Shown: one piece after another, positions 1 through 64,000 of the stretch
Layout: each line of letters opens with the position of its first letter
How positions within the stretch are numbered: position 1 is the first letter of the stretch
Assembly: GCA_030606215.1 (NCBI GenBank)
Contig: JAUWGW010000002.1
Span: forward strand, 1-64,000
Direction of reading: 5' to 3'
DNA from: a bacterium
GTDB lineage: Bacteria > NPL-UPA2 > JAUVJM01
DNA: 64,000 nt
Translations under genes and position numbers: made by a program
Notes under the pieces: generated by a model
Seen by the model: only the letters and a program-made list of their open reading frames with translations
What the model was told of the DNA's origin: nothing
Database searches by the model: none

Positions 1-4
1 CCTG

Positions 5-57
5 CATAGGCACGAAGCAAACGGCCCAGCGGGCGGTGCCTATGAATTATTTTTTTT
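5..57 (+). terminator. intrinsic terminator of an upstream gene
   Basis: A perfect 9-bp inverted repeat, CATAGGCAC (5-13) against GTGCCTATG (36-44), encloses an inner GCCC/GGGC pairing and is followed by an eight-T run at 50-57. This has the form of a rho-independent terminator for a gene that ends left of the window. No gene before it is visible. Confidence 0.6.
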
Positions 58-180
58 CTGTAAATTCTTTTTCTTGCAGTTATGGATCGTATTGGGTAAA
101 ATTATTGGGATGGTTCGTTGAGATTCCGAATCCGGAGCCAAACAGGACACTCAGGCAAATTTTTAGCCTTAGTGGTTAGC

Positions 181-208
181 GCCCCACAGTTTTCTGTGGG
201 GCGTTTTG
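181..208 (+). terminator. hairpin terminator
   Basis: GCCCCACAG (181-189) pairs perfectly with CTGTGGGGC (194-202) across a TTTT loop, followed by GTTTTG. The 9-bp GC-rich stem with a short T tract suggests an intrinsic terminator, although the T tract is only four bases. It separates the left edge from the HTH-radC genes. The surrounding 60-304 stretch has no convincing gene. Confidence 0.5.
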
Positions 209-231
209 TCCAGGGGTTACCAGCAAAAAGC

Positions 232-260
232 TTTCCAAGGGCAAGAGAAGGTAGTATAAT
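232..260 (+). promoter_or_regulatory. candidate sigma70 promoter for HTH-radC-hsdR
   Basis: A consensus TATAAT lies at 255-260, with TTTCCA at 232-237 as a weak -35 at 17-bp spacing. It precedes the HTH gene start at 305. The -35 matches only half of the consensus, so this rests mainly on the -10. Confidence 0.35.
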
Positions 261-304
261 TCGTAACATCCTGAACATTCCATCACCATGGAGTTACAAG
301 TAAG

Positions 305-492
305 ATGAGCGGAACTTATACTGCCGAAGAGCTTGCAGAATACCTAAGAGTCCATCCCTATACAGTCAAAAGATTAGCCGGGCTAGCAAAATCCCAGGCT
401 TTAAAGTTGGTGAGCAGTGGCGATTCGATGTTAAGGAGACAGAAGATTGGAAAAGAAATCGACGCAGGGCAAAGTCTATGAAAAAGCGATAA
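305..492 (+). pseudogene. frameshifted excisionase-type helix-turn-helix protein
   Basis: From ATG 305 the frame reads SGTYTAEELAEYLRVHPYTV, the usual start of MerR/excisionase-type HTH domain proteins. After about position 379 the expected continuation KIPGFKVGEQWRFDVKE lies in another frame and runs to TAA 490-492. Frame arithmetic shows that one base is missing in the GCCGGGCTAGC stretch (377-387). Each half is recognisable, so this is a single-base deletion in a roughly 62-codon gene, or a sequencing error. Its 3' end overlaps radC, whose Shine-Dalgarno lies inside it, so the pair was probably translationally coupled. Confidence 0.7.
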
Positions 493-1178
493 AGCATTGG
501 CCAAAAGATGAAAGACCGAGAGAAAAACTTTTTAGAGAAGGCGAGCATAAGTTATCGAATACAGAATTGTTGGCCATTCTTCTAAGATCAGGAGTCAAGG
601 GTCAAAGCGCCATAGATTTAGCCAGGAAGATAGTCCAGAAGTTCAAAACCTTTCGCAATATGAGCCACACTGATATAAGGGATTGGAAGGAATTCAAAGG
701 GTTAGGCGATGCAAAGATTGCCCAAGTCCGTGCCGCCATGGAAATCGCGAGGAGATTTGGAGAAGAGAAAATAGAGGATAGGCTTAAGATAGAGTCTTCG
801 AAAGATGTCTACGAGATTATGTTATTACGGATGCGGGATCTAAAGAAAGAAGTATTCAAAATATTGATGTTAAATTCCCAAAACAGAATTACTGATGTTT
901 TTGAGATAGTGCAGGGTAGTGTAAACCAGGCAAGTCCCATTGTAAGAGAGATCTTCCAGAAAGCTGCCCAGAAGGAGGCCGTTTCAATAATCTGTGTCCA
1001 CAACCATCCATCAGGAGATCCCTATCCGAGTAAGGAAGATGAAGCGTTTACCCAAGAATTGATTCAGGCAGGAAAGGTCCTTCAGACAAAAGTGTTAGAT
1101 CATATCATCATCGGTGACAACTCATATTATAGCTTCACCGATAAGGGGAAAATTGCAGCCCAATGCTCTAAGGAGTAA
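447..1178 (+). CDS. radC: RadC family JAMM-domain protein
   Basis: This 243-residue protein has the RadC layout: an N-terminal DERPREKL segment and HhH region (about residues 20-85), then a JAB1/MPN-like metalloprotease domain with the metal motif HNHPSGDPYPSKED near residues 185-198. The cellular function of RadC proteins is unsettled; they are common in mobile and defence islands. The start is TTG 447, with AAGGAG at 433-438 eight bases upstream. It overlaps the broken HTH gene and lies 32 bp ahead of hsdR, so the three probably form one transcript. Confidence 0.9.
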   Translation: MEKKSTQGKVYEKAIKHWPKDERPREKLFREGEHKLSNTELLAILLRSGVKGQSAIDLARKIVQKFKTFRNMSHTDIRDWKEFKGLGDAKIAQVRAAMEIARRFGEEKIEDRLKIESSKDVYEIMLLRMRDLKKEVFKILMLNSQNRITDVFEIVQGSVNQASPIVREIFQKAAQKEAVSIICVHNHPSGDPYPSKEDEAFTQELIQAGKVLQTKVLDHIIIGDNSYYSFTDKGKIAAQCSKE

Positions 1179-1210
1179 ATATAAAGCGTTCAATATATTG
1201 GGGGAGTTTT

Positions 1211-3589
1211 ATGTGTAACGAAGCGGATACCTGTAGAAAATATGTACTGCCTAAATTATATACAGCGGGCTGGACCGATGATCAAATATCAGAGCAGAAA
1301 TATTTTACCGATGGCCGCATAATAACTTTCGGTAAAGTCTGCAGAAGGAAGAAGCAAAAACGGGCGGATTATTTGTTGCGTTACAAGAGGGATTTTCCTA
1401 TAGCGATTATTGAGGCCAAGGCAAGTTACAAGAACGTTGGCGATGGGATGCAGCAGGCAAAAGAATACGCTGAAATTCTTGGTCTTAGATTTGCGTATTC
1501 AACAAACGGAACGAAATTTTTGGAGCACGATTATACGACAGGGTTTGAGCGAGAGCTTGATGATCTTCCTTCCCCGGATGACTTATGGCGCAGATACCGA
1601 AAATCAGAAAATATTGTTGAAGATGCGATTGCAGATAAACTTTTAACGCCGTATTTCTACAATCCGGATAAAGAGCCCCGATACTATCAGCAAATCGCAA
1701 TCAATAGAGCGGTGCAGTTCGCATTAGAGGGGCAAAAGCGCATTCTTATAACGATGGCTACGGGAACAGGAAAGACAGAAGTTGCCTTTCAGATAGCCTG
1801 GAAATTATGGAATGCCAAGTGGAATAAGAAACAAGATGGAAGGCGTCCGAGGATTTTATTCTTATCAGATAGGTCGTTTCTGGTTGATGATCCAAAAGAT
1901 AAGACATTCATCCCGTTTGGTGATGCCCGTCATAAAATCGAGGGAGAAGCTGTAAAAAGTCGCGAAATGTATTTTGCCTTATACCAAGCAGTGGCGCGTG
2001 ATGAACATCGTCCGGGACTTTATAAAGAATACGCGCGGGATTTTTTTGATCTTATTATTGTTGATGAGTGTCATCGTGGCAGCGCTTCTGATGAAAGTAA
2101 TTGGCGGGAGATTTTGGAGTACTTTGAACCTTCATATCAAATCGGGATGACAGCAACCCCTTTACGTGAGGACAATAAAGACACCTACAAATATTTCGGC
2201 AATCCGATCTATACCTATAGTTTAAAGCAAGGTATAGATGATGGATTTCTTGCGCCGTATAAAGTTTATCGTGTAATTACTGATGTTGATGCAGCTGGAT
2301 GGAGGCCGGAACGAGGGCAAACCGATCGTTATGGGCGGGAAATTCCTGATGGAGAATATGGCACAAAAGATTTTGGACGCACCTTAGCTCTTAGACCTCG
2401 CACGGAAGCTGTTGCGCAACATTTGACTGATTTTTTAAGAAAGACAGATAGACTGGCGAAAACAATAGTATTTTGCGAAGACCAAGAAGGAACGGAAGAA
2501 ATGAGGAAATTATTAGGCAATCTGAATGCCGACTTGGTTCAGCAATATCCTGACTATGTCGTTCGTATTGTATCTGATGAAGGCGTTGTCGGGCGCGGAC
2601 ATTTAAGCAGGTTTCAAGAACTTGAAACAGTAACTCCGGTTATTGTCACAACCAGCAGATTGTTGACAACGGGCGTCGACATTCAAATGTGTAAAAACAT
2701 CGTTTTATATAAAGTCGTGAATTCCATAACAGATTTTAAGCAAATCATTGGCCGTGGAACGCGGGTAAGAAGTGACTACGGAAAATTGTATTTCAATATT
2801 ATTGATTATACCGGGAGCGCAACACGAAATTTTGCTGATGAATCTTTTGATGGTGAACCGGCACTTCTTACTCAGGAAGAAATTGATTCGGCAGGAAAAA
2901 CAAAAGACGGTACAGAAGAAGTATTAACTCCGGAGGACACAGAAAAATATCAGGAGGCTGAGGAAACGCTGACCCCCGATGTTTCAATAAGTGATACGTA
3001 TGACTCAGCACACGAAAAGAGGAAATTCTATGTTGATGATGGTGAAAAAGTATCCATTGTTTATGATTACGAACAGCATTTAGATGTCGATGGGAACAGG
3101 TTGCGCGTGGTTAAGTATGCGGATTATACCGCTGAGAAAGTCCGCTCGATGTTCCCTTCCGCGGCAGCTTTGCTTTCTAAGTGGCAGAGCGCGGATGAGC
3201 GTTCAGCTATTATTGACACGTTACAGGATAAGGGAATCAATTTTGAAGAGCTTGTTAAGATAACAGGGCGTGAAGATACCGATCATTTTGACCTTCTTTG
3301 TCATGTTGCTTTTAATGCCCCTTTACGTTCGCGTAGAGAACGTGCTGAGCGTCTACGCAAGGGAAAGGTTGATTTCTTTGAATATTTTTCAGCAGAGGCA
3401 CGGCAGATTCTTAATGAAATTCTTGATAAATACATTGAATTTGGCACCGAACAGTTCAGGATACCGGATATTTTGCGTCTTGATCCGATTTGCCAGCATG
3501 GTAATGTCGTAGAAATAGCAAAGATTTTTAGCGGCCCTGAAAAACTGAAAGAATCGTTGGACGAGATGCAAAAGCTTTTATACGCATAA
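1211..3589 (+). CDS. hsdR: type I restriction enzyme R subunit (HsdR-like)
   Basis: This 792-residue protein joins an N-terminal PD-(D/E)xK nuclease domain (IAIIEAKA near residue 65) to a superfamily 2 helicase: Walker A ATGTGKT near 183, DECH near 285, MTATP near 313 and motif VI QIIGRGTR near 511. It would be the ATP-driven translocating and cleaving subunit of a type I system whose M and S genes are at 6822-9603. GGGGGA precedes ATG 1211. An IS element and abiE now separate R from M and S, so R depends on a different promoter. No frame break is seen. Confidence 0.93.
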   Translation: MCNEADTCRKYVLPKLYTAGWTDDQISEQKYFTDGRIITFGKVCRRKKQKRADYLLRYKRDFPIAIIEAKASYKNVGDGMQQAKEYAEILGLRFAYSTNGTKFLEHDYTTGFERELDDLPSPDDLWRRYRKSENIVEDAIADKLLTPYFYNPDKEPRYYQQIAINRAVQFALEGQKRILITMATGTGKTEVAFQIAWKLWNAKWNKKQDGRRPRILFLSDRSFLVDDPKDKTFIPFGDARHKIEGEAVKSREMYFALYQAVARDEHRPGLYKEYARDFFDLIIVDECHRGSASDESNWREILEYFEPSYQIGMTATPLREDNKDTYKYFGNPIYTYSLKQGIDDGFLAPYKVYRVITDVDAAGWRPERGQTDRYGREIPDGEYGTKDFGRTLALRPRTEAVAQHLTDFLRKTDRLAKTIVFCEDQEGTEEMRKLLGNLNADLVQQYPDYVVRIVSDEGVVGRGHLSRFQELETVTPVIVTTSRLLTTGVDIQMCKNIVLYKVVNSITDFKQIIGRGTRVRSDYGKLYFNIIDYTGSATRNFADESFDGEPALLTQEEIDSAGKTKDGTEEVLTPEDTEKYQEAEETLTPDVSISDTYDSAHEKRKFYVDDGEKVSIVYDYEQHLDVDGNRLRVVKYADYTAEKVRSMFPSAAALLSKWQSADERSAIIDTLQDKGINFEELVKITGREDTDHFDLLCHVAFNAPLRSRRERAERLRKGKVDFFEYFSAEARQILNEILDKYIEFGTEQFRIPDILRLDPICQHGNVVEIAKIFSGPEKLKESLDEMQKLLYA

Positions 3590-3590
3590 T

Positions 3591-3609
3591 TATTACAAAT
3601 AATGTAATA
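3591..3609 (+). promoter_or_regulatory. inverted repeat IR1, stranded AbiEi-type operator
   Basis: TATTAC-N7-GTAATA begins two bases after the hsdR stop. It has the same half-sites and the same 7-bp spacer as the repeat at 5287-5309 in front of abiEi. Joining the flanks of the IS puts the two repeats on either side of the abiE -35 region, so this is probably the distal operator, now moved about 1.6 kb away by the IS. AbiEi antitoxins are known to autoregulate by binding paired inverted repeats; use of these sites is inferred. Confidence 0.6.
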
Positions 3610-3616
3610 TTCGTGT
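3599..3616 (+). repeat. left target-site duplication of the IS
   Basis: ATAATGTAATATTCGTGT here is identical to 5243-5260. The two copies directly abut the IS ends, GT...AC. A long target duplication is a known property of the IS1202 group. Confidence 0.85.
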
Positions 3617-5242
3617 GTTGTAACTCCATGATAATGTCCCCTTGTAACTCTTTTAAAATGTCCCTTTTGACAAGTTATAATGTTCTCCAAAAAGGAGGGC
3701 ATTATGGGCAGAAAGGACATTATCATGATGAGTCCAGAAGAATTAAGGAGGGTAAGCGTAATAAATCAAGCTGTAAAGAAGTTGATAACACAGAAAGATA
3801 CTGCTGAGGTGATAGGGTTGTCATATAGACAAACTAAAAGGCTTGTAGCAAGGGTAAGGAAGGAAGGCGACACTGGGATTATACACAAGTCCAGAGGCAA
3901 GCCAGGGCACAGAAGGATTGACGATGAGATAAAAGCTAAAGCTGTGGAACTTTGCAATGAGACGTACTGGGATTTTGGTCCCACATTAGCGAGTGAGAAA
4001 CTTTATGAGCGAGATAATATTGAAGTTGACCATGAAACTCTCAGGCGTTGGCTTCTATCTACGGATAAAAGCAAATGGGAATGGCAGCGCAAGGCGAGGC
4101 CCCACAGACAATGGAGGCAGAGGAAAGATTATTTTGGTGAGATGGTGCAAATGGATGGCTCGCATCATGATTGGCTGGAGGGGAGAGGTCCCTGGTTGGT
4201 ACTTATGGGCTATGTAGACGATGCTACGGGCATTACCTTTGCAAGATTTTATGACTATGAGGGTACTATGCCTGCCATGGATAGTCTTTACCGTTACATT
4301 CTAAAATACGGCATCCCACAGAGCATCTATATTGACAGGCACACCACATACAAATCACCGAAGAGGCAGACGATAGAGGAGCAGTTGAGGAATGTGATTC
4401 CACTGACTCAGTTTGGAAGAGCAGCAAAGGAACTCGGGATAATCGTAATATACGCTAATTCGGCTCCGGCGAAGGGAAGAGTGGAACGTGGATTTGGGAC
4501 GCATCAGGATAGACTGGTAAAGGAGATGAGGTTAGCAGGGATAAAGACCGGGGATGAGGCAAATGAGTTTCTGGAATGGTATTTGCCCAAACACAACAGG
4601 AAGTTTAGTGTTTCTCCGGCAAAGAAGGCAGATTTACACAGGAAGTCTCCAGGAAAGAAAGAATTAAAGAAGATACTGTGTGTGCAGACGGAAAGGCATC
4701 TGCGTAAGGATGCGGTGATAGCGCATAACAAGAAATTTTACCAAGTAAAGGGTATTCCCAGCAGGAGAATAAGAACAGTCATGATAGAGGATAGATTAGA
4801 TGGTTCTATGCATGTAAGAAACAACGGCTCGTATTTCAAGTACAGGGAGATAGCTCCGGAGCTTATCAGAAGAGCAGAGACAACAAGAAAGATACGCAAC
4901 AGGGCAAGGAAGATTTACGTTCCTCCGAAGGATCATCCATGGAGACAATTCAAGTTAGTGAAATATACAGGTACTATGAATCGTGAATGAAGTCAGTATG
5001 CCTTGTGGAAATGCCATGATTGATGCTCCTGTGGAAAACCTGATGGACAGCAAAGCTGACCACAGATTTACCACATTCGCTTGGAAAAGTCTCCGACTTT
5101 CCCACAATCATTTGGATAAATGTTTCTCATTTATCCACATTCCCACAAGGCCGACTGCTACTAGTTTGATATTAAAAAAACAAAACCCCAAAAGGGACAT
5201 TTCTATTAAGTTAAAAAGGGGACATTTTAAACGAGTCTTGAC
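3617..5242 (+). mobile_element. IS1202-group (ISNCY) insertion sequence, 1626 bp
   Basis: The element is bounded by an 18-bp direct repeat and by matching ends, GTTGTAACTC on the left and GTCAAGACTC when the right end is read inward. Each end carries two AATGTCCC motifs about 23 bp apart, at 3633-3641 and 3657-3664 on the left and as GGGACATT twice at 5194-5226 on the right. It encodes one DDE transposase. The 4991-5190 tail holds no gene but has a GGAAAAGTC/GACTTTCC hairpin near 5083-5102. Identical target duplications and an intact transposase indicate a recent insertion. Confidence 0.9.
3704..4990 (+). CDS. IS1202-type (ISNCY family) DDE transposase
   Basis: This 428-residue transposase has an N-terminal helix-turn-helix region, with the family start MGRKDIIMMSPEELRR and ITQKDTAEVIGLSYRQTKR, followed by an RNase H-like catalytic core. 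The acidic triad fits D in QMDGSHHDW (about residue 150), D in IYIDRHTT (about 210) and E in GRVERGFGT (about 262). ATG 3704 is chosen because AAGGAGGG sits 5 bases upstream; an in-frame ATG at 3680 lacks such a site. The reading frame is intact, so the element may still be active. Confidence 0.92.
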   Translation: MGRKDIIMMSPEELRRVSVINQAVKKLITQKDTAEVIGLSYRQTKRLVARVRKEGDTGIIHKSRGKPGHRRIDDEIKAKAVELCNETYWDFGPTLASEKLYERDNIEVDHETLRRWLLSTDKSKWEWQRKARPHRQWRQRKDYFGEMVQMDGSHHDWLEGRGPWLVLMGYVDDATGITFARFYDYEGTMPAMDSLYRYILKYGIPQSIYIDRHTTYKSPKRQTIEEQLRNVIPLTQFGRAAKELGIIVIYANSAPAKGRVERGFGTHQDRLVKEMRLAGIKTGDEANEFLEWYLPKHNRKFSVSPAKKADLHRKSPGKKELKKILCVQTERHLRKDAVIAHNKKFYQVKGIPSRRIRTVMIEDRLDGSMHVRNNGSYFKYREIAPELIRRAETTRKIRNRARKIYVPPKDHPWRQFKLVKYTGTMNRE

Positions 5243-5260
5243 ATAATGTAATATTCGTGT
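5243..5260 (+). repeat. right target-site duplication of the IS
   Basis: This is an exact copy of 3599-3616. Its last T is also the first base of the abiE -35 hexamer TTGACA. It retains only the GTAATA half of repeat IR1, because the TATTAC half stayed on the left side of the IS. Confidence 0.85.
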
Positions 5261-5288
5261 TGACAGCCTACCCTGTATGTGGTATATT
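5260..5288 (+). promoter_or_regulatory. sigma70 promoter of abiEi-abiEii
   Basis: A perfect -35 TTGACA (5260-5265) is followed after exactly 17 bp by TATATT (5283-5288). Transcription would start near 5295, inside the inverted repeat at 5287-5309. This is the strongest promoter match in the window and would drive the toxin-antitoxin pair and possibly hsdM-hsdS. Confidence 0.8.
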
Positions 5289-5309
5289 TATTACACAAAA
5301 CGTAATAAA
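5287..5309 (+). promoter_or_regulatory. inverted repeat IR2, probable AbiEi operator
   Basis: TTTATTAC-N7-GTAATAAA is a perfect 8-bp inverted repeat overlapping the -10 and the predicted transcription start, ending just before the abiEi start codon. Position and symmetry fit an autorepressor site. It matches IR1 (3591-3609) in half-site and spacing. Confidence 0.65.
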
Positions 5310-5316
5310 TATGCAT

Positions 5317-5931
5317 ATGAAAAATATTGAAGATAAACGAAAAAATCTCTTCCAAATTGCTGCAAGCCAGCAAGGGCATTTTACAGCTAAACAGGCCCTT
5401 GTGTGTGGCTATTCCCATCGTACGCAATACTACCATAAAGAGAAAGGGCATTGGGCTGAAATTGATAGGGGGGTCTTTCGCCTGACTAATTACCCGGTTT
5501 CTCCAGACGAAGATCTTGTCAGGTGGTCGCTGTGGAGCAGAAATCGTGAGGATGTCCCTCAGGCTGTGATATCTCATGAGACAGCCCTCAGCGTTCATGA
5601 ACTTGGTGACGTTATGCCGGCTAAGACACATCTTACCGTGCCGCCCGCTTTCAGAAAGAAACCATCGGGTGGATGTGTTCTTCACAAGAAAATACTGTCC
5701 CCTGAAGATATAGAAAAGAGGGATGGTTTTATGGTCACGATCCCGCTTAGAACCATTGTTGATGTCGCCGAAGAAGGAATGAGTAATGAATATATTGAGC
5801 AGGCGCTGCGCGATGCTTTTAGTAAGGGGATTCTTGTGTCGGCTCATATTATTGAAACTCAGATGACATTAAAGGCAAAAGAGAAGCTAAGAATTATTTT
5901 AGAACAGATAAAGAAGAACCCAATGCTATGA
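5317..5931 (+). CDS. abiEi: AbiEi-type antitoxin / transcriptional regulator of type IV TA system
   Basis: This roughly 204-residue protein has an N-terminal winged-helix segment typical of the AbiEi_4 antitoxin domain (LFQIAASQQGHFTAKQAL...). A C-terminal domain follows, with VISHETALSVHELGDVMP and the IPLRTIVDVAEEG motif common to the family. It antagonises the AbiEii nucleotidyltransferase and represses its own operon. It overlaps abiEii by four bases (ATGA). ATG 5317 or 5311 are possible starts; no Shine-Dalgarno is visible, and the leader would be only about 20 nt. It is the first gene after the IS. Confidence 0.85.
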   Translation: MKNIEDKRKNLFQIAASQQGHFTAKQALVCGYSHRTQYYHKEKGHWAEIDRGVFRLTNYPVSPDEDLVRWSLWSRNREDVPQAVISHETALSVHELGDVMPAKTHLTVPPAFRKKPSGGCVLHKKILSPEDIEKRDGFMVTIPLRTIVDVAEEGMSNEYIEQALRDAFSKGILVSAHIIETQMTLKAKEKLRIILEQIKKNPML

Positions 5932-6806
5932 GCGAAAAACAAAAGAATAGAGTATATGATTCAGCCCAAAATTTTAGGCAGGCCTTAGAGGATAGAATCC
6001 GTAACATCTCATTAGCAGAAAATGTGCCCATCGACCGCCTGCGTAAACGCATTGCCTTTGACAGGTTGCTCGCCCGACTTTTTGAAGGTGAAGACAGAAA
6101 CCGTCCTCACTGGCTGCTTAAAGGCGGCTATGCCTTGGAAGTGCGTTTTTCTGATATCGCCAGAGCAACTAAAGACGTTGATATGGCTATACCGGTTATG
6201 CGTGGCCCATCGCCTGAAGCAGTGCATGAAATGCTACGATTGGCAGTTGGTAAAGACCCGGGAGATTGGTTTGAATTCATAATCGGCACAGTGACACAGG
6301 ATTTACATCTGCCCAACTATGGTGGTTGGCGTTATCCCGTTGAGGCACGTTTGGCGGGCAGAAGATTTGCTTCATTTCGTTTAGATGTAGCGGTAGGGGA
6401 TGCTGTTATTTCGCAACCTGAATGGCAAAAAGGTTCCGAGGTGTTAAGCTTCGCCGGTATTGATCCAGCAACTATTGCTTTATATCCAAAAACACAACAC
6501 TTTGCTGAAAAAATACATAGCTTTACGTACCCGCGCGACAAACGAGAGATGTCCAGGGTAAAGGACCTTGTAGACCTTGTGCTCTTAATCGAAAGTGCTT
6601 TACCGGACAGTTCTGAAGTGATGGCAGCTATTGAGGCAACATTTAAACGTCGCAGGACACATGATATTCCCACCTCACTTGAAACCCCACCGGACAATTG
6701 GCGTGATTCTTACGTTGAAATTGCCGAGGATTGCGGCGTGAAATGTAGGACCGTGGAGGATGCCTTTATTCTGGTATCAGAATACTGGAGAAATCTACAT
6801 AAGTAA
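5928..6806 (+). CDS. abiEii: AbiEii-type nucleotidyltransferase toxin
   Basis: This 292-residue protein carries the nucleotidyltransferase signature of the AbiEii/DUF1814 family: KGGYALEVRF near residue 66 followed by TKDVDMAI near 82-88, and a conserved KIHSFTYPRDK...RVKDLVDL region near 200. In the type IV AbiE system this enzyme arrests growth, by tRNA-directed nucleotidyl transfer in studied homologues, and gives abortive phage resistance. It is translationally coupled to abiEi and lies 15 bp before hsdM. No key motif is missing. Confidence 0.88.
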   Translation: MSEKQKNRVYDSAQNFRQALEDRIRNISLAENVPIDRLRKRIAFDRLLARLFEGEDRNRPHWLLKGGYALEVRFSDIARATKDVDMAIPVMRGPSPEAVHEMLRLAVGKDPGDWFEFIIGTVTQDLHLPNYGGWRYPVEARLAGRRFASFRLDVAVGDAVISQPEWQKGSEVLSFAGIDPATIALYPKTQHFAEKIHSFTYPRDKREMSRVKDLVDLVLLIESALPDSSEVMAAIEATFKRRRTHDIPTSLETPPDNWRDSYVEIAEDCGVKCRTVEDAFILVSEYWRNLHK

Positions 6807-6821
6807 GAAAGAGAGATAGTT

Positions 6822-8387
6822 ATGGCAAAAAAATTTAAGAAAAAGTTGCCGCAAACAACAGCCGCCAGCTTAAGCGCGATAATTAAGTCATGCCGTGACA
6901 TTATGCGCAAAGACAAAGGTCTTAACGGTGATGCTGACCGTCTTCCGATGTTGACGTGGATAATGTTTTTAAAATTTCTTGATGATATGGAAATAATGCG
7001 AGAAACTGAAAGCAAAATGAAGGGGAGAAAGTACATACGGCCGGTGAAACCGCCCTACCGCTGGCGCGATTGGGCAACAAAAGAGGATGGCATTACCGGC
7101 GAAGAACTAATTTCATTTATCAATAATCAGGAATGTGTCCGCCCGGATGGTACGCGGGGCACTGGGTTATTTCACTATTTGCGTTCTCTGGAAGGTTCAT
7201 CTGTCCGGGGTGACAGGCGATATGTTATTGCGACAGTATTTCGGGGGACAGCCAACCGGATGTTTAACGGATACCTCCTGCGGGATGTTATCAACAAAAT
7301 TAATCGAATTCATTTTACCTCAACCGAAGAGATTCACACACTTTCCCATATCTACGAAAGTATACTTAAGGAAATGAGAGACGCAGCTGGTGATTCTGGA
7401 GAATTCTATACCCCCCGGCCGGTTGTGCGCTTTATGGTGAAGGCGGTCAGTCCGAAACTTGGTGAAACCATACTTGATCCGGCCTGCGGTACGGGAGGAT
7501 TTTTAGTTGAGACACTTGAGCATATAAAGAAGCAATGTAAGACAGTTGACGATCATAAGCGCCTGCAAGAAGAGACAATCTTTGGAGGTGAAGCGAAATC
7601 CCTCCCGTATCTCTTGTGCCAGATGAACTTACTTTTGCATGGCCTTGATTCTCCAAATGTTGATTCGGGTAATTCCCTTAGACATTCATTGAAGGAAATC
7701 GGAGATAAAGACCGGGTGGATGTTGTCTTAACCAATCCTCCTTTTGGTGGAGAGGAAGAAAAAGGCATTCAGGGAAATTTCCCGCAAGACAAACAAACCG
7801 CGGAAACTGCGCTTTTGTTTTTACAGCTCATTATGCGAAGACTCAGGCGGCCCGGGCATCTGAGCAAAAAAGGAGGCCGTGCCGGCGTAATTGTGCCTAA
7901 TGGCACGCTTTTCGGTGATGGTGTCTGTGCGCGGATTAAAGAAGAACTATTAAAAGAATTCAATTTGCATACGATTGCACGTCTGCCTAATGGAGTATTT
8001 TCACCCTACACGCCGATACCAACAAATATTTTGTTTTTTGACCGTACCGGACCGACCAAAGAAATCTGGTTTTATGAACACCCGCTTCCTGAAGGAAGAA
8101 AGAATTACACCAAAACCAAGCCCATACAGTTTGAAGAATTTGCTCCTTGCCTTGAGTGGTGGAAGAAGCGTGAGGAAAATGACAGGGCATGGAAAATCAA
8201 AGTTGAGAATGTATTAAAATACGATGATAACGGAAATCTCGTAAGCGCGAATCTTGATATCAAAAATCCTAGCGCGCAGGACGTTTTTGAGCACATGCCT
8301 CCAGAAAAGCTGGTGGAGGATATTTTAGAGAAGGAAGAGAAAATGATTAAATCAATGAAGGAAATTTATAAGATGTTAGGGAAGTAA
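6822..8387 (+). CDS. hsdM: type I restriction-modification DNA methyltransferase subunit (HsdM)
   Basis: This 521-residue N6-adenine methyltransferase has an N-terminal HsdM helical domain, then the SAM-binding motif DPACGTGGF near residue 219 and the catalytic NPPFGG near 304. With HsdS it methylates the recognition sequence and with HsdR completes a restriction complex. AGAGAGATAG precedes ATG 6822. One base separates it from hsdS. The partner hsdR lies upstream beyond abiE and the IS, so the locus is a split type I operon with a toxin-antitoxin pair inside. Confidence 0.93.
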   Translation: MAKKFKKKLPQTTAASLSAIIKSCRDIMRKDKGLNGDADRLPMLTWIMFLKFLDDMEIMRETESKMKGRKYIRPVKPPYRWRDWATKEDGITGEELISFINNQECVRPDGTRGTGLFHYLRSLEGSSVRGDRRYVIATVFRGTANRMFNGYLLRDVINKINRIHFTSTEEIHTLSHIYESILKEMRDAAGDSGEFYTPRPVVRFMVKAVSPKLGETILDPACGTGGFLVETLEHIKKQCKTVDDHKRLQEETIFGGEAKSLPYLLCQMNLLLHGLDSPNVDSGNSLRHSLKEIGDKDRVDVVLTNPPFGGEEEKGIQGNFPQDKQTAETALLFLQLIMRRLRRPGHLSKKGGRAGVIVPNGTLFGDGVCARIKEELLKEFNLHTIARLPNGVFSPYTPIPTNILFFDRTGPTKEIWFYEHPLPEGRKNYTKTKPIQFEEFAPCLEWWKKREENDRAWKIKVENVLKYDDNGNLVSANLDIKNPSAQDVFEHMPPEKLVEDILEKEEKMIKSMKEIYKMLGK

Positions 8388-8388
8388 T

Positions 8389-9603
8389 ATGATCGACATT
8401 AAAAGTAAATACAAATTGGCTCGTTTTGATGAGTTCCTAAAAAGAATTGAGAGAAAAATAATTGTCGATGATATAGGAGAGTATTCATGTGTTGGAGTCA
8501 AGTGGTACGGTTTAGGTGCTTTTATTCGGGCGAAATTGCTCGGTATTGACATAGCAAGAAAGCAGCAGTGGGTGATAAAGAAAGGTGATGTTGTCTATAA
8601 TAAGCTATTTGCTTGGAAAGGTTCATTTGCTATCGCTGATGATAGTGTGCATGAATGTATAATCTCCGATAAATTTCCTACCTATTCGATTAATACAAAC
8701 ATTATTGACCCGAAATATCTGGGCTATTTCTTTAGAACCAATTTTATCTCTCAGCAAGCTGAATATTTGTCCAAGGGAGCAGCGGCGATTAGTAAATTAA
8801 CTTTAAATCCTCCTCAGTTTTGGGATTTAACAATCACTCTCCCGCCACTTCCTGAACAGCACCGGATTGTGGGGAAAATACAGAAACTATCGAAGCATAT
8901 TGAAGAAGCTAAAAAACTGAAAGAAACGAACAATAAAAAGATTCATTCTTTGCTTGACGCTGAATTACGAAAGATTGTTCGTAGAGCTAAAGAGAAAAAA
9001 GAATGGGAATTTGGACCTATTCCACAATATGCTGAGGTTAATCCGTCGAGAAAAGGCAAGATAGATTTATCCTCTGATTGTCCGGTTTCTTTTGTCCCGA
9101 TGTCAGCCGTTGATGGTATAACAGGTGTAATAAAAGAAAGGTATGTAAAAGAATACTATAGAGTTTCTAAGGGATACACTTGGTTTAAGGAAGGAGATGT
9201 AATCTTTGCAAGGATCACACCGTGTATGCAGAATGGCAAATCAGCAATCGCAATTAATTTGGAAAGTGGTCATGGTTTTGGTTCTACGGAGTTTCACGTC
9301 TTAAGACCAGGGCCTAAAATTATATCTGAATGGTTGCACCTGCTGGTAAGGAGTAAAGACTTCCGTCACGATGCTAGTTTGCTTTTTAAAGGTACCGCTG
9401 GACAACAAAGAGTACCTGCAAGTTTTCTTGAGCAAAAAACAATAGCAGTCCCGCCGATACCAGAGCAAAAAAGGCTTGTCGATCATTTGGAGAAAATTGC
9501 AGGGCAAGTTCAGAATCTAAGAACTATCAATGATAAGCTTGAGATTGAATTAAATGCTTTACTACCCTCAACTCTTGACAAAGCCTTTAAGGGGGAATTG
9601 TGA
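8389..9603 (+). CDS. hsdS: type I restriction-modification specificity subunit (HsdS)
   Basis: This 404-residue protein has two target-recognition domains (about residues 1-150 and 210-350), each ending in the conserved LPPLPEQHRIVGKI / VPPIPEQKRLVDHL linker and a helical spacer (IEEAKKLKETNNKK...; AGQVQNLRTINDKL). This is the normal HsdS architecture that sets the bipartite DNA target. It starts one base after the hsdM stop and is full length. Confidence 0.9.
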   Translation: MIDIKSKYKLARFDEFLKRIERKIIVDDIGEYSCVGVKWYGLGAFIRAKLLGIDIARKQQWVIKKGDVVYNKLFAWKGSFAIADDSVHECIISDKFPTYSINTNIIDPKYLGYFFRTNFISQQAEYLSKGAAAISKLTLNPPQFWDLTITLPPLPEQHRIVGKIQKLSKHIEEAKKLKETNNKKIHSLLDAELRKIVRRAKEKKEWEFGPIPQYAEVNPSRKGKIDLSSDCPVSFVPMSAVDGITGVIKERYVKEYYRVSKGYTWFKEGDVIFARITPCMQNGKSAIAINLESGHGFGSTEFHVLRPGPKIISEWLHLLVRSKDFRHDASLLFKGTAGQQRVPASFLEQKTIAVPPIPEQKRLVDHLEKIAGQVQNLRTINDKLEIELNALLPSTLDKAFKGEL

Positions 9604-9675
9604 ATATGGATGTTGTTCCATTACCAAGTAAAAAATGAGAACGGCTGCCATAAACCTATTGGGGGATACGAGCTT

Positions 9676-9855
9676 ATGAAAAACGTCTTTGAAATCTCAG
9701 CGGAGCATGTGCAGTACTTGGCTAGGGAAAAGATGAGTAGAGAATCAAGTACCGAAGAGTTGCATCAGGTCAGGAAAGGAGTGGAACTTGGACTTGAGTG
9801 CTGCTGGGAACAAGTCGTAGTCACTGCGATAAGGGAAACCGTGGACGATAGGTGA
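9676..9855 (+). CDS. small hypothetical protein, 59 aa
   Basis: The frame starting at ATG 9676 gives a 59-residue soluble, acidic, mostly helical protein (MKNVFEISAEHVQYLAREKMS...). GGGGGAT lies 9-15 bases upstream. I do not recognise the family. It sits between hsdS and the cyclase-like gene on the same strand. A longer in-frame start at 9610 has no better ribosome site. Confidence 0.45.
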   Translation: MKNVFEISAEHVQYLAREKMSRESSTEELHQVRKGVELGLECCWEQVVVTAIRETVDDR

Positions 9856-9867
9856 TTTTAGGGTAGG

Positions 9868-10722
9868 ATGTTAAAAGCAAAAAGAAAAGCTATGGAGATG
9901 GAAGATGATAGAAAGTCTATGACCGGCGAAGCAATTGTTCTATTTCTTGATGTGTTAGGATACAAGGGCCTTGTCAAGAATGGCATCTACGACTCCAAAC
10001 TCGTTCAAGAACTTAAGGACTTATGGGTGGGAATTATTCGCTTATCGAAATATGAGAATCTCCCAGAAGGTGCCCCACATCGCGATTATATACACAAAGT
10101 TGTCCGAAGTGCGATGAGCGTGCGGTTCATCTCAGACACCTTCCTATTCAGCTTGAGATTATCTGACATAACGCCCGATTCTGATTTCAATGATAGTGAA
10201 AGTATTGCAGCTCATATCTGGGTTTATTTGTATTCCATCGCAATGTTTTGCCCTACTTTTATAGGTAAAACAGGGCTTATCATGAGAGGAGGTATTGCAA
10301 AAGGTCCACACTATGAGAAGGATATCGACAATAACATTTTCCTGTTCAGCAAGGCATATATTGACGCTTACGAGTTGCACGAAAGGAACCAACAACCGAG
10401 AATAGTTGCGGATGACAAGCTGATAGCATATTTGCGGGAGATACAATTCAATTATCTTGATGCGTTTTTCTACAAGGAGCATGATAATACCATATGTTTT
10501 GATTGGTATTTCTTTTTTGAGTTTGGCGATCCAAGAAGTAAGAAATTACTGAGAGATATTAAATCTGGTCTCATAACAAATATCAGAGCAAGTGTTGCTG
10601 ATGACAGCGCCAGAACTAAACTGAAATGTTTTGTCGAATACCACAATCGAAAAATGAGTGAGGCTGGGGAGGATTACAAGGAATTCACCATTGATACCGG
10701 TATTTTCGAGAAGGAAAGCTGA
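9868..10722 (+). CDS. class III nucleotidyl cyclase-like protein
   Basis: This 284-residue protein shows the sequence landmarks of a class III cyclase fold in order: FLDVLGYKGLV (first metal Asp, about residue 28), FISDTFLFSL (second Asp, about 91), MRGGIAKGPHYE (the RxGIxxG-like motif, about 142) and a following A-YELHER helix. Similar stand-alone cyclases make signalling nucleotides in Pycsar anti-phage systems. That this one is active or defensive is inference. It follows hsdS in a defence island and precedes two unrecognised genes that could be partners. No effector with TIR or transmembrane domain is visible next to it. Confidence 0.55.
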   Translation: MLKAKRKAMEMEDDRKSMTGEAIVLFLDVLGYKGLVKNGIYDSKLVQELKDLWVGIIRLSKYENLPEGAPHRDYIHKVVRSAMSVRFISDTFLFSLRLSDITPDSDFNDSESIAAHIWVYLYSIAMFCPTFIGKTGLIMRGGIAKGPHYEKDIDNNIFLFSKAYIDAYELHERNQQPRIVADDKLIAYLREIQFNYLDAFFYKEHDNTICFDWYFFFEFGDPRSKKLLRDIKSGLITNIRASVADDSARTKLKCFVEYHNRKMSEAGEDYKEFTIDTGIFEKES

Positions 10723-10736
10723 GAGGGTAAGCGAAA

Positions 10737-11306
10737 GTGAAAATGTGGCCGGAAGAGACTGAAGAATCTAAGAGCCTCCTCAGCCTTAAATTTGGTAGGA
10801 CACGCGAGGAGCTCTTGGGCAAGTACCACCGAAAAGCAGAGGAGAAGAAAGCCGAGATTCAGAAGAAGGGATACTCAGACTCCGGTCTTGCCCAAGCTCA
10901 GGTTAGACACATCTACATCGCCATGGCCCGAGAATTAGCGAAGGAGCGAGTTAAGATAATCCAGGAACTGTATGGCAATCCTCCGGATAAAGAAGGTATT
11001 GATTGGATTGTCGAAGATGTCAAAGCTTGGGTATATGGCCAGACGCATTCGTTGCACGAAAGTGCGCCAGGATCCAGTAAGAAGGCCATCAAGCAGGAGA
11101 TTCAGGAAAATGCAGACGCCATTGTGTCGAATAACAGGAGGGATCTCTTGATCGCCCTGCATGAGCGTAGGGCAGAAACTAAGAAGAGAAAATCAGAAAT
11201 CGTGACAGAGAGGGGAATGCCAATTCCCCCAAAACCGTGGCAGGAAATCAAGAAAGAGTACGACGTTAGTAAATTACAGTTTGGCAAGAAGATTTATTTC
11301 ATCTAG
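10737..11306 (+). CDS. hypothetical helical protein, 189 aa
   Basis: This is a charged, largely helical protein without membrane segments. Lys/Glu-rich helices span roughly residues 20-70, and a second helical block with NNRRDLLIALHERRAETKKR lies around 130-155. Start GTG 10737 has GAGAGGG nine bases upstream. It is 14 bp after the cyclase-like gene and overlaps the next frame by 26 bp, so the three look co-transcribed. I do not recognise the family. Confidence 0.6.
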   Translation: MKMWPEETEESKSLLSLKFGRTREELLGKYHRKAEEKKAEIQKKGYSDSGLAQAQVRHIYIAMARELAKERVKIIQELYGNPPDKEGIDWIVEDVKAWVYGQTHSLHESAPGSSKKAIKQEIQENADAIVSNNRRDLLIALHERRAETKKRKSEIVTERGMPIPPKPWQEIKKEYDVSKLQFGKKIYFI

Positions 11307-11655
11307 GCTGAGATTCCTTAACGATGAAACACAGGTGGCGGTTTACAGACGTGAGCAGGGAATATATCACCTCGCAGAAGTTTATAACGCTGGACCAGAA
11401 AACATTCTCGACTCAAAGGTAACTCTTGATTGGGAAAATTATCAGGGGCAACAAAGTATAGAAGTACACAAATTTATTGATGATGATGCAGACCCTTTAT
11501 GGGCAACACCTCATGATTGCAGTATTTTGCAGAGGGAGACAAAGATACTAATAGTGGATTTTCCTACCAAGGAAGTCAAGGGATTAGTCAAAGTCAAGGT
11601 CACAGGGAAAACACATCTTTCGAGGCGAGAGATAGATGCAAGGTTTGAAATATAG
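11281..11655 (+). CDS. hypothetical protein, about 106-124 aa
   Basis: This unrecognised frame overlaps the end of the preceding gene. It reads as a beta-rich domain (VYRREQGIYHLAEVYNAGPENI ... KGLVKVKVTGKTHL), as in small beta-sandwich modules. Only TTG 11281 or GTG 11335 are available starts, and neither has a clear ribosome site, so it may be a fused or frameshifted continuation of the 189-residue gene. It ends the cyclase-like gene group. Confidence 0.45.
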   Translation: MARRFISSRLRFLNDETQVAVYRREQGIYHLAEVYNAGPENILDSKVTLDWENYQGQQSIEVHKFIDDDADPLWATPHDCSILQRETKILIVDFPTKEVKGLVKVKVTGKTHLSRREIDARFEI

Positions 11656-11960
11656 GCAGGTTAGAAAACCGGGGACGTAAACCTATTCTTTGTTCCCGGA
11701 AGAATCTGTAAAGGAGCTTGCCAGGGAAAATTCCGCTGACGCGGAGGTCCAAAACGAGCTTGATAGTAGCTGGTTGATTTGTTCAGTTTTTCTTCCTCAG
11801 ATGTGGCTTTTCGGGCAGAGGGATGCCTAAACTGATAGCAAAGCTTTTCCCCCGGCGCTTATACATCTTTATGAGTAACCATATTTCCATGGGTTGTGTA
11901 ATTTGCCTACTGTCTCGTTCGGGGAGCCAATCTGAACGATATTCGAACTATGCGGATAGC
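11656..11960. other. gene-free spacer
   Basis: No supported gene lies in this stretch. A short frame from about 11707 (KELARENSADAEVQNELDSSW) vaguely resembles part of the small protein at 9676 but has no start codon with a ribosome site. It leads into the terminator and promoter of the zeta-type gene. Confidence 0.4.
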
Positions 11961-11994
11961 CCCTCTGCGACAATAAATGTTGCAGAGGGTTTTT
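11961..11994 (+). terminator. intrinsic terminator
   Basis: CCCTCTGC (11961-11968) pairs with GCAGAGGG (11982-11989), followed by TTTTT. It would stop transcription from the defence genes. Its right arm overlaps the -35 of the next promoter, so terminator and promoter are nested. Confidence 0.7.
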
Positions 11995-12008
11995 GTTTAA
12001 GGTACAAT
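11980..12008 (+). promoter_or_regulatory. promoter of the zeta-type gene, predicted leaderless
   Basis: TTGCAG (11980-11985), 17 bp, then TACAAT (12003-12008). The ATG at 12017 is only 8 bases after the -10, so the transcript would have almost no leader. No Shine-Dalgarno is present, which agrees with leaderless initiation. Confidence 0.55.
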
Positions 12009-12016
12009 TTTAACTA

Positions 12017-12592
12017 ATGAAAAACAGGAACGTTTATATAATAGCTGGGCCAAACGGTTCGGGAAAAACTACATTTGCAAGCAAATTTTTGCCAGATTAT
12101 GTCAAATGTCCCAATTTTGTGAATGCTGATCTTATTGCACAAGGTTTATCGCCCTTTTCACCTCGTAGTGCTGCGATAAAAGCGGGTAGACTCGTCTTAA
12201 GTCAAATACATGAATATATGAAAATGAACGTTGACTTTGCATTTGAATCGACACTTGCAGGAAAGCTATACATAAATCTTTTTAAGAAATTAAAAACAAG
12301 AGGATATAGACTTCATCTTTTCTTCTTGTGGATTCCGGATGCAGAACTCGCTATAGCACGTATTAAGGATAGAGTTGCAGAGGGTGGACACGATGTGCCG
12401 ATTCAAGATGTAAAACGCCGCTTTAAGCGTTCGACCTGTAATTTTTTAAAATTATACCAACCTTTAGTAGATTCCTGGATGTTGTTCAATAATGCTGGTT
12501 CCATACCAGCTCTAATTGCCAGGGGAAAGAATAATCATGTTTGTGTCATCAATCAGGAACTGTTTGATATAATAAAAGCATTAGCGAGGTAG
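12017..12592 (+). CDS. zeta toxin family / AAA-type kinase
   Basis: This 191-residue P-loop protein begins YIIAGPNGSGKTTFASKFLP (Walker A at residues 11-19), followed by FVNADLIAQGLSPF and FAFESTLAGKLY, the pattern of stand-alone zeta-toxin-like kinases. Classical zeta toxins phosphorylate UDP-N-acetylglucosamine; the substrate of this subfamily is not established. A 47-codon gene follows three bases later, as is usual for the partner of these kinases. The start follows from the promoter position. Confidence 0.8.
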   Translation: MKNRNVYIIAGPNGSGKTTFASKFLPDYVKCPNFVNADLIAQGLSPFSPRSAAIKAGRLVLSQIHEYMKMNVDFAFESTLAGKLYINLFKKLKTRGYRLHLFFLWIPDAELAIARIKDRVAEGGHDVPIQDVKRRFKRSTCNFLKLYQPLVDSWMLFNNAGSIPALIARGKNNHVCVINQELFDIIKALAR

Positions 12593-12595
12593 GAT

Positions 12596-12739
12596 ATGAA
12601 AAAGCGAAGATCACTTCAAGATAAAGCTGTCATTGCCTTGAAGCAGGCTGTAAAGGAAGTCGTCGAGCGGCATAAAAAGGCTGGGCGTCCGATAGCTATC
12701 TGGGAACATGGAAAAGTAAAACGAATCGCTGCCAAGTGA
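12596..12739 (+). CDS. small partner (putative antitoxin) of the zeta-type kinase, 47 aa
   Basis: ATG 12596, three bases after the kinase stop, opens a 47-residue basic protein ending VVERHKKAGRPIAIWEHGKVKRI. Short proteins with a terminal pattern of the type HK-GxPIxxWxxGKV commonly follow zeta-like kinase genes and are thought to be their antitoxins; I apply that by analogy. A Shine-Dalgarno-like AGGA lies just upstream within the coupled junction. Confidence 0.65.
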   Translation: MKKRRSLQDKAVIALKQAVKEVVERHKKAGRPIAIWEHGKVKRIAAK

Positions 12740-13011
12740 AATAGGTAAACCAAGTAGCTTAGCTCTTCCGATAAGTGTTGCACAAGTATAACCAATTGTT
12801 TTGTAAATAGCATTTTTCGTTCTGCTGTTTCTTTTCATTAACTTCCTAATCAGCCACTTTCATTAATTTCATTAATTGCTTTATTGACAATACCAATGAG
12901 AGTAGGATAAACTACATCGGTCAGGAGGTAGCACTTGAGTTGGTTAGGGCTTTGGTAATAAAAGAGGGGAGATATATGGTTTATTAATCGCAGAGTATGG
13001 AGGGGGGGGAT
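12740..13011. other. intergenic region with no supported gene
   Basis: This is AT-rich spacer at the right edge of the defence island. A minus-strand frame (MKRNSRTKNAIYKTIGYTCA... from 12838) runs through here into the antitoxin gene but has no partner or known motif; I treat it as a remnant or shadow. GGAGGGGGGG at the end is the ribosome site of the next gene. Confidence 0.35.
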
Positions 13012-13809
13012 ATGTTTACGATTATTGCAGAGCGCATCAATATGACACGGAAAAGAATCAGGGAAGAAGTTTGGAAGAGGAATGCTGATTTTATTGGAGA
13101 AGAGGTTCGCAGGCAGGTTGAAGCAGGAGCAACTCACATAGATGTGAATGCGGGAGGAGACCCATCCAAGGAAATTGAGGATATGAAATGGTTGACTGAA
13201 GTAATATCTGAAGCATCGGAACTTCCTCTTGTTTTCGATTCGGCAAATCCTTCTGCTATTGAAGAAGGGTTAAAGTTATGTAATAGAGAAGGCACAATAA
13301 TAAATTCTATAACGGGGGAAAAGGAGCGAGTTGAAAATATCCTGCCAATTGTGAAGAAATATGGGACTGGTGTAGTTGCTTTAACAATGGATGACAGCGG
13401 CATGCCGGAAGACTACGATGGACGAATGGAGATTACAAGGAAACTGGCAGGAATAATTAAGGCTGAAGGTATCTCACTGGACAGGGTATATTTCGACCAC
13501 ATGGTGCGTCCAGCATCAACCAATCCAGGGCAGGCAGGGTTTATACTGGATGCTATCACTTCTACCGGAAAGGAATTTCCGCAGGCTCATTTTGCGCTCG
13601 GGTTATCAAATATCTCTTATGGATTTCCCGCTCGCAATAATCTAAATAAAGTTTTTCTTGCAATGCTTATTGCGGCAGGTTGTGATGGATTTATTATTGA
13701 TCCGTGTGAGCCCGGGATGGTAAACACTTTTCTTTCAGCCAGAGCGGCGATGGGGTTGGATGAATACGGGATGGAATATATTGCAGCATATCGTGGGAAA
13801 CGGTTGTGA
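13012..13809 (+). CDS. methyltetrahydrofolate-dependent methyltransferase, AcsE/pterin-binding type
   Basis: This 265-residue protein is a pterin-binding TIM barrel: ERINMTRKRIREEV at the N-terminus, HIDVNAGGDPSKEIEDM near residue 44, LVFDSANPSAIEEGL near 75 and the LGLSNISYGFPARNNLNKVFL signature near 195. These match AcsE and related methyl-H4folate:corrinoid protein methyltransferases, which move methyl groups to a corrinoid iron-sulfur protein. No CODH/ACS subunits are nearby; two RACo genes and metF lie 17-25 kb downstream. ATG 13012 is chosen for the GGAGGGGGGG ribosome site. Confidence 0.8.
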   Translation: MFTIIAERINMTRKRIREEVWKRNADFIGEEVRRQVEAGATHIDVNAGGDPSKEIEDMKWLTEVISEASELPLVFDSANPSAIEEGLKLCNREGTIINSITGEKERVENILPIVKKYGTGVVALTMDDSGMPEDYDGRMEITRKLAGIIKAEGISLDRVYFDHMVRPASTNPGQAGFILDAITSTGKEFPQAHFALGLSNISYGFPARNNLNKVFLAMLIAAGCDGFIIDPCEPGMVNTFLSARAAMGLDEYGMEYIAAYRGKRL

Positions 13810-13870
13810 TGAGGATGGGATTGGAAGGGCAAGAAGAGACTTGATAATCTGACAAGAGGAGAGTAGAATT

Positions 13871-14077
13871 ATGCCAATTTACACTTATGTATGTAAAGAT
13901 TGTGGCGAGAAGTTCGAGTTATTATTAGGGATGACTTCTGAAAAAACGGAACTAAAATGCAAGAAGTGCAATAGCAAGAATATTGAGAAGACTTTTGGGG
14001 CGTTCAGTGTAGGGAAGGGCGGTTCAGGTTCTTCCGGGCCAAGTTGTCCTACGGGAACCTGCCCTACCTGTTTTTAA
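13871..14077 (+). CDS. FmdB-type zinc ribbon protein
   Basis: This 68-residue protein starts MPIYTYVCKDCGEKFELL and has two CxxC pairs (CKDC, CKKC) typical of the FmdB/CxxC_CXXC_SSSS zinc ribbon family, then a Gly/Ser linker and a Cys-rich tail (CPTGTCPTCF). It was named as a putative regulator; its molecular role is unclear. AAGAGGAG lies upstream of ATG 13871. Confidence 0.85.
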   Translation: MPIYTYVCKDCGEKFELLLGMTSEKTELKCKKCNSKNIEKTFGAFSVGKGGSGSSGPSCPTGTCPTCF

Positions 14078-14233
14078 ATGAAGAAACGAGCCAAAGACAT
14101 ACCTGTAACTACTATTTACCGCTCATCCTATTATTATAGGGAATTGCCGGAATCCGGGATATCAAGAACAGAGGTTGGAACTGAAGATAAAGAAGACATT
14201 GCTATCTGGGTAAAATATATAATTAGTATATAA
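14078..14233 (+). CDS. short ORF resembling a truncated Rex N-terminus
   Basis: ATG 14078, one base after the fmdB stop, opens 51 codons. IPVTTIYRSSYYYREL recalls the N-terminal winged-helix start of Rex redox repressors (IPxxTIxRLxxYYRxL), but the rest of the DNA-binding and NADH-binding domains is absent. It may be a relic or a coincidental small gene. It stands just ahead of an NAD(P)H-using flavoprotein. Confidence 0.3.
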   Translation: MKKRAKDIPVTTIYRSSYYYRELPESGISRTEVGTEDKEDIAIWVKYIISI

Positions 14234-14315
14234 AAATGAGGGTGGTGATAGGGTCTATATTGAATGAGTGAAATGTGAGCAGTGAAACTTGTGAAAATGG
14301 AAGGGGGAAACGATA

Positions 14316-15668
14316 ATGAAGAAGGGAGTAGTGGTAATAGGTGGAGGACCTGCTGGGATGGTAAGTGCACTTACTGCACATAGATATTACCCAGAAAAAG
14401 ACATAACATTAATCAAAAACGTAGAAAAGGGCGTAATTCCTTGTGGGATCCCCTATATGGTTTCAAGCATGGGAAATCCTGAAGAGAATGGACTCTCAAT
14501 GCTTCCTTTGGAGAAAGCAGGGATTGAGATAATTATGGATGAGGTGAAAAAAATAAATAGAAAAGAGAAGTCTGTTAGCACGGAGGAAGGTAATGACTTC
14601 CCTTACGAGAAGTTGGTTCTTGCTTTAGGTTCAAAACCTTTTATTCCCCCTATTTTAGGAGTTGAAAAAGAAGGAATCTATCAAATAGAAAAAGAGATGG
14701 GATATCTCAAAAAGATGGTAGCAACAATAAGGAAATCCCGAAATGTTTTAGTTGTAGGTGGAGGGTTTATAGGAGTTGAGTTCGCTGATGAAATTTCTAA
14801 AATAAAGGGGACAACTGTCTACTTGGTTGAGATGTTCCCTCGTTTGTTGCTAAATTCTTTTGATTTGGAGTTTGGTTCATTAGTGGAAGAAAAATTAGAA
14901 TCAGAAGGGGTGAAAGTTTTAACAAATAAAAGAGTAATAGAGTTTGTAGGAGATAAAAGAGTGGAAAAAGCAAAATTTGAGGATGGAGAAACAGTAGATG
15001 TGGATTGTGTTATTCTGGGCATAGGCTCTATCCCAAATTCAGATTTAGCGGTTGAATCTGGATTAGATATGACGAAAAAGAGTGGAATATGGGTCGATGA
15101 ATATATGAGAACAAACGACCCAGATATATTTGCTGTAGGAGATTGCGCATTAAAAAGAGACTTTTTTACACGGAGAGAGGTTCTTGTCATGCTTGCTTCA
15201 ACTGCAACATCTGAAGCAAGGGTTGCAGGGGCAAGTCTCTATAATCTAAGAGTGGTGCGTGAAAACAAAGGAGCATTAGGTATATACTCGACATATGTGG
15301 ATGGTTTGGCTTTAGGTTCTGCAGGGTTGACGGAAGGAAATGCACGAAAAGAAGGCTTTGAAATTACTATTGGTAATTTTGAAGGGATTGATAAACATCC
15401 AGCAGCTTTACCCAATGCAAATAAGATAAAAATTAAATTAATTTTTTCAAGTTATTCAGGAATTATCATGGGAGGGCAGGTTGCAGGAGGAGAAAGTTGT
15501 GGAGAACTAATAAATGCAATTGGAATTGCTATACAGAAAAGAGTCTCCTTTTCAGAACTTGAAACTCTTCAGATTGCAACACATCCGCGGCTAACTTCTG
15601 CCCCAACGAAATATCCAATAGTTTTAGCGGCAAATGACGCTGCAAGTAAGATGTTAGTAAAGCAGTGA
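14316..15668 (+). CDS. FAD/NAD(P)-dependent pyridine nucleotide-disulfide oxidoreductase (CoA-disulfide reductase / NADH oxidase type)
   Basis: This 450-residue flavoprotein has an N-terminal FAD motif VIGGGPAGM (residues 7-15), a single redox cysteine in IPCGIPY at residue 43, an NAD-binding VVGGGFIGVEFADE near 148-160 and the FAD motif FAVGDCA near 275. Cys43 matches the active-site position in CoA-disulfide reductases and NADH oxidases, which act in thiol or oxygen defence in anaerobes. AGGGGGAAACG precedes the ATG. It converges on phoU with 12 bp between stops. Confidence 0.88.
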   Translation: MKKGVVVIGGGPAGMVSALTAHRYYPEKDITLIKNVEKGVIPCGIPYMVSSMGNPEENGLSMLPLEKAGIEIIMDEVKKINRKEKSVSTEEGNDFPYEKLVLALGSKPFIPPILGVEKEGIYQIEKEMGYLKKMVATIRKSRNVLVVGGGFIGVEFADEISKIKGTTVYLVEMFPRLLLNSFDLEFGSLVEEKLESEGVKVLTNKRVIEFVGDKRVEKAKFEDGETVDVDCVILGIGSIPNSDLAVESGLDMTKKSGIWVDEYMRTNDPDIFAVGDCALKRDFFTRREVLVMLASTATSEARVAGASLYNLRVVRENKGALGIYSTYVDGLALGSAGLTEGNARKEGFEITIGNFEGIDKHPAALPNANKIKIKLIFSSYSGIIMGGQVAGGESCGELINAIGIAIQKRVSFSELETLQIATHPRLTSAPTKYPIVLAANDAASKMLVKQ

Positions 15669-15680
15669 TAACAGTTCAGG

Positions 15681-16340
15681 CTAATCTTCTATGTGATGCT
15701 TTATGGTTTTGCCCTTAAGAAAATAGATAACATCTTCAGCAATGTTCGTAGCATGATCAGCTATCCGCTCAAGGTGTCTTCCTACCAAGATAAGTTCTAT
15801 CGCCCTTGTAACTGCCTTAGGGTCCTGCATCATATAGGTCAGGAGTTCTCTAAATATTTGGTCGTTGAGATTATCCACTTCATCATCTCTTTTGCATACA
15901 TCTCTGGCTAATGTCTCGTCCTTATTGACCAGGGAATCAATGGAATCCTTTACCATCTTCTGGGCTAACATTGCCATACGCGGAATATCAATCAATGGTT
16001 TGAGAAGAGGCTGTTTAATTATCTCCTGAGCTCGTTCAGCGATATTAACTGCCTGGTCAGCTACACGTTCAAGGTCGCTATTGATCTTCATCACGGAGGT
16101 AATAAATCTCAAATCAATAGCTTCTGGCTGATAGAGAGCTAAGAGCCTAAGGCACAATTCATCTATTTCTAATTCTAATATGTTTATCTTTTCTTCATGT
16201 TTGATAACTTCACGTGCTAAATCATCTTTACGCTCCACTAATGCTTTTACTGAACGGCTGATAGCTTCCTCAACAAAAGCGCTCATCCTCAACAACTGTT
16301 TGTTCAACTCTTTCAATTCCTCATCAAAATGCCTTTCCAT
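15681..16340 (-). CDS. phoU: phosphate transport system regulator PhoU
   Basis: This 219-residue protein consists of two tandem PhoU three-helix bundles with the repeated metal-binding type motifs (DEVDNLNDQI..., INILELEIDELCLRL). It modulates Pst transport and PhoR signalling under phosphate sufficiency. GGAAGGAG precedes the start. It is the last gene of the porin-pstSCAB-phoU series, 36 bp after pstB. Confidence 0.93.
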   Translation of the reverse strand: MERHFDEELKELNKQLLRMSAFVEEAISRSVKALVERKDDLAREVIKHEEKINILELEIDELCLRLLALYQPEAIDLRFITSVMKINSDLERVADQAVNIAERAQEIIKQPLLKPLIDIPRMAMLAQKMVKDSIDSLVNKDETLARDVCKRDDEVDNLNDQIFRELLTYMMQDPKAVTRAIELILVGRHLERIADHATNIAEDVIYFLKGKTIKHHIED

Positions 16341-16376
16341 CTTTCGCTCCTTCCTTGGGGGTTGTGCGCCAACCCC

Positions 16377-17198
16377 TTATCCAAATCTTCCAGTGATATA
16401 ATCTTCAGTAATTTTCTTAGAGGGGGCAGTAAATATTTTATCAGTCTTATCATATTCTATTAGCTCCCCCAGCATAAGAAAAGCACAAAAATCGGAAATT
16501 CTGGCTGCCTGCTGCATATTGTGAGTCACGATAATGATAGTATATTTCTTCTTTAAGTCTTGAATCAATTCCTCAATCTTAGCCGTAGCTGTTGGGTCCA
16601 GAGCAGAACAGGGTTCATCAAAAAGAACCACTTCCGGCTCAACTGCCAGAGCGCGGGCAATGCACAGGCGCTGTTGCTGCCCTCCCGATAAATCAAAAGC
16701 CGAATCGTGCAATCTATTTTTAACTTCATTCCATAAAGCAGCACCTTTTAAGGATTGCTCAACCCTTTCCTCAAGCAGGTTTTTCTTTTTAATGAGCCCA
16801 TTGATTTTAAGTCCATAGGCAACGTTTTCAAGGATAGATTTAGGGAAAGGATTAGATTTCTGAAAGACCATCCCTACTTTTCTTCTTACCTCGACTACAT
16901 CCATGTCACTGCTGTAAATATTCTCTCCGTCCAAAAAGATTTTTCCTTTGACCTTTGCGTCAGGGATAATATCATTCATCCGGTTAATAGCTCTAATCAA
17001 TGTAGATTTTCCGCAGCCCGAGGGTCCAATAATAGCAGTAACTTTGTTTGCCTCAATATCAAGAGTTACATTTCTGATTGCTTGTGTATTTCCATACCAG
17101 ATGTTTAAATCACGAACTGAAATCTTGATATCTTTATCCATTCTGTCAGCCTGCTCATTCTGAATTCTTAACTTTTCATTTTGAATCCTAATTACCAT
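16377..17198 (-). CDS. pstB: phosphate ABC transporter ATP-binding protein PstB
   Basis: This 273-residue ABC ATPase has Walker [10 protein letters not shown], the ABC signature LSGGQQQR, Walker [14 protein letters not shown] and the PstB-specific [14 protein letters not shown] region. It powers phosphate import through PstA/PstC. ATG 17198 overlaps the pstA stop and has GGGAGGA eight bases upstream, which supports this longer start over the internal ATG at 17141; the extra 19 N-terminal residues ([12 protein letters not shown]) are a small internal duplication. Confidence 0.95.
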
Positions 17199-18046
17199 TT
17201 CTTCCTCCCTCTGAACCGGTTGCGCATGACAATTGCAATTAAATCTATTCCTAAGACTAAGAATAGCAGGACCAGCGCTGTTCCATAAGCAATTGGGACC
17301 TGGGATTCAGGGTGTGTTCCCTCGGTCATCAGAGCATAGATGTGATAGGGAAGCGCTTGCACTTCGCTAAAGATTGAACGGGGAAGTCTTGTTGTATAGA
17401 ACGTTGCGGCGGTGAAAAGTATGGGTGCAGTTTCGCCGGCAGCCCTGCCTATACCGAGTATTGAGCCGGTCATTATCCCCGAGATGGCATTTGGAAGTAC
17501 TACTTTGTGAATAGTTTGCCACTTAGTTGCTCCCAGAGCCAGAGAAGCCTCGCGAAAAGATTGGGGGACGACCAATAACGCTTCTTCAGTGGCACGAATG
17601 ATTGTAGGCAATATTAATATCCCTAACGTAAGACCGCCTGACAGGATTGATACTCCAAAACCAAAGAATTTAACAAACACTGCCAGTCCAAAAAGTCCAA
17701 AGACTACGGAAGGAACCCCCGCAAGGTTATTTACCCCAATGCGAATTATTCTTACTAACCTTCCCTGTCTCGCATACTCAGTCAAATATATTGCTGAGGC
17801 TACTCCGAGAGGTAGTGAAAAACAAATTGCACAGATAGTTAGATAAAGCGTGCCCAGGATTGCCGGTAGAATTCCACCGGCAGTCATTCCATCACGAGGC
17901 ATTTGAGTCAGGAATTGCCAGTTGACTACCCTTATTCCCCTTGTGGCGATAAAATAAAGGATAACAAAAAGTGTTAATAGAATAGATACTGCGGATAATC
18001 TTAAGGTTCCGAAACCGATAAATTCTTTAATCTTTCTTGGCTTCAT
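17192..18046 (-). CDS. pstA: phosphate ABC transporter permease PstA
   Basis: This 284-residue inner-membrane protein has about six hydrophobic segments and the binding-protein-dependent transport signature [14 protein letters not shown] near residue 190. [15 protein letters not shown] and [17 protein letters not shown] are typical PstA motifs. It overlaps pstC by four bases and pstB by seven, so the permease-ATPase genes are translationally coupled. Confidence 0.95.
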
Positions 18047-18921
18047 CCCAATCTTCTCCTGAATCTCTGAGCTAAGAGGTCAGCGATAATATTAAAGGAC
18101 AAAGTTATCACAAAAAGGACTATGGCAATAGCAAATAGAGCGTGATAATGGCTGCTCCCCACAACTGTCTCTCCCATCTCAGCGGCAATAGTAGCAGTCA
18201 TTGTCCGGACAGGTTGAAAAAAAGAACGAGGGATAACCGCCGCTCCGCCAGCAACCATCAACACAGTCATTGTCTCACCAATAGCTCTGCCCATACCAAG
18301 AATAATGGCGGTACTTATCCCACCCGCTGCTGCGGGAACGGTTACTTTAACAGTTGTCTCCCATCTATTTGCTCCTAAGGCATAAGATGCCTCTTTGAAA
18401 CTTTGGGGAACTGAAGAGATGGCATCCTCCGAAATACTGGTTATAGTCGGGATTGCCATAATACCTAAAAGGATGGAGGCAGTAAAAGCATTCAATCCCA
18501 CAGGTAAACCAAAAAATTCCTGCACTAAGGGCGCTACAATTACTATTCCAAAGAAGCCATAAACCACAGAAGGAATACCGGCGAGAAGTTCTATAACCGG
18601 CTTTACGAGTTTTTTTATTTCAGGGTGAGCTACTTCTGAAATATAGATTGCTGAGCCTATCCCTAAAGGCACAGCAATAATCAATGCTCCAGAAGTGACC
18701 CAGAGAGAACCTAAAACTAAAGGCAGGATTCCAAAATCTGGGGGTTCATATGTTGGATACCAGCTCTTACCACAAATAAGGTGAAAAACACCATACTCTT
18801 TGAAAATAGGGCTGCCTTCTTTGACCAGAATAATGATTATTCCCGTCAGAAAAAGAAAAGAGACACACGCAAAAACCAAAAAAGTATCCCGGATTAGTTT
18901 TTCCTTAAAGCGTCTCTGCAT
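18043..18921 (-). CDS. pstC: phosphate ABC transporter permease PstC
   Basis: This 292-residue permease has an N-terminal membrane anchor, VPLGIGSAIYISEVA, AGIPSVVYGFFGIVIV and the EAA loop EASYALGANRWETTVKV. It pairs with PstA to form the phosphate channel. It begins 136 bp after pstS, and that gap contains a palindromic repeat that may help set the PstS:PstC ratio. Confidence 0.95.
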   Translation of the reverse strand: MQRRFKEKLIRDTFLVFACVSFLFLTGIIIILVKEGSPIFKEYGVFHLICGKSWYPTYEPPDFGILPLVLGSLWVTSGALIIAVPLGIGSAIYISEVAHPEIKKLVKPVIELLAGIPSVVYGFFGIVIVAPLVQEFFGLPVGLNAFTASILLGIMAIPTITSISEDAISSVPQSFKEASYALGANRWETTVKVTVPAAAGGISTAIILGMGRAIGETMTVLMVAGGAAVIPRSFFQPVRTMTATIAAEMGETVVGSSHYHALFAIAIVLFVITLSFNIIADLLAQRFRRRLG

Positions 18922-18948
18922 AGTATTTCAGTCGACTGTGTTCCGACC

Positions 18949-19037
18949 TGTCATTCTGAGCACATTCGTTTCACTCAGTGTAAACTCCGCGAAGAATCTC
19001 TATAGATTCTTCGTCGCTAACGCTCCTCAGAATGACA
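18949..19037. repeat. imperfect palindromic extragenic repeat (TGTCATTCTGAG type)
   Basis: TGTCATTCTGAG (18949-18960) pairs with CTCAGAATGACA (19026-19037), and an inner GAAGAATCT (18991-18999) pairs with AGATTCTTC (19004-19012). The unit could fold as one long cruciform or RNA hairpin. A related unit is at 24615-24678. It lies between pstS and pstC within the operon. Confidence 0.8.
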
Positions 19038-19057
19038 CACGGTTCACCGAATATTTA

Positions 19058-19876
19058 CTATTTCACTGAGACAAAACCTACTTCCTCCACAAGTTTCTGC
19101 CCTTTCGCACTCATAATGAATGAGATGAAACGGCCGGTCAGTCCTTTTGGCTTTCCATCCGTATACATATACAGCGGGCGGGCTATTGGATAGGTGCCGT
19201 TAGAGACCGTTCTCTTTGAAGGGTTTACTCCATTCACCTTTAGAGCTTTAACTTGCGGACTGAGATATCCAATTCCTACATAACCTATTGCTCCAGGCGT
19301 TTTTGATACTGTCATAGCTACAGTCTGGTTAGAAGCCTGGAGAAGCGCGTCCGGCCTCACCTTTTCTTTCTTGAGCGCCATTTTGTTGAAACACTCAAAC
19401 GTCCCGCTTGCTGAATCACGGGAAACTACAACAATTACGCCTCTCTTCCCACCTACTCTTTTCCAGTTGGATATCTTTCCCGTGTAAATGTCTTTGAGCT
19501 GAACCATGCTCAGCTTATCCATAGAGTTTTCAGGATGAACAATCACAGCAATACCGTCCATTGCTATTACATGAGCAACAGGGTCTATTCCCTTTCCTCT
19601 TGCTTTAAACAGCTCTTTCGTTTTCATTGGGCGGGAAGCATTGGCAATGTCGCATGTCCCATCAATGAGAGCCGCAACACCTCCCCCGGAACCACCTCCA
19701 CGCACTGAAATTTCTACCTCAGGGTGGTTATCACAATAGACCTCCGCTGTTTTCTGAGCAATAGGGAAAACTGTTGTTGAGCCAGTTAATACCAGTTTGC
19801 TACCTCCAGCCATTATTGGAAGTGCACTGCCTATGAGAAGCATCACCCCCGTTAACCCTGCTATAATCTTCTTCAT
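19058..19876 (-). CDS. pstS: periplasmic phosphate-binding protein PstS
   Basis: This 272-residue protein has a signal peptide (KKIIAGLTGVMLLIGSALPIMA), then the phosphate-binding fold with LVLTGSTTVFPIAQ, ISVRGGGSGGGVAAL, IANASRPMK and VSRDSASGTFECF. These glycine/serine motifs contact phosphate in PstS proteins. It captures phosphate in the periplasm for PstCAB. A GGAGGTGC ribosome site precedes the start, and the porin gene ends 28 bp upstream. Confidence 0.95.
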   Translation of the reverse strand: MKKIIAGLTGVMLLIGSALPIMAGGSKLVLTGSTTVFPIAQKTAEVYCDNHPEVEISVRGGGSGGGVAALIDGTCDIANASRPMKTKELFKARGKGIDPVAHVIAMDGIAVIVHPENSMDKLSMVQLKDIYTGKISNWKRVGGKRGVIVVVSRDSASGTFECFNKMALKKEKVRPDALLQASNQTVAMTVSKTPGAIGYVGIGYLSPQVKALKVNGVNPSKRTVSNGTYPIARPLYMYTDGKPKGLTGRFISFIMSAKGQKLVEEVGFVSVK

Positions 19877-19904
19877 TTAAGCACCTCCTTTGCAAAAAGT
19901 TACT

Positions 19905-20903
19905 CTACCAGGAAAATTTTGTCTGAACTCTCCAGATATTGGCATCTGATTTGGTTTCTTTATCCTCGCGTTGATAGTTTACCTGGAGAAGAACGTTCCT
20001 TGCCAGGTCATAGTTAAAACCGGCAATGTAGCATTTAGTCTCCTTACCTTCTGCATCTTTGTCTGCATCCCATCGGTCAAAACGTCCGGCGATTGACAGC
20101 TTTTCCGTCAAATCATAGTCAGCAAATACTGAGTAACCTCCCCCATTTTTATCTCCATCTTCAGACCTCAGGTATTCAAAGAAGCTTGAAAAATCTCCTT
20201 TGGCAAACCGCGCTACCGTTGCATAGCGTCTCATATCTTCCTCATTTTCATTTTTCTTGCCTGTATAAGCAGAGGCGCGGAGGGTAAACCCGGGTGTGGG
20301 AATGACTGAAATGCTTCCGCACACAGCCTTAGCATCGTTATCCTCAATGTGCTTGTATCCTGTTCCGTTGTACACTGCCAGGGCATATTCTCCAAACCCT
20401 GCCGGAATGTAACCAACTACGCCTACACCTAAATCTGCACTGGCAAGAACTTTCTGCTTATCTTCAAGCGCTTTTTCAATCAAGGGGTATTCCCAGGTAT
20501 CAATCACACCGAAGTAGGTTTTCTGCAATCCAATTCTGATTTTTCCATCCGGAATGTACTGTCCCAAATCTAAATAAGCATACTTCACAACCGTGCTCCA
20601 ATCCGCTATTGACTTGTTGGATTCTTTTTCTGCATCATATTTAGATTGGGCATAGTGTTTGTTCTCCATTTGGAGAGTTACCTTTGCATCTACCTTGTCA
20701 TCAAGTTTCATTTTCCATCTCAGATATACTCTCGGGATACTGAACTCGTTTTCACTCTCCCCTCCATCTTCTTGCTCATAAGTGTAACGCACCCATGTAT
20801 AACCGTAGAATTCACTTTCACCTACATCCAACGCAGAAGTGTTACTAACCCAGATAGTCCCTGTTAGGAACAATACACCTACTACCGCAATCAACTTCCT
20901 CAT
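19905..20903 (-). CDS. outer-membrane porin, phosphate-regulon associated (OprO/OprP-like barrel)
   Basis: This 332-residue protein has a signal peptide (MRKLIAVVGVLFLTGTIWVSNTSA) and alternating beta strands typical of a barrel (FYGYTWVRYTYEQE, VYLRWKMKLDDKVDAKVTLQ), ending in an aromatic (FSW) as for outer-membrane insertion. Its place at the head of the pst operon suggests phosphate or polyphosphate uptake across the outer membrane. ATG 20903 is preferred over 20924 because AAAAGGAGGGAAAGGGAA supplies its ribosome site. Confidence 0.8.
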   Translation of the reverse strand: MRKLIAVVGVLFLTGTIWVSNTSALDVGESEFYGYTWVRYTYEQEDGGESENEFSIPRVYLRWKMKLDDKVDAKVTLQMENKHYAQSKYDAEKESNKSIADWSTVVKYAYLDLGQYIPDGKIRIGLQKTYFGVIDTWEYPLIEKALEDKQKVLASADLGVGVVGYIPAGFGEYALAVYNGTGYKHIEDNDAKAVCGSISVIPTPGFTLRASAYTGKKNENEEDMRRYATVARFAKGDFSSFFEYLRSEDGDKNGGGYSVFADYDLTEKLSIAGRFDRWDADKDAEGKETKCYIAGFNYDLARNVLLQVNYQREDKETKSDANIWRVQTKFSW

Positions 20904-21008
20904 TTCCCTTTCCCTCCTTTTCATTTTCGTCTCATCCCACTTTGCCTCTACGCATTTTCACCCTATATCATAATTCATCACTCCCTTCTTTCCTTTTTTT
21001 CACTCATG

Positions 21009-21042
21009 AGTATACATTATGAGTATTACAGGAATATTACGG
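21009..21042 (-). promoter_or_regulatory. candidate Pho box and promoter of porin-pst operon
   Basis: On the minus strand CCGTAAT-ATTC-CTGTAAT (21042-21025) is a direct repeat of 7-mers with an 11-bp period, the geometry of PhoB boxes (CTGTCAT-N4-CTGTCAT). A TATACT -10 at 21014-21009 follows, with the box taking the place of the -35, as at PhoB-activated promoters. The regulator genes phoBR are the next operon upstream. Confidence 0.55.
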
Positions 21043-21079
21043 GAAGGTTAAATTTTGCGAACGACTTGATGGTGGAATT

Positions 21080-22858
21080 TTATGAGGAGAACGGATTTTT
21101 AGGAAGAGTGAAGAAGAACTTTGAGCCTTTGTCAGGTTTGCTTTCTACCCCTACCTTTCCACCGTGTACCTGAACAATATGTTTAACAATGGCTAATCCC
21201 AAACCTGTCCCCCCGAGTTCTCTTGAACGCGCTTTGTCCACCCGGTAGAAGCGTTCAAAAAGGCGGGGTAGATGCTTCTGTGGAATGCCAATACCTGTAT
21301 CGGATATTTCAATCTGTATATCTTTTCCTTTATCAATTGCTCTGATACATATCCTCCCTTTCTCAGGAGTAAACTTAGTTGCATTATCAAGCAGATTACT
21401 TAAAACCTGTTCCATCTTCTCCGGGTCCGCTTTAACTCGAGGAAGGTTAGCAGGAAAATCTATCTCTATTGTGTGCCCTTTTTGCTCTACGGCTTCTTTT
21501 AAATTTGAGATTACATTTTCCACTAACTCTCTAAGGTTTATCGATTGAAGTTCCATCCCAATCTCTCTGGATTCTATTCGGGAAAGTTGAAGTAGATCAT
21601 CTATCAGGTTGTTAAGCCTTTCTGCATGCGTCTCAATGATGTTGAGAAATCGGCGATTATTCTCAGAGTCATCAATGGCGCCATCCTTTAAGGTCTCAAT
21701 AAATCCCTTGATTGAGGTAAGAGGAGTGCGTAATTCATGAGAAACATTGGCAACAAATTCAATCCGCATTTTCTCAAGTTTCTTAATCTCTGTGATATCG
21801 TGTAATACAGCCACTACACCTGAAATACCTTCTTCACTTTTAATGGGCAGGGCATGAACTTCAAATATCTTCTCCTGAGGGAGAAAAAGAGTTAATTCTT
21901 TCGTCTGAAGTTTCCTTTTCTCCGCCGCTTCTTTTAAGAGGGTATTCAATTCATTGTTTCTAATTACTTCCCAGAAAAATTTTCCTATTGCTTTGTCCCT
22001 GCTGAGATTGAGCATTTCCTCAATGGCAGAATTAAAAAGTATCACTCTCTCATCCTTATCAATAGCTATTACCCCCTCAATTACACTGGTAAGCACTGCT
22101 CGCATTTCGTTTCTATCTTCAGTAATAGTCTGTATTTTCGTCTTCAGTTCTTCTGTCATCTGGTTGAAGGTCTGAGCGAGCTGTCCTATCTCATCCCCAG
22201 AGCGAACCTTTATCTTTCTGGTAAAGTCTCCGCTGGCTATTTCACTGGCTAAGTTTGTCATATCCCGTAGAGGTTTAGTGATCATTCTAGCTGTCATAAA
22301 TCCAATTCCCAGGGCAACAACTGTAGCAAGTGACGCTCCGAGAATGGTTATCTTATGGATATATGCTATCTTTGTTCTTACTTCCGTCAATGGCAGAGAA
22401 AGGCGAGTTATTCCCATGACTTGACCATTCTGCATGACGGGAATAGCTAAATACATCATATCCATCTTGAGGGTATTGCTATAGCGAATACTTCTTCCTG
22501 TTTTTCCTGATAGAGCCTCTTTTATCTCCGGTCTGTCAGCGTGATTCTCCATCCTGCCCGGGTCTTCCTGAGAATCCCCTAAAACAATTCCTTCTTTATC
22601 TACGATGGTAATTCTTGTGCCAATCTCTTTGCTCAAAATTTTAGTCTGAGAGTCAATATTTGATAATTTCCCGGAGGATAAGTCTGGTTTTACAAGATTC
22701 CTAACCAGGTGGGCGTTGGATTTAAGATTGGATGTTATTCCTCCTAAGTAGTAATTCCTTAATGACACTGTCGAAAAAATGCCAACAGTCAACGCGCAGA
22801 TAACAATTAGACCTATATAGGTCAGGAACAATTTCCAGACAATTTTGGTTCTTATCAT
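21080..22858 (-). CDS. phoR: phosphate-sensing histidine kinase PhoR
   Basis: This 592-residue kinase has an N-terminal transmembrane helix, a periplasmic sensor (about 35-165), a second helix, a HAMP domain (MITKPLRDMTNLASEIASGD), a PAS domain (about 245-350), the HisKA box VANVSHELRTPLTS with His near 373 and a HATPase domain (DPEKMEQVLSNLLDNATKF; DTGIGIP; GTGLGLAIVKHIV). It would phosphorylate PhoB. Three bases separate it from phoB, and the pst operon lies downstream on the same strand. Confidence 0.92.
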   Translation of the reverse strand: MIRTKIVWKLFLTYIGLIVICALTVGIFSTVSLRNYYLGGITSNLKSNAHLVRNLVKPDLSSGKLSNIDSQTKILSKEIGTRITIVDKEGIVLGDSQEDPGRMENHADRPEIKEALSGKTGRSIRYSNTLKMDMMYLAIPVMQNGQVMGITRLSLPLTEVRTKIAYIHKITILGASLATVVALGIGFMTARMITKPLRDMTNLASEIASGDFTRKIKVRSGDEIGQLAQTFNQMTEELKTKIQTITEDRNEMRAVLTSVIEGVIAIDKDERVILFNSAIEEMLNLSRDKAIGKFFWEVIRNNELNTLLKEAAEKRKLQTKELTLFLPQEKIFEVHALPIKSEEGISGVVAVLHDITEIKKLEKMRIEFVANVSHELRTPLTSIKGFIETLKDGAIDDSENNRRFLNIIETHAERLNNLIDDLLQLSRIESREIGMELQSINLRELVENVISNLKEAVEQKGHTIEIDFPANLPRVKADPEKMEQVLSNLLDNATKFTPEKGRICIRAIDKGKDIQIEISDTGIGIPQKHLPRLFERFYRVDKARSRELGGTGLGLAIVKHIVQVHGGKVGVESKPDKGSKFFFTLPKNPFSS

Positions 22859-22861
22859 ATC

Positions 22862-23545
22862 CTATTCCCTGAATTTATATCCAATGCTTCTAACAGTAAC
22901 TATTAGACCGGAGGCTCTCCCTAATTTTTTACGTAGTCTTCTTATGTGAACATCAACCGCTCTGTCTACTATGAAGGTTTCATCACCCCAGACTCTATCC
23001 AACAACTGGTCACGGGTAAAAACTCTCCCGGGGCTTCCTGCCAGGCACCTTAACAACTTGAACTCGATAGAAGTGAGCGCCAAAAGTCTCCCTTTCAAAG
23101 TAACCTCATATTTAGTGGAGTCAATTACCAAATCATTAATCTTTATCAAATCCTTTTCCTGAATAGCAGTAGATGCCCTTCGTAATACTGCTTTCACTCT
23201 TGCTGCTAACTGTCTCACGCTAAACGGTTTGGTTACATAATCATCTGCTCCCAATTCTAAACCTACCACAATATCAGTTTCCTCTCCCTTAGCCGTGAGC
23301 ATAATAACAGGAATACCTGATGTGCGGGAATCCTTCTTTAATATACGACATACTTCTAAACCATCCATCCCGGGCAGCATTAAATCCAGAATAATTAAAT
23401 CCGGCAGCTTTTTCTTAACTAAATCCATAGTTCTTTCACCGTCACAGGCAGAAATTACTCTGTAACCTTCTTTCTTCAGGTTATACTGGACTAACTCTAC
23501 AATATCTTTCTCGTCATCAACAACCAATACCTTTGCCTTTGGCAC
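22862..23545 (-). CDS. phoB: phosphate response regulator PhoB (OmpR family)
   Basis: This roughly 227-residue regulator has a receiver domain (VLVVDDEKDIVELV; phospho-acceptor Asp in LIILDLMLPGMDG; Lys in DDYVTKPF) and a C-terminal winged-helix OmpR domain (LTSIEFKLLRCLAGSPGRVFTRDQLLDRVWG). It activates the Pho regulon. GTG 23545 is chosen because GGAGGA lies four bases before it; a TTG at 23557 would overlap that ribosome site. It is transcribed from the promoter at 23600-23628, divergent from fur. Confidence 0.92.
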   Translation of the reverse strand: MPKAKVLVVDDEKDIVELVQYNLKKEGYRVISACDGERTMDLVKKKLPDLIILDLMLPGMDGLEVCRILKKDSRTSGIPVIMLTAKGEETDIVVGLELGADDYVTKPFSVRQLAARVKAVLRRASTAIQEKDLIKINDLVIDSTKYEVTLKGRLLALTSIEFKLLRCLAGSPGRVFTRDQLLDRVWGDETFIVDRAVDVHIRRLRKKLGRASGLIVTVRSIGYKFRE

Positions 23546-23599
23546 ATGTTCCTCCAAATTTCTACTAAAATCATGAATTTTGCTATGTTTATCTAATCC

Positions 23600-23628
23600 A
23601 TATTAGTAATTTCTGGAGAGAAAGTCAA
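23600..23628 (-). promoter_or_regulatory. promoter of phoBR
   Basis: On the minus strand TTGACT (23628-23623), a 17-bp spacer, and TAATAT (23605-23600) give a good sigma70 promoter. The predicted start is about 50 bases before the phoB start codon. Confidence 0.55.
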
Positions 23629-23701
23629 TTTAAAAGGAAAATGTGTGATTTGTCGGCTCCTCGGTTTTCCTATTTTGTCTTGACACCCCCGCATTTTTTT
23701 C

Positions 23702-23730
23702 TTGACAAGAATTTGTTTATGTTGTATATT
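23702..23730 (+). promoter_or_regulatory. promoter of the fur-family gene
   Basis: TTGACA (23702-23707), exactly 17 bp, then TATATT (23725-23730). This is a near-consensus sigma70 promoter, about 45 bp ahead of the gene start. Confidence 0.7.
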
Positions 23731-23732
23731 TT

Positions 23733-23753
23733 TAATGGAAGTGAAAACCATTA
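23733..23753 (+). promoter_or_regulatory. inverted repeat, possible Fur-family operator
   Basis: TAATGG-N9-CCATTA lies immediately after the -10, across the transcription start. Position and AT-rich symmetry fit autoregulation by the downstream Fur-family protein, though it is not a close match to the classical Fur or PerR box. Confidence 0.45.
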
Positions 23754-23774
23754 CCAATAAGGAGCGTGAGTATA

Positions 23775-24224
23775 GTGGTTGGAGGTCCTCCATGGTGGCA
23801 CGGTAAATTTGCAGGCTATGGATATAGAATGACGGTGCCCAGGCAGGCAATTCTAAGTACTTTGAGTAAGTCAAAAAAACATCTTAGTGCCGAGGATATT
23901 TATCTCAGTGTTCACAAAGCATATCCTGGTATAGGACTTACTACCGTCTACCGGACCCTGGAACTTCTTGTTCGCATGGGTTTAGTTTTCAAATTTGACT
24001 TTGGTGATGGAAGAAGCAGATATGAGCTGGCTGAAGGTCCAAATACAAACCATCACCACCATTTAGTGTGTAGAGGTTGTGGAAGAATAATTGATTACAG
24101 CGAACTTGTTGATGAGGAAACAAAAATATTGAAACAAATTGGACAAACTCTCTCAAAGAAATACGACTTCAGTATAGATTCTCACCAGATTCATTTTCTG
24201 GGTTTGTGTAATAAATGTAAGTAG
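23775..24224 (+). CDS. Fur family metal-responsive transcriptional regulator
   Basis: This roughly 149-residue protein has a winged-helix N-domain (RMTVPRQAILSTLSKSKKHLSAEDIYL; GLTTVYRTLELLVRMGLV) and a C-domain with HHHHLVCRGCGRI and a terminal LCNKCK, giving two CxxC zinc sites. It could be Fur, PerR or Zur; metal preference cannot be read from sequence. GTG 23775 is taken as start because AAGGAG at 23759-23764 is well spaced to it; GTG 23766 is too close. Confidence 0.88.
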   Translation: MVGGPPWWHGKFAGYGYRMTVPRQAILSTLSKSKKHLSAEDIYLSVHKAYPGIGLTTVYRTLELLVRMGLVFKFDFGDGRSRYELAEGPNTNHHHHLVCRGCGRIIDYSELVDEETKILKQIGQTLSKKYDFSIDSHQIHFLGLCNKCK

Positions 24225-24282
24225 GTTTTTGGGGAATTGAGTGATGATGGTTCTTAGTGTAGCAGAAAGGGGGTGAAAGATT

Positions 24283-24606
24283 ATGCCAGGTGGTAATGGA
24301 ACTGGACCAGGGGGTATGGGACCTATGACCGGAAGGGCAGCAGGGTTTTGTGCAGGTTATCCTGTCCCCGGCTCTATGAATCCCATAGGCGGTAGACTCG
24401 GACTCGGCTTAGGTTGGGGAAGGGGCTTTGGTAGAGGTATGGGTAGAGGTATGGGACGGAGACCGTTTTATGGGTACCCGTATTCGCCAGGATATGGTGC
24501 ATATGCACCATATGGAGGCTATGGGATGCCCTACGGTCAGTCAGGCTATGGAATGATGCCAGATATGGGAGGTTACGGAGTACCTTACGGATATCGTCCC
24601 TACTAG
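24283..24606 (+). CDS. DUF5320 family Gly/Tyr-rich protein
   Basis: This 107-residue protein opens MPGGNGTGPGGMGPMTGRAA, the signature of DUF5320, followed by a Gly-Arg stretch (GRGFGRGMGRGMGRRP) and Tyr/Gly/Pro-rich repeats (YGYPYSPGYGAYAPYGGYG). It is low-complexity and probably disordered, with unknown function. Members are common beside Mrp/NBP35-type ATPases in anaerobes, as here. AAAGGGGGTG precedes the ATG. Confidence 0.8.
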   Translation: MPGGNGTGPGGMGPMTGRAAGFCAGYPVPGSMNPIGGRLGLGLGWGRGFGRGMGRGMGRRPFYGYPYSPGYGAYAPYGGYGMPYGQSGYGMMPDMGGYGVPYGYRPY

Positions 24607-24614
24607 TGCAGTGT

Positions 24615-24678
24615 GTCATTGCGAACGAAGTGAAGCAATCTCTGAGATTGCTTTGTCGCTATCACTCCTCGCAATGAC
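24615..24678. repeat. palindromic extragenic repeat (GTCATTGCGA type)
   Basis: GTCATTGCGA (24615-24624) pairs with TCGCAATGAC (24669-24678), and AGCAATCT pairs with AGATTGCT inside. The layout is the same as the 18949-19037 unit. It lies between the DUF5320 gene and the Mrp ATPase gene. Confidence 0.8.
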
Positions 24679-24736
24679 CCCAAAAGATGCTGCCAGAGAT
24701 GATGATGGGTTATTACTTTAATAGAGCCAGGTGAAA

Positions 24737-25576
24737 ATGCAAAAAACCATGGAAGAAAAAAAGAAACAAATTGACGAGCAGGGAAAGAGAGTTAATGAAC
24801 GTATGAGCAGGATAAAAAGTAAGCTCCTTGTTCTGTCCGGGAAAGGCGGCGTGGGGAAATCAACTATTGCAGTTAATCTTGCATGGGCGCTTTCTCAAAA
24901 GGGTATGAAGGTGGGGCTTTTAGACGTGGATATACATGGTCCCAATGTTCCCAAAATGCTTGGGATGGAAGGCGTACATCTCACTGGTTCAGAACAAAGT
25001 ATAGAACCTGCTTCTCTCGGCGATAATTTGAAAGTAATTAGTATAGCTTTCCTGTTAGATTCCCATGATACACCGGTTATCTGGCGGGGGCCTTTGAAGA
25101 TGACTGTAATAAGGCAGTTCTTAGCTGATGTAAATTGGGGCGGACTTGACTATCTCATTATTGATGCTCCTCCGGGGACAGGAGATGAACCACTTTCAGT
25201 CTGCCAGCTCATAAAAGATGTAACAGGAGCAATTATAGTGACTACTCCGCAGGAAATCTCTCTTCTGGATGTAAAAAAGAGCATAAATTTTGTTAAACAG
25301 TTGAATGTTCCTCTCACTGGCATAATTGAGAATATGAGCGGTTTTATTTGTCCTCACTGTGGTAAAAGTGTTGACATTTTCAAAGCTGGAGGCGGACAGA
25401 GAATGGCTCATACCTTAAAGATTCCTTTTTTGGGAAGTTTGCCTATCGAGCCCAGTATAGTGGAAGCTTCTGATGAGGGTAAATCCTTCTTGAGTTCGGA
25501 TGTAGAAACTGAAGGTGGAAGAAAATTTATGGAGATAGTGAATAAAATTATAGGGGTTACTCAAAATGGAGATTAA
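24737..25576 (+). CDS. Mrp/NBP35 family ATP-binding iron-sulfur carrier
   Basis: This roughly 279-residue deviant P-loop ATPase has [18 protein letters not shown] near residue 35, [29 protein letters not shown] and the C-terminal [14 protein letters not shown], whose CxxC can hold a bridging cluster. Mrp/ApbC proteins carry and deliver Fe-S clusters. ATG 24737 lies four bases after AGGTG. It overlaps the metallo-hydrolase gene by 11 bp. Confidence 0.9.
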
Positions 25577-26279
25577 AGTACTTTTTGACAAACTTAATTT
25601 GGATGAAAGGTTCTTGACAGGGTGGGGATTCTCAGTCCTGGTTGACGATTGCATACTGTTTGATACAGGAGAAAAACCATCTTTGTTGCTTAAGAATATG
25701 GAAAGTATGGGTGTGGATATTTCCAGTCTTACGGCAGTTGTTATATCCCATGACCACTGGGACCATACAGGAGGGTTGTGGGAAATATTGAGCTCAAAGG
25801 AAAGGCTGAAGGTTTATGGCTGTCCGGGTTTTAGTGCGGGATTTAAAAATAAAGTTGGTGGACTTAAAGGAGAGCTTATTGAATCGGATAAAGTTACTGA
25901 GATTGCTAAAGATATATATGCTACAGGAGAGATTACAGGGGAATACGAGGGACAGTATATGCCTGAACAGGCACTTGTAGTTAGAAGCGATAATGGGCTC
26001 TCGGTAATAACAGGATGCGCTCATCCAGGGATTGTTAAGATTCTCGGGAAGGTGAGAGAGACTTTTAGCACCGAAGATATTTATCTGGTACTTGGTGGTT
26101 TTCACTTGATGGGTAGCGACAGAAGGATGATAAATGTTATTGTAGATGAATTTAGAAAGTTAGGGGTTAAGAAGGCAGGGCCATGCCATTGCAGCGGGGA
26201 TGAGGCTGAAAGCATTTTCAGGGATAAGTACAAGGATGATTTTGTTCAAGTAAAAGCAGGAGAGATTATACAAATATAG
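25566..26279 (+). CDS. metallo-beta-lactamase fold hydrolase
   Basis: This 237-residue protein carries the MBL metal motif [10 protein letters not shown] near residue 62, a second ligand region GCAHPGI and a late GPCHCSG. The family includes proteins annotated as dihydropterin-type phosphate synthases and other small-molecule hydrolases; the substrate is unknown here. Translational overlap with the Mrp gene and the redox-rich surroundings suggest a role linked to that operon. Confidence 0.82.
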
Positions 26280-26332
26280 GAGAAGACCTGTTTAGATTAT
26301 GTTTCTTAAACAATGGAAAGGAGATTGTCGAA

Positions 26333-26731
26333 GTGAAAATCCCAGATGAAGTAAAGAAACTATTCAATAGGGAGCCTGTAGTTGCTTTTGCAACAGCGGA
26401 TAAAGAAGGGAATCCAAATGTTGTCCCAATTTATTGGAAGACAACTCTTAATGATGAGACAATTTTGCTATTAGATAACTTTATGAAACAAACGAAACAA
26501 AATATTCAGGAGAACAAGAAAGTTTGCGTATCCTTTTGGAATCCGGACCCGGAAGAAGCTTACAAAATTAAGGGAACAGCAACATATTATTCAGAAGGGG
26601 CAATTTACGAGAAGGGGAAAGAATTTATGCAGTCAAAGAGGCCTGGACAGGCTCCTAAAGGAATTGTTGAAATCAGAGTGGAGGAAATTTATACAATAAA
26701 ATCGGGTTCTGATGCAGGCAAAAAATTATGA
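26333..26731 (+). CDS. pyridoxamine 5'-phosphate oxidase-family flavin protein
   Basis: This 132-residue split-barrel protein (VVAFATADKEGNPNVVPIYWK ... NKKVCVSFWNPD ... YKIKGTATYY) matches the PPOX/general stress FMN-binding family. Small members are FMN or F420-type flavin binders or heme-handling proteins, not true PdxH. Start GTG 26333 follows AGGAGA. It lies 16 bp before the fused MinD gene. Confidence 0.82.
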   Translation: MKIPDEVKKLFNREPVVAFATADKEGNPNVVPIYWKTTLNDETILLLDNFMKQTKQNIQENKKVCVSFWNPDPEEAYKIKGTATYYSEGAIYEKGKEFMQSKRPGQAPKGIVEIRVEEIYTIKSGSDAGKKL

Positions 26732-26747
26732 GTCGGGGGATAGAAAT

Positions 26748-28559
26748 ATGAAAATAGCGATTTCAAGCGGGAAAGGCGGAACAGGTAAAACCTTTGTCTC
26801 TACAAATATAGCGGCAACTCTTGCTAATTCCGGGGAGAGAGTGTCGTATCTTGATTGTGATGTTGAGGAGCCTAACGGGCATCTTTTTTTGAAGCCGGAG
26901 ATTAAAAAGGAAGAAGATGTAGAAATTCTATCGCCCATGGGAGTTGATGAAGAAAAATGCATCCACTGCGGAAAATGTGCAGAAGCCTGTAATTATAATG
27001 CCATAGCTGTGGTGAAGGATAAAGTTCTTTTCTTTCCGGAGCTATGCCATGCGTGTGGAGCATGTAAGATAGTCTGCCCTGTAGATGCAATTGTTGAGAA
27101 AAAGAGGAAAATAGGAATCATCAGGCATGGGAAGAGTGGGGATATAGATGTTCATTATGCGCTTCTTGAAACTGCTGAAGGCGGGATGGCTCCGAGATTG
27201 GTCAGGAAGGTTAAGGAATGTGCAGGCGGAGGTATAAATATATATGATTCTTCTCCCGGAACTGCATGTCCCGTTGTGGAAACTGTGAAGGATGCAGATT
27301 TGTGTGTGCTCGTTACTGACCCGACTCCTTTCGGCGTTAATGATTTACAGCTTGCGGTGAATATGTGCAGGGAGATAAATCAGGAACCAGTTGTCCTGGT
27401 CAACCGTGCTGAATACAGAAACAGCGAACTAAAGGAATATTTAAGGAATGCAAATTTGGAAGTAGTAGGGGAGATTCCAGATGACAGAAAAATAGCAAAG
27501 GTTTACTCTGTTGGGGATATAGTTGTTGAGGGGCTTCCTGAATATAGGAAGTTATTCCGGACTATTGCCGAGGAGATGAAGAAGAAGGCAAAAGAGAAAA
27601 GAGTTGTGGGAAAGGTAGTCCGGACAGAATTTCCCTCTGGTGGGATTACAAAGCTTGAGACAACTACTTTTGAGAAGAAACCGCTGGAACTTGTTATAAT
27701 AAGCGGGAAAGGTGGAACCGGAAAAACATCGGTGGCTGCTTGTTTCGCAGCTTTAGCTGAAAACAAGGTGATTTCGGACTGCGATGTGGACGCTGCTGAC
27801 CTGCATCTTATCCTGGAGCCTGAGGTCCGGGAAAGGGGGGCGTTCAGCGGCAGCAAGTTAGCTGAAATTGATGAGGCTAAATGTACTGGATGTGGAAAGT
27901 GTATTAAGGAATGTAGATTTTCCGCTGTTGGGGAAGTGGAAGGCGGGAAGTGCCGTATTAACCAGGTATCCTGCGAAGGTTGTGGTGTGTGTTATCTTGT
28001 GTGCGAAGATGAAGCTGTGAAATTGAGTGATGCAATCAATGGAGAATGGTTCATATCAAAGACAAGATTTGGACCTATGACTCATGCGAGACTTCTGCCA
28101 GCAGAGGAAAATTCAGGTAGACTTGTTACGTTGGTGAGGATGAAAGCCGTTGAAGAATCTAATCGTGTGAATGCTAATAAGGTGATAATAGACGGTTCTC
28201 CCGGGACAGGCTGTCCTGTAATAGCTTCTCTGACAGGTGCAGACTACGCTCTCGTTGTAACAGAACCGACCGTTTCGGGAATCCATGATATGAAGCGCGT
28301 TCTTGATGTAGCGAGACATTTTGGAATCAAGGCAGGAATTGTAGTTAACAAGTCTGATTTGAATGATGAGATGACAGAGGAAATCAGAAAATTTGCCGAG
28401 CAGTCTATGGTAGAATTCATAGGAACAATACCGTATGATGAGAAAGTAACAGAAGCACAAATAGAAAAACTCTCTGTAGTTGAATATGGAAATTCTCCAG
28501 CAGCAAGAAGCACAAGAGAGATATGGGAGAAGATGAAGCATCATGAGGAAATAAAATGA
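26748..28559 (+). CDS. fused tandem MinD-superfamily ATPases with inserted ferredoxin domains
   Basis: This 603-residue protein contains two complete homologous halves. Half 1 has P-loop SSGKGGTGKT (about 6-15) and two Fe-S motifs, CIHCGKCAEAC and CHACGACKIVC (about 67-115). Half 2 has P-loop IISGKGGTGKT near 318 and two Fe-S motifs, CTGCGKCIKEC and CEGCGVCYLVC (about 376-418). These ATPases are usually encoded as two adjacent genes of about 290 codons, so this is a fusion. ATG 26748 follows GGGGGATAG. A role in metallocluster or electron-transfer protein assembly is inferred. ATGA overlap links it to yggS. Confidence 0.88.
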   Translation: MKIAISSGKGGTGKTFVSTNIAATLANSGERVSYLDCDVEEPNGHLFLKPEIKKEEDVEILSPMGVDEEKCIHCGKCAEACNYNAIAVVKDKVLFFPELCHACGACKIVCPVDAIVEKKRKIGIIRHGKSGDIDVHYALLETAEGGMAPRLVRKVKECAGGGINIYDSSPGTACPVVETVKDADLCVLVTDPTPFGVNDLQLAVNMCREINQEPVVLVNRAEYRNSELKEYLRNANLEVVGEIPDDRKIAKVYSVGDIVVEGLPEYRKLFRTIAEEMKKKAKEKRVVGKVVRTEFPSGGITKLETTTFEKKPLELVIISGKGGTGKTSVAACFAALAENKVISDCDVDAADLHLILEPEVRERGAFSGSKLAEIDEAKCTGCGKCIKECRFSAVGEVEGGKCRINQVSCEGCGVCYLVCEDEAVKLSDAINGEWFISKTRFGPMTHARLLPAEENSGRLVTLVRMKAVEESNRVNANKVIIDGSPGTGCPVIASLTGADYALVVTEPTVSGIHDMKRVLDVARHFGIKAGIVVNKSDLNDEMTEEIRKFAEQSMVEFIGTIPYDEKVTEAQIEKLSVVEYGNSPAARSTREIWEKMKHHEEIK

Positions 28560-29242
28560 GCATAAAAGAAAATTACCAAAAAATCAGAGAGCAAATTCCA
28601 GATAATGTAACCATAGTTTTAGCTTCTAAGATGCGGACTCCAGAAGAAATTGAAGAAGTTATAGAGGTTGGTGCTACCGACATAGGGGAAAATTATGTAC
28701 AAGAAGCTGAGAACATGCATGATGCTTTAAGTGAGAAAGCAAGAAGAGTTAGATGGCATATGATAGGGTATTTACAAAAAAATAAGATTAACAAAGCGGT
28801 TGAAATTTTTGATGTAATCCAAACGGTCGATTCTTTAAAGACGGCGGTGGCAATTGATAAAAGAGTGGAAAGAGCAGGGAAAAAGATTTCTGTTTTAGTA
28901 GAAATAAATATTGGCAGCGAAATGACAAAAGCCGGTGTAAAACCGGAATATGAAGTGATTGAAAATTTAGTTGGAGAGATTTCAAAACTTGAATATCTCC
29001 GTTTGGAAGGTTTGATGACAATGGGGCCTCGGTTTGGGAATCCTGAAGACAGCAGGCCCTATTTCAAGAAAACAAAAAACATATTCGGAAGAATTAAGGG
29101 TCTTAGTTTACCAGGAGTCAAGATGGAAACATTGTCTATGGGAATGTCAAATTCATATAAAGTAGCGGTTGAAGAAGGAAGTAATATGGTGAGGTTGGGA
29201 ACAGTTGTTTTCGGAGAAAGAAAAGGAGGAATTAAAAAATGA
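28556..29242 (+). CDS. YggS family pyridoxal phosphate homeostasis protein
   Basis: This 228-residue protein has the alanine-racemase-like barrel of YggS/PLPBP: LASKMRTPEEIEEVIEVG with the PLP lysine, GENYVQEAENM, WHMIGYLQKNK, VLVEINIGSEMTKAG, LRLEGLMTMGP and LSMGMSNSYKVAVEEGSNMVRLG. It buffers cellular PLP. It overlaps the MinD fusion gene before it and the small zinc-ribbon gene after it, each by four bases. Confidence 0.92.
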   Translation: MSIKENYQKIREQIPDNVTIVLASKMRTPEEIEEVIEVGATDIGENYVQEAENMHDALSEKARRVRWHMIGYLQKNKINKAVEIFDVIQTVDSLKTAVAIDKRVERAGKKISVLVEINIGSEMTKAGVKPEYEVIENLVGEISKLEYLRLEGLMTMGPRFGNPEDSRPYFKKTKNIFGRIKGLSLPGVKMETLSMGMSNSYKVAVEEGSNMVRLGTVVFGERKGGIKK

Positions 29243-29400
29243 AGACAGGGCTAACTTGTCAGCAATGTGGACAGAAGTTCTCAAATGCAGAAGAATATTG
29301 GAAACATTGGAAGAGTGTAAATGGAAAACGACTGCGTAACAAAAAAGAGACATGGGAAATAGCAAGAACAATACAAGATATGCAACAGCCACTTTTGTGA
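29239..29400 (+). CDS. small CxxC protein, 53 aa
   Basis: ATG 29239 overlaps the yggS stop (ATGA) with GGAGGA upstream. The 53-residue product starts MKTGLTCQQCGQKFSNAEEYWKHW: one CxxC and a following His resemble a half or degenerate C2H2-like zinc finger. Function is unknown; coupling to yggS argues that it is expressed. Confidence 0.55.
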   Translation: MKTGLTCQQCGQKFSNAEEYWKHWKSVNGKRLRNKKETWEIARTIQDMQQPLL

Positions 29401-29409
29401 AGGAGAGTC

Positions 29410-29535
29410 ATTCAGATAATTTTTGGAAATTCCCTTGAAGATACTAGTTCTGTTCAGGATTGGAAAAATGAAATGCTACTTCTTGCAAAAACCGGAATTG
29501 ATAAAAAATCTGGTGGGAATACTGAAGGGGGGTAG
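29410..29535 (+). pseudogene. fragment of SAM methyltransferase 3' end (copy A)
   Basis: The first 60 bases (TTCAGATAATTTTTGGAAAT...) are nearly identical to the end of the intact methyltransferase at about 35014-35070 (IFGNSLEDTSSVQDWK). The frame then changes to unrelated residues and stops at TAG. A later motif, AAATCTGGTGGGAATACTGA, also recurs at about 32361-32380 after copy B. It is a non-functional duplicate fragment just before the ferredoxin gene. Confidence 0.75.
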
Positions 29536-29540
29536 TTAAA

Positions 29541-29888
29541 ATGCCATGGGTAGACAAGGATGAATGTGTAGGGTGTGGCGTATGTGTAGAAGAATGTCCG
29601 GTAGATGCAATCTCACTGGTTAATGAGAAAGCAGAAATAAATATGGATGAATGTATCCGCTGTGGCAATTGCCATGAGGTATGTCCTCAGGAAGCCGTAA
29701 AACATGACAGCGAGAGGATACCTCAGGAAGTAGAGTCAAATGTAGAAAAAGTGGAAGGATATATGAGACATTTTGACAATGAGGAAGAAAAACAATCCTG
29801 TCTTAAGAGAAGTATGAACTTCTTTAAATTCAAGAAGACTGTGGCTGAAAAGACGTTGGAACAACTTGAAACACTGAAAAAAGGATAA
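29541..29888 (+). CDS. 2[4Fe-4S] ferredoxin with C-terminal extension
   Basis: This 115-residue protein has two clusters of C-x2-C-x2-C-x3-C (CVGCGVCVEECP near residue 9; CIRCGNCHEVCP near 38), typical of clostridial ferredoxins. About 55 extra residues follow, a charged helical tail ending KTLEQLETLKKG. It likely shuttles electrons to nearby RACo or other redox proteins; the partner is not known. GAAGGGGGG precedes the ATG. Confidence 0.9.
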   Translation: MPWVDKDECVGCGVCVEECPVDAISLVNEKAEINMDECIRCGNCHEVCPQEAVKHDSERIPQEVESNVEKVEGYMRHFDNEEEKQSCLKRSMNFFKFKKTVAEKTLEQLETLKKG

Positions 29889-30012
29889 AATCGGATTAGA
29901 GAATAGGGAATGAAATGGCTGATTGGATAAAGGATCAGGAGCATCTTCGGGAAGTATAATACAATAATAAATGAGTTAATTGGAAAATATATAGAATAAT
30001 AAGAAGAAGCTG

Positions 30013-30222
30013 TTGAATGAAGTTTATGAAGTTTTAAAACCCGGAGGGATCATTTTTATCTTGCCAACACATATGGAAGAACGCAATTTGTCCTTAGAAG
30101 ATTTTATAGCGGAGGTAGAGATGTCAAAACTCTACCTCGAAAGCAAATTCACCGAAACGCTGGTCCATGATAATAAATTACAGAAGTGTGAAATTCTGAA
30201 GTTCCAAAAACAGGTATATTAA
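30013..30222 (+). pseudogene. C-terminal fragment of a class I SAM methyltransferase
   Basis: The frame reads NEVYEVLKPGGIIFILP, the post-motif region of class I methyltransferases (VYRVLKPGG), and continues 69 codons, but the SAM-binding half is absent. A short upstream frame (MADWIKDQEHLREV, about 29921-29965) may be the start of the same broken gene. It ends three bases before the RACo gene. Confidence 0.6.
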
Positions 30223-30224
30223 AG

Positions 30225-32069
30225 ATGACCCATTCGGTTAAGCTAACTTTTAAGCCGGAAAATAGAACCGTTTATGTCCTGCCGGGCACTCCGGTGGTGG
30301 AGGCGGCAGCGAGGGCAGGGATCACTGTGGAGACTCCCTGTGGCGGACAAGGCAGCTGTGGAAAGTGCCGGGTAGAGGTATTGCAGGGTGCGGCAGAGCC
30401 AACGGCAGAGGAAAAAAGGATGATTTCTGCCGAAGAACTAAAAAAAGGAATCCGCCTCGCCTGCCAGTCGCGGATTTCTAAGTCCACCATCATCCACATC
30501 CCCCTTGAATCAAGGTTTTCTGCCCAGAAGATTCTCACTACCGGCATGGAAACGAGAAAAGAGATTCATCCGAGCGTGGAGAAGTTCTACCGAGAACTTC
30601 CTTCTCCAACCCTTGGAAAGTCCAAGGCCGATTTAGAGATAATTCGGCAAGCCTTTCCACAAAGCTTTAAGGCGGACATTCATATTATCCGGCAGCTACC
30701 CGAGGTCTTAAAGAAAAGCGACTTTAAGGTAACCTGCGTTTTCTCTGATGGAGAGTTAATCAGTGTGGAGAATGGCGATACGGCTAAAGACAGTTTTGGT
30801 ATCAGCCTTGACCTGGGCACAACAACGATGGTGGCGACATTACTCGATTTGAACAGCGGCAAAGATTTAGCTATCTCAACAAAAATGAATCCTCAGGTTA
30901 TCTACGGCGATGATGTCATTTCCCGGATAAACTTCTGTCTAAATAATAAAAAGGGGTTGGATGAGCTGCATTATCGAACCATTGAGGCAATTAACGAGAT
31001 GGTTGAGGAACTGGCCCAGGTGGCAAAGATAAACCCGAAAAATATCTATAAGCTCACCGCAGTAGGAAATTCCACGATGCAGCACCTGCTTCTTAAAATC
31101 AGCCCGGAAAACCTTGGCTCTATTCCCTTTTCTTTAGCGGTAAAAGAAGGAGTTGAGGTAAAGGCGAAAAGTGTAGGCATACAGATAAATCCTCAAGGCT
31201 GCCTCTGCGTTTTCCCCAACATTGCCGGATTTGTTGGTGGGGATACTGTTTCGGTGATTTTGGCTGCAGGAACATATAGAAATGATGAGATACAGTTAAT
31301 CGTTGATATCGGCACCAATGGAGAAATTATCCTGGGAAACAGGGAGCGGTTGCTTACCGCCTCTACTGCCGCCGGCCCTGCTTTTGAAGGGGCGAGGATC
31401 TCCAGTGGAATGCGGGCCTCAACCGGGGCCGTTGAGAAAGTGGTAGTGGGTGAGGATGTAGAGGTTAATGTGGTTGGTAATGTCCTGCCTTTTGGAATCT
31501 GCGGCACAGCGCTGATTGATGCGGTAGCGGGGCTGTTAAGGGTGGGCATTATTGATGAAACGGGAAAGATTTGTTCGCAAAAAGAGCTAAAGGGTAAGGT
31601 TTCCGATAAACTCTTAAGGCGGGTTGTGGAAAATGAAAGTTCTCGTGATTTTCTCTTAGTGGAGAAAGAAGGCACACGCAGTAAGCGGCCCATATTTATT
31701 ACCCAAAAGGATGTGCGCGAGGTACAGTTAGCTAAAGCGGCCATTGCTGCCGGAATGAAGATTCTGATGAAGGAGTTAGGTATAAGTGAAGAGGAAATTA
31801 GTGAGATTCTTTTAGCCGGGGCATTCGGAAACTTCATCCGGCGCAATCACGCCAAACAAATCGGCCTGATTCCCGATGTAGTTTCGCCCAAGATAAGGTT
31901 TATTGGCAATGCTGCCTCCTCCGGAGCAAAACTGGCGCTGCTTTCGCGCCGTCTGGAAAAGGAGATGGGGGATATCTCAAAGAACGCTGAGTATATCGAG
32001 CTTTCTACACGGCCGGATTTTCAGGAAGAGTTCGTTGAGGCAATGAGGTTTGGAAAACAGTCCGGTTAA
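30225..32069 (+). CDS. RACo-type corrinoid protein reductive activase (2Fe-2S + ASKHA ATPase)
   Basis: This 614-residue protein has an N-terminal plant-type 2Fe-2S domain with PCGGQGSCGKC (residues 39-49) and LACQ near 85, a linker, then an actin-like ATPase domain (ISLDLGTTTMVATLLDL; TAVGNSTMQHLLL; LIVDIGTNGEIILG; EILLAGAFGNFIRR). RACo proteins use ATP to re-reduce inactive Co(II) corrinoid proteins in C1 pathways and methyltransferase systems. A second paralogue is at 37001. No corrinoid-protein gene is visible in the window, so the client is unknown. Confidence 0.9.
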   Translation: MTHSVKLTFKPENRTVYVLPGTPVVEAAARAGITVETPCGGQGSCGKCRVEVLQGAAEPTAEEKRMISAEELKKGIRLACQSRISKSTIIHIPLESRFSAQKILTTGMETRKEIHPSVEKFYRELPSPTLGKSKADLEIIRQAFPQSFKADIHIIRQLPEVLKKSDFKVTCVFSDGELISVENGDTAKDSFGISLDLGTTTMVATLLDLNSGKDLAISTKMNPQVIYGDDVISRINFCLNNKKGLDELHYRTIEAINEMVEELAQVAKINPKNIYKLTAVGNSTMQHLLLKISPENLGSIPFSLAVKEGVEVKAKSVGIQINPQGCLCVFPNIAGFVGGDTVSVILAAGTYRNDEIQLIVDIGTNGEIILGNRERLLTASTAAGPAFEGARISSGMRASTGAVEKVVVGEDVEVNVVGNVLPFGICGTALIDAVAGLLRVGIIDETGKICSQKELKGKVSDKLLRRVVENESSRDFLLVEKEGTRSKRPIFITQKDVREVQLAKAAIAAGMKILMKELGISEEEISEILLAGAFGNFIRRNHAKQIGLIPDVVSPKIRFIGNAASSGAKLALLSRRLEKEMGDISKNAEYIELSTRPDFQEEFVEAMRFGKQSG

Positions 32070-32077
32070 TAAACGGG

Positions 32078-32329
32078 GCAGTAAAATATTTCATCCCCTC
32101 TGATAAAAAAGGAATTGAGATCGGCTCAGGCAGTGGAAGATTTGCTACATTTTACTCCACTTTAGAAGTAATTAACTGGCTAAAAAAGACAAATTTTTCT
32201 GGAATAGAAGTTGTTCAGACAATTTTTGGAAATTCCCTTGAAGATACCAGTTCTGTTCAGGATTGGAAATATGGATTTGGCGAGGGCAGTTTTGTGGTGA
32301 TAAAAGCTGCTCCGAAAGAGCTATCCTAA
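32078..32329 (+). pseudogene. internally deleted copy of the SAM methyltransferase (copy B)
   Basis: This is nearly identical in DNA to the intact gene at 34485-35138 but joins position 34643 directly to 34947, an in-frame loss of 303 bp that removes the core SAM domain, and it lacks the first 90 bases. The 84 codons read AVKYFIPSDKKGIEIGSGSGRFA then TFYSTLEV... to PKELS. No start codon remains. It shows recent local duplication and decay. Confidence 0.85.
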
Positions 32330-32407
32330 GGCATTTTTTCAAAAACCTCTCTGATGAGAAATCTGGTGGGAATACTGAAAGGAAATGAGTAATTATTGAG
32401 GCAGAGA

Positions 32408-32956
32408 ATGGAAAATGCAGACGAAAACTTCTACGATAAGTTAAAAGAACAGTTGTTCCAAATGATTTTAGAGAAGATAAAGAATGGCGAGAAAGTGTTA
32501 GATGTCGGCTGTGGTAATTGCGAGTTAGTCGTTCGTCTTGCTAAAGGAAAGAACGTAAAAGTCATAGGAGTAGATATACAGGACAGCGAATTTAAGAAAA
32601 CCTTAGAAAAAGCGAGGGGGAAGATAAAGGGGAAAGTTAAATGTATCAAGGGTAATGCTGAAAACCTCAAAGATTTTGAGGATGCGAGTTTCTCAAGCGT
32701 AATTAGCAGGTATTCCCTCCATGAGTTTCCTAATCCTTCTCGTGTTCTTAAAGAGTGTGTAAGAGTCTTGAAAAGACAGGGACAAATGATACTTGTGGAT
32801 TTCATCCCAGATACTCTGGCAGAAAAGTTGTGGGGGGAGAGATATTTTACCATGGAAGAGATCAGGAAAACGATGGAGAAAGCTGGCTTCCAGATTTTAG
32901 AACAGAAAAAGATTTCGATAGAAGGTCCGGCAATAACCGTAGGGATAAAAGGATGA
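32408..32956 (+). CDS. class I SAM-dependent methyltransferase
   Basis: This roughly 182-residue protein has motif I VLDVGCGNCELVVRLA near residue 34, VIGVDIQDSEF, a VISRYSLHEFPNPSRVLKECVRVLK post-I region and a C-terminal half with FTMEEIRKTMEKAGF. The substrate is unknown. ATG 32408 has GAGG six bases upstream, better than TTG 32396. It is intact, unlike the methyltransferase copies around it. Confidence 0.82.
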   Translation: MENADENFYDKLKEQLFQMILEKIKNGEKVLDVGCGNCELVVRLAKGKNVKVIGVDIQDSEFKKTLEKARGKIKGKVKCIKGNAENLKDFEDASFSSVISRYSLHEFPNPSRVLKECVRVLKRQGQMILVDFIPDTLAEKLWGERYFTMEEIRKTMEKAGFQILEQKKISIEGPAITVGIKG

Positions 32957-33226
32957 GGTAAGCACAGCTTATCGACCAGAAAGGGGGAATTATGTGCCTG
33001 TCAAACGTATACCTTAGATGTTAGTAAAGCTCGAGAAATTGGAAGAGGAGCTTGAAAAAGTTGCTTTTGGAAGTTGTACAGCAGGATAAATATGGAACTT
33101 TTCATTTATAACTCTAAAGAGTTCAAGTCGTATTTGGAGAAGAATGCACATGAACAAGGAGAAGTAAAATTCCTTCAGTCAATAAATGCAGGCGCATAAT
33201 TAAGACAACTATAGTGTCAATCAAAC
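32957..33226. other. spacer with several truncated coding starts
   Basis: GGGGGAATT then ATG 32992 starts MCLSNVYL, the hallmark N-terminus of CooT-type nickel-binding proteins, but the frame stops after 10 codons (33024). An overlapping 23-codon frame from 33019 (MLVKLEKLEEELEKVAFG) and a 35-codon frame from 33092 (MELFIYNSKEFKSYLEKNA) follow. None is a complete known protein, so these look like relics. Confidence 0.4.
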
Positions 33227-33454
33227 ATGAAGATGAAAGTGCTTCCTATGGATTGTAAATGGTATGCGGTATGTCCAATGAAGAGATTTTACGAAGAAGG
33301 GAGATTAGATAAAAAATGGATTGAGCTGTATTGCAAAGGAGATTGGGAAAGTTGCATAAGATACTGGATGGAAGAAAAGGGAGATCCGCATCCAGATTGT
33401 ATGCTTCCAGATGGAAGCATTGATGAAAGACTGAACAAATGGGTAGGAATGTGA
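33227..33454 (+). CDS. conserved-looking small cysteine-rich protein, 75 aa
   Basis: This protein has five cysteines (DCKWYAVCPMKRFYEEG, LYCKGDWESCIRYWMEE, DCMLPDG) and many aromatic residues, suggesting a metal- or cluster-binding small fold. I recall similar small proteins in anaerobes but no established function. The TGA is followed at once by the chimeric remnant, and RACo, metF and DUF89 genes are neighbours. Start ATG 33227 has no strong ribosome site. Confidence 0.6.
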   Translation: MKMKVLPMDCKWYAVCPMKRFYEEGRLDKKWIELYCKGDWESCIRYWMEEKGDPHPDCMLPDGSIDERLNKWVGM

Positions 33455-33455
33455 T

Positions 33456-33632
33456 ATGGTGGAGACAATAGGTCTTATTGGGGGGATGAGCTGGGAGTCA
33501 TCTTTAGAATATTATCGAATAATAAATAAAACTGTAAAGGAACAGTCTCCGGTTATTAAGACAATAGAAATCAGAATTGGGAAGGTTATTTCAGCCCGAA
33601 GAGTTGAAGGAACTGATAAAAATAAAAAATGA
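33456..33632 (+). pseudogene. chimeric remnant: aspartate racemase N-terminus joined to tRNA-binding domain fragment
   Basis: Residues 1-31 (TIGLIGGMSWESSLEYYRII) are the start of Asp/Glu racemase family proteins, which are normally about 230 residues. Residues 34-58 (TIEIRIGKVISARRVEGTDK) are the start of the CsaA/MetG C-terminal tRNA-binding fold. Neither domain is complete. The frame ends by ATGA overlap with the DUF89 gene. It looks like a deletion that fused two genes. Confidence 0.65.
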
Positions 33633-34477
33633 AGACTTATTTGGACTGCATTCCCTGTGCTTTGAAACAGGCACTCGACGCTTCAAGAATGGCTGGGGCA
33701 GATGAGCGCCTGCAGAAGAAAATCTTGGATGAAGTATGTAGACTTATTCCACGATTCCCGTTAAATGCTACCCCTCCGCAGATGGGAGCGGAAATTCATC
33801 GGCTGATAAGGAATCTTACTTCTAACAGCGACCCATATAAAAAAATCAAAAAAGATTCGCAAAGAATGGCTCTTGATATGTATCCCGAGCTGGGAGAGGA
33901 AGTTAAGAAAGCCGAAGATTCTCTTGCTGCTGCTTTAAAAATTGCAGCCATAGGTAATGTGATTGATTTTGCCATAAATGATTCGGTAAAAATACAGAGA
34001 GAATTAGAAGATATCTCCAGTCACGAGTTTGCCATTTTCGAGTACGACAAATTTAAGGAATCCTTAGCAGCTGCACACACAGTTCTCTATCTTGCAGATA
34101 ATGCAGGAGAGACTGTTTTCGACAGGGTATTGATAGAAGAGATATCAACCGGCAAGGAACTATGTTATGGGGTAAGAGGTGCTCCTGTTATAAATGATGC
34201 ATTGGAGGAAGATGCAAAGGAAGCGGGTATAGATAAATCCGCAAGAATAGTATCAAATGGTTCAGATGCTCCCGGAACTTTTTTGGAATCCTGCTCTAAG
34301 GAGTTTAGAGACATTTTTCTCAATGCAGATGTGATAATCAGTAAAGGGCAGGGCAATTTTGAATCGCTTTATGGAGAGGGATATCCTGTATTCTTCCTCT
34401 TTAAAATCAAATGTTTACCCGTTGCGAGAGAACTTAATGGCAATGTAGGAGACTTGATACTAAAACAGGAAGGATAA
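33629..34477 (+). CDS. DUF89 / ARMT1-like metal-dependent phosphatase
   Basis: This 282-residue protein starts MKTYLDCIPCALKQALDA and has the DUF89 landmarks YLADNAGETVFDRVLIEE near residue 154, RGAPVINDALEEDA near 186 and VISKGQGNFESLYG near 238. DUF89 proteins are metal-dependent phosphatases thought to remove damaged or overflow phosphometabolites. Start ATG 33629 overlaps the stop of the chimeric remnant. Confidence 0.85.
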   Translation: MKTYLDCIPCALKQALDASRMAGADERLQKKILDEVCRLIPRFPLNATPPQMGAEIHRLIRNLTSNSDPYKKIKKDSQRMALDMYPELGEEVKKAEDSLAAALKIAAIGNVIDFAINDSVKIQRELEDISSHEFAIFEYDKFKESLAAAHTVLYLADNAGETVFDRVLIEEISTGKELCYGVRGAPVINDALEEDAKEAGIDKSARIVSNGSDAPGTFLESCSKEFRDIFLNADVIISKGQGNFESLYGEGYPVFFLFKIKCLPVARELNGNVGDLILKQEG

Positions 34478-34484
34478 TATTCAA

Positions 34485-35138
34485 GTGGCTAGGACGGCTC
34501 CTTTCGATAATTACTATGAACTCTATGAGAAATGGTTTGAAGACAATAGATTTGTCTATCTGTCTGAACTCAAAGCAGTAAAACATTCCATTCCATCTGA
34601 TAAAAAAGGAATTGAGATCGGCTCAGGCAGTGGAAGGTTTGCTCTCCCCTTAGGGATAAAAATCGGGATTGAGCCCTCTTTGAAGATGCAGGAGCTGGCG
34701 GTATCCAGAGGGATGAAGGTAATAAGTGGTGTGGCAGAAAATCTATCTATTATGAATGAGACTTTTGATTTTGCTTTAATGGTAACTACGATCTGTTTTT
34801 TAGATGATATAGGGAAATCTTTCCAGGAAGTGCATAGAATACTAAAACCAGGCGGTTTTTTCATCATTGGATTTGTGGATAAGGACAGTCTTTTAGGGAA
34901 AGTATATTCAAAGAAAAAATCAAAAAGTAAATTTTATACAGAAGCAACATTTTACTCCACTTTAGAAGTAATTAACTGGCTAAAAAAGACAAACTTTTCT
35001 GGAATAGAAGTTGTTCAGACAATTTTTGGAAATTCTCTTGAAGATACCAGTTCTGTTCAGGATTGGAAATATGGATTTGGTGAGGGCAGTTTTGTGGTGA
35101 TAAAAGCTGCTCCGAAAGAGTCATCCCCTATCTGCTAG
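34485..35138 (+). CDS. class I SAM-dependent methyltransferase (parent of local fragments)
   Basis: This 217-residue methyltransferase has GIEIGSGSGRFALPLGIKIGIEPS as motif I and acid loop, LSIMNETFDFALMVTTICFLDD and FQEVHRILKPGGFFIIGFVDKDSLLG. The substrate is unknown. Two degraded copies of it are at 29410 and 32078. Its last residues (ESSPIC) differ from the ELS end of copy B, because here the sequence runs into another broken methyltransferase at 35132, so the C-terminus may have been altered by a rearrangement. Confidence 0.82.
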   Translation: MARTAPFDNYYELYEKWFEDNRFVYLSELKAVKHSIPSDKKGIEIGSGSGRFALPLGIKIGIEPSLKMQELAVSRGMKVISGVAENLSIMNETFDFALMVTTICFLDDIGKSFQEVHRILKPGGFFIIGFVDKDSLLGKVYSKKKSKSKFYTEATFYSTLEVINWLKKTNFSGIEVVQTIFGNSLEDTSSVQDWKYGFGEGSFVVIKAAPKESSPIC

Positions 35139-35203
35139 ATTTTGGTTGCGGGGCGGGGAACTACGCAATACCTGCTGCGAAAATTGTCGGAGAGAAAGGT
35201 TAG
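35132..35203 (+). pseudogene. fragment of another methyltransferase (motif I only)
   Basis: Frame LLDFGCGAGNYAIPAAKIVG followed by a stop is a clear SAM-binding motif I with no start and no continuation. It is fused to the end of the upstream methyltransferase and overlaps the apparent 5' end of the ABC ATPase frame. It is a third methyltransferase-type relic in this region. Confidence 0.65.
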
Positions 35204-36206
35204 AAAGGTTTGGGAAAAAATAGGAGCCAAAAAAATTAACAAAGTTATTGAGGTCAGCAGACTAACAAAGAGATTTGGTAATATTAGTGCTGTCAATCAG
35301 ATTACTTTCAATGTTATCAGAGGTGAAATATTTGGCTTTCTTGGACCAAATGGGGCAGGTAAGACGACAACCCAAAGGATTTTGACCGGCATAATTGAGG
35401 CAAGTTCTGGTTCTGCCTCGATAATGGGGTTTGATATTAAAACGCAAGCTCTTTATGCCAAAGAACAGATTGGGGTTGTTCCAGAAATGACCAATGTCTA
35501 TGTTGATTTAAGCGCCTGGGATAACTTAATGCTGATTGGGAGTTTATACGGAGTTTCCAAGAGAATTAGGACCACAAGGGCAACAGAGCTGCTTAATCTA
35601 TTTAATCTTTATGAAAGAAAGAATGAAAAAACAAGAGTATTCTCTAAAGGAATGAAACAGAAATTGCTTTTATGTATGGCGTTAGTACATGATCCTAAAA
35701 TTCTTTTTCTTGATGAGCCAACAACTGGTTTAGATGTACAGAGCAGTCGATTGATCAGGGAAAAGATTCTTGAATTTAATAGGCGGGGCGTGAGTGTATT
35801 TTTAACCACCCATAATATTGCTGAGGCAGACCAGCTCTGCAATCGCATTGCCATTATTGACCATGGGAAAATTGCAATCATTGACAAGCCCGAAAGTCTG
35901 AAAAGAGCATTTCAGTCTGTGCAAGCAATTGAAGTGTCGTTCAGTGAACTTATTAAAGACGAGAATGAGCTGAGAGAAATAAAGGGTGTAAATAAAGCTC
36001 AAAAGGCTGGCGATAAGTTTAGAATTTATACTGATAACCCTGGTGAACTGATAGCTCACCTTATAAATTTTTCCCGGCAGCAAGGTTTAAGGATCCTGAG
36101 TCTTAATACCTTAGGTCCGGATTTAGAAGAAGTTTTCGTGAAAATTACTGAAGAACATAGAGGCTGGAATCATGGGAAAGAAAAATCCAATATTGAGTCA
36201 ATTTAA
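35142..36206 (+). CDS. ABC-2 type exporter ATP-binding protein, start uncertain
   Basis: The ABC domain begins at IEVSRLTKRFGNISAVNQITF with Walker A GPNGAGKTT, Q-loop, signature VFSKGMKQKLLL and Walker B KILFLDEPTTGLD, then a C-terminal DUF4162-like tail. Upstream of it the frame runs without ATG, GTG or ribosome site into the methyltransferase relic; only TTG 35142 and TTG 35184 exist. The native start was probably lost in the rearrangement, so expression is doubtful. It overlaps the permease gene by 35 bp. Confidence 0.8.
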   Translation: MVAGRGTTQYLLRKLSERKVRKVWEKIGAKKINKVIEVSRLTKRFGNISAVNQITFNVIRGEIFGFLGPNGAGKTTTQRILTGIIEASSGSASIMGFDIKTQALYAKEQIGVVPEMTNVYVDLSAWDNLMLIGSLYGVSKRIRTTRATELLNLFNLYERKNEKTRVFSKGMKQKLLLCMALVHDPKILFLDEPTTGLDVQSSRLIREKILEFNRRGVSVFLTTHNIAEADQLCNRIAIIDHGKIAIIDKPESLKRAFQSVQAIEVSFSELIKDENELREIKGVNKAQKAGDKFRIYTDNPGELIAHLINFSRQQGLRILSLNTLGPDLEEVFVKITEEHRGWNHGKEKSNIESI

Positions 36207-36930
36207 GAGTGCCTGTGCAATATGCAGAAAGGATATGTTTATCTATTACTTAAAGGCACCTGTTTTAATCTACGGCCTTCTTTTCCCTTTTTTCCTTTTT
36301 CTTGCCTTTGCGATAGGCAGGGATATTTCTTTTGAGTCCTTATTACCAACAGTATTGGGTTTGTCTATCTTTTTCACCTCATCGTCTGTCGGCCCGATAA
36401 TTGCTCCGTGGGAGACAAGAATGCGCACTTTAGAGAAGTTGATAAGCTGTCCCATTTCTTTAGAGTTTATCCTTCTGGGAGATATATTAGCAGGATTTCT
36501 TTATGGAATGGCAGTCACCTTAATTCTTCTAATATTCTTTATTCCTTTTTCTGTTTTTGTTATGGAAAACTTATTTATTTTAATTTTGGGGATAATATTG
36601 TCTAACTTTTGTTTTTCCTGTCTGGGAATTTTATTATCCAGCCCTGCAACAGATAATCCCTCTAACATTATGATGCTTTCTTATTTAGTAAAGTTCCCCC
36701 TTATTTTTATAAGCGGAGTATTTTTGCCCATCAACAAATTACCTCCCTTAGGAAGATTAATCGCTAAATTTTCTCCTTTAACCTATACAGTTGACCTTTT
36801 AAGATACAGTTCCGGCAAAGACCATATTTACCCAGCTGCCTTTTGCCTAATTGTTCTTTTCATATCTATAGCAGTTTTTTTATGTATAGGAATATTTTTG
36901 CACAGAAGAAATTTACCTAAAAGATTTTAA
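36172..36930 (+). CDS. ABC-2 type transporter permease
   Basis: This 252-residue protein has six hydrophobic segments in the ABC-2 pattern (PVLIYGLLFPFFLFLAFAIG; a central FPLIFISGVFLPINKLPPLG before the last segments). It pairs with the ATPase for export of an unknown substrate such as a drug or lipid-linked compound. The 3' side to 37000 holds no gene. Confidence 0.85.
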   Translation: MGKKNPILSQFKSACAICRKDMFIYYLKAPVLIYGLLFPFFLFLAFAIGRDISFESLLPTVLGLSIFFTSSSVGPIIAPWETRMRTLEKLISCPISLEFILLGDILAGFLYGMAVTLILLIFFIPFSVFVMENLFILILGIILSNFCFSCLGILLSSPATDNPSNIMMLSYLVKFPLIFISGVFLPINKLPPLGRLIAKFSPLTYTVDLLRYSSGKDHIYPAAFCLIVLFISIAVFLCIGIFLHRRNLPKRF

Positions 36931-37000
36931 AGCTATAAGAATTTTTGTCCCAAAAATTATTGTTGCTCTTGAGGGAATCTACTGATAATATTTACGGCAA

Positions 37001-38584
37001 ATGGCTAAGATATTTTTTCCACAGTATAAGAAGGGAAGAGAAGGGATTGAAACTTTTGAGGGCACCATTTTAGAGCACGCTCAGAAGTTAGGTGTAGAGA
37101 TAGCCTCGGAGTGCGGGGGGCTTGGTAAGTGCGGCCGATGCATAGTCAGAATTGATAGAGGGACTCAGTACCTTAATCGGAAAACGGAGCTGGAGAAGAA
37201 GTTCCCCCTGGGAGGTGAGGAGAGACTTGCCTGCCAGGCGAGGATTATCGAACCGGAGGCGGATATCCATGTCTTTATCAAGGCATTTGGCAAATATTCT
37301 ATCCTTTCAGAGAGCATGCAGACCAGAGTTGAGGTGGAGCCCTCTGTTTATAAGAAGGGTAACCGCGTTCTGCATCGTTCAGGTGAAGACATGGGGAAGT
37401 ATGAGGGGAAGATCCTAGGACTGGCAATAGATGTGGGAACAACCACACTGGTAATGCAGGTGGTTAATCTTGAGGATGGTAGAACTATTGGCACTCTGTC
37501 TTGCATGAATCCCCAGATTTCCTATGGTAATGATGTCATTTCAAGGATAGGGCATACCATGGCTCACAGGGGGGGACTGGAAGAATTGAGAAGGGTAGTT
37601 GTCGAAGCTGTAAATAGTAGTCTGGAAGAGATGGAAAGGGAGAAAGGTGAACTCAGGAAATTTATTTACGATGCGGTTGCGGTTGGCAACAGCACCATGC
37701 GTAATATCTTCTTCAATCAAAATGTCAGTTCACTGGGTGTGATTCCTTTTGAACCAGCGAACTGCAAGTCCATAAGCAAGAAAGCGCGTGATGTTGGGCT
37801 GGCAATTAATCCAGTAGGGAATGTATATGGCCCTCCTTTGATAGGGGGACACGCAGGCGCTGATGCTCTTGCCGACATTCTTGCCAGTGGTATGCACAGG
37901 GATAATGGTATAGTAATGGTTATAGATATCGGGACAAATGGTGAGGTGGCTGTTGGCAATAAGGACAGAATAATGACTGCCTCGTGTGCCGCTGGAGGTG
38001 CTTATGAGGGAGCTACTATTAAGTGTGGAGTGGGAGCAATAGAGGGAGCTATAAAGAATGTCTGGATAACCGAGGGCAAGGTAGATTACGAGACAATAGG
38101 TGGTAAGCGGGCTGTGGGAGTCTGCGGCTCCGGCTTGATTGACCTTTTGGCGGAACTTCTCAGAAGCGGCATTATGACTAAGAAAGCAAGAATAGAAAGT
38201 GAGTTCCTTATCAATGAAAGGATAAGTATTACCCAGCAGGACATTTATCAACTCATAACTGCCAAAGCTGGTCTGAGGTTAGATCAGGATCTCCTGATGG
38301 ATTACTATGGCGTGGGGCTTGAGGAAATTGAAAAGATATATCTTGCGGGTGGTTTCGGGAATTTCATAAATGCAGAGAGCGCCATCAGCATAGGTTTACT
38401 TCCCGGTGCAGGGGAAAAAGTAGTGAAGATTGGCAATGGTGCTCTGGCCGGGGCAAGAGAGATGATTCTTTCCCGAAAGATGAGAATGGAGGCGGAGGAT
38501 GTTATTGACAAAATAGAACATGTCAAGCCAAATGAAAGGGAGCCAGATTTTGCTTATATGGTAGCTGAGAAGATGTATTTTTAA
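37001..38584 (+). CDS. second RACo-type corrinoid protein activase
   Basis: This 527-residue protein has the same plan as the protein at 30225: an N-terminal 2Fe-2S domain (ECGGLGKCGRC near residue 37, LACQ near 76), then an ASKHA ATPase core (LAIDVGTTTLVMQVVNL; AVAVGNSTMRNIFF; MVIDIGTNGEVAVG; IYLAGGFGNFINA). It is shorter by about 85 residues in the linker. It is followed after 10 bp by metF, tying it to methyl-H4folate metabolism. No clear ribosome site precedes ATG 37001. Confidence 0.9.
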   Translation: MAKIFFPQYKKGREGIETFEGTILEHAQKLGVEIASECGGLGKCGRCIVRIDRGTQYLNRKTELEKKFPLGGEERLACQARIIEPEADIHVFIKAFGKYSILSESMQTRVEVEPSVYKKGNRVLHRSGEDMGKYEGKILGLAIDVGTTTLVMQVVNLEDGRTIGTLSCMNPQISYGNDVISRIGHTMAHRGGLEELRRVVVEAVNSSLEEMEREKGELRKFIYDAVAVGNSTMRNIFFNQNVSSLGVIPFEPANCKSISKKARDVGLAINPVGNVYGPPLIGGHAGADALADILASGMHRDNGIVMVIDIGTNGEVAVGNKDRIMTASCAAGGAYEGATIKCGVGAIEGAIKNVWITEGKVDYETIGGKRAVGVCGSGLIDLLAELLRSGIMTKKARIESEFLINERISITQQDIYQLITAKAGLRLDQDLLMDYYGVGLEEIEKIYLAGGFGNFINAESAISIGLLPGAGEKVVKIGNGALAGAREMILSRKMRMEAEDVIDKIEHVKPNEREPDFAYMVAEKMYF

Positions 38585-38594
38585 AGGGGGTAAG

Positions 38595-39470
38595 ATGACT
38601 CGTTTGAAAGAAGCGCTTGAAAGCAAAAAATTTGTTGTGACGGGCGAGATTGGGCCGCCAAAGGGAGTTAATGTAGAGAGTTGTCTTGAGGAAGCTGAGA
38701 AATATTTAAAAGGGAAAGTTGCTGCCGTTAATGTAACCGATATTCAAAGTGCTGTTATGAGGGTTGGGTCACTTGCAATATCTAAAAAACTGCTTGAAAT
38801 GGATATTGAGCCTGTGTTTCAGATGACCTGCCGTGACAGAAATAGACTTGCGCTGGAGTCAGATTTATTGAGTGCATATGTTCTTGGCATAAGAAATGTT
38901 CTTGCATTGACAGGAGACTATGTTACGCTCGGTGACCATCCTCAATCAAAACCTGTGTTTGACCTTGACTCCGTATCTCTCCTCAAGGCGATGAAGGATC
39001 TGGAATCCGGGAAAGATTTGGCAGGAAACGAACTTGATGGTGCCCCTTCCTTTTTCAAGGGTGCTGTCGTAACTCCATGTGCAGACCCACTTGAACCGCA
39101 GGTTATGAAAATGGAGAAGAAGATTTTTGCAGGGGCTGAGTTTTTCCAGACTCAGGCAGTGTATGATATAGGGCTGTTTGAGAAATTCATAAAAGAAGTT
39201 TCTCATTTGAAAGTCCCAATCCTTGCAGGGATTGTTCTTCTAAAATCGGCCGGGATGGCAAAATTTATGAACGAGAATGTATCTGGAGTCTTTGTGCCTG
39301 ATGAATTAATAAAAGAGATGTCTGTCCCGAAAGAAGATAGAAGGAAGAAATCTGTTGAGATAGCCGCAAGACTAATTAAGCAGATGAAAGATATGTGTCA
39401 GGGAGTTCATCTAATGCCGCTTGGATGGGATAAGGAAGTGCCCAATGTTATAGAATCTGCTGGATTGTAG
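38595..39470 (+). CDS. metF: methylenetetrahydrofolate reductase
   Basis: This 291-residue TIM-barrel protein has VVTGEIGPPKGVNVE near residue 14, FQMTCRDRNRLALESDLLSA, NVLALTGDY and AEFFQTQAVYD, as in MetF. It makes 5-methyl-H4folate, the substrate for the AcsE-like enzyme at 13012. AAAGGGGG precedes ATG. In acetogens metF is often next to metV; no metV is recognised beside it. Confidence 0.88.
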   Translation: MTRLKEALESKKFVVTGEIGPPKGVNVESCLEEAEKYLKGKVAAVNVTDIQSAVMRVGSLAISKKLLEMDIEPVFQMTCRDRNRLALESDLLSAYVLGIRNVLALTGDYVTLGDHPQSKPVFDLDSVSLLKAMKDLESGKDLAGNELDGAPSFFKGAVVTPCADPLEPQVMKMEKKIFAGAEFFQTQAVYDIGLFEKFIKEVSHLKVPILAGIVLLKSAGMAKFMNENVSGVFVPDELIKEMSVPKEDRRKKSVEIAARLIKQMKDMCQGVHLMPLGWDKEVPNVIESAGL

Positions 39471-39502
39471 GATATTCTTACAAAACTTAAGGAGCTAATA
39501 AA

Positions 39503-40345
39503 ATGACGGGTTTTATGCCTCCAGAAAAAGTTGCAGAAAGTATTGTAGAAATTGGCAAGAAGAAATTAGAGCTCAGCATATTGCCAATGGTGATGCTTGG
39601 TATGCTTGCTGGCGTATACATTGGTTTCGGTGCTGAATTATGCACAATGGTTACACACGACCTTTCAAAGTATCTTGGGGTGGGCTTTACAAAGTTTATA
39701 GGTGGAAGTGTATTTAGCGTTGGTCTAATGCTTGTTGTTATTGCCGGGGCTGAGCTCTTCACTGGGAACTGTTTGATTTTAACTGGAGTTCTCACTCGGA
39801 ATGTCCCAATAAAGGGCATGCTCAGAAACTGGTTCTTTGTCTATTTTGCGAATTTCGTAGGAGCGATATTACTGGTTATCATCATGTATTGGAGCGGGCT
39901 ATGGAAAGTTGGGAATTTGGGAGTTGGGGCTGGGGCGCTCAAAACTGCTGTAGGGAAAGTAAATCTTTCCTTTCTGGAAACTTTCTGTAGAGGGATTGGG
40001 TGTAACTGGTTGGTTTGCCTGGCGGTTTGGATGGCTGTTGCTGGAAAAGACTCAGTGAGTAAGATTTTTGGGATTTACTTTCCAATTATGGCTTTTGTTG
40101 CCAGCGGGTTTGAACACAGTATAGCAAATATGTATTTCATTCCAATGGGGTTATTTCTCAAAGGAAATACTGCTGTAGTTAATTCAGCAGGGTTGACTGA
40201 AGTAATCAATACGCTAACCTGGTCAAAGTTCGTCTTTGGAAATCTCCTTCCTGTTACCCTGGGCAATATTGTTGGGGGAGCATTATTTGTTGGCGGAGCT
40301 TATTACATTGCGTATCTGCGAAAGGGTATGCAGCGAATTACTTGA
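39503..40345 (+). CDS. focA: formate/nitrite transporter family channel
   Basis: This 280-residue protein has six hydrophobic segments and FNT landmarks: IGFGAELCTMVTHDL near residue 33, AGAELFTGNCLIL near 80, GIGCNWLVCLAVWMA near 160 and FEHSIANMYFIPMGLF near 200. It exchanges formate (or nitrite) across the inner membrane. Its place after metF supports formate as a C1 carrier. Confidence 0.88.
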   Translation: MTGFMPPEKVAESIVEIGKKKLELSILPMVMLGMLAGVYIGFGAELCTMVTHDLSKYLGVGFTKFIGGSVFSVGLMLVVIAGAELFTGNCLILTGVLTRNVPIKGMLRNWFFVYFANFVGAILLVIIMYWSGLWKVGNLGVGAGALKTAVGKVNLSFLETFCRGIGCNWLVCLAVWMAVAGKDSVSKIFGIYFPIMAFVASGFEHSIANMYFIPMGLFLKGNTAVVNSAGLTEVINTLTWSKFVFGNLLPVTLGNIVGGALFVGGAYYIAYLRKGMQRIT

Positions 40346-40393
40346 GGTCATACGTGGAGTAGTAGTAAAATATCATTGGTAAGAAAAATTCAC

Positions 40394-40468
40394 TGGGGAA
40401 TGGTGTAACTGGTAACACGCATGATTCTGGATCATGTAACCCAGGTTCGAATCCTGGTTCCCCAGCCA
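40394..40468 (+). tRNA. tRNA-Gln (anticodon CTG)
   Basis: Acceptor stem TGGGGAA (40394-40400) pairs with TTCCCCA (40458-40464). The anticodon arm CATGA-TTCTGGA-TCATG gives anticodon CTG. The T arm is CCAGG-TTCGAAT-CCTGG. The discriminator G and an encoded CCA (40466-40468) close the 75-nt gene. Confidence 0.93.
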
Positions 40469-40516
40469 ATTTATACAATTAGTCTCTTTTGCGAGGATGA
40501 TACTGGACGGTATATT

Positions 40517-41581
40517 ATGTTTAAGCCAAACTTCACAATTACAAACAAAGTAGTTCGCTATCTCTCAGAGATAGCGGAAGCACGAGCAATTATCTTTAAT
40601 GCCCCGCTTATACCAAAGTGGGAGATAGATTTGAGGCGCCAGGCTTTAATCAACAGCACACACGCTTCTACGAGCATAGAGGGTAACAGGTTATCACTTG
40701 AGCAAGTGAGTGATTTAATAGTAGGGCGGGAGATAACCGCTACACAAAAGGATAAAAAAGAAGTCATAAACTATTTTGAAGCATTGAGATATTTAGATAC
40801 TTTAGCAAAGGAGAAAAGGATTGCAAGCGATGGCATTTTGAAACTGCACAAGATTATAACCAGAGGTGTGTTAGATGACCTGAAAAACAGCGGGCATTAT
40901 CGCACTCCAGTGGATGAGAAGAATAGGGGCAGGGTAGTTGTGGTAGAGAGAATAGGGATGGCAAGACGCATTACTTTTATGCCGCCAGAAGCTAAAAAAG
41001 TGCCTGGGGAGATGCGTGGGTTTATAGCGTGGTTAAACAGCAAGGAGGCAGAAGATTTTGACCCTGTATTAGAGGCAGGGATTACACACTATGAGTTTGT
41101 GAGAATACATCCATTTGTAGATGGCAATGGTAGAACAGCCAGAGCACTGGCAAGCCTGATTTTGCTAAGACGAGGCTTTGATACAAAGAGGTTTTTTGCG
41201 TTAGATGATTTCTATAACTCTGACAGACCCCGCTATTACGGGGTGTTGAAAGGCGTTGACCAGAAGACGTTGGATTTGACAGTGTGGCTTGAGTATTTCT
41301 GTGAGGGTGTTGCAGTAAGTATTAAAGCAGTCAAAGATAAAGTCTTAAAGTTGACAGGTGGTAAGGAGAAAGGGAAGAAAGCCAAGCAAGTAGCATTAGG
41401 TTATAAACAAATCAGGGTGGTAGAGTTTTTACAAAAAGAAGGGGAAATAACCAACAGGCAGATTAGAGACCTGTTGAAGGTCAGCAACAAGACAGCTTAC
41501 AAGTTGTCGCAGGCTTTAGTTGAAAATGGAGTGATAAAGAAAGCGGGAAAGGGCAGAAGCGCCCATTATGTCTTAGGGTAA
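40517..41581 (+). CDS. Fic family protein with winged-helix C-terminus
   Basis: This 354-residue protein has the N-terminal inhibitory motif TSIEGN near residue 52, the Fic core HPFVDGNGRTAR near 200 and a C-terminal HTH (EITNRQIRDLLKVSNKTAYKL). Such proteins add AMP to targets and are kept in check by the inhibitory helix. It starts 48 bp after the tRNA-Gln gene; the frame extends upstream through the tRNA, so ATG 40517 is taken as start. It may be the first gene of an island inserted beside the tRNA. Confidence 0.9.
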   Translation: MFKPNFTITNKVVRYLSEIAEARAIIFNAPLIPKWEIDLRRQALINSTHASTSIEGNRLSLEQVSDLIVGREITATQKDKKEVINYFEALRYLDTLAKEKRIASDGILKLHKIITRGVLDDLKNSGHYRTPVDEKNRGRVVVVERIGMARRITFMPPEAKKVPGEMRGFIAWLNSKEAEDFDPVLEAGITHYEFVRIHPFVDGNGRTARALASLILLRRGFDTKRFFALDDFYNSDRPRYYGVLKGVDQKTLDLTVWLEYFCEGVAVSIKAVKDKVLKLTGGKEKGKKAKQVALGYKQIRVVEFLQKEGEITNRQIRDLLKVSNKTAYKLSQALVENGVIKKAGKGRSAHYVLG

Positions 41582-41654
41582 TGATTAGATACGGTTTAGG
41601 GTAATGATTAGGGCTAAATAATGCTTGGACAAAGAAGAAATAGAGGTAACGATT

Positions 41655-41798
41655 ATGCCAAAACAAATACAATTACAACAAATTGAAAAGGTATGCCGAT
41701 GCTTCAATGGCTTGGCAAGAAGCCTTTGGGCAAGGTTAAATACCATTTACAATTATCTTTCATTTAGAAGGTGGGAGGAGCAGTATGGGCAACCATAA
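41655..41798 (+). CDS. small hypothetical ORF, 47 aa
   Basis: From ATG 41655, preceded by AGAGGTAA, the frame gives MPKQIQLQQIEKVCRCFNGL... and stops 14 bp inside the next gene. I do not recognise it; it may be a relic. Confidence 0.25.
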   Translation: MPKQIQLQQIEKVCRCFNGLARSLWARLNTIYNYLSFRRWEEQYGQP

Positions 41799-42399
41799 GA
41801 AATCAAAAGGGGAAATTTTAGATTCTATTTTTAAGGACTCCGAAGTCAAATATGGATTAACGGTCTTTTCTAAAAGAGAGATGGATGCTCTGACACTCCG
41901 AGAAGAGAAAGATAACAGGTATTATGTTAGTTGTCCCATATCAGAAAAGAAGAGACTTGCCAAGCCTGAGGAAACTATCCGGCAGTTAGTTCTAAATAAG
42001 TTGATAAACGAGCTTAACCACCCCAGAGAAAGGATAGATATTGAAGTCCCGATAAAAATGGGGTCAGCATATGCTTCAAAAGCAGCGGACATTGTAGTCT
42101 ATAAGGAAGATTCTAAAGAGATTCCCCACATCATCATTGAGGTTAAAAAGCCTAACCGAAAGGATGGGCTGGAACAACTTCATTCTTATATGAATGCTAC
42201 AGGCGTCTATTATGGCGGCTGGATAAACGGAAATGAGCAAGTATATCAGTTGAGGGTAGAACCTAATATCTTTGAAACTATATCAAGGCTTCCCGCTGTC
42301 AATGAAGATATTGATGATATTAGAGAGCCAATAAAGAAAAAAGACCTAAAGCCCATCCATGACTTAAAAGGCAAGAATATTAGCAATAGTGGGGCTTGA
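41785..42399 (+). pseudogene. truncated type I-like R/M protein: N-terminal nuclease (HSDR_N) domain
   Basis: This 204-residue frame holds a HSDR_N-type restriction endonuclease fold: AADIVVYKED then HIIIEVKKPNRKDGLEQLHSY (PD-(D/E)xK core, about residues 108-135). In full-length relatives the domain is followed by an N6-methyltransferase of several hundred residues. Here the frame stops after KNISNSGA, and the methylase C-terminus continues in another frame at 42390. The catalytic methylase core is deleted. GGGAGGAG precedes the ATG. Confidence 0.75.
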
Positions 42400-42595
42400 T
42401 GTAAATACCTTCAAGCCTTTTACAGGCACAAAGACCTCTGTTTTATTCTTGCAGAAGTGGCAAAATGAAGATTCCATCCTGGAAGATTACCCTATCTTTA
42501 TGGCGACTTCTGAGAAGTCAGGTAAGAATAACAGTGGAGATTATGTCTTCAAAAAAGACAGAGGTTGCTCTCTCACGAACTGTCTTAGGTCTTAG
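42390..42595 (+). pseudogene. C-terminal scrap of the N6-adenine methyltransferase
   Basis: The frame GLDVNTFKPFTGTKTSVLFLQKW...DYPIFMATSEKSGKNNSGDYV is the conserved C-terminal region of HsdM-like methylases. The DPACGTG and NPPF motifs that should come before it are missing, and the frame ends early. It overlaps the broken HSDR_N frame on one side and the HsdS fragment on the other. Confidence 0.75.
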
Positions 42596-43553
42596 AAATA
42601 TAAGAATAGACCCTTATTATTTAATCGCTTTTCTCAGGTCAAAATATGGTTTTTATCAATTGATGAGAGAAAGAGAGCAAATAATTCAATTTCAACTTAC
42701 TTTAGATAGAGTGAAGAAAATAAAAGTCCTCATTCCTGAAAGCAAAAAACTTATTCAAGATATTTCAAAAACTATAAAAGAACATTTTATCTCCTTCCGC
42801 CTTTCTATAAAGAAATATACTCAGTCTGAGCAGATGCTTTTGGAAGAGTTAGAGATAAATGATTTAGATTTAAGCCACGAACTTTTTTATACCGTCAATC
42901 TTAAGGATGCCAAACAGTCTCATCGGATTGATGCTGAATATTATCAGCCGAAGTATGAGAAGCTGATTACACATATAAAGAAGAATACCCCAGCAAAACT
43001 TTTGGGGGAATTGGTAACGATAAGTAAAGGTGTTGAACCTGGGAGTGAAGCATATCGGGATAGTGGTATCCCTTTTGTGCGGATAGGCAATTTAACAAGG
43101 CATGAAATAAATGACAATAATCAGCAATGTTTATCAGAAAACCTTTATAGTGAGTTTAAGACTTCATGCCAACCCAACGTTGGAGAGATACTGCTTTCAA
43201 AGGATGCTACTCTTGGTATTGCTCTTGTGGTTAGGGAAAATCGGAAAATGATTATATCCGGAGGAATTTTGAGGCTAAAAACTATTGATACAATCAACAA
43301 TGAATATTTAGCATTGGTGCTCAATTCCCTTGTGGTGCAATCTCAGATTCAAAGAGATGCTGGAGGCTCAATAATAAATCACTGGAGACCTGACCAGATA
43401 AGGAACACCGTGATTCCTATTTTGTCAAAAGCAGGACAGGAGAAGATAGCTAATCTCCTCATCCAGTCTCACCAAGCCCGAAAGCGAGCTAAGAAACTTT
43501 TGGAAGAGGCTAAAAGAAAAGTTGAAGATTTAATTGAAGAAAAGACAGAATGA
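42543..43553 (+). pseudogene. truncated HsdS-type specificity protein
   Basis: The frame begins inside a first target-recognition domain (RNIRIDPYYLIAFLRSKYGFYQL...) whose N-terminal part is lost. A full second domain follows (KLLGELVTISKGVEPG ... GILRLKTIDTINNEYLALVLNS) with a C-terminal helix (ARKRAKKLLEEAKRKVEDLIEEKTE). Without the methylase core it cannot form a type I enzyme. The start is arbitrary; in-frame ATGs occur at 42465 and 42543. Confidence 0.7.
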
Positions 43554-43708
43554 AGGCTGTTTCATATACCAGACTATCAAGTAGAGGATTGACAGGTTTT
43601 TCTCAGGCATAAATATTGAGAGTTTATGATTAGACGTAACCTATCAGAAAAGAGAGTGTGGAGTGTTAAAGCCATAGGAAAATTTGGTAAATAAAACAGG
43701 GCACAAAT

Positions 43709-44230
43709 ATGATGAGAATTACAGAGGCAAATGTAAAAAAATATGCCGGGAGATACAATGAACGGTATAAGAACGCTGATGAAATTATAGAAAAAGAAGT
43801 GAAAAAATGGCTTAAAAGTCAGCGTTATTTAGACAAAAAAAGGTTTCTGAAAATAGGACTGTGGAAGTCAAAGAGACAAAGAAAGAGATACGAAGACAAT
43901 GACGATTTGATGATAAGGGAAATTACTCGGTTTAGTTTTGCAGCAAAAAGCGAAGAAGCAAGAATTAAATCTCTTTTAGTTTTAAATGGCGTGTCTTATC
44001 CTGTTGCTTCTGCAATTTTACATTTTGCCTTTCCCAAGAAGTATCCCATAATGGATTTTAGAGTAATCTGGTCTCTTGGGTGGAAACAGCCAAAATACTA
44101 CACTTTTGATTTTTGGCAGAAGTATTGTCGCAAGTTGAACGAAATTTCAAAGAAAGTAGGGGAAGAAATTAGAACGGTTGATAAAGCACTTTGGAAACAT
44201 TCTAAGGAACAGCAAAAATACAAAAAATAG
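43709..44230 (+). CDS. hypothetical protein with HhH-glycosylase-like segment
   Basis: This 173-residue basic protein contains SLLVLNGVSYPVASAILHFAFP followed by YPIMDFRVIWSLG near residues 90-130, a pattern resembling a helix-hairpin-helix DNA-glycosylase-type core with a conserved Asp. I do not recognise a named family. ATG 43709 follows the decayed restriction genes by 155 bp and the gene abuts the next one, so the two look like a pair. Confidence 0.5.
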   Translation: MMRITEANVKKYAGRYNERYKNADEIIEKEVKKWLKSQRYLDKKRFLKIGLWKSKRQRKRYEDNDDLMIREITRFSFAAKSEEARIKSLLVLNGVSYPVASAILHFAFPKKYPIMDFRVIWSLGWKQPKYYTFDFWQKYCRKLNEISKKVGEEIRTVDKALWKHSKEQQKYKK

Positions 44231-44241
44231 TGGTGAAAGGT

Positions 44242-44685
44242 ATGAATATTTTAGACAAATTCGAGTGGTTGGCACGATACGGGTTTATCGATATTATATT
44301 TGGTCTGGGTGTAATTAGTTTCTTGGTGCGGTTGATTCGGAAAGCCTTCCCAACAAATTATGAGCATTTACATATAAACGTATCAATGGGTGGGCATGTT
44401 TCTATTCCACCAAATATAAGAGTATCTCAGTCATTTCTTATCCACTTGAGTAATGCTGGCACAACTAACTTATACATAGCACGAGCGTATTTTCGTGCCC
44501 AACAACCAAATTACTTTACAGAATACGAAGCACTTATTCGTCCTGGTCATTCAAATCGACAAACCACTTGGCTTGCACTTGAACAGCCAGTAAATCAACA
44601 GTTAATCGATAGGCGAGGCTGTGGCGTTCTCTATATTGAATACGCAGCATCAGGCAGGCAAGGAGTGCATAGGACAAAGGTGTGA
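44242..44685 (+). CDS. membrane-anchored hypothetical protein
   Basis: This protein of 147 residues from ATG 44242 (GTG 44230 also possible) has one N-terminal hydrophobic segment (FIDIIFGLGVISFLVRLI, about residues 15-32) followed by a beta-rich domain (FLIHLSNAGTTNLYIARAYFRA). Family unknown. It begins within 12 bp of the previous gene. The 44686-44837 gap to the convergent permease gene holds no clear feature. Confidence 0.5.
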   Translation: MNILDKFEWLARYGFIDIIFGLGVISFLVRLIRKAFPTNYEHLHINVSMGGHVSIPPNIRVSQSFLIHLSNAGTTNLYIARAYFRAQQPNYFTEYEALIRPGHSNRQTTWLALEQPVNQQLIDRRGCGVLYIEYAASGRQGVHRTKV

Positions 44686-44837
44686 CAAAATCAATAAACA
44701 TACATAAATAGTGAGTGGAGGGGTAGGGTAAAATTTACATTGGAAATTAAACTTGTGGACTTAGGTCTGGAATATAGATATACTCATTTGACTGTTGAAA
44801 TACAGTTCTAACGCTGTCCACAATGGTCAGCCAGATT

Positions 44838-46691
44838 CTATTCTCTTTTTCTTTTGCCGAGGAGGACTGCATCCCTTAATTCATCAATATTTTTTGCTTC
44901 GAGCCAGCTCTTTTCGAACTCAGTGTCCTGGGCAATCTGGGCAATGGCGGCTAAGGTTTTAAGGTGGAAATTACGCTCCTCTCTTGTTCCTAAGAGGACA
45001 AATACTGTGCTTACTAGAGGCGTTTCTTCATCAAAGATTATCCCGTCTTTACACCTTGCCAGAAGGATATCAAACTTTCCCTCACCGGGAACAATAATAT
45101 GGGGTATGGCTAAATTGGAAGCAATCACCGTAGAAGATTCCCTTTCTCTTTCCCAGAGGAGTTTGTAGAGTGTTTCTTCTTCCAGACCTATTCTTTTACT
45201 TAGAACCTGAGAGACTTTTTTGAAGAATTCATCCAGCGAGATACTTTCCTCAAAATCCAGAATCTGGCATTCATGTATTAACCTATCAAATCTATCCTCA
45301 GTAATCTCATCTCTTTCTCTGATTATTTCTCTCAATTCTCTTCTCAGGATACCTCTGGAGAGGCGTTGAGAGAGGAGTCGTTGAACAATATACGTTAGAC
45401 CTGATTCCCTGGATACCCTGGGACGGGCGTATGTTCCATACCAGATAAATGCTCCCAGGAGGAAAGAAACAGTGATGAGAAGGGAGATAAAACTGAATTC
45501 AAGGAGGAGAAAAAAGCCGCCCAGAATACCGAAGATTTGCATCCATGGATAGAGAGGCGCTCTGAACTTTGGGCGGTAATTTGGAATCTTACCTCCTCGC
45601 ATAATGATTACAGAGAGATTGACCAGGATGAATAGGAGAATCATCAATGCTGAAGCAACTTCTACAAGATGTTCCAGGTCAAGAAATAATATGACTATAA
45701 GCATGAAAAGACCTGTTGAGATTATTGAGTAATGCGGGGTTTTAAATCTTGAGTTTATCCTGCTGAAAAAAGCAGGGAACAGGTTATCCCTTGCCATAGC
45801 CATTGGATTGCGGGAGGCAGCGAGAATCCCGGCATTCGCTGTAGATATAAAAGCAAGAACCCCTGCGAAGGAAAGAAGTATTAACCCTGGAGTCCCGGCA
45901 AAAACTTTTGCTCCTAAGGAGATCGGGGTGTGAGTGGATTTCAGAGTTTCGGGTTCCAGTAAACCGACTGTAACAAAGACTACCGACGCATATAGGAACC
46001 CTGTTACAAGCCATGAGGCAATCATGGCTAAAGGGATTGTTTTCCCCGGATTCTTCACTTCCTCAGCCACACTTGCTATTTTTGTCAAGCCTCCGTAAGA
46101 TATGAAGACAAATCCTGCTGTGGAGAACAAAATTCCAAGTTTTTCCGGGACTATGGGGAAATATCTTTCCCCCTGCACTTTCGGCAATCCGCCTGCTAAG
46201 TATAAAAGCAGTAAACTCAAGAGAATGAGAACCATTCCGATCTGCATTCTTCCGGTCTCTTTCACACCAATAATGTTCAGGTAGATAAAGAAGAACAGAA
46301 GTACGCAGGCTATAAGTTTAACCTGGAGATAGGATATGCCGGGAATTAATAACTCAAAGAGCACGCCGAGACCAATAAGTGCGAATGCGCTCTTAAAACT
46401 TAGAGAAAACCAGTTAGAAATTCCGCCAAGAGTTCCCATAGGCGGGCCAAAACTTCTGTCAATGAAGAAATAAGTTCCTCCTGCCTTTGGCATAGCAGTG
46501 GAAAGTTCTGCCTTGCTCAGCATGGCAGGGAGGACAAAGAGCCCTGCTATGATGTAGGCGAGAAATGCTCCGGAACCGCATCTCTGGTAGGCAAAGGAGG
46601 GAAGAATGAAAAGACCGGAACTTATCATCGCTCCTGTAGCAATGGAGAAAATAGCAAGAAATCCTAATTCTTTCTTCAAAGTTCCTGCCAT
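44838..46691 (-). CDS. APC-family permease fused to PTS EIIA-like domain
   Basis: This 617-residue protein has an N-terminal amino acid/polyamine transporter of about 12 membrane segments (ATGAMISSGLFILPSFAY; PKAGGTYFFIDRSFGP; SYGGLTKIASVAEEVKNPGKTIP), a linker and a C-terminal PTS fructose/nitrogen-type EIIA domain (about 465-610) with the candidate phospho-His in ASNLAIPHIIVPGEG. EIIA would phospho-regulate transport. No EI or HPr is in the window. Confidence 0.88.
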   Translation of the reverse strand: MAGTLKKELGFLAIFSIATGAMISSGLFILPSFAYQRCGSGAFLAYIIAGLFVLPAMLSKAELSTAMPKAGGTYFFIDRSFGPPMGTLGGISNWFSLSFKSAFALIGLGVLFELLIPGISYLQVKLIACVLLFFFIYLNIIGVKETGRMQIGMVLILLSLLLLYLAGGLPKVQGERYFPIVPEKLGILFSTAGFVFISYGGLTKIASVAEEVKNPGKTIPLAMIASWLVTGFLYASVVFVTVGLLEPETLKSTHTPISLGAKVFAGTPGLILLSFAGVLAFISTANAGILAASRNPMAMARDNLFPAFFSRINSRFKTPHYSIISTGLFMLIVILFLDLEHLVEVASALMILLFILVNLSVIIMRGGKIPNYRPKFRAPLYPWMQIFGILGGFFLLLEFSFISLLITVSFLLGAFIWYGTYARPRVSRESGLTYIVQRLLSQRLSRGILRRELREIIRERDEITEDRFDRLIHECQILDFEESISLDEFFKKVSQVLSKRIGLEEETLYKLLWERERESSTVIASNLAIPHIIVPGEGKFDILLARCKDGIIFDEETPLVSTVFVLLGTREERNFHLKTLAAIAQIAQDTEFEKSWLEAKNIDELRDAVLLGKRKRE

Positions 46692-46753
46692 ACTTCAGGC
46701 CCCCTCCGCACTCATTATACAGGAGGTCAACGCAAGAGTGAAGTAGAATTTTC

Positions 46754-46782
46754 TCGACATAGGGTTCTTTTTAGGGTAAAAC
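46754..46782 (+). promoter_or_regulatory. weak promoter for the transketolase genes
   Basis: TCGACA (46754-46759), 17 bp, then TAAAAC (46777-46782), 40 bp before the start codon. The -10 matches four of six consensus bases. Confidence 0.35.
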
Positions 46783-46821
46783 TATTTCAGGCTTAATTAA
46801 CCGAAAGGAAAGGGGATTGGT

Positions 46822-47640
46822 ATGGAGATAGGGGAACTGAAGAAAAAAGCAAAAGCCATAAGAATTGACATTGTTAAAATGATTGGCACAGCCGGGAGTG
46901 GTCATCCGGGTGGGGCGCTTTCTTCTGCGGATTTGATGACGGTTCTCTATTTTGACCAGTTAAAGCATGACCCTAAAGACCCGTGGTGGAAAGATAGGGA
47001 TAGGGTAATCTTCTCAAAAGGACACAGCAGTGCCTTGCTTTACGCCTGTTTAGCGGAATCCGGTTATTTTCCGGTGGAAGATTTGTTGACTTTCAGGAAA
47101 TTAGGGTCGCTTCTGCAGGGACATCCTGCGAGAAATGGTCTTCCAGGGGTGGAAGTTTCTACCGGTTCCTTAGGTCAGGGGTTATCTGTGGGAGTAGGTA
47201 TGGCTTTAGGGTTAAGACAGAGCGGGAAAGATTCCAGAGTCTATGTCCTGCTCGGTGATGGAGAGTGTGATGAAGGGCAAATTTGGGAAGCGGCTATGGC
47301 TTCGGGGCACTACAAATTGGATAATCTCTGTGGTATCCTTGACTATAACCGTTTGCAGATAGATGGTTTTACTGAAGAAGTTATGAACCTGGAGCCGCTT
47401 GCTCAAAAGTGGCAGGATTTTGGCTGGGAGGTAATTAATATTGATGGGCATAATTGTGAGGAGATTATCTCTGCTTACAAGAAAGCAAAGACAGTTAAAG
47501 GGAAACCATCTCTTATCTTAGCGCAAACTATAAAAGGGAAAGGTGTTTCATATATGGAAAATGAAGCTATCTGGCATGGGAAAGCGCCAAAAAAGGAACA
47601 GATGGAGTCTGCAATAAAGGAGTTAGAGAAAGATGAGTAA
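46822..47640 (+). CDS. transketolase, N-terminal (thiamine-binding) subunit
   Basis: This 272-residue split transketolase subunit has the first-half landmarks GSGHPGGALSSADLM, KGHSSALLYACLAE, GSLGQGLSVGVGMALGLR and the ThDP motif GDGECDEGQIWEAAMASGHYKLDN. With the C-terminal subunit it moves two-carbon units between sugar phosphates. AAAGGGGA precedes ATG; it overlaps the partner gene by 8 bp. Confidence 0.93.
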   Translation: MEIGELKKKAKAIRIDIVKMIGTAGSGHPGGALSSADLMTVLYFDQLKHDPKDPWWKDRDRVIFSKGHSSALLYACLAESGYFPVEDLLTFRKLGSLLQGHPARNGLPGVEVSTGSLGQGLSVGVGMALGLRQSGKDSRVYVLLGDGECDEGQIWEAAMASGHYKLDNLCGILDYNRLQIDGFTEEVMNLEPLAQKWQDFGWEVINIDGHNCEEIISAYKKAKTVKGKPSLILAQTIKGKGVSYMENEAIWHGKAPKKEQMESAIKELEKDE

Positions 47641-48583
47641 AGATAGGGAAAACTGGAGAGGAAGTAGAGACGGGTTTGGTGAAGCTCTTGTCAAGTTAGG
47701 GGAGATTAATCCAAATGTTGTCGTTTTAACCTGCGATTTATCCGATTCTGTCCGGGCTGAATCCTTTAAAAAGAAATTCCCTGATAGGTTTTTCCAGTTT
47801 GGTGTAGCTGAACAGAATATGATGAGTATAGCCGCGGGGATGAGTCTTTCAGGTTATATCCCTTATGTCTGCACCTACGCTGTATTTTCTACCGGTCGCT
47901 GCTGGGAACAGTTGAGAATGAGCGTGTGTTATTCTGACTGCAATGTAAAAATAGAAGGTTCTCACGGCGGAATTCTGACTGGAGCTGACGGCGCAAGTCA
48001 TCAGGCGACTGAAGATATTGGGGCTATTAGAGTTATCCCGAACCTGAAGGTGGTAGTTCCGTGTGATGCTATTGAGGCAAGAAAAGCTACAATAGCCGCC
48101 GCTGATATTCCCGGACCTGTATATATTCGTGTGGGGAGAGAACCAATTCCTGTAATTACCACGGAGGAGACTCCCTTTGCTTTTGGAAAGGCACTTGTCT
48201 TGCGGGAGGGGAAAGATGTAACTGTAATTGCCTGCGGCGTGGAGGTGTATGAATCTTTACTGGCGGCTGAGGAACTAGAGAAGGAGGGGATAAGTGTAGG
48301 TGTTGTCAATTTGCATACCATAAAACCTCTGGATAGTGAAACAATCGTTAAGCTGGCGAAAGAAACAGGGGCAATTGTTACTGCTGAAGAGCATCAAGCA
48401 ATCGGTGGACTTGGTGGTGCAGTTGCCGAACTTCTGGGGCAGAGATATCCTGTGCCAATAGAGATTGTTGGAATTAAAGATAAGTTCGGAGTTTCCGGTC
48501 CGTCATGGGAGTTGATGAAGCATTTCGGTCTTACCTCTAATGAGATAAAAGAAGCAATCAGAAAAGTTCTTGATAGAAAATAG
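47633..48583 (+). CDS. transketolase, C-terminal (pyrimidine-binding) subunit
   Basis: This 316-residue subunit has VVLTCDLSDSVRAESFKKKFP, FGVAEQNMMSIAAGMSLSG (with the ThDP-activating Glu), GSHGGILTGADGASHQATED and the C-terminal VVNLHTIKPLDSETI. It completes the split enzyme and is followed 9 bp later by a sugar isomerase gene, suggesting a pentose-use operon. Confidence 0.93.
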   Translation: MSKDRENWRGSRDGFGEALVKLGEINPNVVVLTCDLSDSVRAESFKKKFPDRFFQFGVAEQNMMSIAAGMSLSGYIPYVCTYAVFSTGRCWEQLRMSVCYSDCNVKIEGSHGGILTGADGASHQATEDIGAIRVIPNLKVVVPCDAIEARKATIAAADIPGPVYIRVGREPIPVITTEETPFAFGKALVLREGKDVTVIACGVEVYESLLAAEELEKEGISVGVVNLHTIKPLDSETIVKLAKETGAIVTAEEHQAIGGLGGAVAELLGQRYPVPIEIVGIKDKFGVSGPSWELMKHFGLTSNEIKEAIRKVLDRK

Positions 48584-48592
48584 GGGAGAGAG

Positions 48593-49363
48593 ATGAATAA
48601 TAAAATAGCGGCACAACTCTATACATTGAGGGATTTCACGAAAACTCCAGAGGATATTGCAACCACGCTGAAGAAGGTTAGACAGATTGGTTACGAAGCA
48701 GTCCAGTTGTCTGCTTTAGGTCCGATTGATGTTCATGAACTTAAAAGAATCCTGGATGGGGAAGGGTTGACTGTATGTGTTACTCATGTGGACTATTTTA
48801 AAATGCGGGATGAGACCCAATCTGTTATTGACGAGCATAAGGTGCTTGAATGTAAGTTTGTTGCTGTAGGAGGCTTACCCCCTGAATACCGCAAGGATAT
48901 TGAAGGATACAGAAGATTTGCCAGGGAAGCTTCTCAGGTAGCAGAGAAACTCAAAAAGGAAGAGTTGATTTTTGGTTATCACAATCACAGCTTTGAACTG
49001 GAAAAGTTTGGTGGGAAAACTGCCCTTGAGGTGTTATTTGAGGAAAGTAATCCTGAAGTTTTTACTGCTGAGATGGATACTTACTGGATTCAACATGGCG
49101 GAGGTGACCCTGCTGAGTGGATTAGGAGGATGAAAGGAAGAATACCTCTGGTGCATTTCAAAGATATGGCTATATCCAATGGCAATCAGGTGATGGCAGA
49201 AGTTGGTGAGGGTAACCTGAACTGGGATGCTATACTGGAGGCTTGCCAATCGTCCGGAGTTTTATGGTATATTGTGGAGCAGGATACCTGTCAACGTGAC
49301 CCCTTTGACAGTCTCGCCATAAGTCTTAATAACCTCAAAAAAATGCTTGATGTCAGGAGATAA
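48593..49363 (+). CDS. sugar phosphate isomerase/epimerase family protein
   Basis: This 256-residue xylose-isomerase-like TIM barrel has AAQLYTLRDFTKTPEDIA, VTHVDYFKM, FGYHNHSFELEKF, AEMDTYWIQHGGGDPAEWI, LVHFKDM and the metal ligand Glu in WYIVEQDTCQRDPFD. The Glu/Asp/His set for a divalent metal is present. The substrate sugar is unknown. It is co-transcribed with the transketolase genes. Confidence 0.88.
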   Translation: MNNKIAAQLYTLRDFTKTPEDIATTLKKVRQIGYEAVQLSALGPIDVHELKRILDGEGLTVCVTHVDYFKMRDETQSVIDEHKVLECKFVAVGGLPPEYRKDIEGYRRFAREASQVAEKLKKEELIFGYHNHSFELEKFGGKTALEVLFEESNPEVFTAEMDTYWIQHGGGDPAEWIRRMKGRIPLVHFKDMAISNGNQVMAEVGEGNLNWDAILEACQSSGVLWYIVEQDTCQRDPFDSLAISLNNLKKMLDVRR

Positions 49364-49410
49364 ACACTGGTGTGGTCAATACTATTGGCCAGGGAGCCAC
49401 TGGGAAAGCA

Positions 49411-49510
49411 TCAAGGCGAAACTGTCTCTATAATTTTCTGTATTTCTTCCTGAAGCATATAGACAGAGATTGGGATTGCAATTGCCCGGTTTAAAAATTC
49501 ACCTGTGAGT
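49411..49510 (-). pseudogene. 3'-end fragment of a KdnA-like aminotransferase
   Basis: Read on the minus strand, GEFLNRAIAIPISVYMLQEEIQKIIETVSP matches the C-terminus of the intact aminotransferase at 52489 (GELLNRAIAIPISVYMTQKEIQKIIDAIAK). Upstream of it the frame becomes unrelated, so only the end of a second copy survives. It lies on the other side of the glycosidase from the intact gene. Confidence 0.8.
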
Positions 49511-49751
49511 TGGCCTGGTCGACATTTAAGTCCATGTTCTAAGAGATTAGAAAATCTATTAATATGTAATAATAAAGAGAAAGTGTTTACTCCTCAAGGT
49601 TTCTACAACCTCTGCCCATCAAACCCTGAGACAAGAAAGCATATTTTAAGTACAGTGGAAAGGAAGTAACCTTGATGGACAACATGCCATATAGTGAGTC
49701 CACGATCCAATAGAGAATACTCAGTACAATATTTTCCATAGTGACGGGGAT
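49511..49751. other. spacer with unrecognised coding remnant
   Basis: A plus-strand frame (ENLLICNNKEKVFTPQGFYN ... CPSNPETRKHILSTVERK, 49547-49669) is open without a start codon and looks like a gene's tail. The family is not recognised. Nothing else is seen. Confidence 0.3.
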
Positions 49752-52154
49752 TTATAACCGGCGTCTGTTTTCTGGGTAGGTTAGTGTGTATTTGCCGGGT
49801 TTCAAGTTTCTCTTCAACCCTTTGACTTTTAAATTACCTGTTGTTCCTTCAGGAACGGATATGTCCAGATTTATCTCTCTGTCTTTTCTTTTAAGTTTGA
49901 TTTCAATCTTTCCAGAGCGTGTCGGGAGTGTAAGATTCAGCCAATCAAGGTTCAAAAGTACGGGGCTTATTGAAAATCTCTCCCAGTTTGGAGTAAGCGG
50001 TTCCAGGCCTGCTAGAATATTCGTCAGGTAAACTACTGAGTGGGCACTCCAGGCGTGGCAGAGTGAGTTGTAGCCGGGGATTGGATTCCATATTTCATAG
50101 CAGGTTGTGGAACCTTCTTTCAGCATCTGTCCCCACCTTTGCCTTATGAAATCCACAATTTCTCTTTCATAACCACCGACCTTTTTTAAAGCATTCAGGA
50201 CATAAAAGTAGAAAAATGGAGTTGCCTCAATTATCTTTTTACTGGTTAGCGGAGGTTTTTTCATCGGAGGTAGTAAAATATCTTCAGCAAATTTTTTATG
50301 ACATTCTGGTTTCAACTCAAGGAGTATTGCAAAAGAATGTGTATGCTGACTTAACTTTTTAATTTGTTTTTTCTTTTTAAGGTCAAATCCGTCATAGAAG
50401 ACTTTATCTTTTTCAGACCAGAAATACTTTAAAATTTTCTTTTCCAGAACGGCAGCATCTTTCCGGTATTCGTTACCTTCCTTTCTTATAATTTTGCAGA
50501 TTTCAACCATCTGCCTCAACGTACTCAAATACAGGAAGTTGAAAAAAGCCGAGTAGCCGTTTTTGTATAATGGAGCCCAGTCAAAAAATACCCACCATTC
50601 AGGCATTGGTCCTAACATTCCGTTTTCTTTCACGTAATTCTGAAAAAATCTGAGCGCTTTCTGAATTTCGGAAAACTGTTCCTTCAGCAAACTTTTGTCT
50701 CCCGTATACCGATAATAATCCATGTGGGTGTGAATCCATGTGAGCGTAAAATCAGGCAGGATACAACCAACTGCCATCGTGGGGAAATGTCCATAAGTCA
50801 ACCCATTGGGTATTTGTGATTGACCTGCTTGCTTTACTCCTCTTCTGAAGAGCCTCATGTCACCGAAGAGGTGAAAGGTATTTGCACCCTGAACTCTGGC
50901 ATCTCCCCACCACTGGGTCTGCTCTCTCCAGGGGCAGTCAACATATGCATCAAGGGAACAGTTAATCTGGGTGCGGACACACATATTCCAGATTTTGTTT
51001 ATGGTTTCGTCCGAACAGTTAAATTCAGCCTTTTTCTTAAATGGATAACAGGTCTGCCTGACATAAAGGTGATAAAGTTTAAGAGGTTTTCTGATATTGC
51101 GAAAAGTTACTGCCAGGTATCTGAATCCGTGAACTGCAAAAGTTTCAAGGTTATTGTGGCCTTCTTTCAGAATAAACCTGTCTGAAAAGGCAACTTTGCA
51201 TCCTGTTTCTGGATCCTTCACGCAGAGCCATTCTCCTTCCAGAGATTCAGCGGTAGTGAAATCAATGACTTCTCCGCCTTTCCCTTCTGCTTTAATACCG
51301 AGGAAGCCGGCCACTTCCTCTCCAAAATCAATTATTAATGTAAGCCGCTTTTTTGAGGGGAAAGGCGGAATTCTGGTAGAGGATGAGTCCGGCTTCAACA
51401 TGTTTTTCTCATTTCTGACCCAGGTAGGGGTTTCGATTCCTCTTTGTTCTTTTAGGTAGATTTCAGTCAAATTACGTGTGTTCTTCCAGTCTGGAGAACA
51501 GTCACTGGAATAGATTTTAAGAACTGCCTTGAAATTCTTTATCTCTTCCTTCATCAAAGGAATTTCCCTCTCTTCCAGATTTAACCAGGGTAGGCAACCA
51601 ACCGGCCTGCAGACACCGTAAGTCCATCCGTCTTTCCCTTCCCTGATGTCATTGCCGGGAAGTTTCCATGGGTCTGCCAGATGCACATCAAAATTTTCCT
51701 GGTAGCCCATCTGAATGCTTCGTCTGATAGTGTCCTGCTTATGCCCGGGACATTTTTTCACCAGCCAGGTTTTTGGTTTTGTTCCGATGTCAATCCCGCT
51801 AATCTTGCCTGAAACCAATAGACCGCCAGCTCCTGCATATATTGATTGGAAAGTTCCGTGACCAAATTGATGGACTAAAACAGCAAGGACATTCTTCCCC
51901 CGTTTCAGGTGATGAGCAATGTTGACTCTGTCAAAGGGATAACTTTCCGGATAGCCGCGGGCAGGTCCATAGCAGACATAATTTCCGTTTACATAGAGTT
52001 TGTATCGTGAATCAGCCGTTACTTTTATTTCGGCTATGTCAGGGACTTTTTTCAAATTGAATTCTCTCCGTGCCATCATATATACATTCACATCATCAAA
52101 TCCATAAGAGCCATACCAGAGCCACCCGCATCCCCGAAACTCGTTGTTTTTCAT
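49752..52154 (-). CDS. GH78-like alpha-L-rhamnosidase family protein
   Basis: This roughly 800-residue protein has an N-terminal carbohydrate-binding beta domain (MARREFNLKKVPDIAEIKVTAD; YKLYVNGNYVCYGPARGYP), a beta-sandwich, then an (alpha/alpha)6 barrel with YVDCPWREQTQWWGDARVQG near residue 430 and SAHSVVYLTNILAGLEP near 725, as in bacterial rhamnosidases. It lacks an evident signal peptide. ATG 52154 is taken because the domain starts there; the frame extends to 52283 through a degraded segment. Specificity is not proven. Confidence 0.8.
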   Translation of the reverse strand: MKNNEFRGCGWLWYGSYGFDDVNVYMMARREFNLKKVPDIAEIKVTADSRYKLYVNGNYVCYGPARGYPESYPFDRVNIAHHLKRGKNVLAVLVHQFGHGTFQSIYAGAGGLLVSGKISGIDIGTKPKTWLVKKCPGHKQDTIRRSIQMGYQENFDVHLADPWKLPGNDIREGKDGWTYGVCRPVGCLPWLNLEEREIPLMKEEIKNFKAVLKIYSSDCSPDWKNTRNLTEIYLKEQRGIETPTWVRNEKNMLKPDSSSTRIPPFPSKKRLTLIIDFGEEVAGFLGIKAEGKGGEVIDFTTAESLEGEWLCVKDPETGCKVAFSDRFILKEGHNNLETFAVHGFRYLAVTFRNIRKPLKLYHLYVRQTCYPFKKKAEFNCSDETINKIWNMCVRTQINCSLDAYVDCPWREQTQWWGDARVQGANTFHLFGDMRLFRRGVKQAGQSQIPNGLTYGHFPTMAVGCILPDFTLTWIHTHMDYYRYTGDKSLLKEQFSEIQKALRFFQNYVKENGMLGPMPEWWVFFDWAPLYKNGYSAFFNFLYLSTLRQMVEICKIIRKEGNEYRKDAAVLEKKILKYFWSEKDKVFYDGFDLKKKKQIKKLSQHTHSFAILLELKPECHKKFAEDILLPPMKKPPLTSKKIIEATPFFYFYVLNALKKVGGYEREIVDFIRQRWGQMLKEGSTTCYEIWNPIPGYNSLCHAWSAHSVVYLTNILAGLEPLTPNWERFSISPVLLNLDWLNLTLPTRSGKIEIKLKRKDREINLDISVPEGTTGNLKVKGLKRNLKPGKYTLTYPENRRRL

Positions 52155-52286
52155 TTTTTCCAATTTATTTTGTTTTCCTCTTGAAAGAGTTTTCATAAGG
52201 CTCGGGGTTTTGTTAGGTATTCTTCTTGCATCGGTTTTCATCTGCAAGTTCACGTACCATTTTATAGACCAAGTCGTACGCAAATG

Positions 52287-52424
52287 TCAGTTCTTCAATA
52301 CTACAGTGGCCCTGTACGAAGTGGCTGTGATCTGTTCCTCCAAATTACTTCGCACCCACCCATAAATCGGGACTCGGTCTGGCTTGCGATGCTCAATGAC
52401 TTCTATGACTCGTTCTCTTGGATT
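52287..52424 (-). pseudogene. N-terminal fragment of a uroporphyrinogen decarboxylase-family protein
   Basis: Minus-strand frame NPRERVIEVIEHRKPDRVPI...GWVRSNLEEQI is the characteristic start of URO-D family proteins, some of which are corrinoid-linked methyltransferases. A stop codon replaces the start position, and the frame breaks after about 45 codons. A second unrelated open stretch (EELTFAYDLVYKMVRELADE) overlaps at about 52205-52300. It lies between kdnA and the glycosidase. Confidence 0.6.
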
Positions 52425-52488
52425 CTATTGTACAGGGAGTCACGTGACTATCCCAAAACTTTGCTTCAATTCTTTATTAAAGATATGG

Positions 52489-53628
52489 CTATTTTGCAAT
52501 AGCGTCTATAATTTTCTGTATTTCCTTCTGGGTCATATAGACAGAGATTGGAATTGCGATTGCCCGGTTTAATAGTTCGCCTGTTTTTTCCAAAGGCTCA
52601 CCATCAGGTTTGATTTTTCCTTTCATATGGTGCCATCTTCCGGCATAATGCCAGTCCATAGCTGATGGTAATATCTTGGTTCCAATTCCTTTCTCAGTTA
52701 GAATTTTCTCAAGTTCCTGAGCTTTTTCACTATTCTCAAGGAAAAATATGAGAGTATCTCCACCATCACCCTCCTCATCGGGAAGATATCTGAATTCAAT
52801 ATCCTTTCTTGAGGAAATACCGTCCTTTATTTGCTTTTTATTTTTTCTCTGTTGGGATAGAACATAATCAAGTCTTCCCAGCTGCACAATACCAAGAGCC
52901 CCTTGCAATTCATTCATCCTATAGTTAAAACCTATCATACCTTTTGAGTCTTTCCCGCGCGGGACATCTGTGCGGTGTTCATGCCCATGGTCATGGTAGT
53001 AGGAAGCTCGCAGGTAAAGGTCTTCGTCATCAGTTACTACCATTCCACCTTCTCCTGTAGTTATAGTTTTAACATAATCAAAACTGTAGCATCCGATTGC
53101 GCCGAGTGTCCCGGTTTTCTTGCCTTTGTAACTACTGCCGCACGCCTGGCATGAGTCTTCAAGGACAGGTAAACCATGTTCTCTTGCAATCTCCGTTATT
53201 TCGTCCATACGCGCAGGGGCACCAAGCATATGGACTGGGATAACAGCTTTTGTCCGGCTTGTAATTTTTGCGCGGAAATCTTCCGGGTCAAGGTTTAATG
53301 ATTTATCCACCTCTGCAATTACCGGTGTCGCGCCAGATTCAAGTATAGCTTCAACTGTTGCAACAAATGTGAAACCTTGTGTGATTACCTCATCACCTGG
53401 TCCAATACCGAGTGCCGCAAGAGCTACGCGCACAGCCGCTGAGCCGGAAGAAACAGCCAGAGCATACTTTGTTCCAATATACTCAGCGAATTTTTTCTCA
53501 AACTCCGCTACTTTGAAGACATTACGCCTTTTCTCATCAAACCCATACCTGAGAAGAATGCCTCCCCGTTCAATAATCTCAACCAATGCCTGTTCTTCTT
53601 CCTTACCAATCAGTTCTGAACCACCCAT
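52489..53628 (-). CDS. kdnA: DegT-family PLP aminotransferase, KdnA-like (8-amino-Kdo synthesis)
   Basis: This 379-residue aminotransferase has the sugar-aminotransferase pattern VSSGSAAVRVALAALGIGPGDEVITQGFTFVA, LEDSCQACGSSYKGK and the PLP lysine in SFDYVKTITTGEGGM. Position after an Fe-dependent dehydrogenase and kdsB matches the Shewanella KdnA/KdnB/KdsB set, in which 8-oxo-Kdo is transaminated to 8-amino-Kdo. The function is inferred from the gene triplet. GGAGGGAG lies upstream of ATG 53628. Confidence 0.8.
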   Translation of the reverse strand: MGGSELIGKEEEQALVEIIERGGILLRYGFDEKRRNVFKVAEFEKKFAEYIGTKYALAVSSGSAAVRVALAALGIGPGDEVITQGFTFVATVEAILESGATPVIAEVDKSLNLDPEDFRAKITSRTKAVIPVHMLGAPARMDEITEIAREHGLPVLEDSCQACGSSYKGKKTGTLGAIGCYSFDYVKTITTGEGGMVVTDDEDLYLRASYYHDHGHEHRTDVPRGKDSKGMIGFNYRMNELQGALGIVQLGRLDYVLSQQRKNKKQIKDGISSRKDIEFRYLPDEEGDGGDTLIFFLENSEKAQELEKILTEKGIGTKILPSAMDWHYAGRWHHMKGKIKPDGEPLEKTGELLNRAIAIPISVYMTQKEIQKIIDAIAK

Positions 53629-53652
53629 CTTTTCTCCCTCCTTAATCCTGTT

Positions 53653-54801
53653 TTACAGTGCTTCTCTGTAGATTGAGATTGCATCTTCCCTGCTTACCTT
53701 TCTGGGATTGTTTTCCAGGGGCCTTGTGACTTTCATAGCTGCATCTGCCATTTCAGGAAAGTTCTTCTCATCTATCCTCAGTTCACTGAGCCTTCTCGGA
53801 ATACTAACATCCTCAGACATCTTCACAATAGAGGAGATTGCCTTTTCAGCCGCGGAATCGGTGGAAAGCCCTGAAACTTTTTCACCGAGCAATCCTGCAA
53901 TTTCAGCATATTTGTCCGTACATTCTCCCACATTGAACTTCATCACATAGGGGAGGAGGAGCCCATTTGCAACCCCATGCGCAATGCGGAAGCTACCTCC
54001 AAGTGGATACGCTAAAGCGTGCACAGCTCCTACCCCTGCATTTGCCAGAGCAATTCCTCCAAGCAAACTTCCTAAGAGCATATTCGACCTTGCGTTTAAG
54101 TTCTTACCTTGACGAACTGCGGTTTTTAAATTTGCACCTATGAGTTTAATTGCTTCTCTTGCAACAATATCTGATAACGGGCTTGCCTGAAGTGAAGTAT
54201 AGGCTTCTATAGCATGTGTTAGAGCATCCATTCCTGTGGTGGCAGTTGGTTCTGGCGGAAGTGGAACTGATAGTGATGGGTCAAGCACTGCAATCTCGGG
54301 GAATAAATAGCGGCTATTGATCCCCGCTTTCATTTTTGGTTCTCTTCGGGAAAGGACTGCTGTGAATGTCACCTCACTTCCTGTCCCTGCTGTGGTTGGA
54401 ATCATTATTTTCGGTAGTCCAGGTTTTTTTACAAGCTCCAGCCCTTGATAATCACAGGCTTTACCTGGATTTGTTACAAGGATTGAAGCTGCTTTGGCTA
54501 CGTCCATTGCGCTCCCCCCGCCAACTCCAATGATGCTATTGCATTTTTCTTCCCTTGCTGCTTTCCCAGCCTCATCTGCTATTTCAACCCATGGTTCAGG
54601 TTCAATATCGGAGAATGTAGCCACATGAAGATTTTCTTCTTGGAGGGGTTTTAGAATAAGCTCGAGCAATCCAGCCTTAGAAATAGCGGGGTCAATGACA
54701 AGCAGCACTTTCTCGCCAAATTTTTTCGCAGTAACCCCGACCTGCTGTAATGCACCTTCACCAAAAATAATCTCTGGCACAATTTGGAAATTATGTGTCA
54801 T
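53653..54801 (-). CDS. kdnB: iron-containing alcohol dehydrogenase, KdnB-like (Kdo 8-dehydrogenase)
   Basis: This 382-residue group III dehydrogenase has GVGGGSAMDVAKAASIL near residue 97, PTTAGTGSEVTFTAV near 135, the metal-site segment MDALTHAIEAYTS near 200 and AVHALAYPLGGSFRIAHGVANGLLLP near 262. Flanked by kdsB and a sugar aminotransferase, it is the expected enzyme that oxidises Kdo at C8. It overlaps kdsB by four bases. Confidence 0.8.
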   Translation of the reverse strand: MTHNFQIVPEIIFGEGALQQVGVTAKKFGEKVLLVIDPAISKAGLLELILKPLQEENLHVATFSDIEPEPWVEIADEAGKAAREEKCNSIIGVGGGSAMDVAKAASILVTNPGKACDYQGLELVKKPGLPKIMIPTTAGTGSEVTFTAVLSRREPKMKAGINSRYLFPEIAVLDPSLSVPLPPEPTATTGMDALTHAIEAYTSLQASPLSDIVAREAIKLIGANLKTAVRQGKNLNARSNMLLGSLLGGIALANAGVGAVHALAYPLGGSFRIAHGVANGLLLPYVMKFNVGECTDKYAEIAGLLGEKVSGLSTDSAAEKAISSIVKMSEDVSIPRRLSELRIDEKNFPEMADAAMKVTRPLENNPRKVSREDAISIYREAL

Positions 54802-55565
54802 CTAAAAACTCCTTTCTTTCGCAAGCCCTTTAGTTCCTGAAGCACCTTAGAAATGTCTTCCGGAGTGTCAACCTCAACCGGGTCAAACTGTGATTCAATC
54901 ACCTTGATTCTGTATCCATTTTCAAGTGCGCGGAGTTGCTCAAGTCTTTCTCTCTTTTCAAGCTCAGTTGGGGACATACGGGTAAGTTTGAGAAGAAAAC
55001 TTTTTCTGTATGCATAAAGACCAAGGTGTTTAAAGAAAATGCGTTTCTGTGTTTTACTGGAACTGTCAGTGTATGGTATAACCGAGCGCGAAAAGTAAAG
55101 TGCATAGCCTTTTCTGTCAACAGCTACCTTGACTATATTGTGATTGTCAATCTCTTCTTTTTTTCTTATACGGTAACTCATTGTAGTCATGTTCAGAGTT
55201 TTATCTTTAAGCAGCGGCTTAACAAGTTGAGTGATTATTACCGGTGCAAGCAAAGGCTCATCACCCTGAATATTTACTACGATTGCATCTTTTGACAAAT
55301 TTATTTCCCTTGCGACTTCTGCAATTCTGTCTGTGCCGGACTTATGTTTGCGGGAAGTGAGCCATGCTTCTCCACCAAAATTCTTCACAGTATGGAGAAT
55401 TCGTTTATCATCGGTTGCGACAATTACTCTTTCTAAAACTTTTGCTTTCTTTGCCTGGTAGTAAGTCCACTCAATCATGGGTTTACCTGCAATATTAGTT
55501 AGGGGTTTCCCCTTGAATCTCGTGGAATGAAATCTGGCTGGAATAATCCCGACAACACTTAACAT
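54798..55565 (-). CDS. kdsB: CMP-Kdo synthetase (KdsB)
   Basis: This 255-residue cytidylyltransferase has IIPARFHSTRFKGKPL at the N-terminus, VIVATDDKRI, RKHKSGTDRIAEV, VVNIQGDEPLL and LYFSRSVIPY, all KdsB hallmarks. It activates Kdo, or 8-amino-Kdo in kdnAB-bearing species, for lipid A core assembly, showing that the cell makes LPS. It is the first gene of the operon, and its predicted transcript start is only about three bases before the ATG. Confidence 0.92.
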   Translation of the reverse strand: MLSVVGIIPARFHSTRFKGKPLTNIAGKPMIEWTYYQAKKAKVLERVIVATDDKRILHTVKNFGGEAWLTSRKHKSGTDRIAEVAREINLSKDAIVVNIQGDEPLLAPVIITQLVKPLLKDKTLNMTTMSYRIRKKEEIDNHNIVKVAVDRKGYALYFSRSVIPYTDSSSKTQKRIFFKHLGLYAYRKSFLLKLTRMSPTELEKRERLEQLRALENGYRIKVIESQFDPVEVDTPEDISKVLQELKGLRKKGVFR

Positions 55566-55574
55566 AACGCGTGA

Positions 55575-55603
55575 ATTATATCACTCCTGTTTTAACCCCG
55601 CAA
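55575..55603 (-). promoter_or_regulatory. promoter of kdsB-kdnB-kdnA, predicted leaderless
   Basis: On the minus strand TTGCGG (55603-55598), 17 bp, TATAAT (55580-55575). The start codon is at 55565, so transcription would begin almost at the ATG. No Shine-Dalgarno is present before kdsB. Confidence 0.55.
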
Positions 55604-55650
55604 GAAAAACTAAATATTGACAGGGGAGGGAAGAGCTGGGATTATATTAT

Positions 55651-57621
55651 ATGGAAGTAATGAACATGGATGAGATATTTAAAGGGATTGGGAGGAATCT
55701 TACGAATTATGAGTTTCGTCCACAGCAGATTCAGATGGCCAAAGCTGTGGAAGAAGCTATTTTATCTAACAGACATCTGCTTGTTGAAGCCGGCACAGGT
55801 GTGGGGAAGAGCCTCGCTTATCTTATCCCTTTCATTAAATGGTGTGTGAGGAATAATAAAAAAGTCGTTATTTCTACCTATACAAAGACACTACAGGAGC
55901 AACTTATAAAGAAGGACCTTCCGTTTCTCCGGGGTGTGTTGAACCTTGATTTCAGATTTGCTTTATGTTTAGGTGGTCGGAATTATCTTTGTCTTAGAAG
56001 ATTTAATCAGGGTTTCAGTTATGAGCTTTTTGAGGAGGAGAGGGAAGTAAAAGAAATCATGAGGATTAACAAGTGGCAGAAAAGGACAGATACAGGACTT
56101 CGTTCAGAGCTGGATTTTGAGCCAGGTGAATCTATCTGGAGCAAGATATGCAGGGAAAGTGAGCTTTGCCTGGGAAAGAAATGTCTGTATAGGAAAAATT
56201 GCTTCTATAATAAGGCAAGACTTGCGGAGTACAGGTCTCATATTTTAGTTACCAATCACCATCTCTATTTTGCCAATCTCATCTCCGGCGGCAGGGTATT
56301 GCCGAAGTTTGATGCTGTAGTTTTTGATGAAGCGCATACTTTAGAAGACATTGCCACGAGTTACTTAGGAATAGAGGTTTCTAATTTCAAGATAAAATAT
56401 TTTTTTGACTCTATTCTAAATCCTCAAACCGGAAAAGGGTTCTTATTAAGAATAAGAAGTTTAAATCGGAAGAAAGCAGGGGACGTTGAGAAGAGGTTAG
56501 ATGAGGCAAGAGTTTCCGCTCAAGACTTCTTTTCCGGGATAATCTCTAAGTTTGGTGAGGATTCCAAAGTTTTGAGGATAAGAACAAAGAATTTTATCTT
56601 TAATCACCTGAGGGAACCGCTCCTTGGGCTTACCTCCGAACTGGCAGAGCTTCTGAAAGATGTTAAAGGAGAAGAGGACAGAATAGAAATTAAATCTTTC
56701 ATATCTCGTGGCAAGGAGATTAATTCAGGACTTTCTGCAATTATAAATATGAGTCTGGATGGATATGTCTACTGGATAGAGATTCTGGATAGACCCAGAC
56801 GACCCAGGTATAGTCTGTGCGCGGCACCTGTAGATATATCCTCCGAGTTCAAAGATAAGGTTTTAAATAAAGTTAGACCAATTATATTTACCTCGGCTAC
56901 TTTATCTACCAATGGGAATTTTGGGTTTAAAAAGAGAGGGTTGGGGATAGAAGGGGCAAATGAATTTCTTTTAGGTTCTCCTTTTGATTACAGGAAGAAT
57001 GCACTTCTCTATATTCCTGAAACCATGCCAGACCCGAGCACAGAATTTGAGCTATATCGGAAGGAGGTAATAGAAGAAATTAAAAGAATTCTCTCCATAA
57101 TGAAGGGAAGAACTTTTGTGCTTTTTACAAGTTTCAAAATGATGGATGCAGTTTTTAATGTACTCAAGAAGAATTCAGTGGGTTTAAATATTTTGAGGCA
57201 GGGTGATGCGCCGCGTTACAAACTGTTAGAGAAATTCAAAAGTCGGAGAAACTGCGTTCTTCTTGGGACAAGCACATTCTGGCAGGGGATAGATGTCCCC
57301 GGGAAAGCTCTTGAATGTGTAATTATCACTAAACTCCCATTTGCTGTGCCTGATGACCCGATTGTTGAGGCAAAGATGGAACTGCTTCAGTCTCAGAATA
57401 AAAACCCTTTTATCCACTATTCACTCCCTCAGGCAATTATTATGCTCAGGCAGGGGTTTGGTCGTCTTATAAGGAGGAAGGACGACATTGGGATGGTATC
57501 TATACTTGACCCGAGGATTAAGACAAGATATTATGGAAGAAGCTTCTTAGATGCTCTTCCGGAATGCCAGAAGGCAGGAAGACTGGAACAGGTTCAAGAA
57601 TTCTTCAGAAAAGGAGGATAA
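55651..57621 (+). CDS. dinG: DinG/XPD-type ATP-dependent helicase
   Basis: This 656-residue superfamily 2 helicase has the Q-motif RPQQIQMA, Walker A EAGTGVGKSLAYLIP near residue 45, four spaced cysteines (CRESELCLGKKCLYRKNC, about 172-190) for a 4Fe-4S cluster, DEAH near 226 and C-terminal STFWQGIDVPG and QGFGRLIRR. It unwinds DNA 5' to 3', including R-loops. ATG 55651 or 55663 may be used. Upstream TTGACA (55617-55622) and an AT-rich -10 lie very close to the start codon. Confidence 0.9.
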   Translation: MEVMNMDEIFKGIGRNLTNYEFRPQQIQMAKAVEEAILSNRHLLVEAGTGVGKSLAYLIPFIKWCVRNNKKVVISTYTKTLQEQLIKKDLPFLRGVLNLDFRFALCLGGRNYLCLRRFNQGFSYELFEEEREVKEIMRINKWQKRTDTGLRSELDFEPGESIWSKICRESELCLGKKCLYRKNCFYNKARLAEYRSHILVTNHHLYFANLISGGRVLPKFDAVVFDEAHTLEDIATSYLGIEVSNFKIKYFFDSILNPQTGKGFLLRIRSLNRKKAGDVEKRLDEARVSAQDFFSGIISKFGEDSKVLRIRTKNFIFNHLREPLLGLTSELAELLKDVKGEEDRIEIKSFISRGKEINSGLSAIINMSLDGYVYWIEILDRPRRPRYSLCAAPVDISSEFKDKVLNKVRPIIFTSATLSTNGNFGFKKRGLGIEGANEFLLGSPFDYRKNALLYIPETMPDPSTEFELYRKEVIEEIKRILSIMKGRTFVLFTSFKMMDAVFNVLKKNSVGLNILRQGDAPRYKLLEKFKSRRNCVLLGTSTFWQGIDVPGKALECVIITKLPFAVPDDPIVEAKMELLQSQNKNPFIHYSLPQAIIMLRQGFGRLIRRKDDIGMVSILDPRIKTRYYGRSFLDALPECQKAGRLEQVQEFFRKGG

Positions 57622-57626
57622 AAACT

Positions 57627-58271
57627 GTGTCCGAGGAGAATGTGCCTGCTGATTACACAGAAATGGACTTTCTAGAGGCCAAACGTTTTGATAAAAAGGT
57701 TAAAGAGAACTTTATGCCAGCAGTTGTTTCCACCGTTAAACAAATCATTGAGGACTATGGTGTTTTGGAAGGCGTATGTGTGGATGTCGGATGCGGCACG
57801 GCTGTTTTTGCAATTGAGTTATGCAGACATTCCAAGTTGAAGATATATGCATTGGAAAAAGAGAAGGCCATATACGAAGTAGCGCGCATGAACATTGAAA
57901 AAGAACGATTGACAGATAAAATAATCCCCGTTCTGGGCAATGCCCATGAGCTGCCTTTCGAGAACGAATTTGCCAATTTCCTAATCAGCAGAGGTTCATA
58001 TCATTGTTGGGAGGATAAGGTGCGGGTATTCAAAGAGATTTATAGAGTATTGAAGAAGGGAGGTATTGGTTTTGTCGGTGGTGGATTTGGGCGATATGTC
58101 ACCGAGGAAGAACTAAACAGGATGAAATCTCTAAGAGACCATTCCCTGAAAGAGGATGCAAAAGCCTACAGTTCACCTGATAAATTAAGAGAGGTTATAT
58201 ATAAAGCAAATATATCCAATTTCCATATAGTTCATGACAAAGCAGGTCTTTGGGCAGAAATAAAGAAATAG
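57627..58271 (+). CDS. class I SAM-dependent methyltransferase
   Basis: This 214-residue protein has motif I VCVDVGCGTAVFAIEL near residue 52, IYALEKEKAIYEVAR, NFLISRGSYHCWEDKVRVFKEIYRVLKKGG and a terminal helical part. The substrate is unknown. GTG 57627 is chosen since AAAGGAGG at 57611-57618 is eight bases upstream. It follows dinG by 5 bp, so the two are probably co-transcribed. Confidence 0.8.
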   Translation: MSEENVPADYTEMDFLEAKRFDKKVKENFMPAVVSTVKQIIEDYGVLEGVCVDVGCGTAVFAIELCRHSKLKIYALEKEKAIYEVARMNIEKERLTDKIIPVLGNAHELPFENEFANFLISRGSYHCWEDKVRVFKEIYRVLKKGGIGFVGGGFGRYVTEEELNRMKSLRDHSLKEDAKAYSSPDKLREVIYKANISNFHIVHDKAGLWAEIKK

Positions 58272-58350
58272 CTATTGATCGGCTTCGAAATTTGAAAAGC
58301 GAAAGTTTTATTAACTCAATACAAGTACTTAATAAGAGGTCAGGGTGAAG

Positions 58351-58375
58351 CAGGGCTCGAGGCGCTCGTGCCCTG
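58351..58375. promoter_or_regulatory. strong hairpin of unknown role
   Basis: CAGGGC-T-CGAG (58351-58361) pairs with CTCG-T-GCCCTG (58365-58375) around a GCG loop, with one T:T mismatch. There is no T tract, so it is not a typical terminator. It sits about 40 bp before the ABM-domain gene and could be an mRNA structure. Confidence 0.4.
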
Positions 58376-58416
58376 GAACGAACCGCCAAGATAAAAAGAA
58401 AAGGAGGTGATAAAGC

Positions 58417-58719
58417 ATGCCGTACAACATAAGTGCCCTCAGGGTAAAGGACTTTGCCAAGTGGAAATCTGGGTTTGATAGAGAGGATGGCATTGCCCTG
58501 CGTAAGGCTGCTGGCATGAAGTCATACCAGATATTCCAAGCCAGTGACGATTACAATTATGTCGTGGTCCTCACGGAATGGGATAGCGTGGACGATGGTC
58601 GAAAGTTCCTCCAATCCGAGGAATTGAAAGAGGCGAGTAGAGAGAGTGGTGTTATTGAAATGTTTGGCACATATGACACTTCAAAATCCCTTGAAGAGGT
58701 TGAAAAAAAGTCTGTGTGA
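58417..58719 (+). CDS. antibiotic biosynthesis monooxygenase-like (dimeric alpha-beta barrel) protein
   Basis: This 100-residue protein (YNISALRVKDFAKWKSGFDR ... YVVVLTEWDSVDDGRKFLQSEELKEAS) has the ferredoxin-like alpha-beta barrel pattern of the ABM/cyclase superfamily. Such domains act as small monooxygenases or structural dimers; the function here is unknown. AAAGGAGGTG precedes ATG 58417. Confidence 0.7.
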   Translation: MPYNISALRVKDFAKWKSGFDREDGIALRKAAGMKSYQIFQASDDYNYVVVLTEWDSVDDGRKFLQSEELKEASRESGVIEMFGTYDTSKSLEEVEKKSV

Positions 58720-59074
58720 TTGAAGACGCTAGTCCAGTGTATCATAGAGTCTAAGAAAGATGATGTCCCACTCTCAGTGACCGATCGATGACGCAGGCTG
58801 TAGAGTTTTGACCAAACAGGCTCTGGCATCAATGCGAGCTTTGAAGCAGTAACGTAGAAGGAGTTAAGCCTCACCCTGGCCTTATCCTAAGCACGTAAAC
58901 GGACATAGCCGCGGGGCTCCTTAGGAAAGTTTTGTTAGGAGTGTTCCTTCGCCGAACTTCTTTTATCCGCAAAACGTTAAGCAAAATGCCGCAGGCAGGA
59001 AAAAATATCGGAAATTTCAGACTGTGTTTTTTATTTTTATGATATAATGAAATTGTGAAAGGAGGGAGAATGTC
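58720..59074. other. intergenic region, no gene seen
   Basis: This stretch has no supported frame. It contains TCCTAAG/CTTAGGA (about 58886-58924), which could pair over a GC-rich loop. A TATAAT at about 59042-59047 is followed by GAAAGGAGGGAGA, a likely promoter -10 and ribosome site for the DUF433 gene; no good -35 is visible. Confidence 0.4.
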
Positions 59075-59323
59075 ATGGCAGATATTGACTGGAAAAAATT
59101 TATACATTCGGATCCGGAAGTCTTGCTTGGAAAGCCTGTAGTAAAGGGTACCAGGCTCTCTGTCGAATTCATCTTAGGACTTTTTGCTGAAGGCTGGACT
59201 GAGCAACAAGTGCTTGAGTCTTATCCAACATTGACATCAGAGAGCCTGCGAGCCGTTTTTGCCTTTACTACAGATTTCATGCGTGAAGAATCTTTATATA
59301 CAATGCCTGCTGAGGCAGTTTGA
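59075..59323 (+). CDS. DUF433 antitoxin-like protein
   Basis: This 82-residue protein has the DUF433 pattern HSDPEVLLGKPVVKGTRLSVE followed by GWTEQQVLESYPTLTSESL, a small winged-helix domain. These pair with PIN-like DUF5615 proteins as presumed VapBC-type toxin-antitoxin modules, exactly as here with a one-base TGATG overlap. An excellent AGGAGG site precedes the gene. Confidence 0.88.
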   Translation: MADIDWKKFIHSDPEVLLGKPVVKGTRLSVEFILGLFAEGWTEQQVLESYPTLTSESLRAVFAFTTDFMREESLYTMPAEAV

Positions 59324-59688
59324 TGGATTTTCTGGCAAATGAAAATTTCCCTCTCTTTAGCATTCAGCTCCTGCGAAACGCTGGTTACAATGTAGCAAGT
59401 GTACTTGAAGAGACGCCGGGGGCAAAAGACTCAGATATTTTAGTACGGGCGCATGAAGAAAATCGTATTATTCTGACTTTTGATCGGGACTATGGAGAAT
59501 TAATCTACCGACACAAGTTATCTGCTCCTGCTGGCGTATTATATTTCCACTTTGACCCATCCGCTCCGAAAGAACCTGCTGAAATCCTATTAAAGATATT
59601 ATGGGAAAACAGAGTTCCTATACCCGGTAAATTTACAGTTGTTGAGAGAGGTAGAATACGTCAGCGAACCCTTTCTGATATTAGGTAA
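59323..59688 (+). CDS. DUF5615 PIN-like toxin
   Basis: This 121-residue protein starts MDFLANENFPLFSIQLLRNAGY and has TFDRDYGELIYRHKL near residue 47, giving the conserved Asp residues of the DUF5615 PIN-like family, presumed RNases. Start ATG 59323 overlaps the antitoxin stop. It completes a toxin-antitoxin pair. Confidence 0.88.
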   Translation: MDFLANENFPLFSIQLLRNAGYNVASVLEETPGAKDSDILVRAHEENRIILTFDRDYGELIYRHKLSAPAGVLYFHFDPSAPKEPAEILLKILWENRVPIPGKFTVVERGRIRQRTLSDIR

Positions 59689-59818
59689 CGGGCTGGGATT
59701 TCCGATAACACGGGCTGAAAGACTAAGGTCCAAATACTTCATACTTTTTTTGGTCCTGAACGTTAAGAAACTGAAAAACTGGGATTATATAATATGTGCA
59801 TAGTCAGGAGGGTAAGAA

Positions 59819-60958
59819 ATGAAAGGAAGACTTGTTTTACTGATTGCTGTTCTGGGTTTTGCCGGTGAAGTTTTGGCGGCGGGGTTTGCGGTTGTTGGGC
59901 CAAGGGCTCTTGGAATGGGTGGGGCTCAGGTGGCCGTTGTAGATGATACGACTGCTGTTTACTGGAATCCGGCGGCAATTGCTGGTTACAATGCGTTGAA
60001 GCTTGGCTTTCCGCTTGGAGTTCAGGTGGTAGAACACAATGATATTACTGATACGCTCAGTGATATTGACGATGTTCTGGGAGATTATGACCTGGATGAG
60101 CCCGAGGTTTATCTTGATGAGGGCAGAATTAGCCGGCTGGTGGAACTTTTCAGAAAACTGGATGAACCGGGAACTGGTGTTGAAGCATGCGGGAATATAG
60201 GACTTGTAGCCAGCAGGGGCAATATCGCTTTTGGGGTGATTGACTTAGCATATTTCGGCGGATGGGTAACGATGGATCTTGATAGAGTTGAGATTGGAGA
60301 CTCTTCGCTTCCAAACTCTATTGCTAACAATGAATCATCTCTTACTGTGCTGGGTTTTGAAAGCCGCGAGTTGAGTGTAAGTTATGCGAAGAAAATCTGG
60401 CACTTGCTTGTTGGCGGAAATGTAAAACAAATTTTTGGCCGAAGTTACTATAAGTATGTGAATGTTGCGGAAGATAGAGATGTGGAAGGCGGTCTTGAGG
60501 AAATGAGCAGCTCAAGTTTAGCGTTTGACGCCGGATTGCTCTACCACCTTCCCGGGGGGCAGTTGAAAGCGGGATTAGTTGTGAGAAACGTCAACAGTCC
60601 GTCTTTTTCTTACGAGGGTGGTGAAATAGAACTGAAATCTCAGGTGCGAGCAGGAGTCGCGTATGAAATGAATGAAAATTTACTTATGGCTTGTGACCTT
60701 GACATAACTGAAAATGAAACTATGACAACTGGATATGACGACAGAAAACTCGCCTTCGGTATTGAGAAAAAAGTGCTTGCTGAAAGCGTAGCATTACGGG
60801 GCGGCATCTATAAGAATATTGCTGAGTCAGATGCGGACCCAGTTATCACGGCCGGGCTTGGAGTCGGAGCAAGGGAGTTAAAGTTTGATTTAGGTGTTGG
60901 GGTAAATCTGGACTTTGATGAACTTGCGTTTAGTCTCGCTCTTTCAACAGTGTTTTAG
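59819..60958 (+). CDS. outer-membrane beta-barrel protein, TraF_2/PorV-like
   Basis: This 379-residue protein has a signal peptide (MKGRLVLLIAVLGFAGEVLAAG), then the GPRALGMGGAQVAVVDDTTAVYWNPAAIA motif (here as residues 27-55) typical of UPF0164/TraF_2 and PorV-type barrels, and beta strands to a C-terminal Phe. The family includes outer-membrane transport-like proteins; the role here is unknown. AGGAGGG precedes ATG and a TATAAT lies at 59788-59793. Confidence 0.82.
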   Translation: MKGRLVLLIAVLGFAGEVLAAGFAVVGPRALGMGGAQVAVVDDTTAVYWNPAAIAGYNALKLGFPLGVQVVEHNDITDTLSDIDDVLGDYDLDEPEVYLDEGRISRLVELFRKLDEPGTGVEACGNIGLVASRGNIAFGVIDLAYFGGWVTMDLDRVEIGDSSLPNSIANNESSLTVLGFESRELSVSYAKKIWHLLVGGNVKQIFGRSYYKYVNVAEDRDVEGGLEEMSSSSLAFDAGLLYHLPGGQLKAGLVVRNVNSPSFSYEGGEIELKSQVRAGVAYEMNENLLMACDLDITENETMTTGYDDRKLAFGIEKKVLAESVALRGGIYKNIAESDADPVITAGLGVGARELKFDLGVGVNLDFDELAFSLALSTVF

Positions 60959-61067
60959 TGTATTAGGGTCAGGGGCGATCCTGCTCTCCTTAATCTTCCC
61001 ACTTGAGGCCTGCCTGCCGGCGAGGCGGAGGAGGAAATAGGTGGGGGTGTATCTTGATGGTGTGTGA

Positions 61068-62795
61068 ATGATTGGGAAAGTTGTTGGCGATTATAAGATT
61101 CTGGGAGAAATAGGGAGAGGAAGTGCGGCTGCTGTTTATAAGGCGGTTCAGGTCTCTCTTGATAGAATAGTTGCTCTCAAAGTTCTTCACTGGCGTCTCA
61201 CCAGTGACTCTGAGTATCTGAAACGCTTTTACAGGGAAGCGGAATCAGTTGCTAATCTAACCCACCCAAATATTGTCCAGATCTACGATATTGGCAGGGA
61301 AGGAGAAGTCTATTATCTTGCAATGGAATATTGCAGTGGGGCTACTTTAAATCAAATCCTGACAGAGCGGCGTAAATTGGATTTAGCCAGTGCAGACAGG
61401 ATAGTAGCTCAGATTGCTCAGGCTTTGAGTTATATTCATGAGCACGGATTTGTGCACAGAGATGTTAAACCTTCCAATATTATTGTAGATGACAATGGTC
61501 AGGTTAAAATCACGGACCTTGGTATTGCCAGGGCAATTGAAGGAACAGGGATTACAGTTTCAGGAATAATCTTAGGGACGCCTGAATATATGTCACCAGA
61601 ACAGGCGAAAGGAGAGAAGGTTAATGCGAGCACAGATATTTATTCCCTCGGAATTGTCATATATGAGATGTTAACAGGCGAGCTTCCTTTCAAAGGGAAG
61701 AATCCTGTTGCGCTTGCACGCCAGCATATTTATGAACCGCCGCCACGCCTGCATTCTTTTGGGCCAGGGATACCTCCGGGTATAGAGAAGGTAATTCTCA
61801 AAGCAATTGCAAAGTCTCCGGAGCAGAGGCACAGAAGTTGTAGAGAGTTCTTAACTGATTGGGAGGAAGCTGTCAAATTTAGCGGAACTGAGCAGGTGGG
61901 AAGGAAGAAGTGGGTTGCAAGATTTGCGTCAGCGGTGTTTCTGATTGCTGCAGCTTTAGGGTTTCTCCTCTGTAAGTTGCCCGGCTCTATGTATGTTTCA
62001 TCAATTCCACCAGATGCAGAGGTGTATCTTGACGGTGAGAAGGCTGGCATCACACCAAAAGATATAGTCAGTGTTCATCCGGGCAAACACTACCTGGTTA
62101 TTGAGAAGGATGACTATCAGGTTTACGGTATGGAGGTTAATGTGTCCAGGTGGAAGAGGCTTTCTATTTTCGTTCCACTTCAGAAAAATGTAAATCCAAC
62201 TGCGGTTAATTTGCCTTCTCATGGTACAAAGATGAAGTTGGATAGCATAACACCTCCTGATGTTGAGGTAGCAGAAGAAAAGAGGAGTGCTGGTCTTACA
62301 GAACAAAAACATCAGCTCAGGATTGTGGAAATTTCAGGGGATGAGGAGAATCCGAAAACTTTAAATGTTGGCGATATTCGTAGCGCTGATAAGTCTGAGG
62401 AGGCAATATCACAATCCGGAGAGAGCCTATCCGAAGAGAATTTGCTAACTGCAATAGATTCAGATTTCAACGAATGGATTCATAACGACAGTATGGAATA
62501 TAGCTTGCCTGATGGAGGGGTGATGGCTGAAATGCCTCCAGAGGTAGCTGAGAGGTTTATGGGAGGAGGTGTCCATGTAGGCAAGATTTCCGCTGTCAAT
62601 CGGACGACAGGTCGCGTATCGTTGCATATCGGGGGTGTAACGGAGGGAGATATACTACAGGTCGTAAGAGGAAGGAGATTTATAACAAGTATAAAAATCT
62701 TCCGTATCTACGATTTCAACACGGCAGTCGGGGCTGTTACAAAGAGCTCGGAAATCTGGAGGATAAATGCCGGAGATATTGTCATAGGGGATTAG
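61068..62795 (+). CDS. membrane Ser/Thr protein kinase with PEGA domain
   Basis: This 575-residue protein has an N-terminal Hanks-type kinase (GEIGRGSAAAVYKA; ALKVL; HRDVKPSNIIVDDNG; ITDLGIARA; GTPEYMSPEQA), one membrane helix near residue 286-305 (FASAVFLIAAALGFLLCKL), an extracytoplasmic PEGA domain (VSSIPPDAEVYLDGEKAGITP) and a C-terminal region of unknown type. It probably senses an envelope cue. It lies 109 bp after the barrel gene; the GCCTGCC/GGCGAGGC palindrome near 61009 lies between them. Confidence 0.88.
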   Translation: MIGKVVGDYKILGEIGRGSAAAVYKAVQVSLDRIVALKVLHWRLTSDSEYLKRFYREAESVANLTHPNIVQIYDIGREGEVYYLAMEYCSGATLNQILTERRKLDLASADRIVAQIAQALSYIHEHGFVHRDVKPSNIIVDDNGQVKITDLGIARAIEGTGITVSGIILGTPEYMSPEQAKGEKVNASTDIYSLGIVIYEMLTGELPFKGKNPVALARQHIYEPPPRLHSFGPGIPPGIEKVILKAIAKSPEQRHRSCREFLTDWEEAVKFSGTEQVGRKKWVARFASAVFLIAAALGFLLCKLPGSMYVSSIPPDAEVYLDGEKAGITPKDIVSVHPGKHYLVIEKDDYQVYGMEVNVSRWKRLSIFVPLQKNVNPTAVNLPSHGTKMKLDSITPPDVEVAEEKRSAGLTEQKHQLRIVEISGDEENPKTLNVGDIRSADKSEEAISQSGESLSEENLLTAIDSDFNEWIHNDSMEYSLPDGGVMAEMPPEVAERFMGGGVHVGKISAVNRTTGRVSLHIGGVTEGDILQVVRGRRFITSIKIFRIYDFNTAVGAVTKSSEIWRINAGDIVIGD

Positions 62796-62929
62796 AGTCT
62801 TACCGGGATTCCTCTTTCTTTTTGTACTTCCTCAACAGTCAAAACAACCGGCAGTCTGTGGCCACGTTTTGCCCTGGCTGTCTTGTTCAGTTCTTTAAGG
62901 TCAAGTATCAATGGGTGTAGCTTCATCAT
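62792..62929 (-). pseudogene. remnant of an integron-type tyrosine recombinase
   Basis: A 45-codon minus-strand frame reads ILDLKELNKTARAKRGHRLPVVLTVEEVQKERGI. RxKRxxRLPVVLTxEEV is the join between the N-terminal and catalytic domains of IntI-like integrases. The rest of the recombinase is missing. Its stop overlaps the kinase stop on the other strand. Confidence 0.55.
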
Positions 62930-62956
62930 ACAACTTTGGGACAACCGTTATGACTA

Positions 62957-62985
62957 TTGAAAAAACTACGTAATATTGATATAAT
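62957..62985 (+). promoter_or_regulatory. sigma70 promoter upstream of hicB
   Basis: TTGAAA (62957-62962), 17 bp, TATAAT (62980-62985). It is followed by an open frame without start codon (KEGKNAKPYQVKQVRNIIQK...YGLGGLFDV, ending 63102) that may be the remnant of a partner gene. Confidence 0.6.
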
Positions 62986-63094
62986 AAAGTTGAGGAAAAA
63001 ATTAATCTTCAAAAAGAAGGCAAAAATGCAAAACCATATCAAGTTAAACAAGTTCGAAATATTATCCAGAAATATGGGTTAGGAGGGTTATTCG

Positions 63095-63307
63095 ATGTAT
63101 AAGTATGAGATTGTTATGTACTGGAGTGCCGATGATGACGCATTTGTTGCCGAAGTGCCTGAGCTTCCTGGCTGCATGGCTCACGGGAGCACTCAGGAGG
63201 ATGCCCTGAAAAACATCAACGAAGCAATGCATCTTTGGATTGATACGGCACGTGAGCACAGCGAGCCTATTCCAGAGCCAAGGTGTCATCGTCTTATGTA
63301 CGCATAA
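63095..63307 (+). CDS. HicB family antitoxin-like protein
   Basis: This 70-residue protein has the HicB partial RNase H fold YKYEIVMYWSADDDAFVAEVPELPGCMAHGSTQEDAL. HicB normally neutralises a HicA mRNA interferase. No intact hicA is adjacent; only an open frame without start overlaps its 5' end. AGGAGGG precedes the ATG. Confidence 0.85.
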   Translation: MYKYEIVMYWSADDDAFVAEVPELPGCMAHGSTQEDALKNINEAMHLWIDTAREHSEPIPEPRCHRLMYA

Positions 63308-63331
63308 AATCAAGCCATAACAAATCAATGA

Positions 63332-63375
63332 ACCTGACCTAAAATAGCTGGCACAATTTTAGGCAGGTGATTTTT
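63332..63375 (+). terminator. intrinsic terminator after hicB
   Basis: ACCTG-a-CCTAAAAT (63332-63345) pairs with ATTTTAGG-CAGGT (63356-63368) and is followed by GATTTTT. It is a rho-independent terminator 25 bp past the hicB stop. The 63376-63560 stretch holds no recognised gene. Confidence 0.7.
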
Positions 63376-63560
63376 GTGTTAGGTGCCATGTCATCTGTTG
63401 CCTTTTGCAGTTATCAGCGTTTTCGTTCTGCGATGGTGCTATAGCTACTGGGGGGAAGAGGAAAACCACATGATAGAATCAAAAGGAAATGCCCAACCAA
63501 GTGCTGTAGCGGATGTGGACAAGCTGCGTCGATGAGTTTGGATGTTAGAGGAAATAAGAA

Positions 63561-63899
63561 TTACTTAATTGAAATCTTCTTTAATAACGGTAGGATTTGA
63601 GGGATGTGTTTTTCAATGACTTGCCACACCATCTGTCTGTCAATACCGAAATATTCGTGAATTAGTTTATTTCTCATGCCTGCCATTTGTTTCCATGGTA
63701 TGTCCGGATATTCCAGCCTGAACGTCACCGGCAAATTTTTGGTTGCTTCTCCGATAACTTCAAGGCAGCGGATGACTGCATTGACCGTCTTTTTATCCGC
63801 GGAAAAATCTTTAAAAGACATCCCTTTGGTAAATTCAAGAATATCTCCGCATGATTCTATTAAATCATTTATATAGTCTCGAACATCACGCTCTTTCAT
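63561..63899 (-). CDS. hepT: HepT-like ribonuclease toxin (DUF86)
   Basis: This 112-residue helical protein has the HEPN motif RNKLIHEYFGID near residue 79, the catalytic Rx4-6H of HepT toxins. It is blocked by adenylylation from its partner MntA. It starts by ATGA overlap with the nucleotidyltransferase gene upstream. Confidence 0.9.
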   Translation of the reverse strand: MKERDVRDYINDLIESCGDILEFTKGMSFKDFSADKKTVNAVIRCLEVIGEATKNLPVTFRLEYPDIPWKQMAGMRNKLIHEYFGIDRQMVWQVIEKHIPQILPLLKKISIK

Positions 63900-64000
63900 A
63901 CCATCTGAACTTCTTTCAAAATATACTCTCCTATGTAAGGTCTTAAAGCCCTACGAGAAACAAGCTCAACCTTGATATTCAACAGATTAGATAATTCCTC
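63896..64000 (-). CDS. MntA-like nucleotidyltransferase antitoxin, partial (window edge)
   Basis: Thirty-four C-terminal codons (EELSNLLNIKVELVSRRALR ... YILKEVQMV) are visible before the window edge. The phrase LNIKVELVSRRALRPYI is typical of the C-terminal part of minimal MNT nucleotidyltransferases. It overlaps hepT by four bases, forming a type VII toxin-antitoxin pair. The N-terminus lies outside. Confidence 0.75.
   Translation of the reverse strand, partial: EELSNLLNIKVELVSRRALRPYIGEYILKEVQMV

Follow-up and report, generated by a model that had tools for sequence, protein, structure and literature searches.

Results

Genes and features of the hsdR-abiE-hsdMS locus

The window, by which we mean the whole stretch of 64,000 nucleotides that was analysed, carries a type I restriction locus and an abiE gene pair interrupted by an insertion sequence (IS). 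The order of genes and features is hsdR, distal palindrome, IS, promoter, proximal palindrome, abiEi, abiEii, hsdM and hsdS.

1211-3589, plus strand: hsdR, type I restriction subunit R, 792 aa, intact, upstream of the IS (NCBIfam restrict_EcoAI, 1013.8 bits; open reading frame)
3591-3609, no strand: distal palindrome TATTAC-AAATAAT-GTAATA, complete copy on the hsdR side, putative distal AbiEi operator (direct reading; pairs in IS-free relatives)
3600-3615, no strand: left copy of the 16-bp target duplication TAATGTAATATTCGTG (exact repeat; the maximal exact repeat is 3599-3616)
3616-5243, plus strand: IS1202-family insertion sequence, 1628 bp, ends TGTTGTAACTC... and ...GAGTCTTGACA (direct reading, exact repeat, end comparison)
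3704-4990, plus strand: transposase, 428 aa, ISNCY_2/IS1202 family, DDE, Q at E+7 (NCBIfam, alignment)
5244-5259, no strand: right copy of the target duplication, directly abutting the -35 box (exact repeat)
5248-5253, no strand: GTAATA half-site, sole remainder of the putative distal operator beside the promoter (direct reading)
5260-5265, plus strand: -35 box TTGACA of the predicted abiE promoter, probable target feature of the IS (promoter match; register common to other insertions)
5283-5288, plus strand: -10 box TATATT, spacer 17, preceded by TG (promoter match)
5284-5312, no strand: proximal palindrome ATATTTATTAC-ACAAAAC-GTAATAAATAT, putative proximal AbiEi operator, intact (direct reading; equivalent in most AbiEi homologues)
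5317-5931, plus strand: abiEi, antitoxin/repressor, 204 aa (Pfam AbiEi_4, 5.4e-7; PADLOC AbiEi, 4.5e-64)
5928-6806, plus strand: abiEii, nucleotidyltransferase toxin, 292 aa (Pfam AbiEii, 4.8e-26; PADLOC, 2.2e-86)
6822-8387, plus strand: hsdM, methyltransferase subunit, 521 aa (Pfam N6_Mtase, 1.4e-64)
8389-9603, plus strand: hsdS, specificity subunit, 404 aa (Pfam Methylase_S, 5.4e-18)

The wHTH antitoxin gene abiEi adjoins the toxin gene abiEii, the two open reading frames overlapping by 4 bp, and by gene content the pair is a predicted AbiE type IV toxin-antitoxin system of the phage-defence kind. A preliminary description of this DNA had proposed an abiE-hsdMS operon with hsdR upstream, and the Pfam, PADLOC and NCBIfam matches agree with it. 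Two open reading frames that follow hsdS (9868-10722 and 10737-11306) gave no Pfam or PADLOC match and are possible new members of the defence cluster; a third, also downstream of the hsd genes (12017-12592), has a weak match to Zeta_toxin/AAA_33 (Pfam, 4.6e-10) and is a possible further toxin-type gene of the same defence region.

The insertion sequence and its transposase

The transposase matched the NCBIfam model transpos_ISNCY_2 (2.2e-112; 375.9 bits, cut-off 250). In the alignment E261 and Q268 were invariant, so that Q, not K/R, stands seven residues past the catalytic E; the earlier assignment to the IS1202 type is supported by both results. The published analysis of the IS1202 family sorts its members by duplication length (Harmer et al. 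2023, PMC10132070). In the long-duplication subgroup (IS1202, ISTde1, ISHahy13, ISShha1) the transposase has 394-507 aa and Q at the catalytic E+7, the ends are TGT/ACA, the duplication is 16-28 bp and the length is 1.3-1.75 kb in 18 of the 21 listed elements (PMC10132070). The element of the window has the transposase type and size, Q residue, ends and length of this subgroup, a duplication of at least 16 bp and, like its members, imperfect terminal inverted repeats (18/26 matches, small end shifts allowed).

The sequence ATAATGTAATATTCGTGT (3599-3616) is repeated exactly at 5243-5260, and had been described as an 18-bp target duplication bordering an IS at 3617-5242. The duplication is indeed exact; its length is revised, however, once the TGT...ACA ends of the family are applied, which gives IS bounds of 3616-5243 and a duplication of 16 bp. 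The 18 bp are the maximal repeat, the outer A and T being also part of the IS ends.

A structure model of the transposase, of low confidence (mean pLDDT 66.8), gave IstA and TnsB as best folds with TM values of 0.3-0.4. A comparison with TnsB is drawn by the family paper as well, the TnsB-like fold consisting of two HTH, an RNase H core and a beta barrel (PMC10132070).

The genome of the window contains a single intact copy of the exact IS. At a contig end of this genome, 38 residues are left of a related transposase (58% identity; L002, G000:C27:35039-35152). No close relatives of the transposase were found in IMG/VR. Searches by tblastn yielded plasmid matches of at most about 38.5% identity, mostly enterobacterial and probably outside the long-duplication subgroup, and phage matches of ~37% identity, mostly partial; neither set was used. 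An outward hybrid promoter starting from the TTGACA at the IS end (5238-5243) was considered for the window and discarded, as there is no -10 box at the right distance.

Paired palindromes flank the IS

The best promoter match of the region is TTGACA-17-TATATT (5260-5288), with 11 of 12 positions matching. The distal palindrome starts two bases past the end of hsdR (3589 to 3591). The proximal palindrome has the core TATTAC-ACAAAAC-GTAATA at 5289-5307, and its perfect arms reach 11 bp, ATATTTATTAC-N7-GTAATAAATAT. The preliminary description had reported repeats TATTAC-N7-GTAATA of equal geometry on both sides of the IS, which direct reading confirmed; the interval 5287-5309 given there for the proximal repeat corresponds to a version with 8-bp arms, the repeat being real and its perfect arms extending over 5284-5312.

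The 1,524,482-base genome contains just three matches to TATTACN7GTAATA, so that the occurrence of two of them, separated by 1.7 kb, as flanks of one IS is not due to chance. The third occurrence (contig C26) appears, read by eye, to lie within coding sequence and looks like a chance match.

When the flanks were joined without the IS, the two palindromes stood 54 bp apart. In this reconstructed empty site 15.5 bp separate the distal centre from the start of the -35 box, and another 15.5 bp lie between the start of the -10 box and the proximal centre downstream of it, in line with the proposal that removal of the IS would bring both repeats beside the promoter. The same description had the insertion leave the promoter, the proximal site and half of the distal site together, and the GTAATA half-site does remain there; the half lost beside the promoter is replaced by the IS end GTCTTGAC and the full distal site remains near hsdR.

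IS-free relatives keep the paired palindromes

The search for AbiEi homologues covered 84,980 species genomes, together with 294 genomes from the phylum to which one match belonged. None was found among 60 same-phylum relatives that could have provided a sister empty site, and empty-site comparisons were therefore drawn from other phyla. The closest IS-free locus (L022, from an Elusimicrobia MAG) encodes an AbiEi 61% identical to that of the window. It has the same gene order, with the end of hsdR just upstream and abiEii, hsdM and hsdS downstream, and its palindromes, TGTTAC-N7-GTAACA, are spaced exactly as in the reconstructed empty site, at 54 bp. The paired repeats that the preliminary description expected in genomes without the IS are thus kept. 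Pairs also occur in Melainabacteria (L024/L025) and in L027, L029 and L030, with spacings of 56, 57 and 62 bp, and a weaker pair, 68 bp apart, in L036. A strict 54-bp spacing was discarded as a conserved rule, the closest homologues giving 54, 54, 56, 56, 57, 57 and 62 bp (weaker: 68).

The -10 box starts 15.5 bp before the proximal centre in five of the six loci measured, and a protein bound there would therefore cover the -10 box and the transcription start. Many more distant AbiEi homologues have a proximal palindrome only. A near-identical palindrome, ATACCCTTAATAATTAAGGGTAT, was seen over the -10 box of AbiEi homologues in L042, L049, L050, L051, L054 and others, the putative proximal operator being conserved across the wider AbiEi family.

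Both palindromes of the window are very probably, if not provenly, AbiEi operators. The assignment for this homologue is made by sequence comparison, and the pair could instead be read by another regulator. We regard this as improbable: the pairs sit at the abiE promoter in the Elusimicrobia and Melainabacteria relatives, and known AbiEi homologues autoregulate through such promoter repeats (PMC3985639, PMC7319586). Moreover, the arms vary from locus to locus, but within a locus those of the two sites are identical or mostly so, the pattern that a single regulator reading both sites would produce.

In Streptococcus agalactiae AbiEi and Mycobacterium tuberculosis Rv2827c, as here, repeats lie over the system's own promoter before the antitoxin gene (PMC3985639, PMC7319586), and Rv2827c also has two pairs of repeats (PMC7319586). 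The two 23-bp repeats of S. agalactiae together form a single palindrome, one arm each (PMC3985639), whereas here two full palindromes 54 bp apart bracket the -35 and -10 boxes.

The weakening of AbiEi repression suggested in the preliminary description would probably be modest, because the putative proximal operator over the -10 box and start is intact and many relatives have it alone. Repression would be expected to persist through it; in S. agalactiae, replacing one repeat did not abolish repression of the promoter (PMC3985639). It had also been proposed that hsdR is cut off from abiE-hsdMS. This is physically so, but abiE has its own predicted promoter in the window and in relatives, and lost read-through from hsdR therefore need not silence abiE-hsdMS.

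Predicted promoters beside related insertions

Relatives of the window transposase (roughly 27-60% identity) were gathered from whole genomes, further copies were added by their location, the IS ends were set by the duplication or by alignment of copies, and the flanks were read outward. The sample comprised 61 insertions of long-duplication IS1202-type elements, belonging to 12 IS lineages in 11 genomes, with two genomes (G982 and G497) supplying 40 of the 61. Promoters were sigma70-like, predicted from sequence and scored as mismatches out of 12 to the Escherichia coli consensus.

One layout recurred: the IS end, a duplication of 15-18 bp, TTGACA or a near match, about 17 bp, and TATAAT or a near match, facing away from the IS. 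A predicted promoter with at most 3/12 mismatches started 15-19 bp from an IS end in 35 of the 61 insertions, against a mean of 2.0 in dinucleotide shuffles of the same flanks (maximum 6 in 200 shuffles). With at most 2 mismatches, 29 insertions were observed and 0.18 expected from the shuffles. The other 5-bp offset bins of the real flanks held 0-4 promoters each. For offsets of 13-19 bp, 38/61 insertions fitted, with at least one in each of the 12 lineages. Of the 23 insertions outside the cut-off at 13-19 bp, some may be off-target or have been rearranged since, and some may lie at promoters that depart from the E. coli consensus.

The same layout could arise if the transposase read only the hexamer TTGACA, which is similar to the end of its own IS (TGTCAA inverted), and promoters were struck incidentally. 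All 35 of the best sites contain the TTG of the hexamer, and most of these elements have one end at which TTGACA reads outward. However, TTGAC[AT] adjoining insertions had a good -10 box at 16-18 bp in 20 of 27 cases, compared with 9 of 156 for hexamers at other positions of these loci (Fisher p = 2.4e-14). Several insertions, moreover, adjoin a poor -35 box paired with an excellent -10 box (TTGCTT/TATAAT, TTGTAA/TATAAT, TTGCAA/TATAAT). Because a -10 box accompanies the adjacent hexamers and also these poor -35 boxes, the targeting cue appears to be the promoter and not the hexamer alone; we consider recognition of the bare hexamer unlikely.

The orientation of the elements varied: the promoter was always at the right end of the IS in G497, and either end could face it in G982 and G582. 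In G582, three of the four copies of one IS (L120, L121, L123) directly precede sequences that read as tRNA genes. They recall the Ty1/Ty3 retrotransposons, which sit at tRNA genes in yeast.

In one case (L147, G982:C1:1491300-1494700, right flank) the IS has inserted directly next to the right end of a second copy, and 18 bp separate the terminal TTGACA of this neighbouring copy from a TATAAT. The outward -35 box carried by IS right ends could form hybrid promoters.

Three copies of a 1327-bp IS with a 17-bp duplication were found in G871. TTGACA follows the duplication directly in all three; the -10 match is perfect only in L111, weaker in L129 (TAGACT), and L107 scored better on the other side. 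As ISTde1 has a published length of 1327 bp and a duplication of 17 bp (PMC10132070), we infer from the equal values that this IS is ISTde1.

Discussion

The most economical account of the locus, which we hold to be highly probable, is that the transposase of a long-duplication IS1202-family element chooses sigma70-type promoters as its targets and for this reason inserted the element just upstream of that of abiE, and that the split operator follows from this choice. The transposase would locate promoters through the RNA polymerase holoenzyme or through the promoter DNA itself. In a staggered cut, one nick would fall immediately before the -35 box and the second about 16 bp upstream of the first, a geometry that would leave the IS 16 bp from the -35 box and let the promoter survive. 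In the hsdR-abiE-hsdMS operon the putative distal AbiEi operator occupies the same 16-bp zone. The insertion would thus have doubled half of this operator beside the promoter and moved the full copy 1.6 kb away. Operator splitting may be seen as a by-product, because the distal operator lies just upstream of the -35 box. AbiEi would bind both palindromes, autorepression now continuing mainly via the proximal operator. Because the element has a single intact copy in its genome, its own preference is deduced from that of its relatives.

Since the duplication abuts the -35 box, as in most relatives of the element, the IS appears to have been neither randomly placed nor drawn to operators. Attraction of the IS by the operator palindrome, or by AbiEi bound to it, would parallel the attraction of short-duplication cousins to XerC-bound dif sites: the duplication does overlap the distal palindrome, and ISAjo2-type elements insert beside dif-like palindromes (PMC10132070). 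The feature that recurs at a fixed distance in the targets of the relatives is nevertheless the promoter, and we give operator attraction very little credence. Intergenic insertions are generally tolerated, but random insertion followed by selection for gene-sparing copies would mimic a preference for promoter gaps without fixing the distance, which in the flanks is concentrated in a single bin (35 at 15-19 bp, against 0-4 in the others), and is hardly credible.

Promoter selection by the transposase has a precedent. TnGBS, ISLre2 and some ISKra4-group elements insert 15-17 bp upstream of the -35 box of sigmaA promoters (Guerillot et al. 2014, PMC3942029), and contact with the RNA polymerase initiation complex was proposed for these elements by the authors (PMC3942029). 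The distance from the vegetative -35 box is shared by the elements described here (16 bp for the window IS; 15-19 bp for 35 of the 61 relatives), and in both groups the orientation is constant for some elements and variable for others. In contrast, TnGBS, ISLre2 and ISKra4 have a Mutator-superfamily transposase and duplications of 8-9 bp, and the elements here an ISNCY/TnsB-like transposase and duplications of 15-18 bp. Because transposase family and duplication length differ, the elements here seem to share this targeting while belonging to a separate lineage.

Within the IS1202 family, the ISAjo2-type elements have a related transposase, a strict site choice and a proposed contact with a DNA-bound host protein, XerC (PMC10132070); they produce 3-5 bp duplications at dif/pdif sites, and the elements described here insert at predicted promoters instead. 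For the long-duplication members no target was found in the family paper (PMC10132070), whereas our analysis points to a predicted sigma70-type promoter. Among the open papers searched, none described an IS1202-family element that targets promoters. Long-duplication IS1202 transposases may dock on the promoter-bound holoenzyme, through sigma region 4 or the alpha C-terminal domain; this would be a bacterial counterpart of Ty3 targeting, independent of TnGBS/ISLre2 and converging on 15-17 bp. We see the arguments for and against such docking as evenly balanced.

The predicted vegetative-promoter register offers a concrete and testable answer to the missing target of the long-duplication IS1202 members (PMC10132070). 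If true, promoter targeting with equal spacing would exist in at least two unrelated DDE transposase lineages, which would point to a shared physical cue at promoters, and it would predict where such elements leave genes expressible yet remove upstream control. For AbiE systems, a distal operator just upstream of the -35 box would be open to loss by such insertions, and the insertion in the window may serve as a natural experiment on the weight of the distal operator.
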